NCBI RefSeq assembly: GCF_001039475.1 | Contig: NZ_LELK01000015.1 | Coordinates: 62,001 to 126,000 of the forward strand | DNA: 64,000 bases | Origin: Guptibacillus hwajinpoensis | GTDB taxonomy: Bacteria > Bacillota > Bacilli > Bacillales > Guptibacillaceae | Direction of reading: 5' to 3' | Part shown: in pieces, positions 1-64,000 of the stretch | Numbering within the stretch: position 1 is the stretch's first letter | How the letters are laid out: the number at the start of each line of letters is the position of its first letter | Program-made: the position numbers and the translations under genes | The notes under the pieces: generated by a model | Databases searched by the model: none | The model's input: the letters and a program-made list of their open reading frames with translations, nothing else | Told to the model about the DNA's origin: nothing

Positions 1-1442
1 TTATCCCAACCAGAAATATCGATTTCGAGTGGAATGTTTGCAGCGCGTTGCTTACGTGCCGAGTAGAAGAATGCAACGATAACAGCGACCGTAATAATCG
101 TTGCACCAATATATGCGATATTTATCGGTAATCGAAAGCCGATAGGTGCATTAAGAATATAAGTCGTAGTCGCCATGGTGATGAAAATGGCTGGAATCAT
201 AGCAATCCAGTAATTCTTTTTTGCAATGAATAAATACATCGCACCAACCCATAAGGCAATCATCGCTGTAGACTGGTTAGCCCATGAGAAGTATCTCCAT
301 AGAAGTGTGAAATCAATTTTCGTAAGCCCGAATGCTACTACGAAAAGTGGTAGTGCAATCCAGAGACGATTTGTTACTTTACGCTGTGAGTAATTAAAGT
401 AGTCTGCAATAATCATACGAGCACTTCTGAAGGCTGTATCGCCAGACGTGATTGGAAGGACGATAACACCAAGAATGGCAAGCGTTCCGCCAATTGCACC
501 GAGCATGAGAGTAGAAGCTTCACTGACAATTGCAGCCGGTCCGCCGTTTGCAAGTAGTTCATTTAAGCCAACTGGCCCATTGAATAAACTCATAGCAGCA
601 GCGGCCCAAATCATTGCAATAACACCTTCTGCAATCATCATTCCGTAGAAGATATTGCGACCCTGCTTTTCATTTTGCGTGGTACGCGAAATGATTGGTG
701 TTTGTGTTGCGTGAAATCCAGAAAGGGCACCGCAAGAAATGGTTAAGAATAGTAATGGAAAGACCGGTGCGTTGTCAGGGTGAAAGTTACTTAGCGTGAC
801 TTCAGGAATCGGTGCGCCAGTAAACACAAGACCGGCACCTACGCCTAGTGCACTAATAAGAAGGAGTGCGCCAAAAATCGGATAGAAGCGACCGATGATT
901 TTATCAATTGGTAGCAATGTCGCAAAAATGTAGTAAAGAAAGATTGCTCCAAGAATAAGGCCCATTGTTGCCCAGCCATTCATTAAGTTGTTTAATAGTC
1001 CAGCTGGAGCAGTAACAAACACTGTTCCTGTGAGAAGAAGTAGTAGCACAGCAAATGCATTAACCACGTGCTTCATCACTTTTCCTAGAAATTTCCCTGC
1101 AAGTTCAGGTAGGTGAGCACCTCTGTTACGAATGGAAATCATTCCAGTTAAATAATCATGCACAGCTCCTGCAAAAATACAGCCGAATACAATCCATAGG
1201 AAAGCTACCGGGCCGTAAAGGGCTCCTAGTATCGGTCCAAAAATAGGACCAACTCCAGCGATATTTAATAATTGAATTAAGGAGTTTTTCTTCGTGTTCA
1301 TTGGAAGATAATCTACCCCATCCTGATGCGTGTAGGCAGGCGTTTGACGTGCTTCCTTTACACCAAAAATCTTTTCTACAAACTTTCCATAAGTGAAATA
1401 ACCAATAATCAATAGTGCAATTCCTGCTAGAAATGTATACAT
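1..1442 (-). CDS. cstA: CstA-family carbon starvation / peptide-pyruvate transporter (3' end outside window)
   Basis: Polytopic membrane transporter of the CstA/BtsT family, which imports peptides or pyruvate with protons. The reading frame starts at an ATG (MYTFLAGIALLIIGY) and runs 480 codons to the window edge without a stop, so the C-terminus is missing. Visible family signatures are an N-terminal helix, the stretch GVGPIFGPILGALYG near residues 65-80, an AGAVHDYLTG segment, a central CGALSGFHATQTP motif and many hydrophobic helices. It is followed upstream by a LytS/LytTR pair in the same orientation, the arrangement known for E. coli BtsSR-BtsT and similar pyruvate systems, so pyruvate is a reasonable substrate guess. 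Family assignment is firm and the substrate is inferred. Confidence 0.9.
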   Translation of the reverse strand, partial: MYTFLAGIALLIIGYFTYGKFVEKIFGVKEARQTPAYTHQDGVDYLPMNTKKNSLIQLLNIAGVGPIFGPILGALYGPVAFLWIVFGCIFAGAVHDYLTGMISIRNRGAHLPELAGKFLGKVMKHVVNAFAVLLLLLTGTVFVTAPAGLLNNLMNGWATMGLILGAIFLYYIFATLLPIDKIIGRFYPIFGALLLISALGVGAGLVFTGAPIPEVTLSNFHPDNAPVFPLLFLTISCGALSGFHATQTPIISRTTQNEKQGRNIFYGMMIAEGVIAMIWAAAAMSLFNGPVGLNELLANGGPAAIVSEASTLMLGAIGGTLAILGVIVLPITSGDTAFRSARMIIADYFNYSQRKVTNRLWIALPLFVVAFGLTKIDFTLLWRYFSWANQSTAMIALWVGAMYLFIAKKNYWIAMIPAIFITMATTTYILNAPIGFRLPINIAYIGATIITVAVIVAFFYSARKQRAANIPLEIDISGWD

Positions 1443-1525
1443 TAAATCATCCCTTCCCGTTCGATGTATGCGTTTACATAGAGTATAAAAGAAGAAAGGG
1501 ATGAAAGGACCCAATTCATAGCAAC

Positions 1526-1552
1526 ATGTCTAAAAATAGGTTTGAAATGTCT
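1526..1552. promoter_or_regulatory. Putative LytTR-type direct repeats upstream of cstA
   Basis: Two copies of ATGTCT (AGACAT on the gene strand) sit at 1526-1531 and 1547-1552, exactly 21 bp apart, about 85-110 bp upstream of the cstA start. LytTR response regulators typically bind paired direct repeats with a period of about 21 bp, i.e. two helical turns. A TATACT -10-like hexamer lies nearer the gene (1482-1487, gene strand) without a good -35, as expected for an activator-dependent promoter. The site assignment is inference from spacing and context. Confidence 0.45.
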
Positions 1553-1580
1553 GAATGAGACACTAAGATGCATTGGGTGT

Positions 1581-2309
1581 TTACAATTCGAGCTCAGCTC
1601 GAAGTGCTTTGACATAATTTCGACTAACAGACAGTTTTTCCGTAACACCTTCTAACTCAAGCTGATAAGCCCCGTTAAACCATGGTGTTAGGCGCATTAC
1701 ATACTGAAGATTAACAAGGTAGCCTTTATGAATTCTAAAAAACGAGAAAGAGGAGAGACGGTTTTCAAGTTCCTTTAGCGCCATTTTCACTTCATACTCG
1801 CCATTTTTTACAATGATCCGAGAGACTTTATCATCTCTATAGATAAATAGGATATCGTTTGGATCAAGATAATGGATTTCTCCTTCGATGTCGACTGATA
1901 GTTTGCCTTTTCTAGTCGAAGGTTCTTCCTTCATAGCACCATGTATACGTTTCTCTAGACGCTTCACGGTTTGTTTGAGTTGTTCTTCATCATAAGGTTT
2001 CAAAAGATAGTCAACCGCTTCATAGCGAAAGGCTTCTGCAGCAAATTCGGGATAAGCTGTCGCAAAAACGATATGGGGTGGTTTTTTTAATTCAAGTAAC
2101 GTTCTCGCAGCTTCCATCCCATTCATGCCAGGCATTTCAACATCGAGAAAAACAACGTCAGGGTGTAGCTGTAAAGCTTTTAACACGGCTTCTTCTCCTG
2201 AATCAGCTTCGCCGCAAACAGTTACTGATTGGAATTCATTGAGAAGGTGAACTAGTTCCTGACGGCTGTAGCGCTCATCATCAACGATCAAGATATTCAT
2301 TATGCTCAT
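1581..2309 (-). CDS. LytTR-family response regulator
   Basis: Two-component response regulator of 242 residues, with an N-terminal receiver domain and a C-terminal LytTR DNA-binding domain (about residues 140-240). The receiver shows the acidic pair in ILIVDDE, the phospho-acceptor Asp56 in [12 protein letters not shown] and the Lys in DYLLKPY. The LytTR part shows [15 protein letters not shown] and [12 protein letters not shown]. The ATG start follows the stop codon of the kinase gene directly, with GGAGG 8 nt upstream, so the two are translationally coupled. Downstream lies cstA with paired repeats in front of it, so it probably activates cstA in response to the partner kinase. Equivalent to LytT/BtsR-type regulators; the exact orthologue is not certain. 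Confidence 0.92.
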
Positions 2310-4046
2310 TTAATGGTCCTCCGTGGTTGGAATTATAAAGCATATGGTCGTTCCTTCGTGTAAAGTGCTCCGAATATGAAGGGTAGCTTTGTTACTGTAT
2401 AGCATAGATAGGCGCCGATTGACGTTATAGAGCCCGAGGCCTGTGCCAAGTTCAGATGAGACGTGCATTTGTCCAAGCTGACTAAGCCGCTCGGGAGGAA
2501 TTCCTTCTCCGTTATCCGTTACACAGACGAGTGTACCGTTTGATTGACGCGCAATCCGAATCTCAACTAAGCAGTCTGTGTTCTTGTTTTTAATACCATG
2601 TTTAATTGCATTCTCAACAATTGGCTGAAGAGTGAGAGGAGGTAGATTCATCGTTAGTGCACTTTCATCTATGTCATAAATTACTTTCAGGCGATCCACA
2701 AAACGCGCCTCTTCTATTTCAAGATAAGCTTTCACGTGCTTCAACTCCTGGTTGAGCGACGTCATATTTGCAGTCGTTCCAGACAAATTTTGTCTTAAAA
2801 AGTGTGAAAGAGAAACGAGTAATTTGCGTGCTTTATCAGGTTCAATGCGTATTAACGAAATAATCGTATTAAGGGAATTAAAAAGAAAGTGTGGACTAAT
2901 TTGTGCTTGTAACGCTTTAATCTCTGTTTCTTTTGCAAGTTGATAAGCTTTATCTGCTTCAGCGATTTCAAGCTGATTACTAAGCAGATTGCTAAGTCCG
3001 AGAACAAGCTCGGTAATGATATGTGTGATTTCTTTTTCAGAGCGAAAATAAAACTTTAGAGTGCCGATCGTTTTGCCGCGCTGTTTAAGAGGAGCAATGA
3101 TTGCAGCACCAAGCGGACAATCTTTCTCAGAACAGTGGATCGTTTGGTCATTCGCGATGACAATTTCACCATCATTGATTACGTTTTTTGTAATCGTTGT
3201 TTGAATTTCATGGCCTGCTTGGTGATGATCATTCGCAAGTCCGACGTGACTTAAAATATGTGTGCGGTTCGTCATCGCGACTGCGCTACCGTCAATCTCG
3301 CGGTGAAGAATCTGACAAACTGCTTTAGCTGAGGCTGCCGAAAGCCCCTCTCTGAGATACCCGAGCGTTTGGTCTGCGATACGCAGAGTTTTTTGAGCCT
3401 GCAGAGCACCTGCTTTTTCTTCCTCGTTTACCACGTTTTTGATAATGAGAAGGAAGAGAGCACAGCCGATTCCGTTAGCGAGAATCATAGGAATGCCGAT
3501 TACTTCGACAAGAGCGATGGCGTTTTCGAATGGCTTCGATAAAAGTAAAATAATGAGCATTTGAACGGTTTCTGCTCCAGCACCGATCACAAAGGCTGAG
3601 CGGAGCTTCACATGACGATTTCGTTTATGTAAAGATCCAGCGATCAGTCCGGCTATAATAGAAGCAAGTCCACATGCGAGCGCTGTAAAACCTCCAAGCA
3701 TGTAGCGATGAAACCCCGCGATTAACCCGGCACCAAAGCCAACTCTCTTTCCACCCAGCAGACCGGCAAGTACAACGCCGATGACCCTGGAATTAGCGAT
3801 GGCTTCATCAGAGGACACTTCAAGCGGCCAGGAGTTAAACTGGAGTGACTCCGTACTGAATGTTAAACCGGTATACGTACCAATGATGCCAAAAAAACCA
3901 AAGAACCCAATCGCAACGTACTGTTGCTTACGAGCAAGTTGATCGCTGTGTATCATATCTCGGAAGAAGCGAAAGCGGGTTAGCACGAACGCAATCGTTA
4001 CAATAATGCCGAGTCGCTCAAGCATCGTAAGCAAGAGTTCGAACAT
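2310..4046 (-). CDS. LytS-type sensor histidine kinase
   Basis: Membrane sensor kinase of 578 residues in the LytS/BtsS family. It has an N-terminal 5TM-5TMR_LYT membrane module (about residues 1-190, six hydrophobic helices), a GAF-like domain (about 220-360), then a His_kinase domain with the phospho-acceptor motif AQISPHFLFNSLNTI and an HATPase_c domain (NAIKHGIKN, DNGEGIP, GTGLGLYNV). The start chosen is the ATG at 4046, 7 nt after AAGGAG; a longer frame would reach back into a repeat at 4075-4115. It is the partner of the LytTR regulator next to it. In related systems the ligand is extracellular pyruvate; that function is inferred from the neighbouring CstA transporter. Confidence 0.9.
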   Translation of the reverse strand: MFELLLTMLERLGIIVTIAFVLTRFRFFRDMIHSDQLARKQQYVAIGFFGFFGIIGTYTGLTFSTESLQFNSWPLEVSSDEAIANSRVIGVVLAGLLGGKRVGFGAGLIAGFHRYMLGGFTALACGLASIIAGLIAGSLHKRNRHVKLRSAFVIGAGAETVQMLIILLLSKPFENAIALVEVIGIPMILANGIGCALFLLIIKNVVNEEEKAGALQAQKTLRIADQTLGYLREGLSAASAKAVCQILHREIDGSAVAMTNRTHILSHVGLANDHHQAGHEIQTTITKNVINDGEIVIANDQTIHCSEKDCPLGAAIIAPLKQRGKTIGTLKFYFRSEKEITHIITELVLGLSNLLSNQLEIAEADKAYQLAKETEIKALQAQISPHFLFNSLNTIISLIRIEPDKARKLLVSLSHFLRQNLSGTTANMTSLNQELKHVKAYLEIEEARFVDRLKVIYDIDESALTMNLPPLTLQPIVENAIKHGIKNKNTDCLVEIRIARQSNGTLVCVTDNGEGIPPERLSQLGQMHVSSELGTGLGLYNVNRRLSMLYSNKATLHIRSTLHEGTTICFIIPTTEDH

Positions 4047-4074
4047 AAGTAAGCTCCTTTCGTTATGGTTTGTT

Positions 4075-4115
4075 GTGGTGCCTGTCACCACCCGATATGC
4101 GTCAATATTTGTCGA
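4075..4115. repeat. REP-like intergenic repeat, copy 1
   Basis: Contains the imperfect palindrome GGTGCCTGTCACC, then CACCCGATAT and a downstream GTCGA about 20 bp later. The same order of blocks recurs at 4768-4808 and 12985-13023. It lies directly upstream of the lytS-type gene. Confidence 0.7.
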
Positions 4116-4299
4116 ACAATGAAGCGGTTTCTTCTTATTATAACGGTTTTCGATGGGGGATAAAATGGTGGAAGAAGCCTGTCTCTTCTTTCTTTCAAAT
4201 TGAGTTCATTCAAAGAGGGACTAAATGAGCTTGTTTTGCAGTGTAAAGTCTCTCGTCACTTAAAGAAAAGAGAAGTGATCAAGATTGAACATAAAAGAA

Positions 4300-4322
4300 A
4301 GAAGCAGACAAGGTCTGCTTCT
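4300..4322 (-). terminator. Rho-independent terminator of the PH-domain gene
   Basis: AGAAGCAGAC pairs with GTCTGCTTCT around a short loop. Read on the minus strand the stem is followed by a T-rich tail, 15 bases beyond the stop codon at 4338. Confidence 0.85.
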
Positions 4323-4337
4323 TCTGTCGGGTATCTT

Positions 4338-4715
4338 CTATCCACAAAGTTCAGCAAGAATCTTTTGAACTGAATAGATACTATCATCTTTTTTAAATTG
4401 CTTAGAAAAAGTAGGAGTCTGGGAACTAGAAACCCAGATTTTAAGTTCAGCATCAAGATCAAAGTGACCGGCTGTTTCGATGCTAAAGTGCGAGATGCTT
4501 TTGTATAGAACGGAATGATACTCGATCTTTTTACCTGTCATACCTTGCTTGTCTACAAAGAGCAGACGCTTGTCAGTAAATACAATTAAATCTCGTACAA
4601 GTTTAAATGCTGCATTTACTTCTTCCGTATCAGCTAGAATATTGGAAAGTTCTTTTTTAACATCTTCCTTATTCATGGTAGAAGCATTTCCCATAAAACC
4701 GCTTAGAATGCCCAT
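4338..4715 (-). CDS. PH-domain protein (bPH / DUF1696-like)
   Basis: Small soluble protein of 125 residues resembling bacterial pleckstrin-homology-like proteins of the YvbH/YozO type. Typical elements are the DLIVFTDKRLLFVDKQG strand pair (about residues 45-60), followed by KIEYHSVLYKSISHFSIET and LKIWVSS, a small beta-barrel with a C-terminal helix. The start is the second of two tandem ATGs, which sits 7 nt after GAGGAGG; the first is only 4 nt away. It has no partner genes, its own terminator and a REP-like repeat upstream. Function of the family is not established; membrane or protein binding in stress responses has been suggested. Confidence 0.75.
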   Translation of the reverse strand: MGILSGFMGNASTMNKEDVKKELSNILADTEEVNAAFKLVRDLIVFTDKRLLFVDKQGMTGKKIEYHSVLYKSISHFSIETAGHFDLDAELKIWVSSSQTPTFSKQFKKDDSIYSVQKILAELCG

Positions 4716-4767
4716 CATAATTCCTCCTCTACATGTGAACTGCTTACTATCTATTATTCTATCATAC

Positions 4768-4808
4768 GTGGTGCCTGTCACCACCCGGTTTAGCTCGACT
4801 TGTGTCGA
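4768..4808. repeat. REP-like intergenic repeat, copy 2
   Basis: GTGGTGCCTGTCACCACCCG followed by GTTTAGCTCGA and TGTGTCGA. It shares the palindromic head and the GTCGA tail with copies 1 and 3 and lies between the PH-domain gene and the divergent hydrolase gene. Confidence 0.7.
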
Positions 4809-4814
4809 CCGATT

Positions 4815-4896
4815 TCTAGAATGTATTGAAAGATTAAGCATACGTTTTCAATGATGCCAATGATAGAATAAATGCAATTAATCGCATCATTCTAGA
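4815..4896. other. Nested inverted repeats upstream of the hydrolase
   Basis: TCTAGAATG (4815-4823) is repeated inverted as CATTCTAGA (4888-4896), and AATGATGC (4850-4857) inverted as GCATCATT (4884-4891). They fill the upstream region of the gene at 4931 and could be operator half-sites or a structured leader. Confidence 0.3.
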
Positions 4897-4930
4897 GAGC
4901 GTATTACTCTCACATTTAGGAGGGAAGCAC

Positions 4931-5740
4931 ATGCCAATTGTGAACCTGGATCACAACGTAGAGCTCTATTATGAGGATGTAGGAATGGGTTCGCCAGTTA
5001 TCTTTATTCATGGTGTATGGATGAGTAGTCGCTTTTTTAAAAAGCAAATGCCTTACTTCAGGCAGAAGTATCGAGCTATTTCTTTAGATTTAAGAGGACA
5101 CGGTCAATCTTCCCATGTCCAGTCAGGACATACCGTTGCGAATTACGCTCGTGACTTAAACGATTTTATGAAGAAGCTCCAGCTCAAGGATGTTACTTTA
5201 GTGGGGTGGTCAATGGGTGCATTTGTCATATGGGAATACTTGAACCAATTCGGTGAAGATAATGTTAAAGGAACCGTCATTGTTGACGAGCTGGCAACTG
5301 ATTTCAAATGGCCAGATTTTGAAATAGGCGCATTCGATCTTCCTGCACTAACGGGGATGATGCGTGATATCCAAACCGATCAAACCGGACTTCTTAAGGG
5401 ATTCATTCCACTAATGTTTAAAGAAGAGTTACCTGAAGCTGATCTCGAATGGATGCTTGACGAGACGACAAAACTTCCTTCTTCCATAGCAAGTGCAATC
5501 CTATTCGATCAGTCTATTGTAGATTGTCGCCCTTATTTGAATAGCATTACCATTCCAACGTTATTGTGTTTTGGAAAAGAGGAGAAGCTCATCCCAGTAG
5601 CTGCAGGCGAGCACTTGCGTAATGAAATTCCTAATGCAAAATTAGAAGTGTTTGAGGAAAGCTGTCATTGTCCATTTCTAGAAGAACCGGATCGATTTAA
5701 CAGCGTTGTTGATGAGTTTGTGAAGTCTCTTCATAAATAA
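4931..5740 (+). CDS. Alpha/beta-fold hydrolase
   Basis: Cytoplasmic alpha/beta hydrolase of 269 residues. The oxyanion strand is VIFIHGVW (about residues 23-30), the nucleophile elbow is GWSMG with Ser94, and the catalytic His is His246 in ESCHCPFLEEP near the C-terminus. An acid residue probably lies near LCFGKEEKLIP. The ATG has AGGAGGG 7 nt upstream. The pattern resembles haloperoxidase, lactonase or esterase type enzymes; the substrate cannot be told. It is a single-gene unit with an inverted repeat in front and a hairpin behind. Confidence 0.85.
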   Translation: MPIVNLDHNVELYYEDVGMGSPVIFIHGVWMSSRFFKKQMPYFRQKYRAISLDLRGHGQSSHVQSGHTVANYARDLNDFMKKLQLKDVTLVGWSMGAFVIWEYLNQFGEDNVKGTVIVDELATDFKWPDFEIGAFDLPALTGMMRDIQTDQTGLLKGFIPLMFKEELPEADLEWMLDETTKLPSSIASAILFDQSIVDCRPYLNSITIPTLLCFGKEEKLIPVAAGEHLRNEIPNAKLEVFEESCHCPFLEEPDRFNSVVDEFVKSLHK

Positions 5741-5759
5741 TTAATGGGTTAAAAAAGAG

Positions 5760-5785
5760 AGGCAAGTGCATGCGTGTACTTGCCT
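5760..5785. terminator. Hairpin after the hydrolase gene
   Basis: AGGCAAGT pairs with ACTTGCCT around a 10-nt loop, 20 bases after the hydrolase stop. The T-tract is weak on the plus strand and better (CTCTTTTTT) on the minus strand. Confidence 0.55.
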
Positions 5786-5829
5786 AATTTCATTCCAATA
5801 AAATATTTTGAAAATTATCAAAAAGGGTA

Positions 5830-5880
5830 TTGATTATACAAAAATTGTGGGCTATAATAACTTCAACGAAAGCGCTTTCG
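5830..5880 (+). promoter_or_regulatory. Promoter and autoregulatory operator of the LacI regulator gene
   Basis: TTGATT (5830-5835), a 17-bp spacer and TATAAT (5853-5858) form a near-consensus sigma-A promoter. The perfect palindrome CGAAAGCGCTTTCG (5867-5880) overlaps the expected transcription start, 17 bases before the ATG at 5898. It matches the operators ahead of the transport operon, so autoregulation is likely. It also resembles a catabolite-responsive (cre) element for CcpA. Confidence 0.8.
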
Positions 5881-5897
5881 ATCCAGAGGAGACCACG

Positions 5898-6911
5898 ATG
5901 ATTACAATCTATGATTTAGCCAAAAAAACTGGATTTTCGAGTACTACTGTTTCAAAAGCTCTTAATAATTATCCCGATGTTAGTAAGAAAACAAAGCAGG
6001 CAATTATTGATACAGCTGCCGAAATGGGTTACTTGCCAAATGCTCATGCACAATCTCTTTCAACTAAGAAGTCTTGGACAATAGGCGTTATGTTTTCGGA
6101 ATCAAATGGAGTAGGGATGAAGCATCCATTCTTTAGTGGTGTTATTGAAAGCTTTCGCAAGCACGCTGAGAAGGAAGGGTATGATTTAATACTAGCATCC
6201 CGAAATCTTCGGAACAGAGGTACAAGCTACCTTGAACACTTCTTGTATCGTGGAGTTGATGGGATCATGGTCATTTGTTCAGACCCAAAAGATCCACAGG
6301 TTCAGGAAATGATCAATAGTAGCATTCCTATCGTTGTTATTGATATGAGCAATCAGGAATGTAGCGTTGTCTTTTCGGATAACCTTTCTGGTGGTGAACT
6401 TGCGATTAACTACCTTTATTCTCTAGGGCATACCAAAATTGCTCATATCGCAGGAGATCATACTATTTATGCAGGAAAGATTCGAATTAAAGGCTACATG
6501 GATGCTATGAAAAAAAGAGAATTGCCAGTACGTGATGGCTATCTCGTGAATGGCGGACTATTCTCTATCCAAGATGGTGCGTTAGCAATGGAGAAGCTGT
6601 TAGACTTAGCTGATCCTCCAACCGCAGTCTTTGTTGCTGGAGACCATATGGCAATAGGAGCTATGGAAACAGCTAAAGCAAGAGGGTATAGAATACCTGA
6701 AGATCTATCAATCATCGGCTATGATGATATTGAAATGGCTAGTTATGTGACACCGAAACTAACGACGATCAAGCAGGACACTGATCAAATCGGTGTTCGA
6801 GCAACGCAGCTTCTAATGAAGCAAATTATACAAAAGAAGAAGATTGTTACCGAGGAGATCATTCCAGTTACGTTAATGGAAAGAGAATCTTGTACTCGCT
6901 TAATAAAATAA
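5898..6911 (+). CDS. LacI-family transcriptional regulator of the beta-glucoside locus
   Basis: DNA-binding repressor of 337 residues. The N-terminal LacI helix-turn-helix reads TIYDLAKKTGFSSTTVSKALNN with the hinge helix QSLSTKK near residues 55-62, followed by a periplasmic-binding-protein-like sensor domain (GVMFSE, HPFFSGVIESF, IIGYDDIEMASYVTPKLTTI). The start is the ATG at 5898 with GAGGAG upstream, since a longer frame would lack a ribosome site and include the operator. Four matching palindromic operators (one here, three at 6930-7023) point to control of itself and of the downstream transporter and glycosidases. The inducer is probably a beta-glucoside; this is inferred. Confidence 0.92.
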   Translation: MITIYDLAKKTGFSSTTVSKALNNYPDVSKKTKQAIIDTAAEMGYLPNAHAQSLSTKKSWTIGVMFSESNGVGMKHPFFSGVIESFRKHAEKEGYDLILASRNLRNRGTSYLEHFLYRGVDGIMVICSDPKDPQVQEMINSSIPIVVIDMSNQECSVVFSDNLSGGELAINYLYSLGHTKIAHIAGDHTIYAGKIRIKGYMDAMKKRELPVRDGYLVNGGLFSIQDGALAMEKLLDLADPPTAVFVAGDHMAIGAMETAKARGYRIPEDLSIIGYDDIEMASYVTPKLTTIKQDTDQIGVRATQLLMKQIIQKKKIVTEEIIPVTLMERESCTRLIK

Positions 6912-6929
6912 AAAATTTTAAGCATTTAA

Positions 6930-7030
6930 GAAACCGCTTTCGTATATCTCGTTCTATATTTTTTTCGGCTTAATCGAAACCGCTTTCGGTTATATTTTTA
7001 CCACTGATTCGAAACCGGTTTCGTTACAAT
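6930..7030 (+). promoter_or_regulatory. Three LacI-type operators and -10 box ahead of the sugar operon
   Basis: GAAACCGCTTTCG (6930-6942), CGAAACCGCTTTCG (6975-6988) and the perfect palindrome CGAAACCGGTTTCG (7010-7023) are variants of the same operator. The last abuts a TACAAT -10-like box (7025-7030). Their centres are roughly 45 and 35 bp apart, allowing cooperative binding or looping with the operator at 5867-5880. Confidence 0.75.
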
Positions 7031-7066
7031 AATACTATTTTTTCTAATTTGGAAAGGGGCTCACCC

Positions 7067-8386
7067 ATGAAGAAAGTTGTAGGTCTTATCATGTCACTCG
7101 TTCTATTGTTTGGTGTTCTTGCAGGTTGTTCCAACACAGAGACTTCAGGAGATGCAAAAAGTGATAACAAAAAAGATGTGGATTTAAAGGTTTGGTCATT
7201 CACAGATGAGTTAAAGAAGCCAATTACGACATTTGAAGAAAAGAACGGTGTAAAAGTTGAACTAACAATTGTACCAATCGCTGACTACCCAACAAAGCTT
7301 AAACCAGTACTTGAAAGTGGCGTAGGTGCACCAGATGTATTTACTGGTGAAATTGCTTTCTTGAAACAGTGGGTAAATGCAGGGTACTGGGAGAATCTTT
7401 CCCAAGAACCATACAACGTAAATGAAGTTGCTGATAATTATGTTCCTTACGTATTTGATTTAGGTAAAGACGAGCAAGGTGATGTTAGAGCACTATCTTG
7501 GCAAACAACGCCTGGTGGTCTTTTCTATAAGCGTAGCATTGCGAAAGAAGTTCTAGGTACGGATGATCCAAAAGAAATCGGTGAAATGCTTACTTCTATG
7601 GATAAAGTATTTGAAGTATCAGAGAAAATGAAAGAAAAAGGCTATCGCATGTTCCCGGATGAAGGTTCCATTCGCTGGTTCTCTCAAGGCGATGATCCAA
7701 AACCATGGGTTAACGAAAACGATGAGCTGAAGTTAACGGATCAGAAAATTGAATTCCTTGATTATGCAAAGGAACTTCGTGAAAACAGCTACACAGCACT
7801 AGCACCAGAATGGTCTCCATCTTGGTTCGAGGCAATGGATAAGCCAATTAAAGTTAAAGAGAACGGTAAGGAAACAGAAACGGAAGTATTCTCATATGTT
7901 CTTCCTACATGGGGACTTCATAGTGTCTTGAAAACGAATGTAGAAGATTCTGTTGGCGATTGGGCTGTAACAAGTGGACCGAGCCCGTATTTCTGGGGTG
8001 GAACATGGTTAGGTGTATACAACAAGTCTGAGAATAAAGAGCTCGCTTATGACTTCGTGAAAATGATGACGCAAGATGATGAGTTCCTAACAGACTGGGC
8101 GAAAGAAACAGGCGATGTGCTTTCTTACCTGCCAGTTACAAACGAAATTAAAGACGATTTCAGTGATGAATTCCTAGGTGGCCAAAATAACTATCAATTC
8201 TTCCTCGATCAAGCGAAGAGCATTGAGCCAGGTATCGTAACAAAGTACGACCAGCAGCTTGATACGTTCTACGGAAATGCGGTTCAAGAGTATGTTGATG
8301 GTAAGAAATCCAAAGACGAAGCAATTGCTGAATTCTATAAAAAAGCACAGAATGCTTACCCTGAATTGAAAGTACCAAAGAAGTAA
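7067..8386 (+). CDS. ABC sugar transporter, substrate-binding lipoprotein (CUT1)
   Basis: Extracellular solute-binding lipoprotein of 439 residues, family 1. A lipoprotein signal peptide is evident: a KK n-region, a hydrophobic core and the lipobox VLAGC with the modified Cys21. The mature part shows the family look (DLKVWSFTDELKKPI, SGVGAPDVFTGEIAFL, WGGTWLGVYNKSENKELAYDFVKMM). The start at 7067 is preceded by GGAAAGGGG. It is the first gene after three LacI operators and feeds the two permeases downstream. Clustering with GH1 and GH30 enzymes suggests beta-linked gluco-oligosaccharides as ligand. Confidence 0.92.
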   Translation: MKKVVGLIMSLVLLFGVLAGCSNTETSGDAKSDNKKDVDLKVWSFTDELKKPITTFEEKNGVKVELTIVPIADYPTKLKPVLESGVGAPDVFTGEIAFLKQWVNAGYWENLSQEPYNVNEVADNYVPYVFDLGKDEQGDVRALSWQTTPGGLFYKRSIAKEVLGTDDPKEIGEMLTSMDKVFEVSEKMKEKGYRMFPDEGSIRWFSQGDDPKPWVNENDELKLTDQKIEFLDYAKELRENSYTALAPEWSPSWFEAMDKPIKVKENGKETETEVFSYVLPTWGLHSVLKTNVEDSVGDWAVTSGPSPYFWGGTWLGVYNKSENKELAYDFVKMMTQDDEFLTDWAKETGDVLSYLPVTNEIKDDFSDEFLGGQNNYQFFLDQAKSIEPGIVTKYDQQLDTFYGNAVQEYVDGKKSKDEAIAEFYKKAQNAYPELKVPKK

Positions 8387-8394
8387 CCAATGTG

Positions 8395-8420
8395 AGCGGT
8401 GTAAGTATTCTTATACCGCT
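8395..8420 (+). terminator. Intergenic attenuator hairpin between binding protein and permease
   Basis: AGCGGTGTAAG pairs with CTTATACCGCT (one G-U pair) around a TATT loop, followed by TATCTTATTTT. Such partial terminators commonly leave the binding-protein mRNA in excess over permease mRNA. Confidence 0.65.
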
Positions 8421-8446
8421 TATCTTATTTTGAGAGGAGCGATGAG

Positions 8447-9346
8447 ATGAAGAACCTTAACAACTACGGCTATGCCTTTATAGCTCCGTTTTGGATCATC
8501 TTTCTCATATTTAATATTTATCCGGTTGGACTAACTTTTTATTATAGCTTTACCAACTACAGTGGAAGCGGAACAGCTGAAGTCGTTGGATTCGCGAATT
8601 ATCAGCGTTTGATTGCAGACTCTTATTTTGTTGAAGCGTTTTTTAACACCTGGAAAATCTGGGGCGTTAACTTTGGGCTACAAATTGTTATTGCACTTAT
8701 ACTTGCAGCCATTTTCTCTGATATGCGCGTAAAAATGAAAGGTCTTTCCTTCTTCCGATCGATCTTTTATCTTCCTAACTTGATTACAGTAAGCTCTGTT
8801 GCACTGTTGTTTGGTATCCTACTTGATTGGCAACACGGATCTTTAAATATGGTCTTGATGAATATTGGTATCATCTCACAGCCGATTAACTGGCTGAATG
8901 AACCTGCTTCTGCTCAGTTATCTGTTTCACTGATTCTGACATGGATGTGGTTCGGCCATTCATTCATCGTTGTAATGGCAGGTGTTTCTGGAATTTCAAC
9001 TGACTTCTATGAAGCAGCATTGATTGACGGTGCGAACCGCTGGCAAACTTTTACGAAGATTACGCTGCCGTTGTTAAAGCCGATTCTCCTCTACATTATG
9101 ATTACTTCTTTAATTGGTGGCCTTCAGCTATTCGACCTACCAATGCTTCTAACAGATGGTATTGGCTCACCGGATGGTTCACTAAATACAATGGTGCTTT
9201 ACTTGTACAATCAGGCATTTAAGTACAACAACTATGGTTATGCTGCTGCTGTTGCATATGGTTTGTTCATTATTACGGTTATTTTCTCAGCAATCGTATT
9301 CAAATCAATGTATGGTAACGAGCGTAAACAAGCGAGGCGGGTGTAA
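8447..9346 (+). CDS. ABC sugar transporter permease (MalF-type)
   Basis: Integral membrane permease of 299 residues with about six helices, of the CUT1 family MalF/UgpA type. The cytoplasmic coupling loop EAALIDGANRWQTFTKITLPLLKP (conserved EAA motif, about residues 188-211) contacts the ATPase. It starts with ATG 8 nt after GAGAGGAG and lies 4 bp before the second permease. No ATP-binding gene is present in the locus, so it probably uses a shared MsmX-type ATPase encoded elsewhere, as B. subtilis CUT1 importers do. Confidence 0.9.
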   Translation: MKNLNNYGYAFIAPFWIIFLIFNIYPVGLTFYYSFTNYSGSGTAEVVGFANYQRLIADSYFVEAFFNTWKIWGVNFGLQIVIALILAAIFSDMRVKMKGLSFFRSIFYLPNLITVSSVALLFGILLDWQHGSLNMVLMNIGIISQPINWLNEPASAQLSVSLILTWMWFGHSFIVVMAGVSGISTDFYEAALIDGANRWQTFTKITLPLLKPILLYIMITSLIGGLQLFDLPMLLTDGIGSPDGSLNTMVLYLYNQAFKYNNYGYAAAVAYGLFIITVIFSAIVFKSMYGNERKQARRV

Positions 9347-9349
9347 ATC

Positions 9350-10261
9350 ATGATGGATAGAACTGAAATTGAAAACAATGTAACGCCTGAGAAACTGAGC
9401 AAAAGGACTCTAGTACCTCAAGAATCAAAAACGAAAAAGCGTCGATCCCTAATAAAGGGGATTATCTATGCATTACTGATCCTTACAGCGGTTATCTGTT
9501 TTATCCCGTTCCTTATGATGCTTGTGAATGCGACTCGTTCAAATGATGCCATCCTAACAGGATTTACACTAATTCCAGGTACAGCACTAATGGAGAATTA
9601 CCGTACAATGATGGAATACGTAAACATCTGGAATGGTTTTAAAAACAGCTTAATTATTTCAGTTCTTGTGACACTTTTAACTGGTTACTTCTCGGCTTTG
9701 ACAGCTTATGGGTTTGCCTTCTATACCTTTAAAGGTAAGAACTTCCTATTTGTTTTCATGCTTGTCATGATGATGGTGCCTGGTCAACTTGGACTAATTG
9801 GATTCTATGAACTTTGTAAGAATCTTGGCATTTTGGATACGTTCATTCCTTTAATTATTCCAGCTATTGCTAGTCCGTTTGTTGTATTTTTCTTACGTCA
9901 ATACATTCAAACTACGCTTCATCCAAGCTTAATTGAAGCAGCTAGAATTGACGGTGCGAGTGAGCTGCGTATTTTCCATACTGTAGCCATTCCAATTATG
10001 ATGCCGGCTGTTGCAACGATGTCGATCTTCACTTTTATCGGTTCATGGAACAACTACATTGTGCCGTTAGTCGTTCTATTCTCGCCAGAAAAATACACAT
10101 TACCTGTCTTAATGGGCTTCTTAAAAGGTTCACAGGTAGCACAGAATTTAGGATCAATGTATTTAGGTATCGCTATATCTGTTGTTCCAATCATGATCGC
10201 ATTTCTATTTTTGTCTAAGTACATCGTTAATAGTATCTCAGCTGGAGCTGTTAAAGAGTAG
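9350..10261 (+). CDS. ABC sugar transporter permease (MalG-type)
   Basis: Second permease, 303 residues. An unusually charged N-terminal tail of about 35 residues precedes the first helix. The EAA loop reads EAARIDGASELRIFHTVAIPIMMP (about residues 194-217). Two adjacent ATGs are present; the first is used here and the choice affects one residue. It forms the transport channel with the upstream permease. The stop is 14 bp from the GH1 gene, indicating one operon. Confidence 0.9.
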   Translation: MMDRTEIENNVTPEKLSKRTLVPQESKTKKRRSLIKGIIYALLILTAVICFIPFLMMLVNATRSNDAILTGFTLIPGTALMENYRTMMEYVNIWNGFKNSLIISVLVTLLTGYFSALTAYGFAFYTFKGKNFLFVFMLVMMMVPGQLGLIGFYELCKNLGILDTFIPLIIPAIASPFVVFFLRQYIQTTLHPSLIEAARIDGASELRIFHTVAIPIMMPAVATMSIFTFIGSWNNYIVPLVVLFSPEKYTLPVLMGFLKGSQVAQNLGSMYLGIAISVVPIMIAFLFLSKYIVNSISAGAVKE

Positions 10262-10275
10262 GGGAGAGGGATTCT

Positions 10276-11622
10276 ATGAAATTTAATAAGGATTTTACGT
10301 TCGGAACAGCAACATCTTCGTATCAAATTGAAGGAGCTCATAATGAGGGGGGACGAACTCCTTCAATCTGGGATATGTTTTGTGATATCCCAGGTAAAGT
10401 GCACGAGCAACACAACGGTAATGTTGCTTGTAATCACTATCATCGGTATGAAGAAGATATCCAGATTATTAAAGATCTTGGAGTAGACACTTATCGCTTC
10501 TCCATTGCCTGGCCTCGTATTTTCCCTGCAAAAGGGCAGTTTAACGAAGAAGGAATGGTTTTCTACCAAACACTAGCAAAACGTTTACGTGAAGAAGGAA
10601 TTAAACCTGCCGTTACACTTTACCACTGGGATCTACCGATGTGGGCACATGAAGAAGGTGGATGGGTAAACCGTGATTCTGTCGAGTGGTTCATGGATTA
10701 TGCAAGAGTTTGCTTCCGTGAGCTTGATGGATTAGTAGATTCATGGATTACGCACAATGAACCATGGTGTGCAGGTTTTCTTGGTTACCATATGGGCGTC
10801 CATGCTCCTGGACACACAAACTTAGATGAAGCAGTACGTGCTGTCCACCATATGCTCCTATCCCATGGAGAAGCAGTAAACATGTTGAAAAATGAATTTG
10901 GTTCCACAACATCAATTGGTATTACGTTAAATCTATCTCCTGTATATCCGAAAACAGATTCCGTCAATGATCGACTTGCAGCAAATAATTCGGACGGTTA
11001 TTCAAACCGATGGTTCCTAGACCCTGTTTTTAGAGGAAGCTATCCAGTCGACATGATGAACTTGTTCTCCAAATATGTTCATAACTATGACTTCATTCAA
11101 GAAGGCGATTTACAAACAATATCAACGCCGTGTGACTTCTTTGGAATTAATTTCTACAGCCGTGGGTTAGTTGAATTTAATGCAGCGAATGATTTTCTAA
11201 CTCAAGGCGCACATTCCGATTATGAGAAAACAGGAATGGGCTGGGATATCGCACCAAATGAATTTAAAGACCTAATTAGAAGATTACGAAACGAATACAC
11301 TGATCTTCCTATCTATATTACGGAAAACGGTGCAGCTTACGATGATAAGGTGGAAGACGGGCGTGTACACGATCAGTTAAGAATTGATTATGTGGAAAAG
11401 CACCTTCAAGCCGTTTCTGATTTAAATGAAGAAGGCATGAATATTCAAGGTTACTATCTCTGGTCGTTACTTGATAACTTCGAGTGGAGTTTCGGTTATG
11501 ATAAGCGGTTTGGCATAATCTACGTGAATTATGAAACGCAGGAACGAATTTGGAAAGACAGTGCCTTATGGTATGCGGACATTGTGAAGAATAGAGGGTC
11601 TGTCCTACCACTTAATGCATAG
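10276..11622 (+). CDS. GH1 beta-glucosidase
   Basis: Intracellular family 1 glycoside hydrolase of 448 residues, the usual length of bacterial BglA/BglB enzymes. The acid/base is Glu162 in THNEPWC and the nucleophile is Glu350 in ITENGAAYDD. Further GH1 hallmarks are FGTATSSYQIEGA at the N-terminus and SLLDNFEWSFGYDKRFGIIYV near the C-terminus. It lacks a signal peptide, so it acts on sugar taken up by the adjacent ABC transporter. The neighbouring transporter is not a PTS, so unphosphorylated oligosaccharide is the probable substrate rather than a 6-phospho-glucoside. Confidence 0.94.
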   Translation: MKFNKDFTFGTATSSYQIEGAHNEGGRTPSIWDMFCDIPGKVHEQHNGNVACNHYHRYEEDIQIIKDLGVDTYRFSIAWPRIFPAKGQFNEEGMVFYQTLAKRLREEGIKPAVTLYHWDLPMWAHEEGGWVNRDSVEWFMDYARVCFRELDGLVDSWITHNEPWCAGFLGYHMGVHAPGHTNLDEAVRAVHHMLLSHGEAVNMLKNEFGSTTSIGITLNLSPVYPKTDSVNDRLAANNSDGYSNRWFLDPVFRGSYPVDMMNLFSKYVHNYDFIQEGDLQTISTPCDFFGINFYSRGLVEFNAANDFLTQGAHSDYEKTGMGWDIAPNEFKDLIRRLRNEYTDLPIYITENGAAYDDKVEDGRVHDQLRIDYVEKHLQAVSDLNEEGMNIQGYYLWSLLDNFEWSFGYDKRFGIIYVNYETQERIWKDSALWYADIVKNRGSVLPLNA

Positions 11623-11637
11623 AAGGAGGGGAATTCG

Positions 11638-12978
11638 GTGAAAACAAAAACAATTACTCATATTCAATCAGCGAGAGATAACGGAGACCTTCTTAAAGTT
11701 AAAGAACCACTTCAGGTCTCATCTCATTCTAATGAAAATGCTACTCAGATTTCAATTGATCCAAAACAAACATATCAAACAATACTAGGGTTTGGCGGTG
11801 CCTTCACAGAGGCATCTGCTTATACCCTTTCTCTTATTAGCGAAGAGAAAAGGAATGAAATTATCCATCGCTATTTTCATCCTGAGGAAGGTTTAGGGTA
11901 TCGCTTCGGTCGTACGCATATAAACAGTTGTGATTTTTCTCTAGGTAACTATACGTATGTTGAAGATTATGATACTTCTTTATCAACATTTTCAATTGAG
12001 CGGGAGAAAGAGCTTGTCATTCCATTGATTAAGGATGCCACTAAGGTAGCGGGGGACAAGTTGTCGATTGTTTCTTCGCCATGGAGTCCTCCACCATGGA
12101 TGAAAGATAGTAATGAAATGAACCATGGTGGAAAACTCCTTCCAGAGTACAATTCACTATGGGCGGACTATTACATGAAGTATGTTGACGCAATGGAAAC
12201 GGAAGGCATCCCAATTTGGGGACTAACGATTCAGAACGAACCTGAAGCGAAGCAAGTATGGGACTCTTGTCTTTATACTGCAGAGGAAGAACGCGATTTT
12301 ATTAAAAACTACCTTGGGCCAGCAATCCGTAAAAGTGGTAGAGAAGAACTTAAAGTGATTATCTGGGACCACAATCGGGATGTGGTTTACGAGCGGGCTA
12401 GTAAAGTGTTGTCCGATCCTGAAGCGGCACAGTATGTGTGGGGAACTGGACTTCACTGGTATGTCTCAGAAGAATTTGAGAATCTATCAAAAGTTCACGA
12501 TGCGTTCCCTGATAAGCACCTTATTTTTACGGAAGGTTGTATTGAGGGTGGCGTACAACTCGGTGCATGGCATACTGGTGAGCGTTATGCGCGGAATATT
12601 ATGGGTGATTTGAACAACTACTTAGAAGCGTGGATTGATTGGAACATCGTTTTGAATGAAGATGGTGGTCCTAATCATGTGGGTAATTATTGCGATGCGC
12701 CAGTCATTGTTGATACGAAAACTGGTGAAGTTCATTACAACAGTTCTTTTTATTATATTGGTCACTTTAGCAAGTACGTGAAACCCGGTGCCGTTCGGAT
12801 ATCGTGTACTGCTTCTAACAGTGATATTCAATTAACTGCTTTTCGAAATCAGTCTGGTGAAATTGTCGTTATCCTTATGAATGAAAAAGATGAAGAACAT
12901 GCTGTTAACCTGGAGATTGAAGGACAGAATGTAGCTGCTATGATGCCTGCTCATTCGATCTCTACGATTCTCATATAG
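11638..12978 (+). CDS. GH30 glycosidase (glucosylceramidase-like), cytoplasmic
   Basis: Glycoside hydrolase family 30 enzyme of 446 residues, starting at GTG 6-7 nt after AAGGAGGGG. Signatures are GFGGAFTEASAYTL (about residues 49-62), SSPWSPPPWMKDS, the acid/base Glu201 in IQNEPEAKQVWDSC, the nucleophile Glu299 in IFTEGC and a C-terminal beta-sandwich. The family cleaves beta-1,6-glucosidic and related bonds. There is no signal peptide, so unlike secreted GH30 glucanases it should act inside the cell on imported oligosaccharides together with the GH1 enzyme. It is the last gene of the LacI-controlled operon. Confidence 0.9.
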   Translation: MKTKTITHIQSARDNGDLLKVKEPLQVSSHSNENATQISIDPKQTYQTILGFGGAFTEASAYTLSLISEEKRNEIIHRYFHPEEGLGYRFGRTHINSCDFSLGNYTYVEDYDTSLSTFSIEREKELVIPLIKDATKVAGDKLSIVSSPWSPPPWMKDSNEMNHGGKLLPEYNSLWADYYMKYVDAMETEGIPIWGLTIQNEPEAKQVWDSCLYTAEEERDFIKNYLGPAIRKSGREELKVIIWDHNRDVVYERASKVLSDPEAAQYVWGTGLHWYVSEEFENLSKVHDAFPDKHLIFTEGCIEGGVQLGAWHTGERYARNIMGDLNNYLEAWIDWNIVLNEDGGPNHVGNYCDAPVIVDTKTGEVHYNSSFYYIGHFSKYVKPGAVRISCTASNSDIQLTAFRNQSGEIVVILMNEKDEEHAVNLEIEGQNVAAMMPAHSISTILI

Positions 12979-12984
12979 GTTATA

Positions 12985-13023
12985 GGTGCCTGTCACCACC
13001 CGATATAGCTCACATTTTGTCGA
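12985..13023. repeat. REP-like intergenic repeat, copy 3
   Basis: GGTGCCTGTCACCACCCGAT, then ATAGCTCACATTTTGTCGA, the same block order as copies at 4075-4115 and 4768-4808. It sits between the GH30 stop codon and the terminator. Confidence 0.7.
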
Positions 13024-13026
13024 TAA

Positions 13027-13072
13027 AAAGAAGCTCGATGAATGGTGGAAACACCTTTCATCGAGCTTCTTT
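13027..13072. terminator. Bidirectional terminator
   Basis: A 16-bp stem (AAAGAAGCTCGATGAA pairing with TTCATCGAGCTTCTTT) separates the sugar operon from the convergent gene at 13095-13439. A/T tracts on both sides serve both directions. Confidence 0.9.
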
Positions 13073-13094
13073 AATTTTCTTATATGCTATTTTA

Positions 13095-13439
13095 TTAATT
13101 CGTATCTCCAAGTTGCTTAATAGCTTCCATAATATCTGACATTGCATCTTGCATGTTATCGAGGAACTGTTGGGTTGTAAATGATAGAGACACAATATCT
13201 TTGCAATCAATGAATGTAATCATATCCTCATTCATAATAGTCTCTTTGAATTTAGCGCAACAAGTTTTGGGGTCATATTCAATAAAAGTCCCTTTAATAG
13301 AAGACTTAATTCCACCTGCTTTAGTTCTAACAAAGACTGGTACTGGAGTATCACAATGGAGGTTGCGAAGTTTGGTGCAAATACATTTATCGCATTTCGT
13401 TCTCTTGTGAAAATCTTCATGGTGCAAACTCACGGTCAT
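13095..13439 (-). CDS. Small Cys-rich protein, possibly spore-coat related
   Basis: Protein of 114 residues that I do not recognise with certainty. The N-terminal third is rich in Cys and His (HKRTKCDKCICTKLRNLHC), followed by a beta-rich segment (PVFVRTKAGG, KTCCAKFKE, ITFIDCKDIVSLSF) and a short acidic helix. The Cys pattern and the TPVPVF...GG block recall CotY/CotZ-type spore outer coat proteins, but the similarity is only visual. The ATG has AAGGAG 4 nt upstream. It is a monocistronic unit convergent with the sugar operon. A metal-binding small protein is an alternative. Confidence 0.55.
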   Translation of the reverse strand: MTVSLHHEDFHKRTKCDKCICTKLRNLHCDTPVPVFVRTKAGGIKSSIKGTFIEYDPKTCCAKFKETIMNEDMITFIDCKDIVSLSFTTQQFLDNMQDAMSDIMEAIKQLGDTN

Positions 13440-13709
13440 TTCACTCCTTAAAAATTGAGATACTATATAATACGATACAATTTAGAGAATGTTTGGACAT
13501 TCATTGGGTAATTTCAAATCTACTAATTCAAAATATAATATCTCAAAGGTGCGATTAGAGAAAAGTAGTCAAAGTTAGTTAGGAGAAACCAAATCATTTA
13601 TCAAATTATGTGATAAAGTCGAATAAAGGACTATAAAAAAATTTGTCGAATGCTAATAACTTAAAAGAATGCTGAAGAATGTTGTCGCAGCAAAATAGGA
13701 GTAGAACTG

Positions 13710-14741
13710 ATGAAAATTTGGTTTAATCGATGGTTTACAACCGTCGCACATTATATTGACTTGATTCGAAATAATGAAGATGGAGCAGTCTTTGAGATAT
13801 ACGGCTCTCATCCAAATGAAGATGCTTTGTATTTACAGTATTGTGATTACGCTTTTGTTGAACCTGACATTAGTGGTGATGCTTATATTGACTATTGTCT
13901 AAGCGTTTGTATTGAGAAGGAGGTTGATCTATTCATACCACGTAAAGAAAATGTTCTGATCTCTCAAAATCTCTCAAAATTCCATGAGATTGGTGTCAAA
14001 GTACTCGTTTGTAATGCAGAATTAATGGCACTAATGGACAATAAAGCTGCGATGTACGAATCGATTACTGAACGAGAAAAAGAAAAAGGTCAACCACTTG
14101 TACCACTTCCAGATTATGTGGTCGTTAACAATGTAGATGAATTCAGGGAAGCTTATACTCATCTCACGAAAAAAGGCCATACGGTTTGTTTCAAACCTGT
14201 AATCGGTGAAGGAGCAAATGGTTTTCGCGTTATTAAAGAGGGGCAGGAAACGATTGAAGAACTTCTGACAGAAGGAGTTACACGAAGAATATCAATGGAG
14301 CATGCGTGTTCCATTCTAAGCCAAAAGGAAACATTTCCTGACTTAATGGTTCTTGAGTATTTAGAAGGGTATGAGTATAGCATCGATTGTCTTGCTTATG
14401 ATGGTGAGCTACACCTTGCTATTCCTCGTAAGAAGACTGGAGGACGAATTAGAGAACTGGAAGATAATCAAGAACTTCTCGCGATCGCACGGGCTCTTCA
14501 TCGAGAGTACAACATTGATTACATATCAAACATACAAGTGAAGTTCAGTAAAGGTGTACCAAAGCTTCTTGAAATTAATCCTAGGATGGCAGGTGGACTT
14601 AATATTAGTTGTTTATCAGGCGTGAATATACCTTATGAGGCAATTAAACTATTATTGCATGGTAATAGTAAGGTTGATAAGTTTACACCAACTATGGGAA
14701 TTCGTGCGAGTCATATTGAGAAGGAAATAGTTCTTATGTAA
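13710..14741 (+). CDS. ATP-grasp protein of the Ter biosynthetic module
   Basis: ATP-grasp ligase of 343 residues, carbamoyl-phosphate-synthase-like. The ATP-binding segment is VCFKPVIGEGANGFRVI (about residues 158-174), with LEYLEGYEYSIDCLAYDG and the metal-binding KLLEINPRMAGGLN near 288-300. Such enzymes join a carboxylate to an amine or thiol via an acyl phosphate. ATP-grasp genes of this type are part of the predicted biosynthetic module in Ter stress loci, and here it precedes three terD genes with a 292-bp gap that holds a separate promoter. The ATG follows AGGAG by 8 nt. The product is not known. Confidence 0.85.
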   Translation: MKIWFNRWFTTVAHYIDLIRNNEDGAVFEIYGSHPNEDALYLQYCDYAFVEPDISGDAYIDYCLSVCIEKEVDLFIPRKENVLISQNLSKFHEIGVKVLVCNAELMALMDNKAAMYESITEREKEKGQPLVPLPDYVVVNNVDEFREAYTHLTKKGHTVCFKPVIGEGANGFRVIKEGQETIEELLTEGVTRRISMEHACSILSQKETFPDLMVLEYLEGYEYSIDCLAYDGELHLAIPRKKTGGRIRELEDNQELLAIARALHREYNIDYISNIQVKFSKGVPKLLEINPRMAGGLNISCLSGVNIPYEAIKLLLHGNSKVDKFTPTMGIRASHIEKEIVLM

Positions 14742-14922
14742 CCTTGAGGTTGTTTCTAATAGTAAAGAAGAAAAACGTGGTAATTATTTGACGAATTAGA
14801 CAATATCTTAAGTGCGTTTATCAATTGTTTAGAGGCTAAAGGATTCATTTTATCTGAAAATATGTTAATTTTAAATAGAAAGAAAAGATTTATCGCGCAA
14901 AAACATCTTTTTTGTTGAAACG

Positions 14923-14948
14923 TGAAACTTTTAAAATCTAGGCACGTA
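14923..14948 (+). promoter_or_regulatory. ECF-sigma (SigW/SigM/SigX-type) promoter of the ter operon
   Basis: TGAAAC (14923-14928), a 16-bp spacer and CGTA (14945-14948) match the Bacillus extracytoplasmic-function sigma consensus exactly. A second TGAAAC precedes it at 14916-14921. It lies 85 bp before the first terD start. The B. subtilis yceC operon is a known target of SigW, SigM and SigX, which supports the call. Confidence 0.8.
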
Positions 14949-15033
14949 TAACAAGGTAGGCTCTACAAAATTCAAAAATACTAGTCGTTACAATCATACT
15001 TGTTTTTAAATCTACTAATAGGAGTGAAACAAT

Positions 15034-15642
15034 TTGACAATTTCTTTGCAGAAAGGTCAACGAATTGACTTAACAAAAGGAAATGCAGGCTTATCGAAAA
15101 TTATGGTTGGCCTTGGCTGGGATCCAGTTCAGCAGAAGAAAGGCGGAGGCCTTCTTGGCGGTCTTTTCGGAGGCGGCGGTGGCGGTGCTGACGTTGACTG
15201 TGATGCTTCTATCCTAATGCTTGAAGATGAAAAGCTAACTTCTAAAAAAGATTTGATTTATTTTGGTAACCTGAAAAGTGCATGTGGAAGTATCAATCAC
15301 ACAGGTGACAATTTAACAGGTGCTGGAGACGGCGATGATGAGCAAATCATGGTCGATCTAGGCAAAATCCCACAGCGTATTACGAAGTTAGTCTTTGTTG
15401 TTAACATATACGATGCAGTGAAGCGTAAACAGGACTTCGGCATGATTGAGAATGCATTTATCCGTGTAGTGAATCAATCGAATCAAGAAGAGCTAATTAA
15501 GTTCAATCTCACAGACAACTACTCTGGTAAAACGAGCCTATTTGTAGCAGAAATTTATCGACACGGATCTGAATGGAAGTTTGCGGCGATTGGTAATGGA
15601 ACGAATGACGCTGGTTTAAGCGACATTGCAAAGAAATACTAA
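15034..15642 (+). CDS. yceC: TerD-family protein with Gly-rich insertion (YceC-like)
   Basis: TerD-domain protein of 202 residues, a calcium-binding stress protein. It starts at TTG, 8 nt after AGGAG, giving [16 protein letters not shown], which aligns with the two paralogues downstream. In place of the usual YDGGNDFDLDAS segment it carries a longer Gly-rich loop (GGGLLGGLFGGGGGG, about residues 37-51) followed by ADVDCDAS. The later DDEQIMVDL, IYDAVKRKQDFGMIENAFIRVV and GSEWKFAAIGNG blocks are conserved. It is the first gene after the ECF-type promoter. TerD proteins confer resistance to tellurite and envelope stress; the mechanism is unclear. Confidence 0.9.
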   Translation: MTISLQKGQRIDLTKGNAGLSKIMVGLGWDPVQQKKGGGLLGGLFGGGGGGADVDCDASILMLEDEKLTSKKDLIYFGNLKSACGSINHTGDNLTGAGDGDDEQIMVDLGKIPQRITKLVFVVNIYDAVKRKQDFGMIENAFIRVVNQSNQEELIKFNLTDNYSGKTSLFVAEIYRHGSEWKFAAIGNGTNDAGLSDIAKKY

Positions 15643-15669
15643 ACTACTTAAAATAAGGGGCTGAATAGC

Positions 15670-16251
15670 ATGGCTGTATCATTATCAAAAGGACAAAAAG
15701 TAGATTTAACAAAAACAAACCCAGGTCTATCAAAGGTTATTGTAGGACTTGGATGGGACACGAACAAATACGATGGTGGAAATGACTTTGACCTTGATGC
15801 AAGTGTCTTCCTATTAGATAGCAATGGTAAATGTGCTTCTGATAAAGATTTTGTTTTCTATAACCAGACTGAAGGTGGCGGCGGCTCTGTCGTTCATACA
15901 GGCGATAATCGTACAGGTGAAGGCGCTGGCGATGATGAACAGGTAAAGGTTAATCTTAAGGATGTTCCTTCTGCAGTAGAAAAGGTTTCATTTGTTATTA
16001 CGATTCACGATGCGGAAGCTCGTAACCAAAATTTTGGACAAGTATCCAACGCATTTGTAAGAATCGTTAGTGAAGATTCTAATGAAGAACTCATTCGTTA
16101 TGACCTAGGAGAAGATTTCTCAATCGAAACAGCTATTATTGTTGGAGAGCTATATCGCCATAACGGCGAATGGAAATTCTCTGCAGTAGGATCAGGTTAT
16201 GAAGGTGGTCTTGCTAGAATCGCTTCTGATTTCGGTTTGCAAGTCGGATAA
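15670..16251 (+). CDS. yceD: TerD-family calcium-binding stress protein (YceD-like)
   Basis: TerD-domain protein of 193 residues. The N-terminus [22 protein letters not shown] is followed by the calcium-site motif DFDLDASVFLLD (about residues 40-51), [16 protein letters not shown] (about 76-91) and [12 protein letters not shown]. The acidic residues in DFDLD and GDDEQ are the usual metal ligands. It lies 27 bp after the first terD gene, and ATG is preceded by AAGGGG. It is closer in sequence to the third paralogue than to the first. Confidence 0.92.
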   Translation: MAVSLSKGQKVDLTKTNPGLSKVIVGLGWDTNKYDGGNDFDLDASVFLLDSNGKCASDKDFVFYNQTEGGGGSVVHTGDNRTGEGAGDDEQVKVNLKDVPSAVEKVSFVITIHDAEARNQNFGQVSNAFVRIVSEDSNEELIRYDLGEDFSIETAIIVGELYRHNGEWKFSAVGSGYEGGLARIASDFGLQVG

Positions 16252-16261
16252 TATCTTCTTT

Positions 16262-16290
16262 ATGGCAAGAGGGCTGAACCCTCTTGCCAT
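16262..16290 (+). other. Intercistronic hairpin between terD paralogues
   Basis: ATGGCAAGAGGG pairs perfectly with CCCTCTTGCCAT around a 5-nt loop. There is no T-tract, so it is more likely an mRNA-stabilising or processing structure than a terminator. Confidence 0.6.
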
Positions 16291-16320
16291 TCCAATATAA
16301 ACGCGAATTGGGGGATGACA

Positions 16321-16899
16321 TTGGCTATTCAATTATCTAAAGGACAGCGGATTGACTTAACGAAAACAAATCCTGGACTCGTAAAAGGGCTCATAGGACT
16401 TGGTTGGGATACGAATAAATATCAAGGTGGATCTGATTTTGATCTTGATGCATCTGCATTTCTAGTTGATGCAAATAATCGTTGTCAGAATGACCTGGAT
16501 TTTGTTTTCTACAACAATTTGGAGCATCCGAGCAAATCGGTCATTCATACCGGCGATAACCGCACGGGTGAAGGTGATGGAGATGACGAACAACTTATCG
16601 TAGACTTCTCCCAAATTCCTGCTCACGTCGATAAAATTGGTATCACAGTAACGATTCATGATGGTGAGACGCGTCACCAAAACTTTGGACAAGTATCCAA
16701 CGCATTTGTTCGTCTTGCAGATGAAGCAACTGGAGAAGAGCTTTTGCGATTTGATCTTGGTGAAGACTTTTCTATTGAAACGTCAGTAGTCGTCTGTGAA
16801 CTGTATCGCCACGGAAGCGAATGGAAATTCAATGCAATCGGCAGTGGGTTCTCTGGCGGACTTGCTTCCCTTTGTAGAAATTATGGGCTAGACGTCTAA
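16321..16899 (+). CDS. yceE: TerD-family calcium-binding stress protein (YceE-like)
   Basis: Third TerD paralogue, 192 residues. I chose the TTG at 16321 because it gives [20 protein letters not shown], collinear with the neighbour MAVSLSKGQ, and leaves 7 nt to the GGGGG ribosome site; the ATG at 16315 would overlap that site. Calcium-site motifs [12 protein letters not shown] and GDGDDEQ are intact. In the operon it lies between the second terD and terC. TerD proteins are thought to form membrane-associated complexes with TerC-type proteins. Confidence 0.92.
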
Positions 16900-16938
16900 C
16901 GTAAAGCTTAGCAAGTTGACATTAGGAGGAAACATCAA

Positions 16939-17718
16939 GTGGAAATCTTACAAGAAATTCTTAACACATATGCCTCGTTCTTTGATTGGGAGATGTGGGG
17001 AGAAGTTTTAACTGACCCTGTTGCGTGGGGACTGATTGGTACGCTGATACTTTTAGAGGGCCTACTTTCAGCCGATAACGCACTGGTTCTTGCCGTTATG
17101 GTTAAACACCTGCCACCAGAAAAAAGAAGAAAAGCACTAACTTATGGATTATTTGGAGCTTATTTCTTCCGTTTCTTATTTATCGGAATTGGAATGTATT
17201 TGATTAAATTCTGGTGGATTAAGGTCTTTGGTGCAGCTTACCTTGCATTTATTGTTATTCAACACTTTAGAAGCAAAGGTGGAGACGAAAGCACAAGTGG
17301 CATGAAGAAAGATAGCTGGCTTGTTCGTACGTTCGGTATGTTCTGGGCAACTGTTATTTCAGTAGAACTAATGGATATTGCATTTTCAGCTGACAGTATA
17401 CTAGCTGCACTTGCGATTTCGGAACAGGTTTGGGTTCTAATACTTGGAGGTATGATTGGTATTCTCCTTATGAGAACAGTAGCGGGCGTCTTCCTTAAGC
17501 TAATTGAAAGAGTGCCTGAGATGGAGAATACAGCTTTCGTATTAATCGCGATTATCTCTCTAAAAATGTTCTTGAGCATATTCCATATCGAAATCCCACA
17601 CGTGGCGTTCTTTGGAATCATCGTAATTGCTTTCCTTGGAACTTTCGTTGTTCATTACTTTAACAACAGAAATCGTCCACTTACTGAAGAAACTGCGTCA
17701 GCTAAAGAGAACGAATAG
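16939..17718 (+). CDS. yceF: TerC-family membrane protein (YceF-like)
   Basis: Integral membrane protein of 259 residues, TerC family, with about seven to eight helices. The hallmark acidic residues are in EGLLSADNALVLAVMVKHLP (about residues 34-53) and SVELMDIAFSADSILAALAIS. The start is GTG, 8 nt after AGGAGGA. TerC proteins are implicated in manganese export and metallation of exoenzymes, and in tellurite resistance with TerD. A terminator-like hairpin follows, so the downstream biosynthetic genes may be expressed less or from their own promoter. Confidence 0.92.
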   Translation: MEILQEILNTYASFFDWEMWGEVLTDPVAWGLIGTLILLEGLLSADNALVLAVMVKHLPPEKRRKALTYGLFGAYFFRFLFIGIGMYLIKFWWIKVFGAAYLAFIVIQHFRSKGGDESTSGMKKDSWLVRTFGMFWATVISVELMDIAFSADSILAALAISEQVWVLILGGMIGILLMRTVAGVFLKLIERVPEMENTAFVLIAIISLKMFLSIFHIEIPHVAFFGIIVIAFLGTFVVHYFNNRNRPLTEETASAKENE

Positions 17719-17725
17719 CAAGATG

Positions 17726-17758
17726 AGGAGGAGACATAAGTGTTCTCCTTCTTTTTTT
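17726..17758 (+). terminator. Terminator-like hairpin after terC
   Basis: AGGAGGAGA pairs with TCTCCTTCT (one G-U pair) and is followed by seven T residues, 8 bases after the terC stop. It may act as an attenuator inside the larger ter locus. Confidence 0.7.
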
Positions 17759-17808
17759 ACGATAAAAATTCAAAAATGTACCGAAATAATGGGTAGGAGG
17801 TGACGAAA

Positions 17809-18999
17809 GTGCAATATTTTCAATATCTTTCTGATTCTGATAGAAGAAAGGTTTTCTTTAAAGAACCTTTTCCGATAACGAAATATGACGTTAAAGAGAA
17901 GCTAGCGTATGCGGTTGGTGCCGCTCTTTATATGCCTGCAATAAGAGAAGACATCGGTCGTTTAATTGTGAATCAGAAGTACAAAGAGGTTAGTACCATT
18001 GTTCTTGATCTTGAAGATGCGGTGGGGGATAACTACCTGGCTGAAGCGGTCGATCAAACAATTGTACATTTTGCGGAAATCGAACGTGGGTTAATAAAAG
18101 GGGAGACAACGTTAAGTGACTTACCCCTTATCTTTATTCGCGTTCGCTCAGCTAACCAGTTACTTGAAGTAGCAGAAAAACTCGGAACTTCTATCGAGCA
18201 TTTAACAGGTTTTGTATTCCCGAAAATTTCGTCATCTAATGTTGATTTATATTTCTCTGCTTTAGAGAAAGCTTCTATTAACGCTAGTACACGACTGTTT
18301 TGTATGCCTATTCTAGAATCACCAGAGCTTATGTATAAAGAAACGAGAACTAGTGAAATGCAATATTTATCTACGCTCTTTCAGAAATATGAATCTTCTA
18401 TTCTTAATGTGCGAATTGGAGCAACAGACCTTTGTGGACTGTACGGTATTCGTCGAAATGCTCAAACACCTATCTATGACATTTCTATTATGAGAGATTT
18501 CATCTCTGATGTTGTCAATTACTTCGGAAGGAACTTTGTCGTTTCTGGTCCAGTGTGGGAGTACTTCAATAGTAAAAAAGAAAGTTTACAGCATGATTTT
18601 TCAGAAGTGAATGAATACAATGCAGGGCTTCTAAATGAAACGCTACTTGATCTTTCAAATGGACTTACAGGTAAAACGGTTATTCATCCTTCACAAATTA
18701 AAGTGGTTCAAAGCGTTAATGTCGTTACGAAAGAAGAATACCTTGATGCAATGAGCATTATTGAGAACGCAAGTGGAGAAGTTGGCGTATTAAAGAGCGC
18801 TTCTTACAATAAAATGAATGAAATTAAACCGCACTATAAATGGGCGATGAAAATTCTAACCAAATCTGACATATACGGGGTGTATCATGAACAGTACAAT
18901 TTCCTCAAGATGCTTACCGACACAATACCATTTTCCCATTCTGTCGGAAATGAGCGTAAACCTGAACATTTCTCAAAACAAGTTAACCATCCCAGTTGA
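17809..18999 (+). CDS. HpcH/HpaI (CitE-like) lyase of the Ter biosynthetic module
   Basis: Protein of 396 residues in the HpcH/HpaI aldolase-citrate lyase beta superfamily, a TIM barrel that cleaves or forms C-C bonds with a divalent metal. Recognisable motifs are TIVLDLEDAVGDNY (metal-proximal), LIFIRVRSANQL, GFVFPKIS, LFCMPILESPE and VRIGATDLCGLYGIRR. The start is the GTG at 17809, 7 nt after AGGAGGT; an earlier GTG overlaps the ribosome site itself. It overlaps the next gene. CitE-like lyases are a standard part of the predicted Ter-linked pathway for a nucleoside-like compound. Confidence 0.87.
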   Translation: MQYFQYLSDSDRRKVFFKEPFPITKYDVKEKLAYAVGAALYMPAIREDIGRLIVNQKYKEVSTIVLDLEDAVGDNYLAEAVDQTIVHFAEIERGLIKGETTLSDLPLIFIRVRSANQLLEVAEKLGTSIEHLTGFVFPKISSSNVDLYFSALEKASINASTRLFCMPILESPELMYKETRTSEMQYLSTLFQKYESSILNVRIGATDLCGLYGIRRNAQTPIYDISIMRDFISDVVNYFGRNFVVSGPVWEYFNSKKESLQHDFSEVNEYNAGLLNETLLDLSNGLTGKTVIHPSQIKVVQSVNVVTKEEYLDAMSIIENASGEVGVLKSASYNKMNEIKPHYKWAMKILTKSDIYGVYHEQYNFLKMLTDTIPFSHSVGNERKPEHFSKQVNHPS

Positions 19000-20230
19000 C
19001 GAATTTTTTAGCATGGCAGCAAGGATTAATAAGAAGAGAGGTTTCTTGTTCGTTAGCAAAATGCTAGGAAAGCACATTCCAGTCGATCCTTATAAGCCTC
19101 TTTTAGCGTCTGGCCTGCTTGCCTTATCCTATTATGAGAGTTTAACAGACACATCACTAGACCATATAAAGAGTGTGACGAATGGCTTTCTATCTGATGA
19201 TCGAAAAGAACTTAGTCGTGCATATGACTTATTGAAGAGTAAACCTCTGAAGCTTCAAGAGGCACCTATAGTGATTGGATTTGCTGAGACAGCAACAGCG
19301 CTTGGACACGCTGTTTTTGATTGTTTTGATCAGGCCTACTATATTCATACGACTAGAGAAGCTGTTGACCAGCTAACTCCGGAATTTAATTTCAAAGAAG
19401 AACACTCACACGCTGTGGATCAGCGTTGTTATGCAGATGAGTCGATATTGCGACGGAACCATCCAATTCTTTTGGTAGATGATGAAATAACCACAGGAAG
19501 AACCTGTTTGAATATTATTAAAGAGCTCCACGCCAAATATCCTCGCAAACATTATTCCGTACTCTCCCTATTAGACTGGCGTTTAGAAGAGCATATGAAT
19601 CAGTACACCGCCTTGGAAAAAGAGCTAGGCATTACGATTACCGTTCATTCTCTACTAAAAGGGACCATTGAATTCAATGGCAAGCCACTTGAAGAGCCTC
19701 TTACTGAATTTCATTCTAGTACATCCGATCGTAGTGAGGTAGTTATAAAGAAGCACGATTTCTCCACCTACTTCGAACGATTACCAGGTTCTAGCTATCT
19801 ATCAAATAGCGGTCGCTTTGGTATTGATGAATCGGTTAGAGAGAAGATAGAGGAATCTTGTCAGAATGCATCGAATCAATTAAACAAAGAAGTTCTGGAC
19901 GGAAAGACGTTATGTCTTGGAACTGGAGAGTTTATGTATATACCAATGAAGATCGCTTCCTATCTGCAAGGAGACGTCTATTATCATTCAACAACAAGAA
20001 GTCCGGTGCAGCCTTTAGATTCAGAAGGGTATGCGATTCGTAGTGGATTTTCTTTTCCTAATCCTGAGGATCAGGAAGTACAGCATTATGTATACAACAT
20101 TCCAGTTGGAAAATACGATAGCGCCATTATCATGTTTGAAAAAGAAGTATCAGAAGAAGAGACTGAAGAACTGATCTCTATTATGGCTGAACAAGAGATT
20201 CATAAAGTTCATCTTATATCATGTTCGTGA
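18950..20230 (+). CDS. Phosphoribosyltransferase with TRSP domain (Ter module)
   Basis: Protein of 426 residues with an N-terminal phosphoribosyltransferase domain and a C-terminal TRSP domain. The PRPP-binding loop is PILLVDDEITTGRTCLNII at about residues 171-189. The C-terminal part contains SSYLSNSGRFG and LCLGTGEFMYIP followed by TTRSPVQP, the Thr-Arg-Ser-Pro signature. I chose the ATG at 18950 (MSVNLNISQNKLTIPVDEFF). The earlier ATG at 18887 would add 21 residues that look like out-of-frame translation of the upstream gene. The start overlaps the lyase gene by 50 nt and has no good ribosome site, so translational coupling is likely and the start is uncertain. Confidence 0.82.
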   Translation: MSVNLNISQNKLTIPVDEFFSMAARINKKRGFLFVSKMLGKHIPVDPYKPLLASGLLALSYYESLTDTSLDHIKSVTNGFLSDDRKELSRAYDLLKSKPLKLQEAPIVIGFAETATALGHAVFDCFDQAYYIHTTREAVDQLTPEFNFKEEHSHAVDQRCYADESILRRNHPILLVDDEITTGRTCLNIIKELHAKYPRKHYSVLSLLDWRLEEHMNQYTALEKELGITITVHSLLKGTIEFNGKPLEEPLTEFHSSTSDRSEVVIKKHDFSTYFERLPGSSYLSNSGRFGIDESVREKIEESCQNASNQLNKEVLDGKTLCLGTGEFMYIPMKIASYLQGDVYYHSTTRSPVQPLDSEGYAIRSGFSFPNPEDQEVQHYVYNIPVGKYDSAIIMFEKEVSEEETEELISIMAEQEIHKVHLISCS

Positions 20231-20247
20231 AGAAAGAGGTGGAAGTA

Positions 20248-21357
20248 TTGAATACACAAATAACGAAAATGGGAAGTTATGCTGACGAGGACGTTACGTT
20301 TCTTCTTAAAGATTTGTCAGATATCAGTATGGAAAAGAGCACAACGGAACGGGAACAGGCAATTCAGCAGGGAACACATTACTCTGAAATGCTACCAATT
20401 GAATACAAACCGACTGATGAATACATGTCGTTATTTTATCGCTCTCTAGAAGATACGAAACATAAAGTAGCTGTGGCGGTAGGTATTGTTGCTAAGCAAA
20501 TTATTGCAGAGAGAGGTTTCAACGTAGCTCTAGTATCACTTGCTCGTGCAGGAACACCAATCGGTGTATTGATTAAACGTTATATATCCTACAAGTATAA
20601 TAGAGAACTTCCTCACTATAGTATCTCTATTATTCGCGATAGAGGAATCGATGACCAAGCGCTCGATTACATTCGGACTACCCATCCTGAGCACGAAATT
20701 ACGTTTATCGATGGATGGACTGGGAAGGGAGCAATTACGAAAGAACTAACAAAATCTGTCTCTCGATACAATGAAACGAATGGAACGACTTTATCTAGTA
20801 AACTTGCTGTACTTGCAGATCCTGGAGACTGTTCAGAGTTGTATGGAACAAGAGAAGATTTTCTCATTCCAAGTGCTTGTTTGAATTCGACTGTTTCAGG
20901 CCTTGTGAGTCGAACGATTCTTAATTCGAAGTGGATTAACGAAGGCGATTTTCATGGAGGTAAATACTATTCTGAGCTTCTCTCAGAAGATGTTTCTAAT
21001 CTATATGTCGATACGATTTGTACTCAGTTTCCACTCATTGAGAGTGCCGTTGATGAAGGATTGTCAGATGTGATGAAAGAATCTCAAAAGCCTCAGTGGA
21101 AAGGTCTTACATCAATAGAAAACATTCAGCGTGACTACAATATGGACAATACAAATTTTATTAAGCCTGGTGTAGGGGAAACAACTCGTGTCTTATTGCG
21201 ACGCGTTCCGTGGAAAATACTTGTGCATCCAGATGCCGAAATGAATCTTGAGCATATTCTAGTTCTTGCAAGGGAACGTGGTGTTCCAATTGAGGAATAT
21301 ACGGACATGTCGTATTCATGTTGTGGTTTGATTCAACCATTGGAGAAGAAGACATGA
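20248..21357 (+). CDS. StiP-like protein with C-terminal PELOTA RNA-binding domain
   Basis: Protein of 369 residues. The start chosen is a TTG with GAGGTGG 6 nt upstream (MNTQITKMGSYADEDV), because the ATG at 20221 lies inside the previous gene. The body contains VALVSLARAGTPIGVLIKRY, FIDGWTGKGAITKEL and VLADPGDCSELYGTREDFLIP, matching the family annotated as cysteine protease StiP. The last 80 residues (RVPWKILVHPDAEMNLEHIL to YSCCGLIQPL) fit a PELOTA/L7Ae-like RNA-binding domain. It lies between the phosphoribosyltransferase and the HAD enzyme. Protease activity has not been shown for the family as far as I know. Confidence 0.8.
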   Translation: MNTQITKMGSYADEDVTFLLKDLSDISMEKSTTEREQAIQQGTHYSEMLPIEYKPTDEYMSLFYRSLEDTKHKVAVAVGIVAKQIIAERGFNVALVSLARAGTPIGVLIKRYISYKYNRELPHYSISIIRDRGIDDQALDYIRTTHPEHEITFIDGWTGKGAITKELTKSVSRYNETNGTTLSSKLAVLADPGDCSELYGTREDFLIPSACLNSTVSGLVSRTILNSKWINEGDFHGGKYYSELLSEDVSNLYVDTICTQFPLIESAVDEGLSDVMKESQKPQWKGLTSIENIQRDYNMDNTNFIKPGVGETTRVLLRRVPWKILVHPDAEMNLEHILVLARERGVPIEEYTDMSYSCCGLIQPLEKKT

Positions 21358-22148
21358 GAGCATTCGCAAGTGACTTAGATCGCACATTAATTTACTCTAG
21401 CAAAATGATGAATCAGTTCGGTGCAGAGGAGTTTCAATTAATTGAAACGCTCGAAGGAAAAGAAATATCCTATATATCGAACAAGACAAAAAATTTACTT
21501 CAAACAGTAAATAAGGAAATGCACTTCATTCCTGTTACGACGAGGACAATTGAACAATATCGTCGTATAACACTCTTTCAAAATGAAATTGTACCCCAAT
21601 ACGCGGTAACGAGTAATGGAGGCCATATTCTGAGAAATGGAATAGTACTGCAAGATTGGTCTGATCACATTAAACGTTCTTTAAAGGAATGTTTGCCTCT
21701 AGAACATTTTGTTCGTGAGCTCCAAACGCTTGTGCAGGGTAACTGGATTGAGCGAATAAAAGATGCCGATCATCTTTTTGTTTATTTAATCATTAAGCGA
21801 GACCAGGTGCTTGAAGAAGAAGTTAATCGTCTATTCAATTGGGCAAGAGAACAGGGGTGGCAGCCTAGTTTACAAGGGAGGAAGATGTATTTCATCCCTG
21901 CTCCTGTGAACAAATGGAAAGCGGTAGCCTATCTCAAGAAAGAATTAGGATTAACCTATATTCACACAGCAGGAGATTCTTTACTTGATTATGATTTGAT
22001 TCAAAATGGTGATGATGGCTATGCACCCGTTCATGGTGAGGTTTTAGAGACTTATCCCAATTTGCGTCGAACGAAACAAAGTGGCATGAAAGCTTCAGAA
22101 GAAATTATTGAGTCTATCCTAAGTCAATTAGCTTCGCATTCGACTTAA
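21354..22148 (+). CDS. HAD-superfamily hydrolase of the Ter module
   Basis: HAD phosphatase of 264 residues, Cof/sucrose-phosphatase type. Motif I is FASDLDRTLIYS (Asp nucleophile near residue 6), motif II is the Thr/Ser region around IPVTTRTIEQY and motif IV is HTAGDSLLDYDLI. The ATG overlaps the upstream stop codon as ATGA with GGAGAAG in front, so translation is coupled. It would remove a phosphate from the pathway product or an intermediate. A mobile element separates it from yceG. Confidence 0.87.
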   Translation: MRAFASDLDRTLIYSSKMMNQFGAEEFQLIETLEGKEISYISNKTKNLLQTVNKEMHFIPVTTRTIEQYRRITLFQNEIVPQYAVTSNGGHILRNGIVLQDWSDHIKRSLKECLPLEHFVRELQTLVQGNWIERIKDADHLFVYLIIKRDQVLEEEVNRLFNWAREQGWQPSLQGRKMYFIPAPVNKWKAVAYLKKELGLTYIHTAGDSLLDYDLIQNGDDGYAPVHGEVLETYPNLRRTKQSGMKASEEIIESILSQLASHST

Positions 22149-22153
22149 TAAAT

Positions 22154-22314
22154 GGCTCTTTTCTAAAAGATTGTTGCTTTTGAAAGGATTTTTTAAAAGA
22201 ACCTGACTTCGCTAATTAGAGCGGAAGAATACTCACCGCCCGCCCCGCGGAAAGCGAGCATTCTGTAGCGGAAATTGACATACTCTTTCAGCAACAATAT
22301 ATACGAAAAGAGCC
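22154..22314 (+). mobile_element. MITE-like element, family 1, copy A (between HAD and yceG)
   Basis: Terminal inverted repeats GGCTCTTTTC (22154-22163) and GAAAAGAGCC (22305-22314), extended by subterminal ATTGTTGCT and AGCAACAAT. Flanking 8-mers TAATAAAT and TAATCAAT are a 7/8 match, consistent with an old target duplication. The interior keeps a CTCACCGCCCGCCCCGCGG/AAAGCGAGC core shared with 61080-61220. It has no coding capacity. Confidence 0.8.
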
Positions 22315-22418
22315 TAATCAATAGAGTCAATATAGTAATCATGGAAGAATTAGTATGTTATTCTGAGTTGTAGAAGATGTTATATTTGTATTATTCAATA
22401 ACGGTATTGGGGGCAATA

Positions 22419-22469
22419 ATGTCACTCTGGTCGCCGGGAAGGAATGAGAAAGCGGGGAGAACATCATGA
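22419..22469 (+). CDS. Possible 16-codon leader peptide overlapping yceG start
   Basis: A short frame, ATG at 22419 with GGGGG 6 nt upstream, encodes MSLWSPGRNEKAGRTS. Its TGA overlaps the yceG ATG (ATGA). This could couple translation of yceG to that of the leader, but it may be chance. No comparative support is available here. Confidence 0.3.
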   Translation: MSLWSPGRNEKAGRTS

Positions 22470-24079
22470 ATCACTATGAACGAATTCTTATCAAGAATAC
22501 TTCATTAGATGATGAGAATTTAAATGAATTACTATTCAAGCCGTTTCCAGAACGGAATCCTTATGAGAACGGCAAAGAGTTAATCATTACTCAAGTAGCA
22601 GGGAAATTTCTAGGCAGCTTTTATGACGAGAATGAGTACTTCCTTCATTTGCATGATTTATATAAATCAGAGAAATTTCATGTGTTAAGTGAAGAATTAA
22701 ATAAAGTCATAACACCGGAACGACTTCAGGCAATCCAATCGATTCATTCGATAAATCAGAAGGAAAATGGACTGTCTGCTAATCGATTTGTAGCGTTTCT
22801 AGAAGGTGCTACACTTATTCCATCTCACCCAGATCAAGCAATGCACCGCCATATAAGAAAGTCCTTAATTACGATTCTTGAGTTATTTGAACAAAAGCAT
22901 GCAGGTGGGTTTAATCATCCTGATTTTCGTAGGGTGCTAGTTGATTTAATGAAATGGACGTGGAATCATCTTGATCCTTGGTTTAAGGAAGCAGATATCC
23001 AAACAGAAATGCCGGGGATTATCTGGTATGGAGAAGCATCTAAAAGTCAGCAGTACTTTCTTCTTTATTCAATCGTACTTGGTTGTGATGTGCTGTATTT
23101 TCATCCGGAAGGAATTGACTCACTTGCTGAAATTGATCCAGAAGAGCAATTTATCAAATCGAAAACCCTGCCATCAACGGTTGGGCTCGAACCTTTTCCT
23201 ATGGAAAAGCCAGAAAGACGTTCTACAGTAGCCTATCGTGCTACGAAAGAAATGGATACCGTACTTCACCACGAAGGATCACAGCTATTTAAACCGTGGC
23301 AATTACGAAACTACTCACCTAAATCAATAACGCTTAAGACAACATACGATGAGTTATTTTTGATTGCAAAAGAGAAGGCTTTCATCCGTCCTAACTTTAA
23401 GACAGAAAAAGGAACCGTTCATATTCCTTCTTTGTTTGCAAAAATCATGGGCGTTTCTGAGAATAGAAAAGAATACTGGAATCGTCTCCAGGATTTAAGT
23501 GATTCAAAATCCACTGTAATGATTAGACAATTTCCATTTACAACTGAAACAAGGGCTAATCAAAAATTCCATTACCAACATTCACTGAATCAGGATGGGG
23601 TACTTGATCCTGAACGAATGATGCAAGGGAACTGGTGGCAATATAAGCATTTGCCAATTGAAACGCAAAAAGCAATTGGACATGCTATCTCCAGAATGTG
23701 CGCTGCACCGAAGTTGTTCTCTGAAGGTTCAGAGAGAGAAGAGGATACGAAGCTGTATCTATTCTCACAGACAACTACTTTACCTGAGGAATTTGTGAAC
23801 TTGATGCAAACGTTTGATTATTCACAGGAAGTTCCGAAGGTGGTTCTCTACAATACAGAAATGAATGGCACTCTATCACGGTCAGATGCTGTCGTTTTGA
23901 ACTTATTAAATGAGTTTGGTCTCGATATTATTCTCTATAATCCACCGGGACATCAGTGTATTGAACGGTACATTGATTCTTCTTATTTTGATATTCACTG
24001 GCTTGAAGAAATGGCGTTTCGACAGGACTTTAAAGAGCCTTCGGTGTTTAGGAAGTTATTTAAATCTATTAAACTATAA
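22466..24079 (+). CDS. yceG: YceG-family protein of the Ter stress locus
   Basis: Protein of 537 residues of the YceG family found in Bacillus Ter loci. I see no membrane segment and no catalytic motif I can name. Recognisable are repeated N-terminal and C-terminal halves with similar phrases (NPYENGKELIITQVAGKFLG and PSLFAKIMGVSENRKEY; IWYGEASKSQQYFLLYSIVLGCDVLYFHPEG and LSRSDAVVLNLLNEFGLDIILYNPPG), which suggests an internal duplication. ATG is 7 nt after CGGGGAG. It lies directly upstream of telA, as in B. subtilis. Its role is unknown; it is thought to work with TelA. Confidence 0.85.
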   Translation: MNHYERILIKNTSLDDENLNELLFKPFPERNPYENGKELIITQVAGKFLGSFYDENEYFLHLHDLYKSEKFHVLSEELNKVITPERLQAIQSIHSINQKENGLSANRFVAFLEGATLIPSHPDQAMHRHIRKSLITILELFEQKHAGGFNHPDFRRVLVDLMKWTWNHLDPWFKEADIQTEMPGIIWYGEASKSQQYFLLYSIVLGCDVLYFHPEGIDSLAEIDPEEQFIKSKTLPSTVGLEPFPMEKPERRSTVAYRATKEMDTVLHHEGSQLFKPWQLRNYSPKSITLKTTYDELFLIAKEKAFIRPNFKTEKGTVHIPSLFAKIMGVSENRKEYWNRLQDLSDSKSTVMIRQFPFTTETRANQKFHYQHSLNQDGVLDPERMMQGNWWQYKHLPIETQKAIGHAISRMCAAPKLFSEGSEREEDTKLYLFSQTTTLPEEFVNLMQTFDYSQEVPKVVLYNTEMNGTLSRSDAVVLNLLNEFGLDIILYNPPGHQCIERYIDSSYFDIHWLEEMAFRQDFKEPSVFRKLFKSIKL

Positions 24080-24097
24080 TCAGGGGAGTGATCGGCC

Positions 24098-25189
24098 ATG
24101 ACGAATGAGACAGAATTAACAACACTAGATAAAAACGAAGAGATAACGGAAGCCAAGGCAGATGATATACGTCTTAAGCTTCGCGGTGAGCAAGAGGTTC
24201 AAAAGCTTGCTGGAGAAATTGATGTAAGGGACCAAATGGCACTTCTAGAATTTGGTAAAGAACCAGCTGTAGAAATCTCTCAGTTCTCAGATAAGATTCT
24301 ATCGATGATGCGCACAACGAGTGTAACCGACTCAGGTAACATGCTTAAGCAACTTGGTAAAATCATGGATCGTTTTGATAAAAAGGACTTTGAAGAACCG
24401 AAAACCGGTTTTCTGTCGAAATTTTTTAAAAAGGGCAATGATGTAGTTGAAAAGATTTTTGGTAAGTACCAAACTCTCGGCGGCGAGATTGAAAAAGTAC
24501 ATGTCGAAATATCTAAATATAAAGATGAGATGTCGCGATCGACCGTTACGCTGGATGAAATGTACCAGCATAACTTGAATTACTACGTAGAACTTGAAAA
24601 GTACGTCGTTGCAGGACAAATCAAACTTGAAGAGCTACAAGAAAAGGTGCCAGCCATTCAACAAAAAGTTAGCGCTGGAGATCAAATGGCACAAATGGAG
24701 TTGGATACGCTCAACAATGCCATTCAAACTCTTGAAGAAAGAATCTATGATCTTGAGATGGCGAGAATGGTTTCTATTCAAACAGCGCCACAAATTAGAC
24801 TGTTGCAACGAGGAAATACGAAGTTAATCGGTAAAATCAATTCAGCCTTTATTATTACGATCCCTGTTTTTAAAAACGGTGTTATTCAGGCTGTTACAGC
24901 AAAACGACAGAAGCTTGTGGCAGACTCAATGGATGAACTTGATCGTCGTACGAATGATATGCTGAAAAACAATGCCCAGAACATTTCCAATCAAAGTGTG
25001 GAAATTGCGAAGTTATCTGGTAGACCGAGTGTAAAAATCGAAACGATTGAAGAATCATGGAATACAATTGTGAAGGGAATGGAAGAGACCAGAGCAATTG
25101 AGGATGAGAACAAACGTCTTCGCGATGAAGGTACTAAACGTATCTTAGAGCTTCAAGATAATATGAAAAAGATTGGGAATCAATCGTAA
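24098..25189 (+). CDS. yceH: Toxic anion resistance protein TelA-family (YceH)
   Basis: Soluble, highly helical protein of 363 residues, TelA family. It contains extended coiled-coil stretches, the core EDPKTGFLSKFFKKG-like region (here EEPKTGFLSKFFKKGN, about residues 99-114) and the conserved MARMVSIQTAPQIRLLQRGNTKLIGKINSAF segment, which I cite only in part as QTAPQIRLLQ. It takes part in tellurite and cell-envelope stress resistance with TerD/TerC proteins. It lies 18 bp after yceG, has GGGGAGTG upstream of the ATG, and ends the locus before a strong terminator. Confidence 0.92.
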   Translation: MTNETELTTLDKNEEITEAKADDIRLKLRGEQEVQKLAGEIDVRDQMALLEFGKEPAVEISQFSDKILSMMRTTSVTDSGNMLKQLGKIMDRFDKKDFEEPKTGFLSKFFKKGNDVVEKIFGKYQTLGGEIEKVHVEISKYKDEMSRSTVTLDEMYQHNLNYYVELEKYVVAGQIKLEELQEKVPAIQQKVSAGDQMAQMELDTLNNAIQTLEERIYDLEMARMVSIQTAPQIRLLQRGNTKLIGKINSAFIITIPVFKNGVIQAVTAKRQKLVADSMDELDRRTNDMLKNNAQNISNQSVEIAKLSGRPSVKIETIEESWNTIVKGMEETRAIEDENKRLRDEGTKRILELQDNMKKIGNQS

Positions 25190-25196
25190 AATAATA

Positions 25197-25245
25197 AAGC
25201 ATAGAAAAAAGGATAGCGAGAAACGGCTATCCTTTTTCTATGCTT
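25197..25245. terminator. Strong bidirectional terminator after telA
   Basis: A roughly 20-bp stem (AAGCATAGAAAAA...GGATAGC with GCTATCC...TTTTTCTATGCTT) closes the ter operon. Its right arm overlaps the stop codon of the convergent csbD gene by two bases. Confidence 0.9.
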
Positions 25246-25423
25246 ACTTTTCTTCGTTAAGCTTTCCCTTGCGCTCTTGATATTCACCCTTTGATTTATC
25301 GCGCTTTGCTTCCTCTTGAAGGCGGCTATCATTCTTAGCATTGCCAACTTGGTCTTTCACTTCTCCCTTTGCCTTGGAAACGGCGCCTTTGACTTTATCA
25401 CTTAATCCTTTATTGTTACTCAT
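25244..25423 (-). CDS. CsbD-family general stress protein
   Basis: Small hydrophilic protein of 59 residues, below the size many gene callers report. It begins MSNNKGLSDKVKGAVSKAKG and contains EVKDQVGNAKNDSRLQEEAK, the typical CsbD pattern of K/G/E-rich repeats. The ATG at 25423 has AGGAG 10 nt upstream. In B. subtilis csbD is a SigB-dependent stress gene; no obvious SigB promoter was located here. It lies convergent to the ter operon and shares its terminator. Confidence 0.85.
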   Translation of the reverse strand: MSNNKGLSDKVKGAVSKAKGEVKDQVGNAKNDSRLQEEAKRDKSKGEYQERKGKLNEEK

Positions 25424-25461
25424 TTGGTAAACGCTCCTTTCCTGTATCTAATAAAAAAATA

Positions 25462-25503
25462 CCCCTTGAAGCAAGATGCCAAACGGCAATCTTCCTTAAG
25501 GGG
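25462..25503 (-). terminator. Terminator of the AGCS symporter gene
   Basis: CCCCTT...GCAAGATGCC pairs with GGCAATCTT...AAGGGG, and on the minus strand it is followed by TATTTTTTT. It lies between the symporter and csbD. Confidence 0.85.
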
Positions 25504-25517
25504 CGATAAATGGTAAA

Positions 25518-26936
25518 TTAGTTTGATTTATCTTTAACAGGTCGATCAGTCCATATGTCTGATTTCAATCCTTTGATTGTATCTGCATAGAACTGAGGAT
25601 CCTTACCAGCTTTTCGCTGATCTCGGTAATCTTTGAGAGCTACAAATGCTACCTTACCAATAATGGCAATAACGATTAAGTTAAGAAGTGCCATGAGTCC
25701 CATGGATAGGTCAGCCATGCCCCAAACAATTCCGAACCCTGCTTTAGCACCGAACATAACCATACCTAGTACAGCAAGACGATAAATGAGAAGCGCTGTT
25801 TTACTAGACTTTATAAATTCAATGTTCGTTTCACCATAATAGTAGTTACCAATAATTGAGCTGAAAGCGAACAGGAGAACAGCGACAGCTACGAAAATAC
25901 CAGCTCCACTACCTAAGTGTTGATTCATCGCTTCCTGTGTTAACTGAACACCGTCAAGTTTGGAATCAACATAACCGTTTGACATCATAACCATAAAAGC
26001 AGTTGCAGTAGCAATTAAGAGCGTATCTACGAAAACGCCTAGAGCCTGGATAAGTCCCTGCTTAACAGGGTGAGAAACATCTGCTGTGGCAGCAGCGTTT
26101 GGCGCACTACCCATACCAGCTTCGTTAGAGAAAAGACCACGTTTAATTCCAAGTAGCATCGCTGCTCCGACACCACCACCGGTTACTTCTTTTAACCCGA
26201 AAGCATGCTGGAAAATAAGAGCAAACATTGCTGGGATTTCAGTGAAATTAACGATAAGTACGTAAGCTGCAACTAGTAAATAGATACCAGCCATAATTGG
26301 AACGATGATTTGAGACACAACGGCAATTCGACGAACACCACCGAAAATGATAATAGCAGTTGCGACTGTTAGAATTGCCCCAAGTACCCATCGATTCACA
26401 TCGAAAGAGTTTTCAAATGCAAGGGCGATTGTATTTGATTGTACCGAGTTAAACACTAGTCCAAAACTGAATGTGATCAACACAGCAAATATAATACCGA
26501 GCCATCTAGCATTTAAAGCACGCTGCATGTAATAAGCAGGTCCACCTCGGAAGTCATCTCCATCCCGTACTTTGTATATCTGAGCAAGTGTACTTTCAAC
26601 AAATCCACTTGCTGCCCCAAGAAGGGCTATAACCCACATCCAGAACACAGCACCAGGACCACCGATGCTGACAGCTGAAGCAACACCAGCTAGGTTCCCT
26701 GTACCAACGCGGGATGCGGTACTAATGAAGAAAGCCTGTAAACTAGATACAGATTTCTTTCTTCCTTTTACTGTGTCCTTTTCTGTAAGAACGTGGACCA
26801 TTTCACCAAAAAGACGAAATTGAACGAATCGAGATCGGATTGTAAAATAAAGTCCAACACCAATCAGGATAAAAATAAGCACATTAGACCAGATTAAATC
26901 ATTACCGAACGATACGATTTTTTCTAAAATATCCAT
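25518..26936 (-). CDS. Sodium:amino acid symporter, AGCS family
   Basis: Alanine/glycine:cation symporter of 472 residues with about eleven membrane helices. Family signatures are STASRVGTGNLAGVASAVSIGGPGAVFWMW (cited in part: GTGNLAGVA), GGPAYYMQRAL and GLFSNEAGMGSAPNAAATA. It imports small neutral amino acids with Na+. ATG is preceded by AAGGAC. It is a monocistronic unit followed by its own terminator and csbD. Glutamine or alanine are the usual substrates; which one cannot be told. A second AGCS gene lies at 36360-37679. Confidence 0.92.
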   Translation of the reverse strand: MDILEKIVSFGNDLIWSNVLIFILIGVGLYFTIRSRFVQFRLFGEMVHVLTEKDTVKGRKKSVSSLQAFFISTASRVGTGNLAGVASAVSIGGPGAVFWMWVIALLGAASGFVESTLAQIYKVRDGDDFRGGPAYYMQRALNARWLGIIFAVLITFSFGLVFNSVQSNTIALAFENSFDVNRWVLGAILTVATAIIIFGGVRRIAVVSQIIVPIMAGIYLLVAAYVLIVNFTEIPAMFALIFQHAFGLKEVTGGGVGAAMLLGIKRGLFSNEAGMGSAPNAAATADVSHPVKQGLIQALGVFVDTLLIATATAFMVMMSNGYVDSKLDGVQLTQEAMNQHLGSGAGIFVAVAVLLFAFSSIIGNYYYGETNIEFIKSSKTALLIYRLAVLGMVMFGAKAGFGIVWGMADLSMGLMALLNLIVIAIIGKVAFVALKDYRDQRKAGKDPQFYADTIKGLKSDIWTDRPVKDKSN

Positions 26937-27458
26937 ATGTAAGTCCTTTCTATAATGGTTTGGTATAAATAAACAAGTTATTTGGTATGTTCCCTCAAGT
27001 GCACGTAATCTAACTCGAAAACGACTATGAATTATAAAAAAATGGAAAAATCATTCCGTTGTCAACTAGTGAAGATGCACATTTCACCACAAGAACCAAT
27101 TATACATTGTTTTGTTGCAAAGATAGAGAGTGTTCGTTAGAAAATCTAACAATGAAAAAATAGACAATTCTCCCTTCACTTTATAATTTTGATTGGCTCT
27201 TTCCGTATACATTGTTGCTATATGAGTGGGTGAATTTCCGCTCCAATAAGAAGTGTGTATTTCAATAATTATTTCAAAAGCAACAATCTTTTAGAAAAGA
27301 GCCTTTTGATTAGAAGCTGAAGAAGCTAATAGAAGAATAGAAATCGATTATAGCTATTGCGAAAAGTATATCATATATTGTTTTCTTTCTTCATTAGGTT
27401 CAGAGTGGTAAAATAAAGGTGGAAGCATCAAAATCAGCTCTGCCCGGGAGGGATATCA
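26937..27458. other. 522-bp intergenic region, mostly without recognised function
   Basis: Divergent upstream region between the AGCS symporter and the TPR protein. The only feature I recognise is the small inverted-repeat element at 27195-27303; no riboswitch-like or regulator-like motif was found in the remainder. Confidence 0.6.
27195..27303 (-). mobile_element. MITE-like element, family 1, copy D with perfect 8-bp target duplication
   Basis: Terminal inverted repeats GGCTCTTTCC (27195-27204) and GAAAAGAGCC (27294-27303), with subterminal ATTGTTGCT and AGCAACAAT as in copy A but in opposite orientation. It is flanked on both sides by TTTTGATT, a perfect 8-bp duplication. At 109 bp it lacks most of the GC-rich core, keeping only ATTTCCGCTCCAA. 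Confidence 0.85.
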
Positions 27459-28841
27459 ATGATCGAGCAACAGCAAAACGTTACAGTTATCTCGAATCAA
27501 AGACCTGTCCAATTACGCGTCGAGCGGCTTGCCATTCATCATAGAATGAAAATTCTTGAGGCCGTTAAATCAAATGGCAGTAAATTTTATCTTTTCTTTT
27601 ATAAAGATGATTTTATAACTGGAAAGACAGTAGACGTTAAGAATGGTTCCCTTATAGAAAAAGCTTTTCAGAACGGCATTGTCCTGCAAGCTTCACACCC
27701 ACTAATTGAGCGTTTTTTAACTGATAAAACTTTTCTTCTAAAATCCACAAAACAGGTTTTTCAATCTGTTCAAAAGCATTACACCCCTCAAGAAACTGCT
27801 TTTATTTTCTCTTACTTTGATTCTTTTCTCTCCACTGAAACTCTTATTAAACTCATAAGGAAACACTTTTACGAATATCGAAGAAATGGTCAACTGCGTA
27901 AAGCGTTCCAGATTCTAGTTATACTCCTTCATTTTGATTCGAATAACAAATGGGCACTGGAACTGACTCGTAAATTAGAATATCAGAAAATGAGAAGCAT
28001 TTATGAGGCAGAAGATACCGATCTCCGAGACGTTGATCCGCTCTTCTTTGAAATTGTTGCTTATAAAGAACTTGAAAAAAACCAAACGTATCTTGAATCT
28101 GTTTATCATAAGGATAAGCGAAAAACAGATCTTACCGCACTGCGACTTCACCTCTACCTTCATTCATCCAAGCAAGATGAACGTGATCCGCTCACGCTCC
28201 TGGAAGGATCATTTACTGAATCGGAATACGCCAATCTGCTTTGGATCATGTATGTTGAAGCACCCCAACATAAAATCCTCCAAGAAAAAGCATTTCAAGC
28301 GCTCATGCACTTAAATAAAACAAGCGAAGCTATAAACTTACTTACCGCCCGGAAAACTGCATTGACAGCTAGTGAAGGTGAATTATTAGTGAAAGCATTT
28401 AATGATGAAGAAACAGATATCACTCAAATTAATTTAAGTTCCCTTCAAGAATCTCTGAAGATTAAAGAGAATCGCATGCTACTAGACGGTTTACTTCAAC
28501 CATTAATCCCAAGAATACTAAACGAATATGGATTAACATATGTTTATACATGGCTTAAGCCTTTATATGAAGGGAATCAGAATCTTAGCATTTTATCAAC
28601 CATCCAAACAATGGTAGATATTCAGGATAACCCTGACAAGCAATTTCAACTCGGTAAACTTTATCACAAATTGAAACAATATGATGATGCGATTACTTGC
28701 TTTGATTGGGAAATGGAGCTGCACCCTACAGACCCTACTCCAGTTCAATGGTTAACAAAGGTTTACCGCGAAATGGGTAAGCTTGAAGAATCGAATACTT
28801 ATATGTCAATCTATTCTAAAATGCAAAGGGTATCTCATTAG
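27459..28841 (+). CDS. Tetratricopeptide-repeat protein of unknown function
   Basis: Cytoplasmic protein of 460 residues. The C-terminal part (about residues 395-455) shows TPR-like helices (PDKQFQLGKLYHKLKQYDDAITCFDWEMELHPTDPT, in part QLGKLYHKLKQYDDAI), and a weaker pair occurs near residues 145-170 (NGQLRKAFQILVILLHFDSN). The N-terminal 100 residues look globular and unlike TPR. ATG has GGGAGG 6 nt upstream. It stands alone, divergent from the symporter gene, with a terminator behind it. I do not recognise the protein beyond the repeats. Confidence 0.7.
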   Translation: MIEQQQNVTVISNQRPVQLRVERLAIHHRMKILEAVKSNGSKFYLFFYKDDFITGKTVDVKNGSLIEKAFQNGIVLQASHPLIERFLTDKTFLLKSTKQVFQSVQKHYTPQETAFIFSYFDSFLSTETLIKLIRKHFYEYRRNGQLRKAFQILVILLHFDSNNKWALELTRKLEYQKMRSIYEAEDTDLRDVDPLFFEIVAYKELEKNQTYLESVYHKDKRKTDLTALRLHLYLHSSKQDERDPLTLLEGSFTESEYANLLWIMYVEAPQHKILQEKAFQALMHLNKTSEAINLLTARKTALTASEGELLVKAFNDEETDITQINLSSLQESLKIKENRMLLDGLLQPLIPRILNEYGLTYVYTWLKPLYEGNQNLSILSTIQTMVDIQDNPDKQFQLGKLYHKLKQYDDAITCFDWEMELHPTDPTPVQWLTKVYREMGKLEESNTYMSIYSKMQRVSH

Positions 28842-28846
28842 GAGAG

Positions 28847-28874
28847 AGCGCAGGCTGTGACCTGCGCTTTTCTT
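28847..28874 (+). terminator. Terminator of the TPR gene
   Basis: AGCGCAGG pairs with CCTGCGCT around a 6-nt loop and is followed by TTTTCTT, 5 bases after the stop codon. Confidence 0.85.
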
Positions 28875-29026
28875 ATGGTATAAAAGCTCCCTTCCCCTTC
28901 AGAGAGGGCTCAAAGCCCTCCTTTGATGGAAGACTCACTTATCTTTCTATTTGATATTAGAGACACCCTTCATATAAACTAAGAAACAGTAAGCAATAAT
29001 AGGTAAGGCTTGTCAGGAGCGAGTAA

Positions 29027-29785
29027 ATGGAAAAACAATCGAGTTATACTTATGACATTATCCAAGTATGTCTGTTAGCTGGTAAAGTAATGCTGCAGAA
29101 TGGCGGGGAGACATATCGGGTGGAGGATACAATGACGAGGATTGCGGACGCTTGTGGAGCTATCAATTCGAATAGTTATGTAACTCCCACAGGTATTTTC
29201 TTCTCGTTAGAAGGTCCAGAACTGTCAACTCAGCTCATTCGAATATCAGAACGGACAACTGATCTAGATAAAGTAACAAAAGTTAATAGTATTTCAAGAA
29301 GGATTAGTAGTGGAGACCTTTCCATTCAGGATGCACATATTGAGCTCGATCGTCTTGATAAAATGACAGAACGCTATACTTTTCCGAAGCAGCTAATTGC
29401 TGCTGCAATTGCTAGCGGATGCTTCCTCATCATGTTCCAAGGGTCATGGAATGACTTTTTGCCAGCAGTGATAGCTGGGGGTGGAGGCTTTTTCAGTGTG
29501 AATTTCTTTAATCGACTCGTACCGGTTAAGTTTTTCTCTGAATTCCTTGCCTCGTTTGTTATAGGACTCCTTGCTGTTCTCTTCGTTTCTACTGGCTTAG
29601 GTGAACAACTTGATAAGATTATTATCGGCTCTGTAATGCCACTTGTACCAGGCTTGTTAATTACAAATGCTGTTCGAGATCTAATGGCTGGTCATTTAAT
29701 ATCAGGTCTTTCTAAAGGGGCAGAGGCATTTCTAACTGCGTTTGCAATAGGAGCTGGAATTGCACTTGTTGTATCATTTTTGTAG
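29027..29785 (+). CDS. Threonine/serine exporter, N-terminal half (ThrE-type)
   Basis: Membrane protein of 252 residues matching the N-terminal ThrE domain (DUF1212). The hydrophilic start (AGKVMLQNGGETYRVEDTMTRI, in part LQNGGETYRVE) resembles a degenerate protease-like domain, followed by five helices and the PLVPGLLITNAVRDLMAGHL motif. In Firmicutes ThrE is usually split into two adjacent genes, the second of which lies at 30004. ATG is 8 nt after AGGAG. The stop codon TAG forms part of the target duplication of the inserted element that follows. Confidence 0.9.
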   Translation: MEKQSSYTYDIIQVCLLAGKVMLQNGGETYRVEDTMTRIADACGAINSNSYVTPTGIFFSLEGPELSTQLIRISERTTDLDKVTKVNSISRRISSGDLSIQDAHIELDRLDKMTERYTFPKQLIAAAIASGCFLIMFQGSWNDFLPAVIAGGGGFFSVNFFNRLVPVKFFSEFLASFVIGLLAVLFVSTGLGEQLDKIIIGSVMPLVPGLLITNAVRDLMAGHLISGLSKGAEAFLTAFAIGAGIALVVSFL

Positions 29786-29984
29786 AAGGCTATGTGAATC
29801 AACAGTGTTGATTTTTGGCTCATTTACGCCCGTGGTGACCAATCGCTTCGAGCAAATTCGTTTGCTCAGGCGATTGGTCACCACAGGGCGACCTTTCAGC
29901 GGAGCTGAAAGGCGAGTGAAACTGAGGTTTCACTCGAATGAGCCAAAAATCGTGATAATCAACAATTTGAGCTAACATAGCCTT
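29786..29984 (+). mobile_element. MITE-like element, family 2, inserted between the thrE halves
   Basis: 199-bp element with terminal inverted repeats AAGGCTATGT (left) and ACATAGCCTT (right), then subterminal GATTTTTGGCTCATT and AATGAGCCAAAAATC. The interior holds nested hairpins: GTGACCAATCGC with GCGATTGGTCAC, CCTTTCAGC with GCTGAAAGG, and GAGTGAAAC with GTTTCACTC. It is flanked by GTAG on both sides, a 4-bp duplication (TGTAG if the terminal base is shared). No coding capacity. A shorter relative is at 60888-60997. Confidence 0.85.
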
Positions 29985-30003
29985 GTAGAAAGGAAGATAA
30001 GAA

Positions 30004-30453
30004 ATGGCCATTATTGCTCAAGTTATTACAAGTTTCATTGCTAGCGCAGCATTTGGATTAATGTTTAATGCACCCAAATCGTCTCTTATTAAGGGTGGAT
30101 TTGTGGGTATGAGCGGGTGGATGATTTACTATTGTATGGAAGCATCAGGAATTGATCCGGTTGTATCAACTGTTACTGCGTCATTCTTTATTGCAGTTAT
30201 TAGTCAAGGATTCGCTAAAATGTACCGTACACCAGTCATTATATTTAGTGTAGCTGGTATCATTCCTTTAGTCCCAGGAGGGCTTGCTTATGATGCAATG
30301 AGGAATTTTGTGCAAAATGATTACAATAGCGCTATCAACCTTGCTGCTAGAGCATTCATGATTTCAGGGTCTATTGCAGTTGGCCTAGTGTTCTCTGAAG
30401 TGATTAATCAAATTATTCGTCATTCCACTTTAACTAGACAACAGAAACAGTGA
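30004..30453 (+). CDS. Threonine/serine exporter, C-terminal half (ThrE_2-type)
   Basis: Membrane protein of 149 residues with four to five helices, matching the second ThrE domain (DUF3815). Motifs are SAAFGLMFNAPKSSLIKGG, MSGWMIYYCMEASGIDPVVST and AGIIPLVPGGLAYDAMRNFV. ATG follows AAAGGAAG. It complements the gene at 29027 to form a complete exporter. The 199-bp element now between the genes would have left the pair only about 18 bp apart before insertion. Confidence 0.9.
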   Translation: MAIIAQVITSFIASAAFGLMFNAPKSSLIKGGFVGMSGWMIYYCMEASGIDPVVSTVTASFFIAVISQGFAKMYRTPVIIFSVAGIIPLVPGGLAYDAMRNFVQNDYNSAINLAARAFMISGSIAVGLVFSEVINQIIRHSTLTRQQKQ

Positions 30454-30563
30454 GAATGTAGGTCCATGTCCTTTTGCAAAGGTCCCTGTTTCTATGATAA
30501 CTTTTAATTGGGTCACTGTGTCGAACGGTGTCATAAAATGTTAGTGTCTGGGGAGGAACAACG

Positions 30564-30992
30564 ATGAAAACCTATCCCTATCTTGGGTTGTTAACGATTC
30601 GACTAATAGTAGGTATGCTTTTTTTCGCACATGGTTTTTTCAAATTCTCAGAAGGTATTGCAAACACGGCTGCATTTTTTGAAGCGATCGGTTTGTCAGG
30701 ATTTTTGGCATATGTAGTTGGATTAATTGAGTTAATAGGTGGAGTACTCATGATTCTGGGATTAGGGACACGAATTGTGAGCGTTTTGTTCTCTTTAATA
30801 TTAATTGGAGCGCTTATTTTAGTTAAGCGTTCTACGGGGATGCTCGGAGGATATGAACTCGATATCGCACTTCTTGCAATGTCGTTGTCACTCTTTTTAA
30901 GTGGGGGAGGGCCTTATAGTCTTCGTCACTACATGGTTAAAAAAGGATGGACTTTGAACTTCCAACAAAACACCGTAATGAAAGATAAATGA
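30564..30992 (+). CDS. DoxX-family membrane protein
   Basis: Membrane protein of 142 residues with four helices. The N-terminal LLTIRLIVGMLFFAHGFFKFSEG (in part GMLFFAHGFFKF) and the central FLAYVVGLIELIGGVLMILGLGTR are typical of DoxX/YqjF proteins. It is followed 12 bp later by a DsbA-like thiol protein, and DoxX proteins are known to pair with thiol redox partners in oxidative stress responses. Start ATG has GGGGAGG upstream. Confidence 0.87.
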   Translation: MKTYPYLGLLTIRLIVGMLFFAHGFFKFSEGIANTAAFFEAIGLSGFLAYVVGLIELIGGVLMILGLGTRIVSVLFSLILIGALILVKRSTGMLGGYELDIALLAMSLSLFLSGGGPYSLRHYMVKKGWTLNFQQNTVMKDK

Positions 30993-31004
30993 GGAAGTGA
31001 ATGA

Positions 31005-31661
31005 ATGGCTAAGAAGAAATTAAAGAAAAGTGTTAAGTGGTTGTTAGTCATTATTGGCATCGTTACTCCTCTAGCCCTTCTCTTTCTACTGAATCAATCA
31101 TCTGTCAAGAATGAATCAATAACAAAAAATCAGCCCTATTTAGGTGAAGAAATAGCACCTGTAGAGGTTATTGAGTTTGGCGATTATAAGTGTTCATCTT
31201 GTAAATCTTTGAATCAATCTTTCTTCCCTCTAATCCAAGAAGAGCTAATAGCTACAGGTAAAGTGAAATTCTATTTTATTCACTATCCATATATTAATGA
31301 AGATTCAAAACGCACTGCTGAATTTGCTGAAGTCGTGTATGAAGAGCTTGGTAATGATGTTTTTTGGCAATTTCATCATGTGCTGTATGACCAACAGCCT
31401 AATAAAGCTGAACAAAAAGATGTTTTTACAATAGCCTTTTTGGAAGAAACACTTGGTGGTCTAGTGAGTGAAGAGGAAACCACACAAGTAGTGAAAGCTT
31501 ACGAAACCGGGCTAGGAGAAAAAGCTGTTGAACTAGACCTTGCTTATGCGGATAAAGTCGGTGTGAATTCTGCTCCATCATTATACGTTGATGGCAAGCG
31601 TTTTAAAGGCAGTACTATGGCTGAATTCAAGAAAATGGTTGAAGAATCTACAAATGAATGA
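31005..31661 (+). CDS. Membrane-anchored DsbA-like thiol-disulfide oxidoreductase
   Basis: Protein of 218 residues with an N-terminal KKKLKKSVK n-region and one hydrophobic segment (about residues 12-30), then a thioredoxin-fold domain facing outside. The active site is YKCSSCKS (CxxC, about residues 61-68), and the cis-Pro region is NSAPSLYVDGKRFKG. This fits BdbD/DsbA-type proteins that introduce disulfides into exported proteins. It lies directly behind the doxX gene and before a terminator, so the two probably form an operon. No DsbB partner is seen. Confidence 0.88.
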   Translation: MAKKKLKKSVKWLLVIIGIVTPLALLFLLNQSSVKNESITKNQPYLGEEIAPVEVIEFGDYKCSSCKSLNQSFFPLIQEELIATGKVKFYFIHYPYINEDSKRTAEFAEVVYEELGNDVFWQFHHVLYDQQPNKAEQKDVFTIAFLEETLGGLVSEEETTQVVKAYETGLGEKAVELDLAYADKVGVNSAPSLYVDGKRFKGSTMAEFKKMVEESTNE

Positions 31662-31666
31662 AGGAA

Positions 31667-31691
31667 GACACCTAGTTAGGTGTCTTTTTTG
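31667..31691 (+). terminator. Terminator of the doxX-dsbA-like operon
   Basis: GACACCT pairs with AGGTGTC around AGTT, followed by six T residues. Confidence 0.88.
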
Positions 31692-31700
31692 TATGTAAAT

Positions 31701-31744
31701 AAACGTTTGTTTAATGCTAGCCTCATTAATCAAACGTTTGTTTA
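31701..31744. promoter_or_regulatory. Two repeated palindromic operator-like sites
   Basis: AAACGTTTGTTTA occurs at 31701-31713 and again at 31732-31744, with AAACGTTT centres 31 bp apart (about three helical turns). Such AAACGTTT cores are typical of TetR-family operators. They lie upstream of the AI-2E family transporter gene; no TetR gene is in the window. Confidence 0.5.
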
Positions 31745-31864
31745 ACTGAATGATTTTTATCAAAACTAAACTTAATTATCTAATTTTCTATATTGAAGTT
31801 AAGAATAGACGGATGTGTGGTATATGAAGGGAGGAGTTACTATTCTTAGATGAGGAGACAAGCG

Positions 31865-32944
31865 ATGTGGATTAGAAACGATTTCTTTAAATATATCACT
31901 GGTATTATTTTAATTCTTATTTGTTTTTTCTTTTTGACAGAACTTAATTTATTGAAGCCTGTTAAAACCATAATTGGGACTTTATTTTATCCAGTTTTAA
32001 TAGCTGGATTTTTGTATTATGCGATTAAGCCTATTGTAAAGCTTGTGAAAAAACTACCTTATGTAACAAATCTTGTAGCAATTATACTCGTTTTTATTAG
32101 TATTGCTGGGTTACTATATGGTGGATTCACATTCCTTGCAAACCCAATTCAAAAGCAAGTTTCAGAAATCTCAAATCAACTTCCCGAGAAATTGAAAACA
32201 TCGGCCGATGAAGCTGAAAAGGCGATTGAAAAGAATGATATGGGCATGTTGTCTATGGAGAACATCAGACAAAAAGTTAAGAGCTATCTTGGTGATTTAA
32301 CACAGAGCTTTGGTGAGAATATTACACAAATCGTTGGTGCATTAACAAGTGCAACAACAGTTCTAGTCATTGTGCCATTTGTATTATTCTATTTTCTGAA
32401 AGACGATCACAAACTCACACCGTTCTTATTAAAATTTATTCCTGCAAACCATAAGGAAGAAGGAAAGAAGGTTCTTCACAATATCAATCAGACACTTTCT
32501 GCCTACATTATAGGTCAGATTATTGTTGCTATTGTTGATGGAGCGCTTATGTATATTGGCTATTTAATAATCGGACTCCCGTATGCTTTGATCCTTGGAT
32601 TGTTCGTAACCGTAACAGCTGTAGTACCATTCTTTGGCCCTATTATTGGTGTTATTCCTGCGATTGTTGTTGCGCTAACACAGGATCCAGTGATGGCTTT
32701 CTATGTGCTTATTATTATGGTTGTCGTGCAACAACTTGAAGGCAATCTTGTAGCGCCTGTTGTATTAGGAAGTCGACTTAATATTCATCCATTAACAATC
32801 ATTTTGCTACTTATTGTAGCAGCGGCACTTTATGGATTCATAGGGATGTTGATTGCAATTCCATTGTACTCAGTCGTTAAAGTAACTTTACAGAATTTCT
32901 ATAAATTTTATAAGCTCAGTCATTCTCAAGTAGAATACGAATAA
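31865..32944 (+). CDS. AI-2E family transporter (PerM/YhdP-type)
   Basis: Membrane protein of 359 residues with about eight helices. The helical pair at the N-terminus is followed by a long soluble segment (about residues 85-155) and the conserved region PFFGPIIGVIPAIVVAL, QQLEGNLVAPVVLGSRLNIHPL. I chose the ATG at 31865, 7 nt after GAGGAGA; an earlier ATG at 31850 is 14 nt from its ribosome site. Members export or transport diverse small solutes, Na+/H+ antiport being one reported activity. Paired TetR-like palindromes lie upstream. Confidence 0.9.
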   Translation: MWIRNDFFKYITGIILILICFFFLTELNLLKPVKTIIGTLFYPVLIAGFLYYAIKPIVKLVKKLPYVTNLVAIILVFISIAGLLYGGFTFLANPIQKQVSEISNQLPEKLKTSADEAEKAIEKNDMGMLSMENIRQKVKSYLGDLTQSFGENITQIVGALTSATTVLVIVPFVLFYFLKDDHKLTPFLLKFIPANHKEEGKKVLHNINQTLSAYIIGQIIVAIVDGALMYIGYLIIGLPYALILGLFVTVTAVVPFFGPIIGVIPAIVVALTQDPVMAFYVLIIMVVVQQLEGNLVAPVVLGSRLNIHPLTIILLLIVAAALYGFIGMLIAIPLYSVVKVTLQNFYKFYKLSHSQVEYE

Positions 32945-32978
32945 ATAAATCCCCTGGTTTCTAACCAGGGGATTTATT
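32945..32978. terminator. Bidirectional terminator between convergent genes
   Basis: AATAAATCCCCTGGTT pairs with AACCAGGGGATTTATT around a two-base loop, closing both the transporter gene and the minus-strand monooxygenase gene. Confidence 0.9.
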
Positions 32979-32982
32979 TATT

Positions 32983-33978
32983 CTAAAGATAGATTGAGGC
33001 AAGGCGTTCGTACGAATTTCTACGTTCATCAAAACTGTGTACATTTGTAAGCACCATGAATTCCTCAGTTTGATAACGAATTGAAAGTTCGTCCAATTGC
33101 TGTTTGACGGTTTTGGGTGAGCCGATGACCATTCGTCTCCTATTATGCCGTATCCGTTCCAAATCTGTTTTAGTATAAGAGTGATTTTTGGCTTCTTCCA
33201 CAGAAGGAACACGACTGTCGAGCCCTTTCTCAACCTTAAGTAACCATAGATCCTGGCTTTGCGCAAGCTCCTCAGCATGCTCGTCTGTTTTACCACATAC
33301 TACAAAAATTGCAATAATTGCTTGAGGTTTAGGATGATAATAAGTGGGATGGAACTTTTCATAATAGGTTTTTAATGTTTTCTCACCTCGAAGGGGCTTA
33401 ATAAAATGCCCGAATACATATCCAATTCCAAGGTCAGCAGCTTGCTGAGCACTGTTTTCACCCATACCTAAGAGCCAAAGTGCTGGAGGAGTTTCAGTTT
33501 GGGGTGCTGCTTTTATTCCAGTAAATTCATGACTACTTGGAATGGAATCTGTAAGATAATGAGATAGCTCTGTTAATTGACGAGGGAACTCATTTAGACT
33601 CTTGTTGATTCCATCTGTCAGTGCAAGTCTTGTTTTCGCTGTCCCGCCTGGCGATCGACCTACTCCAAGGTCGATCCGGTTAGGGTGAAGTGCTTCAAGC
33701 TGCCTGAAATTTTCTGCAACTTTAAAAGGGCTATATTGTGGCAGCAATATGCCACCTGAACCTACTTTGATACGAGAGGTTGATGCAGCTATGTGCGCCA
33801 TCATGATTTCTGGTGCTGTGCTTGCAAGCCCCTTCGTGCTATGATGCTCAGCAAACCAATATCGTTGATAGCCAAGTTTTTCAGCTAAAAGGGCAAGCTC
33901 ACGTGTTTTTTCCAGTGTTGCATAGGAATTACTTCCTTTTGGTATTGGTACTTGATCCAGAATACTTAATGTTATCAA
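32983..33978 (-). CDS. LLM-class flavin-dependent oxidoreductase
   Basis: Bacterial luciferase-like monooxygenase of 331 residues, a TIM barrel using FMNH2 supplied by another reductase. Typical motifs are YQRYWFAEHHS, GSGGILLPQYSPFKVAENFR, HPNRIDLGVGRSPGG and a C-terminal VIGSPKTVKQQL. Translation starts at TTG, 11 nt after AAAGGAG, a slightly long spacing. It is a single-gene unit resembling the widespread luciferase-like subgroup with unknown substrate. Confidence 0.88.
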   Translation of the reverse strand: MITLSILDQVPIPKGSNSYATLEKTRELALLAEKLGYQRYWFAEHHSTKGLASTAPEIMMAHIAASTSRIKVGSGGILLPQYSPFKVAENFRQLEALHPNRIDLGVGRSPGGTAKTRLALTDGINKSLNEFPRQLTELSHYLTDSIPSSHEFTGIKAAPQTETPPALWLLGMGENSAQQAADLGIGYVFGHFIKPLRGEKTLKTYYEKFHPTYYHPKPQAIIAIFVVCGKTDEHAEELAQSQDLWLLKVEKGLDSRVPSVEEAKNHSYTKTDLERIRHNRRRMVIGSPKTVKQQLDELSIRYQTEEFMVLTNVHSFDERRNSYERLASIYL

Positions 33979-34158
33979 GCTCGTAGCAACTCCTTTTTCA
34001 ATTCTCTACTCGTTAGTATAAGCTTCTAATTTCTATCCTAACGCGATCTTATAGAAGGAGATAGTATTTTGCTTTTTACTATCTATGAACAATATGTGAA
34101 ATAGTGAGCAAGGTTGTTGCGAAGTAATTGTTTATGTCATATACTAAGAATATAGAAA

Positions 34159-34208
34159 TTGTGAAACATATCACATACTCATTTTTTATTATGTGAAATA
34201 ACTCACAA
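34159..34208 (+). promoter_or_regulatory. Two Rex-type redox operator sites
   Basis: TTGTGA-N6-TCACAT (34159-34176) and ATGTGA-N6-TCACAA (34191-34208) each differ by one base from the Rex consensus TTGTGA-N6-TCACAA. They lie 22-71 bp before the NADH oxidase start, and a TATTAT -10-like box overlaps the second. Rex senses the NADH/NAD+ ratio, which suits this gene. Confidence 0.75.
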
Positions 34209-34229
34209 TTACATTAGGAGGAATGACAA

Positions 34230-35558
34230 ATGAAAGTAGCAGTTGTAGGATGTACTCATGCTGGAACAGCAGCAGTTTCAAATATAGCCAATCTTCACCC
34301 AGAAGCAGATATTACTGTATACGAACGAAATGATAATGTTTCTTTTCTATCCTGCGGCATTGCGCTTTACGTTGGTGGGGTTGTGAAGGATCCACAAGGT
34401 TTGTTCTATTCTTCACCTGAGAAATTAGAAGAGATGGGCGTTACGATGAAAATGAAGCATGAAGTGCTTGATATTGATACAAACAACCGTCGTATCCGGG
34501 TGAGAAATTTAGACACAAATGAGGAACTTAATGACACTTACGATAAGCTTGTAATGGCTACTGGATCATGGCCGATTGTCCCTCCAATTGAAGGCATCAA
34601 GCTTAACAATATCCTTCTATCCAAAAATTATAATCAAGCTAATACCATTATCGAGAGAGCAAAAGACGCAAACCGTGTCACCGTTATTGGAGCGGGATAC
34701 ATTGGGGTAGAATTAGTTGAAGCTTTTCAGAAATATGGCAAGGAAGTAACGTTAATAGATGGTGAGGATCGCATTCTAAGTAAGTATCTAGATCCTGAAT
34801 TCACAGACGTTATTGAAGAGGACTTTAGAAATCGAGGTATTCATCTTGCGCTGAATGAAACGGTAACTCGTTTTGAAGGAGATACAAATGTATCAAAAGT
34901 TGTCACTTCCAAAGGAGAATACGAATCAGATCTTGTTATTCTCTGTGTAGGTTTTCGTCCTAATACCGAGCTTGTAAAGGGACAGGTAGACATGTTGCCA
35001 AATGGAGCAATCATTGTGGATGAGTATATGAGAACAAGCAAGAAGGATATATATGCCGCAGGTGATAGTTGTGCGATTCGCTACAATCCAACTGGTGAAC
35101 ATGCTTATATTCCGCTTGCTACAAATGCCGTCCGCATGGGTACGCTTGTAGGACGAAATATTATGACACCAACAACGAAATATATGGGTACACAGGGAAC
35201 ATCTGGATTACACTTATTTGATCTCAGTATGGCATCTACGGGCTTAACAGAAAAAGCAGCATATTCTGCGGGAATGAATGTGAAAACAATCACAATTGAA
35301 GAAAGCAATCGTCCTGAATTTATGCCAGATTATGAAGTGATTACACTCAAGGTAGTGTATGAAGTAGAAAGTCGTAGAATTCTAGGTGCACAGGTCATCT
35401 CAAAAGCAGATGTAACACAATCAATTAATACACTGTCAGTTTGTATCCAAAACAACATGACTGTAGATGAATTAGGGTTTATTGATTTCTTCTTCCAACC
35501 ACACTTTAATAAGCCATGGAACTTTCTTAATCAGGCAGGTCTACAAGCCATCCAATAA
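34230..35558 (+). CDS. NADH oxidase / CoA-disulfide reductase family flavoprotein
   Basis: FAD-dependent pyridine nucleotide-disulfide oxidoreductase of 442 residues. The N-terminal FAD motif is VAVVGCTHAGTAAV, the redox Cys42 sits in SFLSCGIALYVGG, the NAD(P) motif is VTVIGAGYIGVELVEAF (about residues 150-166) and the second FAD motif is IYAAGDSCA. A single redox Cys is characteristic of H2O-forming NADH oxidases and CoA-disulfide reductases. Upstream Rex-type sites favour the NADH oxidase role, recycling NADH when it accumulates. ATG has AGGAGG 6 nt upstream. Confidence 0.9.
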   Translation: MKVAVVGCTHAGTAAVSNIANLHPEADITVYERNDNVSFLSCGIALYVGGVVKDPQGLFYSSPEKLEEMGVTMKMKHEVLDIDTNNRRIRVRNLDTNEELNDTYDKLVMATGSWPIVPPIEGIKLNNILLSKNYNQANTIIERAKDANRVTVIGAGYIGVELVEAFQKYGKEVTLIDGEDRILSKYLDPEFTDVIEEDFRNRGIHLALNETVTRFEGDTNVSKVVTSKGEYESDLVILCVGFRPNTELVKGQVDMLPNGAIIVDEYMRTSKKDIYAAGDSCAIRYNPTGEHAYIPLATNAVRMGTLVGRNIMTPTTKYMGTQGTSGLHLFDLSMASTGLTEKAAYSAGMNVKTITIEESNRPEFMPDYEVITLKVVYEVESRRILGAQVISKADVTQSINTLSVCIQNNMTVDELGFIDFFFQPHFNKPWNFLNQAGLQAIQ

Positions 35559-35563
35559 TATCT

Positions 35564-35597
35564 AATCCGCTAGCAAGTGTGCTGGCGGATTTTTTGT
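35564..35597 (+). terminator. Terminator of the NADH oxidase gene
   Basis: AATCCGCTAGCA pairs with TGCTGGCGGATT (one G-U pair) around AGTG, followed by TTTTTG. Confidence 0.87.
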
Positions 35598-35706
35598 AGT
35601 GCTGTGCTTGCATACAATCCTTTTGACAGACATAATGAAGGAAACAATTTATGTAGGAGAGATGTTTTGTGATAAATAGAAAGATCACCATCTTGGGGGA
35701 GACTTT

Positions 35707-36318
35707 ATGACAAGAGTGTACCTTATAAGACACGGTGAAAGTGAATGGAATGCTGCAGGAGACCTTTACTGTGGGAGAACGGATGTCGGGCTATCAACAA
35801 TAGGTCGAAAGCAAGCAGAAGATGCGGGAATGTTCTTGGACGATGTTCGATTCGATTTCGCATATGCTTCTCCGTTAATTCGAGCACGTGATACAGCTCA
35901 ACTTATTTTAGGAGATACAGGACCACCTATTCTAACTGATGAAAGAATTTATGAAGGTGATTTTGGAGAGTGGGAAGGAAGATCAAAGAAGGAATTTATT
36001 GTGGAAGATCCTGAATCATGGGAGAACTGGATGGCCAATCCTTGGGAAACGAGAGCGGGGAGAACTGGTGAAACGGCACGTGAAATGTATGAGCGTGCGT
36101 CGTCCTTCCTAAAAGAAATAGGAGAAAAGCATCCAGACGATACAGTCTTAGTTGTTGCTCATAACAATACAATTCGCTTTCTTCTTGCAGGTATTCTTGG
36201 AATGCCTTTCTCTAACTATCGCAAAATTTTTCAAGATAATACCGGTATTAATGTCCTTGACGTTACTGCCGACTCGGTTTTGATTAGGAGTTTAAATATC
36301 AACGTACACCTATTCTAA
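35707..36318 (+). CDS. Histidine phosphatase family protein
   Basis: Phosphoglycerate-mutase-like phosphatase of 203 residues. The catalytic motif is YLIRHGESEWN (His at about residue 9), with the second His in VVAHNNTIRFL and the acid in YEGDFGEWEGR. The pattern fits PhoE/GpmB-like broad-specificity phosphatases rather than a true glycolytic mutase. The ATG follows GGGGGAG by 6 nt. It stands alone between two terminators. Confidence 0.9.
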   Translation: MTRVYLIRHGESEWNAAGDLYCGRTDVGLSTIGRKQAEDAGMFLDDVRFDFAYASPLIRARDTAQLILGDTGPPILTDERIYEGDFGEWEGRSKKEFIVEDPESWENWMANPWETRAGRTGETAREMYERASSFLKEIGEKHPDDTVLVVAHNNTIRFLLAGILGMPFSNYRKIFQDNTGINVLDVTADSVLIRSLNINVHLF

Positions 36319-36324
36319 GTGGAA

Positions 36325-36359
36325 AAAACGCCGATGCACTCAAGGTGCATCGGCGTTTT
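36325..36359. terminator. Bidirectional terminator
   Basis: AAAACGCCGATGCAC pairs perfectly with GTGCATCGGCGTTTT, with A- and T-runs on either side, between convergent genes. Confidence 0.92.
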
Positions 36360-37679
36360 TTAGTTTGTGAATTCATTATATGTCTTTTTTACAACACTAC
36401 TTAACGCAATCAATGCGATGACGTTAGGTAGAACCATAAATGCGTTGAATGTATCAGCTAACTGCCAAACGAACGGAACGTTTAGGACTGTACCGCCAAT
36501 AATGAAAAGAAGAACAGCTGCTCGATAATAAGGAACACCTTTCTCACCAAAAAGGTAATTTACGTTTGTTTCCCCGAAATATGCCCAACCAAGTATCGTT
36601 GTAAAGCTAAAGAACAACAGACTGAATGCAATGAAGTATACCCCAAAGCTTCCTAGTCCACTAGAGAAACTAGCTTGAGTAAGCTCAATGCCTGTTAGAT
36701 TTGAATTCGCACCATCTGTAACGAGAATAACAAGGGCCGTGGCTGTACAAATAATAACCGTGTCAATCAGTACCCCAACCATAGCAACAAACCCCTGCTG
36801 TGCTGGATGTTTCACCTCGGCAACAGCATGGGCATGTGGAGTAGAACCCATGCCTGCTTCGTTTGAGAATAGTCCTCTTGCAACACCGTATCGAATGGCT
36901 TCTTTAATTGATGCACCAAGTACTCCGCCTCCAGCTGATTCAGGAGTGAAAGCTGATTCAACAATGAGAGAGAGTGCAGGTAGAACTTGATCGTATTGAA
37001 GAATTAGGATGATAAAAGCTCCGACAATATAAAGAAGTGCCATTACTGGTACAACGTTACCTGCAAATTTGGCAATTCGATTAATACCACCAAACAAAAT
37101 TAAACTGATCAGAAACGCTACCACAATACCAATGACCAACGGTGGAATTTGAAAAGCAGTATTGAACGCTTCTGCAATTGAATTGGATTGAACCATGTTG
37201 CCTACAAATCCAAGAGCAGCAATAATAGCAACTGCAAAAAAGGCGGCCATTTTTTTACTTCCCAGACCGTCACGGATGTAATAAGCGGGACCACCTTTTA
37301 CTGTACCATTTTCTTTCACTCGGTATTTCTGAGCAAGGACAGCTTCTGCAAAGATCGTAGCCATCCCAAGGAATGAAGAGATCCACATCCAGAAGATCGC
37401 TCCTGGACCACCAGCAGCGATGGCAGTAGCAACACCTGCTAAATTCCCTGTACCTACTTGAGCAGCTATGGCTGTTGAAAGAGCTTGAAAAGATGATATT
37501 CCGTCTTGCTTTTTTTTAGAGAAAAGAGGACCGAACGTTTGGCGAAAACCTTCTTTTAATCCTGTTAACTGGATGAATCCAAGTCGTATTGTGAAAAAGA
37601 GTCCAGTTCCTAATAGAAGAGAGATCATGATCGGTCCCCATAGAATAGCATTAATGGCTTCAATTACTTGCACTGTTGT
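36360..37679 (-). CDS. Sodium:amino acid symporter, AGCS family (second copy)
   Basis: AGCS symporter of about 439 residues. Signatures are GTGNLAGVATAIAAGGPGA, GGPAYYIRDGLG and GLFSNEAGMGSTPHAHAVA; the latter HAHA replaces NAAA of the first AGCS gene, so specificity may differ. The start is unsure: TTG at 37679 and GTG at 37670 both have weak purine-rich stretches in front, while a TTG at 37712 has none. It imports a small neutral amino acid with Na+. The two AGCS proteins are clearly related but not recent duplicates. Confidence 0.88.
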   Translation of the reverse strand, partial: TTVQVIEAINAILWGPIMISLLLGTGLFFTIRLGFIQLTGLKEGFRQTFGPLFSKKKQDGISSFQALSTAIAAQVGTGNLAGVATAIAAGGPGAIFWMWISSFLGMATIFAEAVLAQKYRVKENGTVKGGPAYYIRDGLGSKKMAAFFAVAIIAALGFVGNMVQSNSIAEAFNTAFQIPPLVIGIVVAFLISLILFGGINRIAKFAGNVVPVMALLYIVGAFIILILQYDQVLPALSLIVESAFTPESAGGGVLGASIKEAIRYGVARGLFSNEAGMGSTPHAHAVAEVKHPAQQGFVAMVGVLIDTVIICTATALVILVTDGANSNLTGIELTQASFSSGLGSFGVYFIAFSLLFFSFTTILGWAYFGETNVNYLFGEKGVPYYRAAVLLFIIGGTVLNVPFVWQLADTFNAFMVLPNVIALIALSSVVKKTYNEFTN

Positions 37680-37770
37680 CAACTCGCTCTCGCAAAAAAT
37701 AAGATTCTCCAATGATAGCTTATTAGTGCACCTTACTTCAACCCATTAAATCGCTATGGTAACCATTTCC

Positions 37771-38961
37771 TTAGTAATCTGTTTGGGATTGGAGTTGTTT
37801 CCTTGTGGACTTTTGCTTTTGCATCCATTGATAGAAGAACAGTATACCAATTACGAAGATTGAGAGACTCATATACAAATTGGCGTAGCCCATTGTTGTT
37901 ACCATGATTCCAAGCACATAAGATCCTGTAGCAATCCCGGTATCAAAGAAAGTGAAGAAAGTAGCTGTCGCGTGAGCGCTTCGTGTTTCAGGCGCTGCTT
38001 GAATAGCTAATGTTTGGAAGCTCGGGACGATTGAACCATATCCTAATCCAATCAAAGCTCCAGCTAGAAGAAGCATCCATGCAACGTTTGTTAAGCTTAG
38101 CGTTAGTAGTCCAATTGCAAATAATACAAATGCGGGCAGGATAACTGTATTAGGACCTCTTGTATCAAATAGTCGTCCTGTAAATGGTCTTGATACAAGC
38201 ATAGCTACTGCGAATACTGCGAAAAAGAAGCCTGCCGCATCAAGTAGATTGAGTGATTTAGCATAAAGTGAAATAAAGGAAATGACGCTTGCATATGAGA
38301 AAGCGACAAAAAGTCCAACGACTGCGATGGGAAATGACTTTTTCTCAAACAAATCTTCAAACGTTAATTTAGACCTATTTACAGGTGATGTATTCTCAAT
38401 CGCTTTGATTCCAAGTGTACATAGCACGCCTACAACCATAATGGCGCTTAAAATAAGAAAAATTGTAACATAAGATACGAATTGAAGAAGAGTAAGAGCG
38501 ATGAATGGTCCTGCCACAACTGCCAGGTTCATAGACATTGCAAAATAACCTAAGCCTTCACCACGACGTTCTCTAGGAATAGAATCAGCTGCAATAGCTC
38601 CTGCAGCTGTTGTTACGATACTAAACCATACGCCGTGGAAAAAGCGAAGAAGTAACAAAGCGATATAGTGGTCTACTAGTGGATAAAGAAATGATGTGAT
38701 AGCGAAAAAAACTGCACTCGCTACGAGCATTTTCTTTTTACCAAAACGATCAATTAATTTTCCTGAAAAAGGGCGAACAATAATAGCAGAAAGCAAGAAG
38801 ATCGTAATAATTAATCCTGCTTGTGATTCACTTCCTCCAAGCGCATCTGTTACGTAAATTGGAAGTAACGTTAAGAGTGCATAGAAAACAATGAATACAA
38901 ACAAGTTACTAACGAAAATGTTGATGAAGCATTTCGTCCATATTGGTCGATTAATAGACAT
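37771..38961 (-). CDS. MFS efflux transporter
   Basis: Major facilitator protein of 396 residues with twelve helices. The loop 2-3 motif is RPFSGKLIDRFGKKKML (about residues 62-78) and a similar RPFTGRLFDTRG occurs in the second half, as in drug exporters. I chose the ATG at 38961, preceded by GGGGGTGG. It overlaps the end of the marR gene by 11 nt, so the two are translationally coupled. Regulator linkage suggests export of a toxic compound; the compound is unknown. Confidence 0.9.
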   Translation of the reverse strand: MSINRPIWTKCFINIFVSNLFVFIVFYALLTLLPIYVTDALGGSESQAGLIITIFLLSAIIVRPFSGKLIDRFGKKKMLVASAVFFAITSFLYPLVDHYIALLLLRFFHGVWFSIVTTAAGAIAADSIPRERRGEGLGYFAMSMNLAVVAGPFIALTLLQFVSYVTIFLILSAIMVVGVLCTLGIKAIENTSPVNRSKLTFEDLFEKKSFPIAVVGLFVAFSYASVISFISLYAKSLNLLDAAGFFFAVFAVAMLVSRPFTGRLFDTRGPNTVILPAFVLFAIGLLTLSLTNVAWMLLLAGALIGLGYGSIVPSFQTLAIQAAPETRSAHATATFFTFFDTGIATGSYVLGIMVTTMGYANLYMSLSIFVIGILFFYQWMQKQKSTRKQLQSQTDY

Positions 38962-39382
38962 TAACGCCACCCCCTTGATAACCAATTTTTTTTAACAGAG
39001 TATGGAATAGCTGTACTTCATTAGGGCTTAAGTTTTTAAGCAGCGCTTGCTCGATTTCCTGAATATCCGCTTTAATATCTGGTATTAATAGTTTTGCATT
39101 GTCAGTTAATTGCACGATTCTCTCACGCTTATCCTTTCCTTCTAAGCGGACAATCCAATTATTTTTTTCCATTCGGACAAGTGTTCGAGTCGTAGTAGGT
39201 GCTTCAACATTTAAATACTGCCAGATGTCAGTTTGATTCATTGGACCAAATTGATCGAGGCAGTAGAGGATAGACCACTGTGAGCTATAGAGATTATAAT
39301 CTTTCAGCTTCTCGTTCATTTCTTTCGTAATGTAGCGAACTTGTTGGTGAAGTGTGTGAAAGATATCATTTGTCGGTATCAT
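38951..39382 (-). CDS. MarR-family transcriptional regulator
   Basis: Winged-helix regulator of 143 residues. The DNA-binding part is MNQTDIWQYLNVEAPTTTRTL followed by the wing KDKRERIVQLT. The ATG at 39382 has GGAGG 6 nt upstream; an earlier TTG lies inside that site. It is the first gene of a two-gene unit with the MFS pump. The perfect palindrome TTACCTAGGTAA at 39402-39413, 20 bp before the start, is a typical MarR operator and implies autorepression of the whole unit. Confidence 0.92.
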   Translation of the reverse strand: MIPTNDIFHTLHQQVRYITKEMNEKLKDYNLYSSQWSILYCLDQFGPMNQTDIWQYLNVEAPTTTRTLVRMEKNNWIVRLEGKDKRERIVQLTDNAKLLIPDIKADIQEIEQALLKNLSPNEVQLFHTLLKKIGYQGGGVNVY

Positions 39383-39401
39383 GTTTTCCTCCAATTAAAA
39401 T

Positions 39402-39413
39402 TTACCTAGGTAA
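39402..39413. promoter_or_regulatory. MarR operator palindrome
   Basis: TTACCTAGGTAA is a perfect 12-bp palindrome immediately upstream of the marR ribosome site, extended to AGTTACCTAGGTAAAT on the gene strand. Confidence 0.7.
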
Positions 39414-39466
39414 CTAATAAAGAAAAGTCTACAATTCATTGAAACGAAAGTAAAGGAGAAGGTTTT

Positions 39467-39520
39467 ATGTCATTTTTTCACAAACTCGCTACTTTTTTCA
39501 CCGTGAAAAGAGTTCTATGA
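39467..39520 (+). CDS. Possible 17-residue peptide divergent from marR
   Basis: A short frame encodes MSFFHKLATFFTVKRVL with a strong AAAGGAG 9 nt before its ATG. It is basic and amphipathic or membrane-seeking. It lies in the marR upstream region on the opposite strand. The coding region overlaps an imperfect inverted repeat (CTTTTTTCAC/GTGAAAAG). Support is the ribosome site only; it could be chance. Confidence 0.3.
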   Translation: MSFFHKLATFFTVKRVL

Positions 39521-39669
39521 AGTTAGTGCCACATCCATATACCTGTTTACTAAGTTACTGGAAAAACTTACACAATAAATCTTGTGTAGAGCATTATTCT
39601 AAATTATGATGAAAATACTTAGTAATTCGACAAAATTCACTCTTTGCATAAAAGAGGGAGGCATTTTAA

Positions 39670-41265
39670 TTGGAAAAGTATAGGAAGAAATTTGTTTTAA
39701 ATATGATGGAGAAGTATGAGGAAATAAAGTCTGGAAACGAGAGTGTACCAGAGAAGGAACTATATCAATTTTTGCATACATTTAAAGGAACGGCTGGAAC
39801 GGTTGGGTATGAACAAGCTGCTGAAAAGGCAGAAGCTCTTATTACACACTTTGATTTAGAAAGTGAGCGTTCTTTCAGTAATGAAGAAACGATTAAGCTT
39901 CTAGAAGATGTTATGGATGAAATTATCGAGCAAGCAGCCATACATAATGAAGAAACGAAAGAAACTGATGTTAAAAGAATGATTATGTTAATTCATCCAA
40001 ACCCAATGAATTTAATTGAGATGAAAGCGAATCTAGAAAAAGAAGGATATCTTGTGTTTGCCGCAATGGATCTCTCAAAAGCTCACACAGCACTATACGA
40101 CATGTATCCAGATTGTATTATAGTAGACTTTCATTTAATAGAAACAGATGAATTTGGAATTGCAAAAGAAATGAGAGAGAAGGCAGAGTTACAATTCATT
40201 CCATTGATTCTTACTGATACGGTGACCTCGGTATCAAATCGAATAAAAGGGTACGATTTTGGCGCAGATGATTTTCTGGGTCAGGATGTGTCAATAGAAG
40301 AGTACCTATTACGTGTGAATCATAAAATCAAGAAACGCAAAACAGTCGTTCATTCTGTGTTAACAGATGAATTGACGGGTGCTTTCAATCGCAAGTTCCT
40401 AGAAACACAATTGAACTATATGCGCTATGATTTTGTTCGAAATGGTGATCATGCATCTCTTGTCATGTTCGATATAGACCATTTTAAATCAATCAATGAT
40501 GGTTTTGGTCATTTAATTGGAGACCAGGTTCTTAAGAAGCTCTCTCGTTACATTATGGATGAGAAGAGAAGGACTGATACACTTATTCGCTACGGTGGTG
40601 AAGAATTTGTCCTTATTCTACCGGATACAACTTCTAGTCAGGCCGAGAAGTTTCTTAGTCGTCTTCTTAAAGGATTTCGTTCCAAAACTTTTCGGGTTAA
40701 GGAGGAAACCTTTTCAGTTACATTCTCTGGAGGAGTAGTGGATATTGATTCCGTATCTTCAAATAAAGAATTACTAAATCAAGCAGATGAAGCATTGTAC
40801 CGTGCTAAGGCAAATGGTCGAAATCAAGTTGTTATTTATGAAAGTAATCTTGTTGATTCTATGCCAATGAAAACGATTCGTATTGCTGTGGTAGATGATG
40901 ACGAGATTATGAGGACGCTATTAACATCTCAACTTCAGCAGTTTCAACCTGACGGAAATTATGAAATTGAGGTTAGAAGTTATCGAGAAGGCGAAAGTTT
41001 CTTTGAGGATAGCTGGCATCAAGGGAATTCATCGTGCCTTGTACTGCTAGATGGGATCATGCCACGTATGGACGGAATTGAAGTGCTGCGTAAACTGCGT
41101 AATGAAAGCAATAGTCGCTACACAGTCATGATGCTTACAGGAAGAAAATCAGAGAAAGATATAGTTAAAGCTTTGGAGCTAGGTGCCGATGATTATATTA
41201 CGAAACCTTTTAGTATAGTGGAACTTGAAGCGAGAATTCGAAGGCTTATACAGAAAATGATGTAA
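39670..41265 (+). CDS. Hpt-REC-GGDEF-REC diguanylate cyclase
   Basis: Protein of 531 residues, no membrane segment. The N-terminal Hpt domain has HTFKGTAGTVGY with phospho-acceptor His36. The first receiver (about residues 107-225) is degenerate: the acidic pair is replaced (LIHPNP) and the Lys position reads GQD, though IIVDFH keeps its Asp. The GGDEF domain (about 240-395) has an active GGEEF (309-313) and an intact product-inhibition site RRTD (300-303). The C-terminal receiver (AVVDDDE, VLLDGIMPRMDG, ITKPF) is complete. It starts at TTG 9 nt after GGGAGG. It makes c-di-GMP and can relay phosphate through Hpt. Confidence 0.9.
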   Translation: MEKYRKKFVLNMMEKYEEIKSGNESVPEKELYQFLHTFKGTAGTVGYEQAAEKAEALITHFDLESERSFSNEETIKLLEDVMDEIIEQAAIHNEETKETDVKRMIMLIHPNPMNLIEMKANLEKEGYLVFAAMDLSKAHTALYDMYPDCIIVDFHLIETDEFGIAKEMREKAELQFIPLILTDTVTSVSNRIKGYDFGADDFLGQDVSIEEYLLRVNHKIKKRKTVVHSVLTDELTGAFNRKFLETQLNYMRYDFVRNGDHASLVMFDIDHFKSINDGFGHLIGDQVLKKLSRYIMDEKRRTDTLIRYGGEEFVLILPDTTSSQAEKFLSRLLKGFRSKTFRVKEETFSVTFSGGVVDIDSVSSNKELLNQADEALYRAKANGRNQVVIYESNLVDSMPMKTIRIAVVDDDEIMRTLLTSQLQQFQPDGNYEIEVRSYREGESFFEDSWHQGNSSCLVLLDGIMPRMDGIEVLRKLRNESNSRYTVMMLTGRKSEKDIVKALELGADDYITKPFSIVELEARIRRLIQKMM

Positions 41266-41286
41266 GAGAAAGAGTGAATCGGCTAT

Positions 41287-42333
41287 ATGAATGGCATATT
41301 TATTATTTTCCAAGTATCACTATTGCTTTTTATTGTTTTGAATGTGCTTTTTATTTTTCTTGTTATCAGAAAGGTTTACGCCAATAAATTTCAAATACAG
41401 AAGCAACATTGGAAGCAAGAGTATCTTAAACATATTGATTTAGTGATTCGTGGGAAAGAGGAGCTTCTGTTTCCTGATAAATTATCAATGATTGAGGCAT
41501 TCGAAGAAGTACTTGCAAGGTACTATTCCTTAATGAAAGGAAATACTGACATTGCAAGTAGGATTGAGGAACTAGCTGAGCAAGTTCTTCATAATGATTA
41601 TAAAAAAAAGCTGAAACATGGAAGATGGAGTATTCGGATGAATACACTTCATCGAATTGAGAAGTTTCGAATGGTCTCGTTAATAGAAGATTGTGTCGCT
41701 ATTTATGATAAGGAACGCACTAGTGAATTAGAATCTCTACAGATATTAAGAATCCTTGCGAATCTTCAAGATGAACGGATTTATACCATTCTAGTAAACG
41801 AAGAAAGAGAATTTCCTAGCTTTTATTACTTGGATCTATTTGTGAGATTAAATGAACGTTTGTTTAATCAGTTCACGGATGCTGTGAAGGATTTCCCCTT
41901 AACAATCCAATTTTCCTTAATTGAGGCAATGGGAGAACGAGGTGATTATTCTTACATTCCAAAGATTGAATTCTATTTACGTTCTAAGAATGCAGAATTT
42001 AGGATTAGAGCACTTAAATCACTAAATAAGGTTGGCTATTTAACAGACGCTGAGAAAATAAGGCCTTCTCTTAATGCGGAGTCATGGCAAGAAAGAATGA
42101 TGGCTGCAAAGCTAATTAAACCTTTGAGAGATAAACGCTTTATCGATGATTTGTTGATCCTCCTTTCAGATGATAACTGGTGGGTCAGAACGACCGCAGC
42201 AGAGTCTATTATTGCTCAGCAGAATGGTGTGGAAATTCTAGAAGATGTAGTTCATACACACGTTGATCGTTTTGCCAGGGATATAGCCAATGAATGGCTC
42301 CTTAGGAAGGGGAAAAAGAGTGTCTTTCGCTAG
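41287..42333 (+). CDS. Membrane-anchored HEAT-repeat protein
   Basis: Protein of 348 residues with one N-terminal membrane helix (about residues 5-27) and then an alpha-helical cytoplasmic region. The C-terminal half contains HEAT-like repeats (YIPKIEFYLRSKNAEFRIRALKSL, in part KNAEFRIRALKSL; SWQERMMAAKLI; DNWWVRTTAAESI). Such proteins act as scaffolds. It overlaps the glycosyltransferase gene by 14 nt, suggesting tight coupling, so it may help assemble the synthase. The ribosome site is weak. Confidence 0.75.
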   Translation: MNGIFIIFQVSLLLFIVLNVLFIFLVIRKVYANKFQIQKQHWKQEYLKHIDLVIRGKEELLFPDKLSMIEAFEEVLARYYSLMKGNTDIASRIEELAEQVLHNDYKKKLKHGRWSIRMNTLHRIEKFRMVSLIEDCVAIYDKERTSELESLQILRILANLQDERIYTILVNEEREFPSFYYLDLFVRLNERLFNQFTDAVKDFPLTIQFSLIEAMGERGDYSYIPKIEFYLRSKNAEFRIRALKSLNKVGYLTDAEKIRPSLNAESWQERMMAAKLIKPLRDKRFIDDLLILLSDDNWWVRTTAAESIIAQQNGVEILEDVVHTHVDRFARDIANEWLLRKGKKSVFR

Positions 42334-43735
42334 TATTTTTTCTACACTACTTATTGTTTTTACGTTTTTCGTGGCTATTTATATGATTGGTATCATCGTA
42401 TTTTATTTCATTTTGTTTATCATATCGGCTTTCCAACTCCGAAAAGAGTACAAATTGGACCAATATGAACCCTATGAAGAACTTGCGCAGTCTTCTCTAA
42501 CAAGGCCTGTATCGATTCTTGTCCCCGCTTATAACGAAGAAGCTGGTATTGTTCCAAGCGTTCGTTCACTACTAAGCATTAATTACCCGGAATTTGAAGT
42601 GATTGTGATTAATGACGGGTCAAAAGATAATACATTGAAAGAAACGATAACACATTTTGAAATGGTTAAGGTAGAGAAGGCGATTCGAAAGCAAGTAAGT
42701 TCAAATGAAATCGTACAGGTTTACCAATCGACGATCTATGAGAATTTATTTATGATCGACAAGTTAAATGGTGGGAAGGCAGATGCACTTAATGCAGGAC
42801 TTAATGTCGCCCAGTATCCTTACTTTTGTTCTTTGGATGGAGATTCAATAATTGAACGTGATGCATTTATTAAAGTGATGAAGCCAATCATTGACTCTAA
42901 AGAAGATATTGTAGCAGTTGGTGGTAGTGTCAGGATTGCTAATGGTTGCATCATTGAACGAGGAGAGGTAATGAATGTTCAACTTGCTAGAAGTCCTCTC
43001 GTTATTATGCAGGTTATTGAATACTTCAGAGCATTTCTAATGGGGAGAATTGGTCTATCGCGACACAATCTTCTATTAATTATTTCTGGTGCCTTCGGAG
43101 TATTTCATCGGGAGAGCGTTGTTAAGGTTAACGGTTACCGAACAAATACAGTTGGAGAGGATATGGATCTGGTCGTAAGGCTACATAAATTAATTAAAGA
43201 AGAGAAGTCAGGAAAGAGAATTGTCTATGTACCAGACCCGGTTTGTTGGACGGAAGCCCCTGAATCTCCCAAAATTCTAAGAAGACAACGAAGTCGCTGG
43301 CATAGAGGATTGTTTGAGAGTCTTTGGCACAATAAGAAAATGTTGTTTAATCCGAAGTATGGTCTTGTTGGTATGATATCGATGCCATATTTCTTTATTG
43401 TAGAATTTCTAGGTCCTGTTATCGAATTACTTGGATATATCATTATGATTTTATCTCCATTTATTGGAGGGGTCTATACCTCATTTGCACTTCTATTGTT
43501 TATGTTAGCGATTATCTATGGTTCACTTCTCTCGATGAGCGCAGTGCTTCTAGAAGAATGGAGCTTAAGGCGTTATCCGAAAGTAAAAGATCTTGTTAGG
43601 CTGTATGTTTATTCGCTTTCTGAAGCGTTTTGGTTTAGACCATTAACAGTGCTTTGGCGGGTTGAAGGGATTGTTCAGCTTATTAAAGGAAACAACAGCT
43701 GGGGTGAAATGAGTAGAAAAGGGGTTTCTAAATAA
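42320..43735 (+). CDS. Membrane family 2 glycosyltransferase (processive polysaccharide synthase)
   Basis: GT2 protein of 471 residues. An N-terminal helix, a cytoplasmic catalytic domain and about three C-terminal helices match IcaA/PgaC-like synthases. Catalytic motifs are VINDGSKDNT, SLDGDSIIE, VGEDMDLVVRLH and QRSRWHRG (Q-x-x-R-W). The GTG at 42320 is chosen because GGAAGGGG lies 7 nt upstream; it overlaps the HEAT gene. No PilZ domain is visible. It would extrude a beta-linked polymer; sugar and linkage are unknown. Confidence 0.88.
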   Translation: MSFASIFSTLLIVFTFFVAIYMIGIIVFYFILFIISAFQLRKEYKLDQYEPYEELAQSSLTRPVSILVPAYNEEAGIVPSVRSLLSINYPEFEVIVINDGSKDNTLKETITHFEMVKVEKAIRKQVSSNEIVQVYQSTIYENLFMIDKLNGGKADALNAGLNVAQYPYFCSLDGDSIIERDAFIKVMKPIIDSKEDIVAVGGSVRIANGCIIERGEVMNVQLARSPLVIMQVIEYFRAFLMGRIGLSRHNLLLIISGAFGVFHRESVVKVNGYRTNTVGEDMDLVVRLHKLIKEEKSGKRIVYVPDPVCWTEAPESPKILRRQRSRWHRGLFESLWHNKKMLFNPKYGLVGMISMPYFFIVEFLGPVIELLGYIIMILSPFIGGVYTSFALLLFMLAIIYGSLLSMSAVLLEEWSLRRYPKVKDLVRLYVYSLSEAFWFRPLTVLWRVEGIVQLIKGNNSWGEMSRKGVSK

Positions 43736-46700
43736 GTGCGTAGATGGATAAATCGTTCAACTAGTATTGGCTTAGCAGCAGGATTAATTGTTCTTATATT
43801 GATACTATGTATACCAATAGTCGTATGGAGCTTCCAAGAAGAAAACAAAAAGAATGTTTTTATCATTAATAAAACGGTTCCAGATGATACGTACCGTGAA
43901 CACAGAGGTTTGACGTGGATTCTTAATCATAAGAAATGGGTTAAAGAAGATGAATCTGCTTATGCACCAAAAAGTGACTACGCCGGGTTCCATCCTGGGA
44001 CAGGAAAAGACTATGACGTTACTAAATTCCCAGATTCGTTAGTAGGGAATGATTTAATCTACCTAGCAGATTCATATGGAGTATATGAGGAAGATTTCTA
44101 TGGTGCTAACTTTGAAGGAGACCGTTCCGATCTCATTTATGGTGGAATGAAAGAAGAAGAGGTTAGTATTCTTTCAGAGGCTGTTCAAAAGGGTTCGACT
44201 TTTATTGCCGAATTTAATGCTTTTGGTAGTCCAACAGAAAAGAAAGCAAGGCAGGATCTTTCCTCTCTCTTGAATCTTGAATGGTCTGGTTGGATTGGTC
44301 GCTATTTTGAAGATTTATCTCCAGATGGAGAAGTTCCTAACTGGGCGATAAGTAGCTATGAAAAGCAAAATGAGAAAGAGTGGGACTTCACTAAATCGGG
44401 TCTCATTTTCGTACATGAAGATGATTCAATTGTTGTCGTTGAAGAAAAAGACATTGGAGAAGATGCGGTGCAATTTACTTTCAGTGAAGAAGGAAGTACA
44501 TTTCTTCAGAATAAACAAGTAAAAAAGTCAATGTCTTATCACTATTGGTTCGATATTGTTGAACCATTGGATAGTAAAGAAGTACTCGCTAATTATAATC
44601 TTGATGTAAATGAAGATGCACAAAAAAGGTTAGAAAAAGAGGGGATTCCTCTTACTTTTCCAGCTGTCATTCATCATAGTAAAACGTATTACTTTGCAGG
44701 AGACTACGCTGATCGTGAATCAGAATTTGATTTTTATCAGTATAAGGGACTTCCTACTATTAATCGCCTCTTATTGACAGGTGATAACGAAACGCTTGAG
44801 GCGTTTTATTGGAAAATGTATCTGCCATTGATGGATTCAATTCTAAATGATGTCAAAGCTCCAGATAAGCAACAAGTTAAACCTTCGATAGAAGTTCAAT
44901 CAGTAGATGGAGTTCAAGTAGCGGGCCAAGTGGGTGAGAATAAACTCCAGGTATTTAAAGAGGGAGAATGGGAAGACCTCTTAATTAAAGGAGTAAATAT
45001 GGGAATAGCCAAACCTGGTTATTTCCCCGGTGAGGCTGCGATTACAAAATCGGAATACTTAAGATGGTTTAAACAAATTGGCGATATGAATGCGAACGCC
45101 ATTCGAATCTACACGATTCATCCACCGTCTTTTTATGAAGCTTTACTAGACTACAACAGTACTTCAGACCAACCTTTATATCTTTTTCATGGTGTATGGG
45201 TTGAAGAAGAGCCACTGATTGCATCAGAAGATGCTTTTGATGAGGAAAATACAAAACGACTAGATAAGGCCATTAAAGACACAGTCGATCTTATTCACGG
45301 TAATGCAACGATAAAGGAAAAACGAGGTCACGCTAGTGGACGATATACAGCAGATGTTTCTCCCTACGTGATTGGATGGGTACTTGGGATTGAGTGGGAT
45401 CCTAAAGTAGTTGTATCAACAAACGAGAAACATGAAGGAATGACTGAATATCAAGGTAATTACTTGAATACGAAAGGTGCTAGTCCATTTGAAATTTGGG
45501 TGGCAGAAATGATGGACGACACAGTTAGTTACGAAATGGATCAGTATAACTGGCAAAGGCCCGTTAGCTTTACGAACTGGGTTACAACGGACTTACTTGA
45601 ACATCCGGCAGAGCCTTCTGAAGAGGAAGACCTTGTTTCCGTTGATCCAAATGTTATTGAGTTGAATGACAAGTATTATGCTGGTCAATTTGCTTCCTAT
45701 CATATTTATCCTTACTATCCTGATTTCTTAAACTATGAAGAAGAGTATGTGAATTATGTTGATAAGGATGGCGAAAAGAACAATTACGCTGGATATCTCA
45801 ATGCGCTTAGAAACGTTCATTCAATGCCAATTCTTGTTGCTGAGTTTGGAGTTCCGGCTTCAAGAGGCATGACGCATAGAAATGTGTACGGGATGAATCA
45901 GGGGTTCAATTCTGAAGAAGAGCAGGGACGCACAGATGCAAAGTTATTCGGAAACATTGTTTCCGAGAATTATGCAGGTGGTCTTATCTTCTCCTGGCAA
46001 GATGAATGGTTTAAACGAACTTGGAACACGATGGATCACGATAATTCCGACCGCCGTCCATTTTGGTCAAACGATCAAACGAATGAACAGCAGTTTGGTT
46101 TGCTAAGTTTTGATCCGGGTAACGATCTTACAATTAAAGTGGATGGAGACATAGAAGATTGGGAAGAGGCTGAGATTGAACCACTCTACCAGAATGTTGG
46201 AGAGAACTTTAAGAGTCTATCAATGACAAGTGACGAGAAATATATTTACTTCCGTCTCGACTACAAGAATATGTCAAAAGAACAGTTAGAACAAGAAAAG
46301 ACAATGTTGGTTTTTGATACGGTTAGTGGGCAAGGGAGTACACAGTTGTCTGTAGAACCTGAATTAAAAACATCAGCTGGTATTGATTTTATTCTGAACC
46401 TTGCAGGAGTTAACCAATCCAGACTTACCGTCCAAAGCCATTATGACTCGTTTTATTATCAGTATGGGGAAGATCTTGAATTAATCAAGAAACAGGATTA
46501 TGCGAAAGAAAAGGATAATGATATTTTCCATCCAATTCGTTTGGCACTAAATAAAGAGTTAACGATTCCGAGTCAGAATAAGACGCTTCCTTTTGATTCA
46601 TATGAAACAGGTCTTCTCACTTACGGTAACGCGAATCCAGAGAGCAAAGACTACAATTCTCTTTCTGATTTTATCGTTAAGGACAACATAATTGAAATTC

Positions 46701-47020
46701 GTCTTCCATGGGCACTTTTCAATGTGAAAGATCCTAGTACAAAAGAAATGATGGGCGATATGTGGAAGAGTGGAATAGAGGCTTCTAAAAAAGTAGAAGA
46801 GTTTAAAGTAGGGGTCGTTATGTATGAAGGTGATGTCGAGGAGTCAGACATATCGATTACATCGCTTAAGGATACGGCTCCTGAAATGAAAGATAACTTT
46901 TTACCTGTGAACCAATTCTACAAGTTTGATTGGGAAAAATGGAGTGAGCCAAATTACCACGAGAGATTAAAACAATCGTACTATATTATGCAAGATGAGT
47001 TTGGCCGATATAAGAAGTAG
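43736..47020 (+). CDS. Giant membrane-anchored glycosidase-like protein of the polysaccharide locus
   Basis: Protein of 1094 residues. A signal-anchor helix (about residues 12-33) exposes the rest outside. The N-terminal 380 residues are of unknown fold. A TIM-barrel-like domain (about 410-790) resembles GH2/GH5-type clan A enzymes: GVNMGIAKPGYFPGEAAI, NANAIRIYTIHPP, a possible acid/base in GWVLGIEWDP and a possible nucleophile in ILVAEFGVPASRG, then FSWQDEWFKRTW. The C-terminal part (KVDGDIEDWEEAEIEPLY, YIYFRLDYKNM) looks like a CBM9/DOMON-type sugar-binding module. GTG abuts the preceding stop. It may trim or transfer the nascent polymer. Confidence 0.7.
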   Translation: MRRWINRSTSIGLAAGLIVLILILCIPIVVWSFQEENKKNVFIINKTVPDDTYREHRGLTWILNHKKWVKEDESAYAPKSDYAGFHPGTGKDYDVTKFPDSLVGNDLIYLADSYGVYEEDFYGANFEGDRSDLIYGGMKEEEVSILSEAVQKGSTFIAEFNAFGSPTEKKARQDLSSLLNLEWSGWIGRYFEDLSPDGEVPNWAISSYEKQNEKEWDFTKSGLIFVHEDDSIVVVEEKDIGEDAVQFTFSEEGSTFLQNKQVKKSMSYHYWFDIVEPLDSKEVLANYNLDVNEDAQKRLEKEGIPLTFPAVIHHSKTYYFAGDYADRESEFDFYQYKGLPTINRLLLTGDNETLEAFYWKMYLPLMDSILNDVKAPDKQQVKPSIEVQSVDGVQVAGQVGENKLQVFKEGEWEDLLIKGVNMGIAKPGYFPGEAAITKSEYLRWFKQIGDMNANAIRIYTIHPPSFYEALLDYNSTSDQPLYLFHGVWVEEEPLIASEDAFDEENTKRLDKAIKDTVDLIHGNATIKEKRGHASGRYTADVSPYVIGWVLGIEWDPKVVVSTNEKHEGMTEYQGNYLNTKGASPFEIWVAEMMDDTVSYEMDQYNWQRPVSFTNWVTTDLLEHPAEPSEEEDLVSVDPNVIELNDKYYAGQFASYHIYPYYPDFLNYEEEYVNYVDKDGEKNNYAGYLNALRNVHSMPILVAEFGVPASRGMTHRNVYGMNQGFNSEEEQGRTDAKLFGNIVSENYAGGLIFSWQDEWFKRTWNTMDHDNSDRRPFWSNDQTNEQQFGLLSFDPGNDLTIKVDGDIEDWEEAEIEPLYQNVGENFKSLSMTSDEKYIYFRLDYKNMSKEQLEQEKTMLVFDTVSGQGSTQLSVEPELKTSAGIDFILNLAGVNQSRLTVQSHYDSFYYQYGEDLELIKKQDYAKEKDNDIFHPIRLALNKELTIPSQNKTLPFDSYETGLLTYGNANPESKDYNSLSDFIVKDNIIEIRLPWALFNVKDPSTKEMMGDMWKSGIEASKKVEEFKVGVVMYEGDVEESDISITSLKDTAPEMKDNFLPVNQFYKFDWEKWSEPNYHERLKQSYYIMQDEFGRYKK

Positions 47021-47048
47021 GTGAGGATTTCTTTCTACGAATATTATG

Positions 47049-47076
47049 AGTAGGCTCTTTCTTAAAACAGCCTACT
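47049..47076 (+). other. Intergenic hairpin before the response regulator
   Basis: AGTAGGCT pairs with AGCCTACT around a 12-nt loop, with no T-tract. It lies between the glycosidase-like gene and the response regulator and may be a processing or attenuation structure. Confidence 0.45.
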
Positions 47077-47090
47077 AGTAAAAGGAATGG

Positions 47091-47465
47091 GTGAACAGAA
47101 TGGCTCCTAAACTATTAGTTGCAGATGATGAAGAAATTCTACGAATGTTAATCGTAGATACACTAGAAGATGATGGTTATGAAATTGACGAGGCGTCTGA
47201 TGGTGGAGAAGCGTACAACCTTATTCAGTCAAACGATTATGATCTTGTATTACTTGATTATATGATGCCTGAGATGACAGGTCTTGAAGTGATTAAAAAG
47301 GTGCGAGATGAAGGTAAAGAAGAAGTTAAAATAATGATGTTAACGGCTAAGGCACAAAAGAAAGATGAAGAAATTGCGCGACAAGCGGGTGCTAATTACT
47401 TTATTTCTAAACCTTTCAGTCCAGTAGAACTTGCTGAAGTAGTCGAGGGTATCCTAAGTGAATAA
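47091..47465 (+). CDS. Single-domain response regulator
   Basis: CheY-like receiver of 124 residues with no output domain. The acidic pair is in LLVADDEE, the phospho-acceptor Asp in LVLLDYMMPEMTG (about residue 55) and the Lys in FISKPFSP. The start used is GTG at 47091, 4-5 nt after AAGGA; an ATG at 47100 is also possible. It overlaps the hybrid kinase gene by 8 nt. It is a likely endpoint or shuttle of the phosphorelay. Confidence 0.92.
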   Translation: MNRMAPKLLVADDEEILRMLIVDTLEDDGYEIDEASDGGEAYNLIQSNDYDLVLLDYMMPEMTGLEVIKKVRDEGKEEVKIMMLTAKAQKKDEEIARQAGANYFISKPFSPVELAEVVEGILSE

Positions 47466-50340
47466 GCGATGGAAAACGAGCTTATCAAAACAGTTCATCT
47501 GGTTCATGAGTGGCTTCCTTGTCCTCATCCTACTTTCAGCGATAGCGTTAGGAGTATATAGCCAGTCCGTTGAACAGAAATATCGAACAAAAGTTAATCA
47601 ACTCAGGACTGAGCAGCAGTATGCAGTTCAGCTTGAGGACAGTCTAAATCACATGTTTTTTGAAGCCAGAGGGTATTTAGCATTTCGTTTAGAGTCTCCT
47701 TTTTTGAATGAATATCGTAAGGAACAGGAAACGATTGATCAAAAAATCGATGATCTTGACGAGCGAATTACTGACAGTGATCAGAGTGCTTTCATTGAAG
47801 ATTTAAGAAAATACTTAATTAGATATGATTCGTTGTTAAATCAAGCAATGACATTTGTTGAGAATGATAGTACGAGTGGACTTAGAAGTCTCTCTCAAGG
47901 TGGCGGTGGAAGCGACCTAGTTTACACGATGCGAGATCGTATGAGAGAACTCGTTAGGTCAATTGAAGATGAAATCTACTCAACTGAAGAAGAGCTCATT
48001 GAGCGATTATCAAATATACAGTTTCTCTTTGTTGTCTTTGTCATCTTCCTTTTGTTAATTGCGACTATTATAGCTGGAATTATGGCCCGTAGAATTGGTA
48101 AGCCTCTACAGGAATTAGCGGTTGCTTCAAGCCAGGTATCTTCAGGTGAAAGTGTCGAGATGCCACACGTTCGAAGAGAAGATGAATTAGGTGAGCTAGC
48201 TAGAGCTTTTAATTTAATGGTAAGCAATATTCAACAGAATGAGCGCGCATTAATTACGACAAACGAAGCGCTAGTGAAGCAAAGTGAAGAACTAAAGGGT
48301 AGTAAGAGTGAACTTGAACAAAATGTACAAGAAATGAATGTCCAAAAGCTCGTTCTTGAACATCGCAATGAGTTGAATCGATCATTGGCATCTACTTTGA
48401 ATAAAAATGAACTACTTCAAAGTATCATAACCAATATGATTTATATTCTAAATTCGGACAAAGGTTTAGTCGTGATGATGAATCAAGGTAGGGACTACGC
48501 TTCGCTAGGTATTCGTCAGGACAAAGTTCATGAATGGATTGATAGCATGATGGATGGTCCTGTAGTTAAAGTGATAGATCAGAAAAAGCACCATATTGTA
48601 AGACGAACAATGACTGCAGGCGAAGGAGGCTATCATGATGGAGTAGGGCACTCTAGTGATTTATACCTTCCCATACTATCAGATGATTCCGTTGTTGCTA
48701 TTCTATGCATTACACGTATAGGAAAGGATTTCAACAACCAGGAACTACAACAAATATCAGGCCTCTCTGGTCAAATATCGCTTGCACTAGATAAATTAAG
48801 ATTATATGAAACAACCGAGAACGAGCGTATGGTAAATATGGAAATTCTGAATACAATACGAGAAGGTATTCAGCTTGTAGACAGAGAAGGCACTACGCGG
48901 GCAATAAATAATCAAATGTGTACAATGCTTGATACTTGTTTCCCTGAAGGAGATCAGGAAAAGTCGTATGGTGAGTGGAGTAAGAAGTTTCTTCAGCAGG
49001 TCGATTCCAAGGATCGTGACGCTGTTCAAGAATACATTTGTAATGTTATTGCTGGAGTAAAACCAAAACAAAGTGAACTTATCTATCAGGCTAATGGTGA
49101 AGCGTCCTTGTTTATCCAAATGTACTATGAGCACATCTATAATGCTGATAAGTTTATTGGTTCCATATTTGTTCATAGAGATATTACTCGTGAACACCAG
49201 GTAGATGAAATGAAAAACGAGTTTGTAAGCACAGTTAGTCACGAGCTTCGCACACCACTTTCAAGCGTGCTCGGATTTACAGAGCTAATGCTATCCAAAG
49301 AATTAAAGCCAGAGAAACAGAAGAAATATTTGAACACCATTTACAAAGAAGCGAAACGGTTAACATCTCTGATCAACGATTTTCTAGACATTCAGCGGAT
49401 GGAAGCCGGTAAACAAAATTACGAGAAAAAGCCAGTTAATTTGCAAGAAATAGTGGAAGAGGTACTAGATAGTTATCGTATTAATGCTACTAAACATTCT
49501 TTCTTTATTGAGGATTTAACGGATTGTTATGAGCTAATAGGAGACGCTGATAAAATCAAGCAGGTCTTTAACAATTTCATTAGCAATGCGGTTAAATATT
49601 CTCCTGATGGCGGATCGATCGTTATTCGATTCTACGAAAAGCAAGGGAATCTATTTGTTGATATTGAAGATGAAGGGCTTGGAATTCCTGAGGATGCTCT
49701 CTCTAAATTATTTACAAAATTCTATCGCGTTGATAATTCCGATAGACGTCAGATTGGAGGAACCGGCCTTGGTCTCGCCATATCAAAAGAAATTGTAACT
49801 GCTCATGGAGGCGGAGTGACAGTAACATCTGCATTAGGAAAAGGCAGTACGTTTACGCTTTCTTTCCCATTAACTACAAAAAAAGAAATGCAGCCTGAGA
49901 AGTCAGATGATGAGATGGATGCTGCTGTTTTAATCGTTGAAGATGATGATAGTCTAGCTCTTTTATTAATGGAGGAAATTACTGAAAACGGATGGTCTGT
50001 TCATCATTGTAGAAGTGGCGAAACAGCCATTAAACTACTTGAGACGATGAATCCTCAAGGCATTGTGCTTGATATCATGTTAGATGGAAGAATGAACGGC
50101 TGGGATGTCTTGAAAGCGGCGAAAGAAAAAGAACATACAAAAGATATACCTATTTTTGTATCGACAGTAAGCGAGGAAAAACAACGGGGATTTGACTTAG
50201 GGGCAAGTGACTATCTTATTAAGCCATATCCTCCTAAGAAATTAACGAAGTCTCTTATTAAATCGCTTGTGAATAAGACGAACAATGGCAAGATCTTAGT
50301 TCCTGATTATTCCATTGAGGATACAGAAGAAGGTTCATAG
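47458..50340 (+). CDS. Hybrid sensor histidine kinase (sensor-HAMP-GAF-PAS-HisKA-HATPase-REC)
   Basis: Protein of 960 residues. Two membrane helices (about 13-35 and 180-205) flank an extracytoplasmic four-helix-like sensor, followed by HAMP, a coiled coil, a GAF domain (about 300-450), a PAS-like domain (about 460-580), HisKA with TVSHELRTPLSSVLGF (His near residue 595), HATPase (NFISNAVKYSPDGG, DEGLGIP, GTGLGLAI) and a C-terminal receiver (VLIVEDDDS, IVLDIMLDGRMNG, LIKPYPP). GTG start overlaps the response regulator. With the Hpt domain encoded at 39670 it can form a His-Asp-His-Asp relay. Confidence 0.92.
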   Translation: MNKRWKTSLSKQFIWFMSGFLVLILLSAIALGVYSQSVEQKYRTKVNQLRTEQQYAVQLEDSLNHMFFEARGYLAFRLESPFLNEYRKEQETIDQKIDDLDERITDSDQSAFIEDLRKYLIRYDSLLNQAMTFVENDSTSGLRSLSQGGGGSDLVYTMRDRMRELVRSIEDEIYSTEEELIERLSNIQFLFVVFVIFLLLIATIIAGIMARRIGKPLQELAVASSQVSSGESVEMPHVRREDELGELARAFNLMVSNIQQNERALITTNEALVKQSEELKGSKSELEQNVQEMNVQKLVLEHRNELNRSLASTLNKNELLQSIITNMIYILNSDKGLVVMMNQGRDYASLGIRQDKVHEWIDSMMDGPVVKVIDQKKHHIVRRTMTAGEGGYHDGVGHSSDLYLPILSDDSVVAILCITRIGKDFNNQELQQISGLSGQISLALDKLRLYETTENERMVNMEILNTIREGIQLVDREGTTRAINNQMCTMLDTCFPEGDQEKSYGEWSKKFLQQVDSKDRDAVQEYICNVIAGVKPKQSELIYQANGEASLFIQMYYEHIYNADKFIGSIFVHRDITREHQVDEMKNEFVSTVSHELRTPLSSVLGFTELMLSKELKPEKQKKYLNTIYKEAKRLTSLINDFLDIQRMEAGKQNYEKKPVNLQEIVEEVLDSYRINATKHSFFIEDLTDCYELIGDADKIKQVFNNFISNAVKYSPDGGSIVIRFYEKQGNLFVDIEDEGLGIPEDALSKLFTKFYRVDNSDRRQIGGTGLGLAISKEIVTAHGGGVTVTSALGKGSTFTLSFPLTTKKEMQPEKSDDEMDAAVLIVEDDDSLALLLMEEITENGWSVHHCRSGETAIKLLETMNPQGIVLDIMLDGRMNGWDVLKAAKEKEHTKDIPIFVSTVSEEKQRGFDLGASDYLIKPYPPKKLTKSLIKSLVNKTNNGKILVPDYSIEDTEEGS

Positions 50341-50371
50341 GTTCAATCAAGTGGAACTGTTCGTCATACAA

Positions 50372-50402
50372 AAACCCCCTATGGAGTGTCCATAGGGGGT
50401 TT
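50372..50402. terminator. Bidirectional terminator
   Basis: AAACCCCCTATGGA pairs perfectly with TCCATAGGGGGTTT around GTG, between the hybrid kinase and the convergent ABC-F gene. Confidence 0.92.
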
Positions 50403-50407
50403 CATCA

Positions 50408-51964
50408 TTATACTAATTTCGTCGTCCAATCTTCACAGTTCCATACATCTGTAGCAATATCTTGATAGAATTCAGGTTCGTGAGAAATGAGGATGACGCT
50501 TCCTTTATATTCATTCAGAGCACGCTTGAGTTCCGCTTTAGCCTCGACATCAAGGTGATTTGTTGGTTCATCAAAAACGAGAAGATTTGATTCAGTGTTC
50601 ATAAGTTTACAAAGTCTGAGCTTTGCTTTTTCTCCTCCACTTAATACATCAACTTTACTCTCAATGTGTTTCGTGGTTAAACCGCATTTGGATAGAGCAG
50701 CTCGTATTTGTGCCTGGCTATAGTGAGGGAATTCTCTCCACAGTTCTTCAATACACGTATTTGACGTTCTCGTTTTGAGTTCCTGTTCGAAGTAACCAGT
50801 GTATAAATAGTCACCAAGTTCCACAGATCCGTTAATTGGTTGGATTTCTCCAAGGATACTACGAAGAAGCGTCGTTTTACCAATACCGTTCGCACCCATT
50901 AAAGCAACTTTTTGCCCTCGTTCCATTGAAAGGTTTAGTGGACGTGAGAGCGGTTCGTCATAGCCTATGACAAGATCTTTTGTTTCAAAAATGAGTTTAC
51001 CTGAAGCTCGAGCTTGCTTGAAGTGAAACTCTGGCTTAGGCTTTTCTTTAGCGATTTCAATAACATCCATCTTATCGAGTTTCTTCTGTCTCGACATAGC
51101 CATGTTACGTGTTGCTACACGCGCTTTATTTCTTGCAACAAAATCTTTTAATTGAGATATTTCTTGTTGTTGCTTCTTGAATGCAGCTTCGACTTGCTGT
51201 TTCTTCACTTCATAAACAGAAAGGAAGTTATCATAGTCACCAACATACCTTGTTAATTCTTGATTCTCCATATGATAAATCAAGTTAATAACGCTATTTA
51301 AGAATGGAATATCATGTGAAATTAAGATAAAGGCATTTTCATATTCCTGTAGGTAACGTCTCAGCCAAACAATATGTTGTTCATCAAGATAGTTTGTAGG
51401 CTCATCAAGAAGAAGAATATCAGGTTTTTCAAGAAGTAGCTTAGCAAGAAGTACTTTTGTTCTTTGGCCACCACTTAAATCCTGTACATCTTTTTCAAGT
51501 CCAATCTCATCTAGACCAAGTCCTCGTGCAATTTCCTCGACCTTGGCATCAATTACATAGAAGTCGTTGTTTGCTAGCATATCTTGCATTGTTCCAGTTT
51601 CTTCTAGAAGTTTTTCAAGCTCTTCTGGTGAAACATCGCCCATTTTAGCAAATAGTTCATTCATTTCTGCTTCGTAATCAAACAGGTACTTAAAAGCTCC
51701 TTTTAATGCATCGCGTATCGTCATACCACGTTCAAGCACCGTGTGCTGATCGAGATAACCTACCCTTACATTCTTAGACCATTCAACAGAACCTTCATCA
51801 GGATCAAGCTTCCCTGTAATGATATTCATGAAGGTAGATTTTCCTTCACCGTTGGCTCCAACTAGTCCAATATGCTCGCCTTTTAGAAGGCGAAATGACA
51901 CATCATCAAAAATGGCACGGTCACCGAATCCGTGCGTAAGGTTTTTCACGGTTAATATACTCAT
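50408..51964 (-). CDS. yfmM: ABC-F family ATPase (YfmM-like)
   Basis: Soluble ABC-F protein of 518 residues with two ATP-binding cassettes and no membrane part. Walker A motifs are GANGEGKST and GANGIGKTT, signatures LSGGQRTKVLL and LSGGEKAKLRL, and Walker B sequences LLLDEPTNYLD and LVFDEPTNHLD, joined by the charged linker typical of the group (VKKQQVEAAFKKQQQEISQL). ABC-F proteins act on ribosomes, resolving stalls or giving antibiotic protection. The length and N-terminus (MSILTVKNLTHGFGDRAIFD) look like B. subtilis YfmM; the symbol is a visual match only. Confidence 0.88.
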   Translation of the reverse strand: MSILTVKNLTHGFGDRAIFDDVSFRLLKGEHIGLVGANGEGKSTFMNIITGKLDPDEGSVEWSKNVRVGYLDQHTVLERGMTIRDALKGAFKYLFDYEAEMNELFAKMGDVSPEELEKLLEETGTMQDMLANNDFYVIDAKVEEIARGLGLDEIGLEKDVQDLSGGQRTKVLLAKLLLEKPDILLLDEPTNYLDEQHIVWLRRYLQEYENAFILISHDIPFLNSVINLIYHMENQELTRYVGDYDNFLSVYEVKKQQVEAAFKKQQQEISQLKDFVARNKARVATRNMAMSRQKKLDKMDVIEIAKEKPKPEFHFKQARASGKLIFETKDLVIGYDEPLSRPLNLSMERGQKVALMGANGIGKTTLLRSILGEIQPINGSVELGDYLYTGYFEQELKTRTSNTCIEELWREFPHYSQAQIRAALSKCGLTTKHIESKVDVLSGGEKAKLRLCKLMNTESNLLVFDEPTNHLDVEAKAELKRALNEYKGSVILISHEPEFYQDIATDVWNCEDWTTKLV

Positions 51965-52226
51965 AGGAAAACACCCTTTGTTTGTTGTTTAGCAATCCTC
52001 ATTGATTATATCTGACAAAAGAGCTTGATGAAAGTCACGAAGAGTGGAAAAGGTTGAGAATTTCACTTTTGTAGTAAAAAAGACACGAATAACGAACCTC
52101 CTAGACAATAGTCCTAAGGAAAATAGAGGAATATTTACATCGTGTACTCAATCCCTTAATAGTGTAGGTTTAAGCTAGAAGGAGCCTTAAACTAAAGAGG
52201 CTATAAACAAGGGGAGGGAAATTCCA

Positions 52227-53405
52227 ATTAACACTTCAAGAAACCGCATTTATGGAACAGTTTGTCTAATGCTCGTTATGTCACTTGTTGTTATGTATTT
52301 TTCTATTACACCATCATTTGCTGATGGATCTGGTACAGCTGAATCTCCATACTCTGTTCAACAAGCTATTGCGAATCAAGGAAGCTCTGGAGTTGCAGTG
52401 GAAGGCTTTATTGTCGGTAAACCAGAATCTTCAACTTCTATTCAAACAAGTAATTTCTCAGATGATTATGCACTAGCGATTGCAGATCAAGCAAATGAGA
52501 CGAATGTGAATAATATGCTATTTGTTCAAGTACCCTCTTCTTTCAGAGCAACTTATGGATTAAAGAGCAATCCAGAATTACTTGGTGAAATGATTACTAT
52601 CAGTGGTTCTCTTACAGACTATTTTGCACATCCAGGATTGAAAAGCGTGTCTTCTATGAATTTGAGTGATAGTGGAAGTGGCGATAACGGTGGTTCAGGA
52701 AGCGGTGGCACTTCTCCATATGATAGTACCTATTATCAATCTGCGATGGGCAAAACCGGGAACGCTCTTAAAGCAGAGTTGCACATGATTATTGATGATC
52801 ACAAGGAACTTTCTTATAGTAATGTTTGGGATGCTCTTCGCGTAACAGATGAAGACCCATCTAATCCAAATAATGTTATTCTCCTCTATAGTGGAAGATC
52901 TCAAAGTAAATATCAAAATGGTGGGAATGTAGACGACTGGAATCGCGAGCACGTTTGGGCGAAGTCACATGGTGATTTTGGTACAGCTATGGGTCCAGGA
53001 ACAGATGTCCATCATTTAAGACCAACTGATGTATCAGTGAATGGAACTCGTGGAAACTTGGATTTTGACAACGGTGGATCTCCACAACCAGAAGCACCTG
53101 GTAACTATTATGATAGTGATTCATGGGAGCCGCGGGATAGTGTAAAAGGTGATGTTGCACGAATGATTTTCTATATGGCAGTTCGATATGAAGGCGACAG
53201 TGGAGAATTAGATCTAGAAGTAAATGATTTTGTGAACAATGGTTCAGCACCTTATATGGGCAAAGTATCGGTACTAAAAGCTTGGAATGAAATGGATCCT
53301 GTTGATTCATTTGAAGAAAACCGTAACAATGTCATTTACGATCAGTATCAGTACAATCGCAATCCATTTATCGATCACCCTGAGTGGGTAGAAGCGATCT
53401 GGTAA
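52227..53405 (+). CDS. Secreted endonuclease I family nuclease, probable AUU start
   Basis: Exported nuclease of about 392 residues. It has an N-terminal OB-fold-like domain (residues about 40-145), a Gly/Ser linker and an EndoI/Bsn-type catalytic domain with NREHVWAKSHG and DVHHLRPTDVSVNGTRGNLDFD. The only in-frame ATG (52269) has no ribosome site and would leave a signal peptide without positive charges. An in-frame ATT at 52227 lies 8 nt after GGAGGG and adds INTSRNRIYGTVCL, giving a normal Arg-containing n-region before the hydrophobic core and PSFA cleavage site. I therefore propose AUU initiation; a sequencing error is possible. Confidence 0.8.
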   Translation: MNTSRNRIYGTVCLMLVMSLVVMYFSITPSFADGSGTAESPYSVQQAIANQGSSGVAVEGFIVGKPESSTSIQTSNFSDDYALAIADQANETNVNNMLFVQVPSSFRATYGLKSNPELLGEMITISGSLTDYFAHPGLKSVSSMNLSDSGSGDNGGSGSGGTSPYDSTYYQSAMGKTGNALKAELHMIIDDHKELSYSNVWDALRVTDEDPSNPNNVILLYSGRSQSKYQNGGNVDDWNREHVWAKSHGDFGTAMGPGTDVHHLRPTDVSVNGTRGNLDFDNGGSPQPEAPGNYYDSDSWEPRDSVKGDVARMIFYMAVRYEGDSGELDLEVNDFVNNGSAPYMGKVSVLKAWNEMDPVDSFEENRNNVIYDQYQYNRNPFIDHPEWVEAIW

Positions 53406-53408
53406 TCA

Positions 53409-53441
53409 AAAGCACCTGTTCCCACTCGGGACAGGTGCTTT
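53409..53441. terminator. Bidirectional terminator
   Basis: AAAGCACCTGTTCCC pairs with GGGACAGGTGCTTT between the nuclease and the convergent catalase gene. Confidence 0.9.
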
Positions 53442-53443
53442 CT

Positions 53444-54337
53444 CTATAAATCTCTCATTAACCGTTTTGCGATTTGCTCATAATGATCCTTTGTAATACC
53501 AGGAGCGAACTCTTCCGGTAAATCATCAAGATCAGGAATAGCAGCGCCCTTGGGTACCCCATCGATCACACGAAGCCTTTCACCATTTTCTGGATTAGTT
53601 CCTTTCCATATTTGTTTAATTCCTTGATAATCCTCATTGCTCCACGTATACAGGACATTGTTTAACCCGCGCTCTTCGAATTTACGGGCATAATCAAAGC
53701 TTGAATTATCAAGACTTGGAATTGGCAACATTTTAGTTAAGTCGGTACCTGTAGCAATTTCAATTGCTTTTGCATAAGCAAGGACGTGTGTTCCACCTCG
53801 CACAAGCAAATAGCCGATCATTTCACGTGCGGTAGGATGGTCGGTCATCTCGTAGACTCTCATTTTGTGTGTTCTTGCTCCAACTTCAAGAAAGAAGTTA
53901 TGGAGGAGATCTAACACAAGATTACCACTGCTGAAAACATAATCTCCCCGCCATGGATTTCCCATAGAATCAGCGCCCAGAGCAGTTTGAGCTGTCGCAA
54001 CAAATTGAGCTGTATTTCTCATATCCTTTCCATTTTGAAGAGGAGTTAAGTCTGGAGGGGCTGGAAACGAACTCCCTTTCGTTAGTAGATTAATTGAAGT
54101 TGTTACAAGTTCAACATGACCAAATTCTTCTGCTGTAATGCTTGTCACTAAATCATAAAACGGTTTTAGCTTCTTTTTCTCCCGAAAGCTAAAGGATTGA
54201 AACATATAGTTGTTTAAGGTGGACATTTCTCCGAAGCGCCCACCGAGCAGGTCCTGAACGGCTGCTGCTGCATTTGCATCTCCATATTCAGGAATAGGGA
54301 GCTCGATCAACTGTTTATTAATTCGCTTAAACATCAT
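53444..54337 (-). CDS. Manganese catalase
   Basis: Non-haem dimanganese catalase of 297 residues, a ferritin-like four-helix bundle. Metal ligands are expected in EEFGHVELV (about residues 70-78) and EVGARTHKMRVYEMTDHPTAREM (in part EVGARTHKMRVYEM), and GGTHVLAYAKAIE. It disproportionates hydrogen peroxide in the cytosol or spore. It resembles B. subtilis YdbD. The start has ATG ATG in tandem with GGGAGG upstream. A small DUF2642 gene precedes it by 17 bp, forming an operon. Confidence 0.9.
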   Translation of the reverse strand: MMFKRINKQLIELPIPEYGDANAAAAVQDLLGGRFGEMSTLNNYMFQSFSFREKKKLKPFYDLVTSITAEEFGHVELVTTSINLLTKGSSFPAPPDLTPLQNGKDMRNTAQFVATAQTALGADSMGNPWRGDYVFSSGNLVLDLLHNFFLEVGARTHKMRVYEMTDHPTAREMIGYLLVRGGTHVLAYAKAIEIATGTDLTKMLPIPSLDNSSFDYARKFEERGLNNVLYTWSNEDYQGIKQIWKGTNPENGERLRVIDGVPKGAAIPDLDDLPEEFAPGITKDHYEQIAKRLMRDL

Positions 54338-54354
54338 TAGACCTCCCGTCTGAA

Positions 54355-54570
54355 CTAATTAGGAAATACCCAGACGATCTGTTGGATTCGAACGAAGAAA
54401 GGTGTTTCGTTAATCTGTACAACAATATGATCTGGCATGACGGTTTGCAACGTTCCGCGAAGCGAGCCCTTCGTTGTTTCGACTGTAATCATTGTCCCTT
54501 CAATGGATTTAAGTGTTTTATAAACATAAGGATCAACTGAACTAATCAGCTGAGGCTGGTGTTCTTTCAC
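54355..54570 (-). CDS. DUF2642-family small protein
   Basis: Protein of 71 residues (MKEHQPQLISSVDPYVYKTL at the start) with a small beta-barrel-like pattern: TMITVETTKGSLRGTLQTVM (in part VETTKGSLRGTL), HIVVQINETPFFVRIQQIVWV. This fits the DUF2642/YuzF-like group found in spore formers. I chose the GTG at 54570, 10 nt after AAGGAG; the ATG at 54591 lies on that ribosome site. It is co-oriented with the Mn catalase, so a spore-protection role is possible but inferred. Confidence 0.7.
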   Translation of the reverse strand: MKEHQPQLISSVDPYVYKTLKSIEGTMITVETTKGSLRGTLQTVMPDHIVVQINETPFFVRIQQIVWVFPN

Positions 54571-54710
54571 CTCAATCGCACTCCTTTCCATACTAAATCC
54601 TTCACTTTATCAAAATACGCCTAAGAGAGGTTGTCATAGTCCATAAGAATAATGTGGCAAAGATATTTAATAGGAAAACTATATCGTAAACATTGTTTCT
54701 AAAGAGTAGA

Positions 54711-54784
54711 GATTGATTTGCGCTCCAGAATGCTCGCTTTCCGCACTAAACCTCTCTTTAAAAACCAATTTTCAAGAAAAGAGC
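54711..54784 (-). mobile_element. MITE-like element, family 1, remnant
   Basis: GATTGATTTGCGCTCC and GCTCGCTTTCCGC (minus-strand versions of the core at 61080-61220) are followed by a right end GAAAAGAGCC as in copies A and D. No left terminal repeat can be found, so it is truncated or decayed. Confidence 0.65.
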
Positions 54785-54824
54785 CTATAAGAAAGAAGTG
54801 AATGTGCTGTTGCGATAACGAAAA

Positions 54825-54854
54825 AATAGCCAGCCTTATATAAGGCTGGCTATT
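54825..54854 (-). terminator. Terminator of the SDR gene
   Basis: AATAGCCAGCCTT pairs with AAGGCTGGCTATT, followed on the minus strand by TTTTTC. Confidence 0.88.
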
Positions 54855-54859
54855 AACTC

Positions 54860-55576
54860 TTATGGGTTTGTTGTCCAAAGTCCTGCTGATTTAATAAACA
54901 CACGTTTATTTAACTTAAGCTGTGCTACAATGAATTCCGCCATATCTTCTGGCTGAAGCATATTGTCTTGATTACCATCAGTTAGATTATTCTCGACAGC
55001 TAAATCAGTTGACACAGTGCTTGGGGTTAAAGCACTAACACGAATATCGTGCTTTCTTACTTCTTGAGCAAGTGATTCTGTTAAGCCAAGTAATCCGAAC
55101 TTGGAAGCACTGTAGGCACTTGTAACTGGAGCTCCCTTTTGACCAGCAGTGGAAGAAATGTTGATAATGTCTCCAGATTTTCGTTCAATCATGTCTGGAA
55201 GGACTGCTCTCGTTACATAGTAAGCACCAAGCAAGTTCACCTGGATGATCTTCTCCCACTCGGAAATATCAAGATCCATAAATCCGCCAAGTTTCGCAAT
55301 ACCGGCATTATTTATTAAGATGTCAGTTTCACCTAACTCTTCTTTAATTTTAGCTACCGCAGTTGTTACTTCTTCATTAGAAGAAACATCTGCAACAGCA
55401 TAAGAAGCTTTAACACCTTCTGCTTCGATTTCCTTCGCAACATTTTGAAGTGTTTCTTCGGTACGTGCAATCATGCCAATATTTACGCCTTCTTTTGCAA
55501 GCGCAATTGCTGCAGCTCGACCAATTCCTCTAGCAGCACCTGTGATGAGAGCAGTTTTACCTTTAAGAGCGACCAT
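54860..55576 (-). CDS. Short-chain dehydrogenase/reductase (FabG-like)
   Basis: NAD(P)-dependent SDR of 238 residues. The cofactor motif is [16 protein letters not shown] (about residues 9-24), followed by NNAGIAKLG, the catalytic Ser in [10 protein letters not shown] and [10 protein letters not shown] (Tyr-x-x-x-Lys). It is classified as 3-oxoacyl-ACP reductase-like, but many such proteins reduce other carbonyl substrates. ATG has AAAGGAGG 6 nt upstream. It is a single-gene unit next to the sigma-54 regulator on the opposite strand. Confidence 0.9.
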
Positions 55577-55690
55577 GTTTTTCCTCCTTTAATAACGTTT
55601 ATTCTACTGTACATTCTATCGGGAAATGATGAATCAGAAAAGTAATTTGCTTAATAGTGATAAAAGGTATGATAAACTAAAACAGTCTGA

Positions 55691-55771
55691 TTATTCAAAA
55701 ATGAATAAGGTATTGCGCGTACATACTATGTTTTCTCTTATTCTGGTTGAGAATTATTCAATAATGAATAA
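55691..55771. promoter_or_regulatory. Two inverted-repeat sites upstream of the sigma-54 activator gene
   Basis: TTATTCA-N4-TGAATAA is present at 55691-55708 and 55754-55771, both perfect, with centres 63 bp apart (six helical turns). A third copy lies at 56975-56992. These are probable binding sites of the Fis-type domain of the activator, here for autoregulation. Confidence 0.75.
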
Positions 55772-55784
55772 ACGAGGTGTTTAA

Positions 55785-57149
55785 ATGTCAGAGTGGAATG
55801 AGTATAAAGCTATTTTTCATTCGCTACAGGAAGATATTCTCGTCACAGATCCTGAAGGAACAATTGTGAAAGTGAGTGAAGGAACTGGGATGGTCTATGG
55901 CGTGAAGGCGGATGATTTAATAGGAAGATCTGTTTATGATTTAGAGAAAGAGGGCTTGTTTACTCCTTTGGCAACCCCGATGGTCATGAAAACGAATAAG
56001 CGGGTTACTTTTGTTCAAACAGGACCAGAAGGAAAAAAGCTGCTTGTGACAGGATTGCCTGTATATGATGAAGGTGGTCAGCTAGTTAGGATTGTAAGCT
56101 ATTCACATGATATTACAGAATTAATGGAAATTAAATCTGGGATGGAAGAAATGTCTCTTGAAATGGAACGTGTAAGAAGTGAGCTTGAGCGCCTTAAACT
56201 TCAACAAGATGACACGGGCATTATTGCGAGAAGCGAAGCGATGAGAAAGCTGATGGCAACAGCTAAGCAAGTCGCAGGTGTGGATGTTAACGTTTTGCTT
56301 CTTGGTGAATCTGGAGTAGGAAAGACAGAAATGGCAAGGTACATCCATCACAAAAGTGATCGTAGAAATGGACCATTTATTGAAGTTAATTGTGGAGCGA
56401 TTCCTGAGGCGCTTTTTGAAGCTGAATTGTTTGGATATGAAGAAGGATCATTCACAGGGGCAAGAAAAGGCGGTCGTATGGGGCTTGCAGAGATGGCGTC
56501 TTCAGGAACGTTGTTTTTAGATGAAGTTGGTGAGCTGTCTTTACAAAATCAAGTGAAAGTACTGAAGCTCATTCAAGAGAAACGCTTCTACCGACTTGGA
56601 GGGAGAAAAGAGATCCAGTCAGACTTTCGGTTACTCAGTGCGACGAATCGAGACTTGGATCAATCAGTTCGTGAGAAAACATTTCGGGAGGATTTGTTTT
56701 TCAGACTCAATGTAGTGCCCTTAATCATTCCACCTCTTAAAGATAGAAGAGAAGACATTCTACCATTGATTCAGTCTTTTCTTGACCGTTTTAGTGAACA
56801 GTATAAGAGAAGGCGTATTCTTGATAAATTCGTTCTTCACGAATTGAGTCAAAATGAATGGAGAGGTAATGTGCGAGAGCTTATGAACTTAATAGAGCGT
56901 TTGGTTGTTACTTCTGATGCATTAACCATACAGACATCCGATTTGCCGATTAACTATAGGATTCAAGATCAAGGTTATTCAAATATGAATAATTTTAGTG
57001 AAACGTTACAAGAATCCATTGAAAAAGTTGAGAAAGAACGTCTCCAAATTGCAAAGAGGCAATTTCGGACTACAACGAAAATAGCGGCAGCGTTGGGATT
57101 AAGTCAACCAACGGTAGTTAGAAAACTCAAAAAATATAGAATTAAATAA
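55785..57149 (+). CDS. Sigma-54-dependent activator (PAS-AAA+-Fis)
   Basis: Enhancer-binding protein of 454 residues. An N-terminal PAS domain (about 5-115) is followed by a short coiled coil, an AAA+ domain with Walker A GESGVGKTEMA (about residues 172-182), the sigma-54 contact loop GSFTGA, Walker B GTLFLDEVGEL and RNVRELMNLIERL-type sensor II (GNVRELMNLIERL), and a C-terminal helix-turn-helix KIAAALGLSQPTVVRKLKKY. It probably senses a metabolite through PAS and drives the -24/-12 promoter at 57153. The group includes RocR, BkdR and GabR; context fits an amino-group substrate such as GABA. Confidence 0.93.
   Translation: MSEWNEYKAIFHSLQEDILVTDPEGTIVKVSEGTGMVYGVKADDLIGRSVYDLEKEGLFTPLATPMVMKTNKRVTFVQTGPEGKKLLVTGLPVYDEGGQLVRIVSYSHDITELMEIKSGMEEMSLEMERVRSELERLKLQQDDTGIIARSEAMRKLMATAKQVAGVDVNVLLLGESGVGKTEMARYIHHKSDRRNGPFIEVNCGAIPEALFEAELFGYEEGSFTGARKGGRMGLAEMASSGTLFLDEVGELSLQNQVKVLKLIQEKRFYRLGGRKEIQSDFRLLSATNRDLDQSVREKTFREDLFFRLNVVPLIIPPLKDRREDILPLIQSFLDRFSEQYKRRRILDKFVLHELSQNEWRGNVRELMNLIERLVVTSDALTIQTSDLPINYRIQDQGYSNMNNFSETLQESIEKVEKERLQIAKRQFRTTTKIAAALGLSQPTVVRKLKKYRIK
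56975..56992. promoter_or_regulatory. Upstream activator site inside the regulator coding region
   Basis: A third perfect TTATTCA-N4-TGAATAA lies within the 3' part of the activator gene, about 170 bp before the -24 element at 57153. That is a normal enhancer distance for sigma-54 activators. Confidence 0.75.
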
Positions 57150-57152
57150 ATA

Positions 57153-57169
57153 TGGCATGAATCTTGCAT
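57153..57169 (+). promoter_or_regulatory. Sigma-54 (-24/-12) promoter
   Basis: TGGCAT-N5-TTGCAT matches the sigma-54 consensus TGGCAC-N5-TTGCA, with GG and GC ten bases apart. It lies 4 bp after the activator stop codon and drives the transporter and aminotransferase genes. Confidence 0.9.
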
Positions 57170-57172
57170 ATA

Positions 57173-57210
57173 AAAAGAAGCAAAGAATAAAAATTGTTCT
57201 TGCTTCTTTT
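57173..57210 (+). terminator. Hairpin in the leader of the sigma-54 transcript
   Basis: AAAAGAAGCAA-AGAA pairs with TTCT-TGCTTCTTTT (one bulged A), with a T-rich 3' arm. It begins at about the expected transcription start, so it could both terminate the activator gene transcript and structure the 5' leader of the downstream operon. Confidence 0.55.
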
Positions 57211-57264
57211 CTAATTTATATGCAAGAATATGAATTATTATAAAATGTCGAAGGAGAGTGAAAA

Positions 57265-58662
57265 ATGGAAGTAAAACAAGAGAAGTCGTATTCCGTTAAC
57301 AGTACGAAACAAAAGGGGAAAGCTTCTTATTCCTCGAGTGCTTATGCGTGGTTTATCATTCCGTCATTGATCGGCATACTCTTATTTCTAATGCCTATCC
57401 CATTTAACGGCAAAATTACTATTGGCGTAGGGATTATGGCAGAATCCATTCAAAGCGCTTTAAATCCTGTATTGCCAGGTTTCATGACTGTCATTCTTAT
57501 CGCATCTGCTATCATTCCAATTATCGCTAAAATTTTCGAGCCAAAAAGTATTATGCTTCGCCCATTTCTTAAACAACTATTCTATGTGAATTGGTTCTGG
57601 ATTGCTACGAGATTCATAGGGGCACTCTTTGCCGTAATGACCTTGTATAAATTCGGTCCAGAATTCGTTATATCTGATGTTTCAGGGGGGACTATGCTTT
57701 ATGCTCTCGTTCCTGTCCTCGCAGCATGGTTCCTTTTCGCTGGTCTATTGATGCCGCTTCTACTTGAATTCGGTTTGATGGATTTCTTTGGTACTGCATT
57801 ACGTAAGGTGATGCGTCCATTATTTAAACTGCCAGGTCGTTCATCTATCGATGCGCTTGCATCATGGATGGGTGCTGGAACAGTAGGAGTTCTAATTACG
57901 ACTAAGCAATATGAAGAAGGTTATTACACGAAAAGAGAAGCAGCTGTTATTGCCACGAATTTTTCAATTAATTCGATTGCATTCAGCTTAGTTGTGATCA
58001 GTTTCATTGGTCTTGAAGATATGTTCGTTCCGTTCTATTTCACCGTGGTAGTCGCTGGTCTAACAGCCGCTATCATTTGTCCAAGAATTCCACCGCTATC
58101 TAGAAAAGCCGATACGTATTATGAAGGTACAGGGAAGCAAATTTCAGAGGACGTTCCAGAAGGTGTTTCAAGCTTCAAATGGGGTATGCAGAAGGCACTT
58201 GAGAAATCCTCTGAAGTAAAAAGTGTTAAGCAAGTTGCTACTCAGGGAGTAAATACAGTTCTAGATATTTACTTTGCCCTTATTCCGCTTGTCATGGCAC
58301 TTGGCACGATTGCGCTCATTATTGCAGAATTTACGCCTTTCTTTACTTATCTATCTATGCCAATCGTTCCTATTCTGGAATTAATGCAAATTCCTGAGGC
58401 AACAGCAGCTGCACCAGCTATGTTAGTAGGTTTTGCAGATATGTTCTTACCGGCTGTTATTGGAAGCGGAATTGAAAGTGAGCTTACCCGTTTTGTTATT
58501 GCAGCTGTCTCTTTAACACAGCTCATTTATATGTCCGAAATCGGGATTCTACTCGTAAAATCCAAAATTCCAATTTCTGTGCTTGAACTCGCTATTATTT
58601 TCTTACAACGTACGATTATCACGTTACCAATCATTGTCGTAATGGCACATTTCTTTATCTAA
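57265..58662 (+). CDS. YjiH-family transporter (nucleoside-recognition/Gate domain)
   Basis: Membrane protein of 465 residues with about ten helices, of the YjiH family carrying Gate (nucleoside-recognition-like) domains. Recognisable parts are [20 protein letters not shown] near residue 38, [39 protein letters not shown] (in part [14 protein letters not shown]) and [19 protein letters not shown]. The first 25 residues are hydrophilic. The ATG follows AAGGAGAG. It lies between the sigma-54 promoter and an aminotransferase, so it probably imports the aminotransferase substrate; this is inferred. Confidence 0.85.
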
Positions 58663-58690
58663 AAGCACAATTTCAAAGGAGGATATCACA

Positions 58691-60016
58691 TTGTCAACAT
58701 CATTTGAACAAAGATACAACCGTATGTCAGACTATCTAGCACCAAGTATGGCGAAGGATCATCCTAATTTGCCGGTCGTAAAGGAAGAAGGTTGCTACTA
58801 TTATGGCGCTGATGGAAAAACCTATCTCGATTTCACATCTGGTATTGCGGTAGCGAATACGGGACATCGCCATCCTAAGGTTGTACAAGCTATAAAGGAT
58901 GGTGCTGATTCCTTAATGCATGGACCGTCCGGTGTCATTATGTATGATTCTATTCTTAAACTTGCTGAACGCTTACAGGGAATAATGCCTGAGAACCTTG
59001 ATTGCTTTTTCTTTGCAAATAGCGGAACTGAGGCAATTGAAGGGGCTATGAAGCTTGCGAAGTATGTCACGAAGCGACCTTATGTTATTTCATTCACTGG
59101 CTGCTTCCATGGACGTTCTCTTGGAGCTCTAGGGGTTAGTACATCGAAAAGTAAGTATCGAAAGTTTCTTCAACCAAACGGACTAACTTATCAAATCCCT
59201 TATGCAGATGTCGCTGGTTGTCCTGAAGGTGAGAGCGTAGCAGATTATTGCGTGAACGAGCTTGAGAAAGATTTTGAACGACTTTTCGATCATCAAGTGA
59301 CACCAGAAGAAGTAGCTTGTGTCATCTTAGAGCCTGTTCTAGGTGAAGGAGGATATCTCATTCCACCGAAGGAATGGCTACAAAAAGTAAGAGAAATTTG
59401 TGATCGTCACGGAATGCTACTGATCTTTGATGAAGTACAAACGGGCTTCGGACGCACGGGTGACTGGTTCGCGGCACAGACATTTGATGTAACTCCTGAT
59501 ATTATGGCGATTGCAAAAGGAATTGCTTCAGGAATGCCGTTAAGCGCGACTGTTGCTTCAAAAGAATTGATGAGCCAATGGCCAATGGGAACTCATGGTA
59601 CAACATTTGGTGGCAATCCAATTGCCTGTTCAGCTGCGCTTGCTACTCTCGATGTAATTGAAGAGGAAAAGCTTCTAGCCAATTCTCGTGAAATGGGAGC
59701 TTATGCATTAGAAAAACTAGCCTTAATTAAGGAAAAGCACCACGTAATTGGTGATGTTCGTGGGGTAGGGCTTATGATCGGAATTGAAATTGTTGACCCA
59801 CAAACAGGCGCACCTGATGGAAATGGCATGATGCGTATTTTGGATCTCGCTCTTGAAAAAGGTGTTCTATTCTACTTATGCGGGAAACATCAAGAAGTAA
59901 TTCGCATGATCCCACCTCTTATTATAGAGAAGGAGCAGATTGATGAAGGCCTCCGTATTTTTGAGGAAGCGGTCATGGAATATGAACAAGAAAAAAAGGT
60001 TGTCCCTGTAGGTTAA
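58691..60016 (+). CDS. Class III aminotransferase (4-aminobutyrate/ornithine-type)
   Basis: PLP-dependent aminotransferase of 441 residues, class III. Motifs are [33 protein letters not shown] (phosphate-binding), [28 protein letters not shown] and the PLP-Lys in [13 protein letters not shown]. The start is TTG, 8 nt after AAAGGAGG. It follows the YjiH transporter by 28 bp under the same sigma-54 promoter. The pattern is closest to GABA or acetylornithine aminotransferases; GABA or a similar omega-amino acid is the best guess. Confidence 0.92.
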
Positions 60017-60020
60017 TACA

Positions 60021-60057
60021 GAAATCCCTCATCGGAATAGAAGCGATGAGGGATTTC
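60021..60057 (+). terminator. Terminator of the sigma-54 operon
   Basis: GAAATCCCTCATCG pairs with CGATGAGGGATTTC, followed by TTGTTT. Confidence 0.88.
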
Positions 60058-60280
60058 TTGTTTATTGTATTCACACTGGACACAACGTTATTTCGAGTTT
60101 AACTATTAATTTCCGTGGAAATATTTCAAGAATCGACGAAATGATAATCCATTACAAAATTATTGCTAAACTCATAGAATACAATTGTTATCACTAGTAA
60201 TGAAAAAAGTGTTAAATTAATAGTTAGAACAGGTTGAGTTGAGTCAATTGAGCTTTTTGTAGTTAGGAGAGGTTACTGGA

Positions 60281-60841
60281 ATGGATAACTTAAACTATCA
60301 ACTTGAAGTACCGCAAAGCGAAAATGTTACACTTGAGCAATTAATTAAGCAGAAAAAATCAATGGTTGTGTTTATTCGACATCTTGGTTGACCAGTTTGT
60401 AGAGCTTACCTTACGCAGTTGCGTAAGCGCGTGAATGAACTTGAACAAGAAGGGTTTCAGATTATTGCTATTGCCCCCTCTAATGCATCCTATATAAGTC
60501 AATTCAAAGAAGCATTTGGAGAGTTTCCATTTCTGATCGCTGGAGACCCTAAAAGAGAAGCTTATCGTGGGATGGGACACCATACGATGCCAAAGTGGAA
60601 ATTGCTTGGACAGGCTGCAATTGGATTTGTAACGAGAAAATTGGATGGCTTTATTCCAAAAGAGCAGAAGAAAAAGGACTTTGTCCTGAAATCCATGAAA
60701 ACTCAGGATGTATACATTCAAGGTGGAACGTGGATCTATGACGAGCGTGGAGTAATGATTTGGAATCATATCGATCAGTCTCCCGAGGATCATGCGAAAA
60801 TCGATACGGTGTTAGATGTTCTAAAAAAGAACAAGGCATAA
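60281..60841 (+). CDS. Peroxiredoxin-like redox protein, candidate selenoprotein (in-frame TGA = Sec37)
   Basis: Thioredoxin-fold AhpC/TSA-type protein of 186 residues if the TGA at 60389-60391 is read through. The frame starts at ATG with AGGAGAGG 8 nt upstream and continues across the TGA with coherent coding sequence to a TAA. Around it the protein reads VVFIRHLG-[TGA]-PVCRAYLTQLRKRV. Relatives have FxRHxGCPxCR, so TGA replaces the first Cys of the C-x-x-C redox site, the standard position of selenocysteine in Prx-like and SelL-like proteins. A SECIS-like hairpin follows at the right distance. The rest (ITAIAPSNASYI-like IIAIAPSNASYI, FPFLIAGDPKREAYRGMG, GGTWIYDERG) is normal for the family. 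Alternative: a pseudogene or base error in a Cys codon. Confidence 0.8.
60410..60427 (+). promoter_or_regulatory. Candidate bacterial SECIS hairpin
   Basis: CTTACGC (60410-60416) and GCGTAAG (60421-60427) form a perfect 7-bp stem with loop AGTT. The loop begins 25 nt after the TGA, and G is its second base. Both meet the usual bacterial SECIS criteria (loop 16-37 nt after the UGA, small apical loop with an early G). An alternative stem GCTTAC/GTAAGC is also possible. Confidence 0.65.
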
Positions 60842-60842
60842 C

Positions 60843-60882
60843 AAAAGCGCTTCTGATTCTATGTCAGAGGCGCTTTTTTTTT
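60843..60882 (+). terminator. Terminator of the candidate selenoprotein gene
   Basis: AAAAGCGCTTCTGA pairs with TCAGAGGCGCTTTT, followed by a run of T, two bases after the TAA. The intact terminator and gene end argue against a decayed gene. Confidence 0.92.
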
Positions 60883-60887
60883 AATAG

Positions 60888-60997
60888 TAGGCTATGTTAA
60901 TGAACAGTGTGTGATTTTTGGCTCATTCGAGTGAAACTGAGGTTTCACTCGAATGAGCCAAAAATCGAGAAATCAACAATATGAGCTAAAATATAGT
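60888..60997 (+). mobile_element. MITE-like element, family 2, short copy
   Basis: AGGCTATGTTA at the left, then the perfect inverted pair GATTTTTGGCTCATTCGAG...CTCGAATGAGCCAAAAATC with the GAGTGAAAC/GTTTCACTC centre, and a decayed right end. It lacks the larger hairpin core of the copy at 29786-29984. Confidence 0.75.
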
Positions 60998-61079
60998 AAA
61001 AAGGAGGAGAAGCTGGGGAAGCCTCTCCTTCTTAAAGATTTTTGTTTTATAAGAGCTTTGTTTAAAAAGCCAAAATTCA

Positions 61080-61220
61080 AGGTTGATTGGAGCGGAAGGT
61101 GCTCGACTCCTGCGGGACTAGCGGGACAGGTGAGACCCCACAGGCGCAATGTTTTCTGCGCCGAGGAGGCTCACCGCCCGCCCCGCGGAAAGCGAGCACC
61201 TGTAGCGCAAATCAATCACT
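61080..61220 (+). repeat. GC-rich core of family 1 repeat, near-complete copy
   Basis: Starts with GTTGATTGGAGCGGAAGGTG and ends with AGCGCAAATCAATCAC. Inside are GCTCGACTCCTGCGGGA, AGCGGGACAGGTGAGACCCC, GGCGCA...TGCGCC and GAGGCTCACCGCCCGCCCCG. Blocks of it occur in the elements at 22154 and 54711. The GC content is far above the surrounding DNA. Similar GC-rich repeats are, from memory, common in Bacillaceae intergenic regions. Confidence 0.75.
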
Positions 61221-61269
61221 ACCCTAAATGCTACTATGTTTTCGAAAACAGTCTGTAAAGGTGGTAACC

Positions 61270-62619
61270 TTATTGATTAACTACTTTTCTACGGATGGCA
61301 AAGGCTGAACCTGCTACTGCAAGAGAACCAATTGTAATCCAAAGAGCTGTTAGATCAGATGATTGCTCACTTGCACCACCCATTCCTGTTTTAGGCATAC
61401 CACCTGGCATGGACTCGCCTGAAAATTTATCAGGCATTTGTTTCACAATCGCTCCACCAAGAGATTCTCCTACACCAAACATGAATGCATAGCCTTCACG
61501 GAATTGGTCTGTTGATGCTTTATAATCTCCAGACATGTATGATTCAAATGATCCGACGACTTGTTTCTCATGAGTCATAAGTGCTTCTGTTGCAGCATCA
61601 GTTGGAAGATTCTCCTCTGTTGCTGTTCCAAGGAACGCTCCGAAGTTCTTAGGGAAAGTTTCCAAAAGCTGTTCTTTTGCCATGTTCATAGACTCTTCGT
61701 CTTTAGAAAGTGATGCAACAACTAGGTCAGCTTGTGCAGCAATATGATCTTCCTGCCAGATTTTTTCAAATTGACTAGCTGCTTCATCGCCATAAATAGA
61801 GCCAATAGCAGCTTTGAAGTCTGCAGTGTTTCTGTCTTCAGCCCAGTTCACAAAGTCATAGTCTTCAGATTGATCATATCCTTTTTCGAGACCTAATGAA
61901 GAAAGTGCAAAGTGTTCTGATGCAAGACTATTTAGTGTTGAGCGCAGTTCAGCAGCTGGTGTGTCTACTTTAGTGTTCTCGAATTTATCAGGCATTTGCA
62001 TAACGATCGCATTAGAAAGTGCTTTACTGATTGCAAACATATGCTTATGACCTGCACGGAATGTTGTGTATGCTTGCTCGTAATTGCCTTCTGTATATTC
62101 ATCAAATGTTGTTAGAACCTGATCTTCATGTAATTCTAAAGCTTCTTCCGCTGCTTCTTTAGGAAGGTTACCTTCAGTTGCAGTATCAAGGAACGTGGAG
62201 AATTCATCGACGAATTCTTCTACTTCCATTTCAGCTTCTTTACGAAGCTCATCGTTATCTTCTTTTGCAGCCTGTACGAAATCTGAAGAGTAGTCATTAT
62301 GACCTCTGAAAATATCCTCGAATTGCTGTGCTGCTTCTTCTCCGTAAACTGAAGCGATAGCTGGCGTCATGTCAGCGGCATTTTGATCAAGTGCTTCCGT
62401 TACTTCTTCTGCATCTTCAGCTCCATCGTATGATTTTGTCATAGAGGTAACTGCTAGGACAAAGTGCTCTGATAAAAGCTGATCAAGTGTGGCTCGTAAA
62501 TCTGCAGCTGGTGTATTTACTGTTGGTTCTGCATCTGCAGCTCCTGCTACGGATGGGAATAAAAGAGTAAGACCTAATGCTGGAACCATTAATTTTTTAA
62601 ATACTTTTTTTAATTTCAT
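61270..62619 (-). CDS. Sortase-anchored surface protein with duplicated helical domain
   Basis: Exported protein of 449 residues. A signal peptide (KLKKVFKK n-region, hydrophobic core, AGA-ADA cleavage) is followed by two related all-helical domains (about residues 33-205 and 207-390). Each opens with TPAA(D/E)LR(A/S)TL and SEHF and has a GTATE(G/E)NLP-like TATEGNLP/TATEENLP block and LHEDQ or THEKQ. The C-terminus has MPKTG, an 18-residue hydrophobic helix and RRK, a sortase A-type cell wall signal with M instead of L. Conserved His and Glu suggest metal binding. The ATG at 62619 is chosen to start the signal peptide; the nearest AAGGAG is 13 nt away. Confidence 0.8.
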   Translation of the reverse strand: MKLKKVFKKLMVPALGLTLLFPSVAGAADAEPTVNTPAADLRATLDQLLSEHFVLAVTSMTKSYDGAEDAEEVTEALDQNAADMTPAIASVYGEEAAQQFEDIFRGHNDYSSDFVQAAKEDNDELRKEAEMEVEEFVDEFSTFLDTATEGNLPKEAAEEALELHEDQVLTTFDEYTEGNYEQAYTTFRAGHKHMFAISKALSNAIVMQMPDKFENTKVDTPAAELRSTLNSLASEHFALSSLGLEKGYDQSEDYDFVNWAEDRNTADFKAAIGSIYGDEAASQFEKIWQEDHIAAQADLVVASLSKDEESMNMAKEQLLETFPKNFGAFLGTATEENLPTDAATEALMTHEKQVVGSFESYMSGDYKASTDQFREGYAFMFGVGESLGGAIVKQMPDKFSGESMPGGMPKTGMGGASEQSSDLTALWITIGSLAVAGSAFAIRRKVVNQ

Positions 62620-62722
62620 GTTCCTGTTCACGCTCCTTATTTTAGTAACCGTCATTTTTGAGTACAATCAGCTAACGATCGGGACGTAGAGTTGGATCAT
62701 TTTTAGTAGGAACTTTTTTTGA

Positions 62723-62790
62723 AAGGCTATTTTCTTAGGGGTTGTTATTATTAGAGTAGTGGTCAATTTCCGCTCCAGGTGCTAAATGTG
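62723..62790. repeat. Degenerate family 1 repeat fragment
   Basis: GGCTATTTTCTTAGGGGTTGTTATT resembles the terminal repeat of copies A and D, and GGTCAATTTCCGCTCCAGGTGCT matches the core edge. It is heavily decayed and lies in the divergent region between the surface protein and helD. Apart from it, the 322 bp from 62620 to 62941 shows nothing I recognise. Confidence 0.45.
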
Positions 62791-62941
62791 GTTTTATACA
62801 AAAGTCTTATTAAAGCAAAAAATATTTACGAAATTATTGTTTGAAGTTTCTAAAAACTTTTTGGAGATTAACTGCATTCTATGGTAGGATTAATAGTCCG
62901 TCTCACTATTAGAGGCGAATCTCATAAGGAGGTAACTGATC

Positions 62942-64000
62942 TTGGACCATAAGACTCAAAGTGCCTATCGGAAAGAGAAGCAGCAACTCGAGAAAATCGC
63001 TGCAGAGATTACCAAACAGCAAAAGAATCTAGCAAACTATCCACGTTATTCAGGCAACAATGTAACTGAACAAGTCTTGGAAAGCATTCGGGAAGAAAAC
63101 CGAACGTCGCTCGCAATTGCAGCGAAAGAACCTTATTTCGCAAGAATGGACTTTCAAGAAGTTGATAAAGAATCACGCTCCTATTACATAGGTAAGGTAG
63201 GGGTTGCGCATGAGGATTCACAGGATTCATTGGTAGTGGATTGGCGCGCGCCTGTTGCAAGCATGTTCTATGCGTTTACCGGAGGGGAAGAGGATGTATA
63301 TTATATTTCACCTGACGGATTAATTGATGGAAATATCGAATTGAAACGGAATATTGTTATTCGAAATCAGGAGCTTCAGCGAGTAGTAGACACGTATGTT
63401 GAAGGTAGCGAAGACTTAAGCGGATCAGATGAGTTCCTTCTATATCGTCTAAGTGAAAACAAAGATAATCGACTCCGTGATATCGTTTCAACGATACAAG
63501 CGAAGCAAAATGATATTATCCGAGCAGAACGTACCAAGCCCCTCATTATACAGGGAGCTGCAGGAAGTGGTAAAACAACAGTTGCCCTTCACAGACTTGC
63601 GTATCTTCTATATGAATATCGGGATACAATCCAAGCTGGTCGAATGGTTATTTTTGCACCAAATCGCATGTTCCTGGATTATATTTCAGGCGTCTTACCT
63701 GAACTTGGTGTAGGTGGGATTCAACAATCTACTTTTACAGACTGGACGTTAAGTATGATTGAAGAGAAAGTAGAGCTTAATGCTTCCGGTGATGATTTAC
63801 AAAAATGGTTTGGTAAGAAGCGACCAGAAATCGAAAAAGCTGAAGGCAGAATAAAAGGGTCATTAGCTTTTAAAAAGTGGATAGACAGCTCGCTTGAGGC
63901 GTACAATGCAGCTGTTGGTCCCAAAGGCTCGTTCACACCATTTGAAGATCGTACGTTGTCTGAAGAGAAGGTTCAGCAGTGGTTATCAGATCTGGCCGCT
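62942..64000 (+). CDS. helD: HelD-type RNA polymerase-recycling helicase (3' end outside window)
   Basis: UvrD/Rep-like superfamily 1 ATPase, 353 codons present. The N-terminal coiled coil (EKQQLEKIAAEITKQQKNLA, about residues 12-31), the YYIGKVGVAHEDSQDSLVVDWRAPVASMFY-type block (in part VVDWRAPVASMFY) and the Walker A IIQGAAGSGKTTVALHR are typical of Firmicute HelD, which removes stalled RNA polymerase from DNA. The start is TTG, 8 nt after AAGGAGGT; the frame is open to the window end. Confidence 0.9.
   Translation, partial: MDHKTQSAYRKEKQQLEKIAAEITKQQKNLANYPRYSGNNVTEQVLESIREENRTSLAIAAKEPYFARMDFQEVDKESRSYYIGKVGVAHEDSQDSLVVDWRAPVASMFYAFTGGEEDVYYISPDGLIDGNIELKRNIVIRNQELQRVVDTYVEGSEDLSGSDEFLLYRLSENKDNRLRDIVSTIQAKQNDIIRAERTKPLIIQGAAGSGKTTVALHRLAYLLYEYRDTIQAGRMVIFAPNRMFLDYISGVLPELGVGGIQQSTFTDWTLSMIEEKVELNASGDDLQKWFGKKRPEIEKAEGRIKGSLAFKKWIDSSLEAYNAAVGPKGSFTPFEDRTLSEEKVQQWLSDLAA

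Follow-up and report, generated by a model that had tools for sequence, protein, structure and literature searches.

A candidate Prx-like 2 selenoprotein with UGA at its redox site in Guptibacillus hwajinpoensis and other Bacillales

A stretch of 64,000 nucleotides from Guptibacillus hwajinpoensis (the window in what follows) contains a gene whose frame runs from ATG to TAA over 186 codons plus stop and has a single interruption, the TGA at codon 37. As judged from sequence comparison, this codon is almost certainly read as selenocysteine (Sec) in a protein of the peroxiredoxin-like redox class, and we assign the product to the Prx-like 2/SelU/SelL-like redox proteins, as a new member that uses Sec. 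The preliminary description of this DNA had proposed insertion of Sec at codon 37, and the proposal finds support in the sel genes of the host, in the conservation of the TGA, in compensatory changes within a hairpin downstream of it and in constraint at synonymous sites. The features discussed are collected in the table.

Coordinates of the candidate selenoprotein gene, its signals (window positions) and the sel cluster of the host genome (L016 positions)
Feature	Position	Strand	Basis
Candidate selenoprotein gene, 186 residues, AhpC-TSA_2/Prx-like 2 redox protein with U37-P-V-C40	window 60281-60841	+	frame and Pfam matches
Ribosome-binding site AGGAGAGG	window 60265-60272	+	read directly from the sequence
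TGA codon 37, candidate Sec	window 60389-60391	+	comparative alignment
Cys40 codon, putative resolving residue	window 60398-60400	+	sole ordinary Cys of the window protein
Bacterial SECIS-type hairpin, 7-bp stem, AGUU loop	window 60410-60427	+	pairing, covariation, synonymous constraint
Terminator-like hairpin followed by a T run	window 60843-60877	+	consensus scan, 15 pairs
selA	L016:1638-3029	-	over curated cut-off
SelW-like gene with CMQU	L016: about 3091-3322	-	UGA-bearing candidate
selD with its own TGA, SSKGGUGCKIGPE	L016:3420-4469	+	over curated cut-off
phnCDE-like ABC transporter genes, between selD and selB	L016:4510-6915	-	profile matches
selB	L016:6941-8974	-	over curated cut-off
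tRNA-Sec (selC), anticodon TCA	L016:9321-9413	+	over curated cut-off

The gene and its SECIS-type hairpin

The TGA stands in the context VFIRHLG-TGA-PVCR, where it opens a U-x-x-C redox motif. The frame and its TGA are present at exactly the coordinates originally reported, together with a ribosome-binding site and a terminator-like hairpin, and purine-rich sites also precede those homologues that were inspected. Two further repeats lie downstream: a perfect 25-bp inverted repeat with a 4-nt loop (60913-60966), placed between the gene and the next gene on the opposite strand, and a long imperfect one (61083-61215) with 42-nt arms that are 71% complementary and contain the words CTCCTGCGGG and CCGCGGAAAGCGAGCACC. 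The latter resembles a dispersed intergenic element, and its core pattern occurs just once in the window.

Bacterial SECIS elements are described in the main texts of PMC1088965 and PMC9312934 as stem-loops just 3' of the UGA with a G in a small apical loop. Here the stem CTTACGC/GCGTAAG, which starts 18 nt after the TGA, encloses an AGTT loop starting 25 nt after it; the perfect 7-bp stem, the loop and both distances are exact as claimed in the preliminary description. Comparable hairpins, defined by a perfect stem of at least 7 bp, a G in the first two loop places and a similar distance, follow 14 of the 2698 TGA triplets in the window (codon 37 included) and appear in 80 of 20000 sequences obtained by dinucleotide shuffling of the 70 nt that follow it. 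Given this chance rate of 0.4-0.5%, the hairpin alone is suggestive and not a proof. A 65-nt stretch folds no better than its shuffles (z -0.37); the 24-nt hairpin alone reaches z -2.51, with 4 of 200 shuffles equally good.

Comparison between relatives is more informative at this site. Over the seven pairs in 88 distinct sequences (117 loci), 98.9% of the 616 cells hold standard pairs, and three of the seven pairs are changed on both sides (C-G/U-A, A-U/G-C and, in L122 alone, a second C-G/U-A). Doubly changed cells number 39 against 1.8 in shuffles, and none of 500 shuffles matches either the pair count or the cell count; note that these shuffles ignore relatedness, and related sequences can inflate such counts. 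If the stem is slid, only 15-62% of the cells are paired, with at most two doubly changed pairs and at most four such cells. An earlier count on 56 sequences had given one doubly changed pair, a number reached by 275 of 500 shuffles. An AGTT loop is present in 68 of 69 genomes, the remaining one having AGGT.

The codons that encode the hairpin are also constrained at their synonymous positions. Codons 44-49 show 0.17 of the expected diversity, as compared with 0.91 elsewhere, the lowest of 178 codon windows (53 of 115 sequences, left after dropping those at least 85% alike); with 45 of 78 sequences the values are 0.13 in the hairpin codons and 0.89 elsewhere, and Gln46 is CAG and Leu47 is TTG in all 45 sequences compared. 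Constraint at the nucleotide level thus falls exactly at the site expected for a bacterial SECIS.

Sec machinery and distribution of the gene

The host genome (4.26 Mb, 99.99% complete) has a single sel cluster, on contig C14 (L016). The search for selA, selB, selC and selD suggested at the outset found all four, each over its curated cut-off; Rfam at gathering score places tRNA-Sec in L016 only, with no match in the window. As selD and a SelW-like gene each bear a TGA as well, the genome holds at least three UGA-bearing candidate selenoprotein genes, and a small hairpin with a GUU loop follows the UGA in both of these. A covariance model built on the window hairpin did not recover these two, so that the three have no common sequence signature, just a small loop with GUU. 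The formate dehydrogenase alpha model has three matches in the genome, none with an internal stop. Within the cluster, the binding protein of the PhnCDE-like transporter also scores 188.6 bits, against a cut-off of 250, with TIGR04553, a model for putative selenate-binding proteins, and the transporter may therefore import selenium rather than phosphonate.

Many relatives of the host carry the gene. It occurs in 14 of 15 genomes of the host's own taxonomic family (TGA in 14/14); in the order, 69 of 397 genomes have it at E <=1e-15, distributed over 26 of the 135 genera searched. Codon 37 is TGA in all 69. Selenoproteins had been presumed uncommon in Bacillaceae, which is at odds with this order: tRNA-Sec scores over the Rfam gathering value in 179 of 397 genomes, in a search with stricter filters (E <=1e-8) that weak tRNA-Sec genes could escape, so the use of selenocysteine is not rare here. 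Three genomes (G063, G083 and G145) gave two tRNA-Sec matches apiece. All 69 carriers of the gene have tRNA-Sec (hypergeometric 1.8e-28, relatedness ignored), and 110 of the 179 tRNA-Sec genomes have no copy, meaning that the gene is one user of the Sec trait among others.

Two peptide patterns, one of which requires Cys at the site, were run against 84,980 species, each represented by a single genome, and returned 75 matching stretches. Forty-seven of these are relatives, some from genomes also counted among the 69, and TGA is present in 47/47 of these named loci. The two patterns found no close Cys form in these species; forms outside both patterns would escape. Carriers include Pseudalkalibacillus, Cytobacillus, Mesobacillus, Rossellomorea, Salipaludibacillus, Pontibacillus, Alkalicoccus and others. 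Judged from the closest named carriers, the host genome resembles Pseudalkalibacillus. Two loci filed under Gram-negative genus names, L054 (Chryseobacterium sp. ISL-80) and L059 (Pseudomonas sp. ISL-84), hold typical Bacillales copies, and for that reason the record names are probably wrong. A wider search of the phylum (E <=1e-15) matched 2 of 398 genomes, both already known, and plasmids gave no match at 1e-5. With E up to 1, 32 plasmid records showed distant matches, and the three homologues examined have Cys at the site. Among the 69 genomes of the order and the 47 named loci, codon 37 is nowhere TGC or TGT.

Scattered stop codons, which would have indicated decay, were sought in the relatives, and 1 of 69 copies proved to be decaying: L140 (genome G185) keeps the TGA and the hairpin, and a TAG soon after FGPFPF breaks its frame further downstream. 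The extra TAA or TAG codons in G013, G366 and G387 are at the end of the protein. A UxxU form, considered because five relatives have two in-frame TGAs, was rejected: the second TGA is the terminator in L128, L131 and L136, and the ends of L132 and L133 resemble those of these three. Around the window gene and the 47 named loci (flanks up to 3 kb) there is no conserved operon partner except among close relatives, and the neighbour found most often is present at 12 of 48 loci; likewise, no conserved neighbour in this set points to a reductant.

Predicted fold, reaction and alternative readings

The protein matches three Pfam models over their cut-offs, PF13911 AhpC-TSA_2 (50.5 bits, gathering 27), PF00578 (47.9 bits) and PF08534. 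The best NCBIfam match is NF040769, SelL-related redox protein, at 95.5 bits with Cys written for Sec and 85.8 bits in the genome search, both below the cut-off of 120; the model matches 12 of the 12 family members checked. The predicted structure has a thioredoxin/peroxiredoxin fold similar to solved members over the whole domain. Its best Foldseek match is human prostamide/PGF synthase, with U37 and C40 aligned to Cys44 and Cys47 of that enzyme, and the closest solved folds are peroxiredoxin-like. The preliminary label, Prx-like or SelL-like, is accordingly apt as regards the fold, but the U-x-x-U motif of SelL was not found. The canonical peroxiredoxin motif PxxxTxxC/U (PxxxTxxU in section 7 of the main text of PMC13188914) is also absent: residue -3 is His in 112 of 115 sequences and Tyr in the other three.

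We propose that the gene is a selenoprotein gene standing on its own, with the following course of events. A ribosome reaching UGA codon 37 would meet SelB carrying Sec-tRNA-Sec; SelB would recognise the hairpin, and Sec would be put in. The selenol of Sec37 is predicted to lie where the first long helix begins, the place of the first redox Cys in Prx-like 2 and PGF-synthase proteins. We lean slightly towards a reaction in which a peroxide or a disulfide oxidises Sec37, a selenenylsulfide forms with Cys40, and a reductant, either of thioredoxin type or a low-molecular-weight thiol, regenerates Sec37. Since His and not Thr stands at -3, peroxidase activity is unsure, and peroxide reduction is favoured only modestly over disulfide exchange.

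It may also be that Sec is inserted and the protein acts as a thiol:disulfide oxidoreductase of the thioredoxin or ResA kind rather than as a peroxide reductase. We regard this as rather less than probable, even though U-x-x-C is a thioredoxin-type motif, a Sec with a nearby Cys would suit disulfide exchange, the His at -3 points the same way and the ResA model matches, weakly, 1 of 12 members. The closest solved folds speak against it, and so does residue 40. Of the 69 genomes, 61 have Cys here and 8 (L128 and L131-L137) have Tyr, and all eight Tyr40 genomes keep the TGA and the hairpin. Seven of the eight belong to one genus (g47) and their proteins are without any ordinary Cys, a situation that a two-thiol mechanism explains poorly and a selenol peroxidase readily; the eighth, L137, has a single Cys at another position and is the locus with the AGGT loop. 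A protein tree of 68 of the 69 (L140 left out) places two changes to Tyr, with L137 on a long branch. Sec is thus invariant whereas Cys40 can be dispensed with, a pattern that speaks more for a selenol nucleophile with resolution by a partner thiol than for classical two-thiol exchange. In the Tyr40 relatives an outside thiol would have to resolve the oxidised Sec.

We suggest, tentatively and as slightly short of probable, that the proteins described here form an obligate-Sec Bacillales family without a close Cys counterpart and with catalysis on Sec alone, that one lineage (7 of 69) has given up all its ordinary Cys but retained UGA and SECIS, yielding a Cys-free, Sec-only peroxiredoxin-like enzyme, and that the family could help to keep the Sec trait alive. 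The Sec-only variant is an unusual feature of the family. As it lacks a second thiol and no close Cys form turned up, it offers a natural test of selenium versus sulfur, and cultured carriers, e.g. Cytobacillus firmus and Mesobacillus species, open the way to direct tests.

Readings in which codon 37 does not encode Sec fare much worse. Readthrough of the UGA as Cys or Trp by near-cognate suppression might be considered since homologues elsewhere have Cys at the site. We find it highly improbable, as the gene was seen only in genomes with tRNA-Sec (69/69), the synonymous sites of the SECIS-type hairpin are under constraint, chance suppression would not keep TGA fixed when TGC and TGT are one step away, and TGA is the ordinary terminator of the same gene in 20 of 78 loci. 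Equally slight is the probability that the TGA is a real stop, with the gene a pseudogene, the product of a sequencing error or followed by a separate downstream gene. It is true that the standard code splits the frame and leaves a TTG-started frame of 140 residues (60419-60841), but this TTG is part of the hairpin and encodes Leu47 (TTG in 45/45 sequences compared), and neither the 36-residue product nor a remainder lacking residue 37 would have the active site. The three variants are rejected in view of the conserved TGA (69/69 genomes and 47/47 named loci) together with coding constraint on both sides of it; amino-acid change is held down more strongly downstream, as seen against L018 (dN 0.099 and dS 0.432 before the TGA, dN 0.031 and dS 0.358 after it).

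Comparison with known selenoproteins

It is instructive to place the gene beside what has been described. Firmicutes/Bacillales had three selenoproteins in three families in 2006 (PMC1794560, Table 2), and the 2026 inventory in Table 1 of PMC13188914 lists 119 prokaryotic selenoprotein families, among them Prx-like proteins with UxxC/UxxU (PF00578), a redoxin with UxxC (PF08534) and a peroxiredoxin-like protein with UxxS (cd02970). An AhpC-TSA_2 UxxC family is absent from that table, and 'Bacill' appears nowhere in the main text of this paper. More generally, the Bacillales family did not come up in term look-ups in the main texts of PMC13188914, PMC9312934, PMC1794560, PMC2398784, PMC1088965, PMC5029168, PMC5330540, PMC12013277 and PMC4466519. 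Overlap with a family of Table 1 is possible, as the families are set apart by their descriptions; a prior description elsewhere, or Sec annotation in RefSeq, is likewise possible. According to the main text of PMC13188914, automated annotation often truncates such genes at the UGA, so the gene is easily missed. The present family adds a candidate selenoprotein in 26 of 135 genera of an order in which 179 of 397 genomes have tRNA-Sec.

Among the closest counterparts are the Prx-like thiol:disulfide oxidoreductase selenoproteins (PF00578, UxxC/UxxU), which, as described in the main texts of PMC13188914 and PMC9312934, have a thioredoxin/peroxiredoxin-type domain and UxxC in common with our protein. 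The two are set apart by description only: here PF13911 scores best with PF00578 close, and the carriers named in the main text of PMC1794560 are Deltaproteobacteria and a clostridium, whereas ours are Bacillales. The UxxS peroxiredoxin-like selenoprotein (cd02970 in the main text of PMC13188914, pfam13911 in that of PMC9312934) also has the AhpC-TSA_2 domain, but the motif here is UxxC, or UxxY, again a comparison by description.

Resemblance to the eukaryotic proteins lies in profile and fold, with the redox positions aligned. The bacterial protein is about 19% identical to PGF synthase and, unlike it, has a bacterial SECIS-type element inside the coding region. SelU (PRXL2A, FAM213A) and PGF synthase (PRXL2B) belong to one family. 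SelL carries the diselenide motif U-x-x-U and differs in this from the present family with its U-x-x-C (61/69) or U-x-x-Y (8/69). SelL has been described as a Prx-like selenoprotein (main text of PMC2398784), and SELU (FAM213A) has Sec in turkey where mammals have Cys (main text of PMC4466519).
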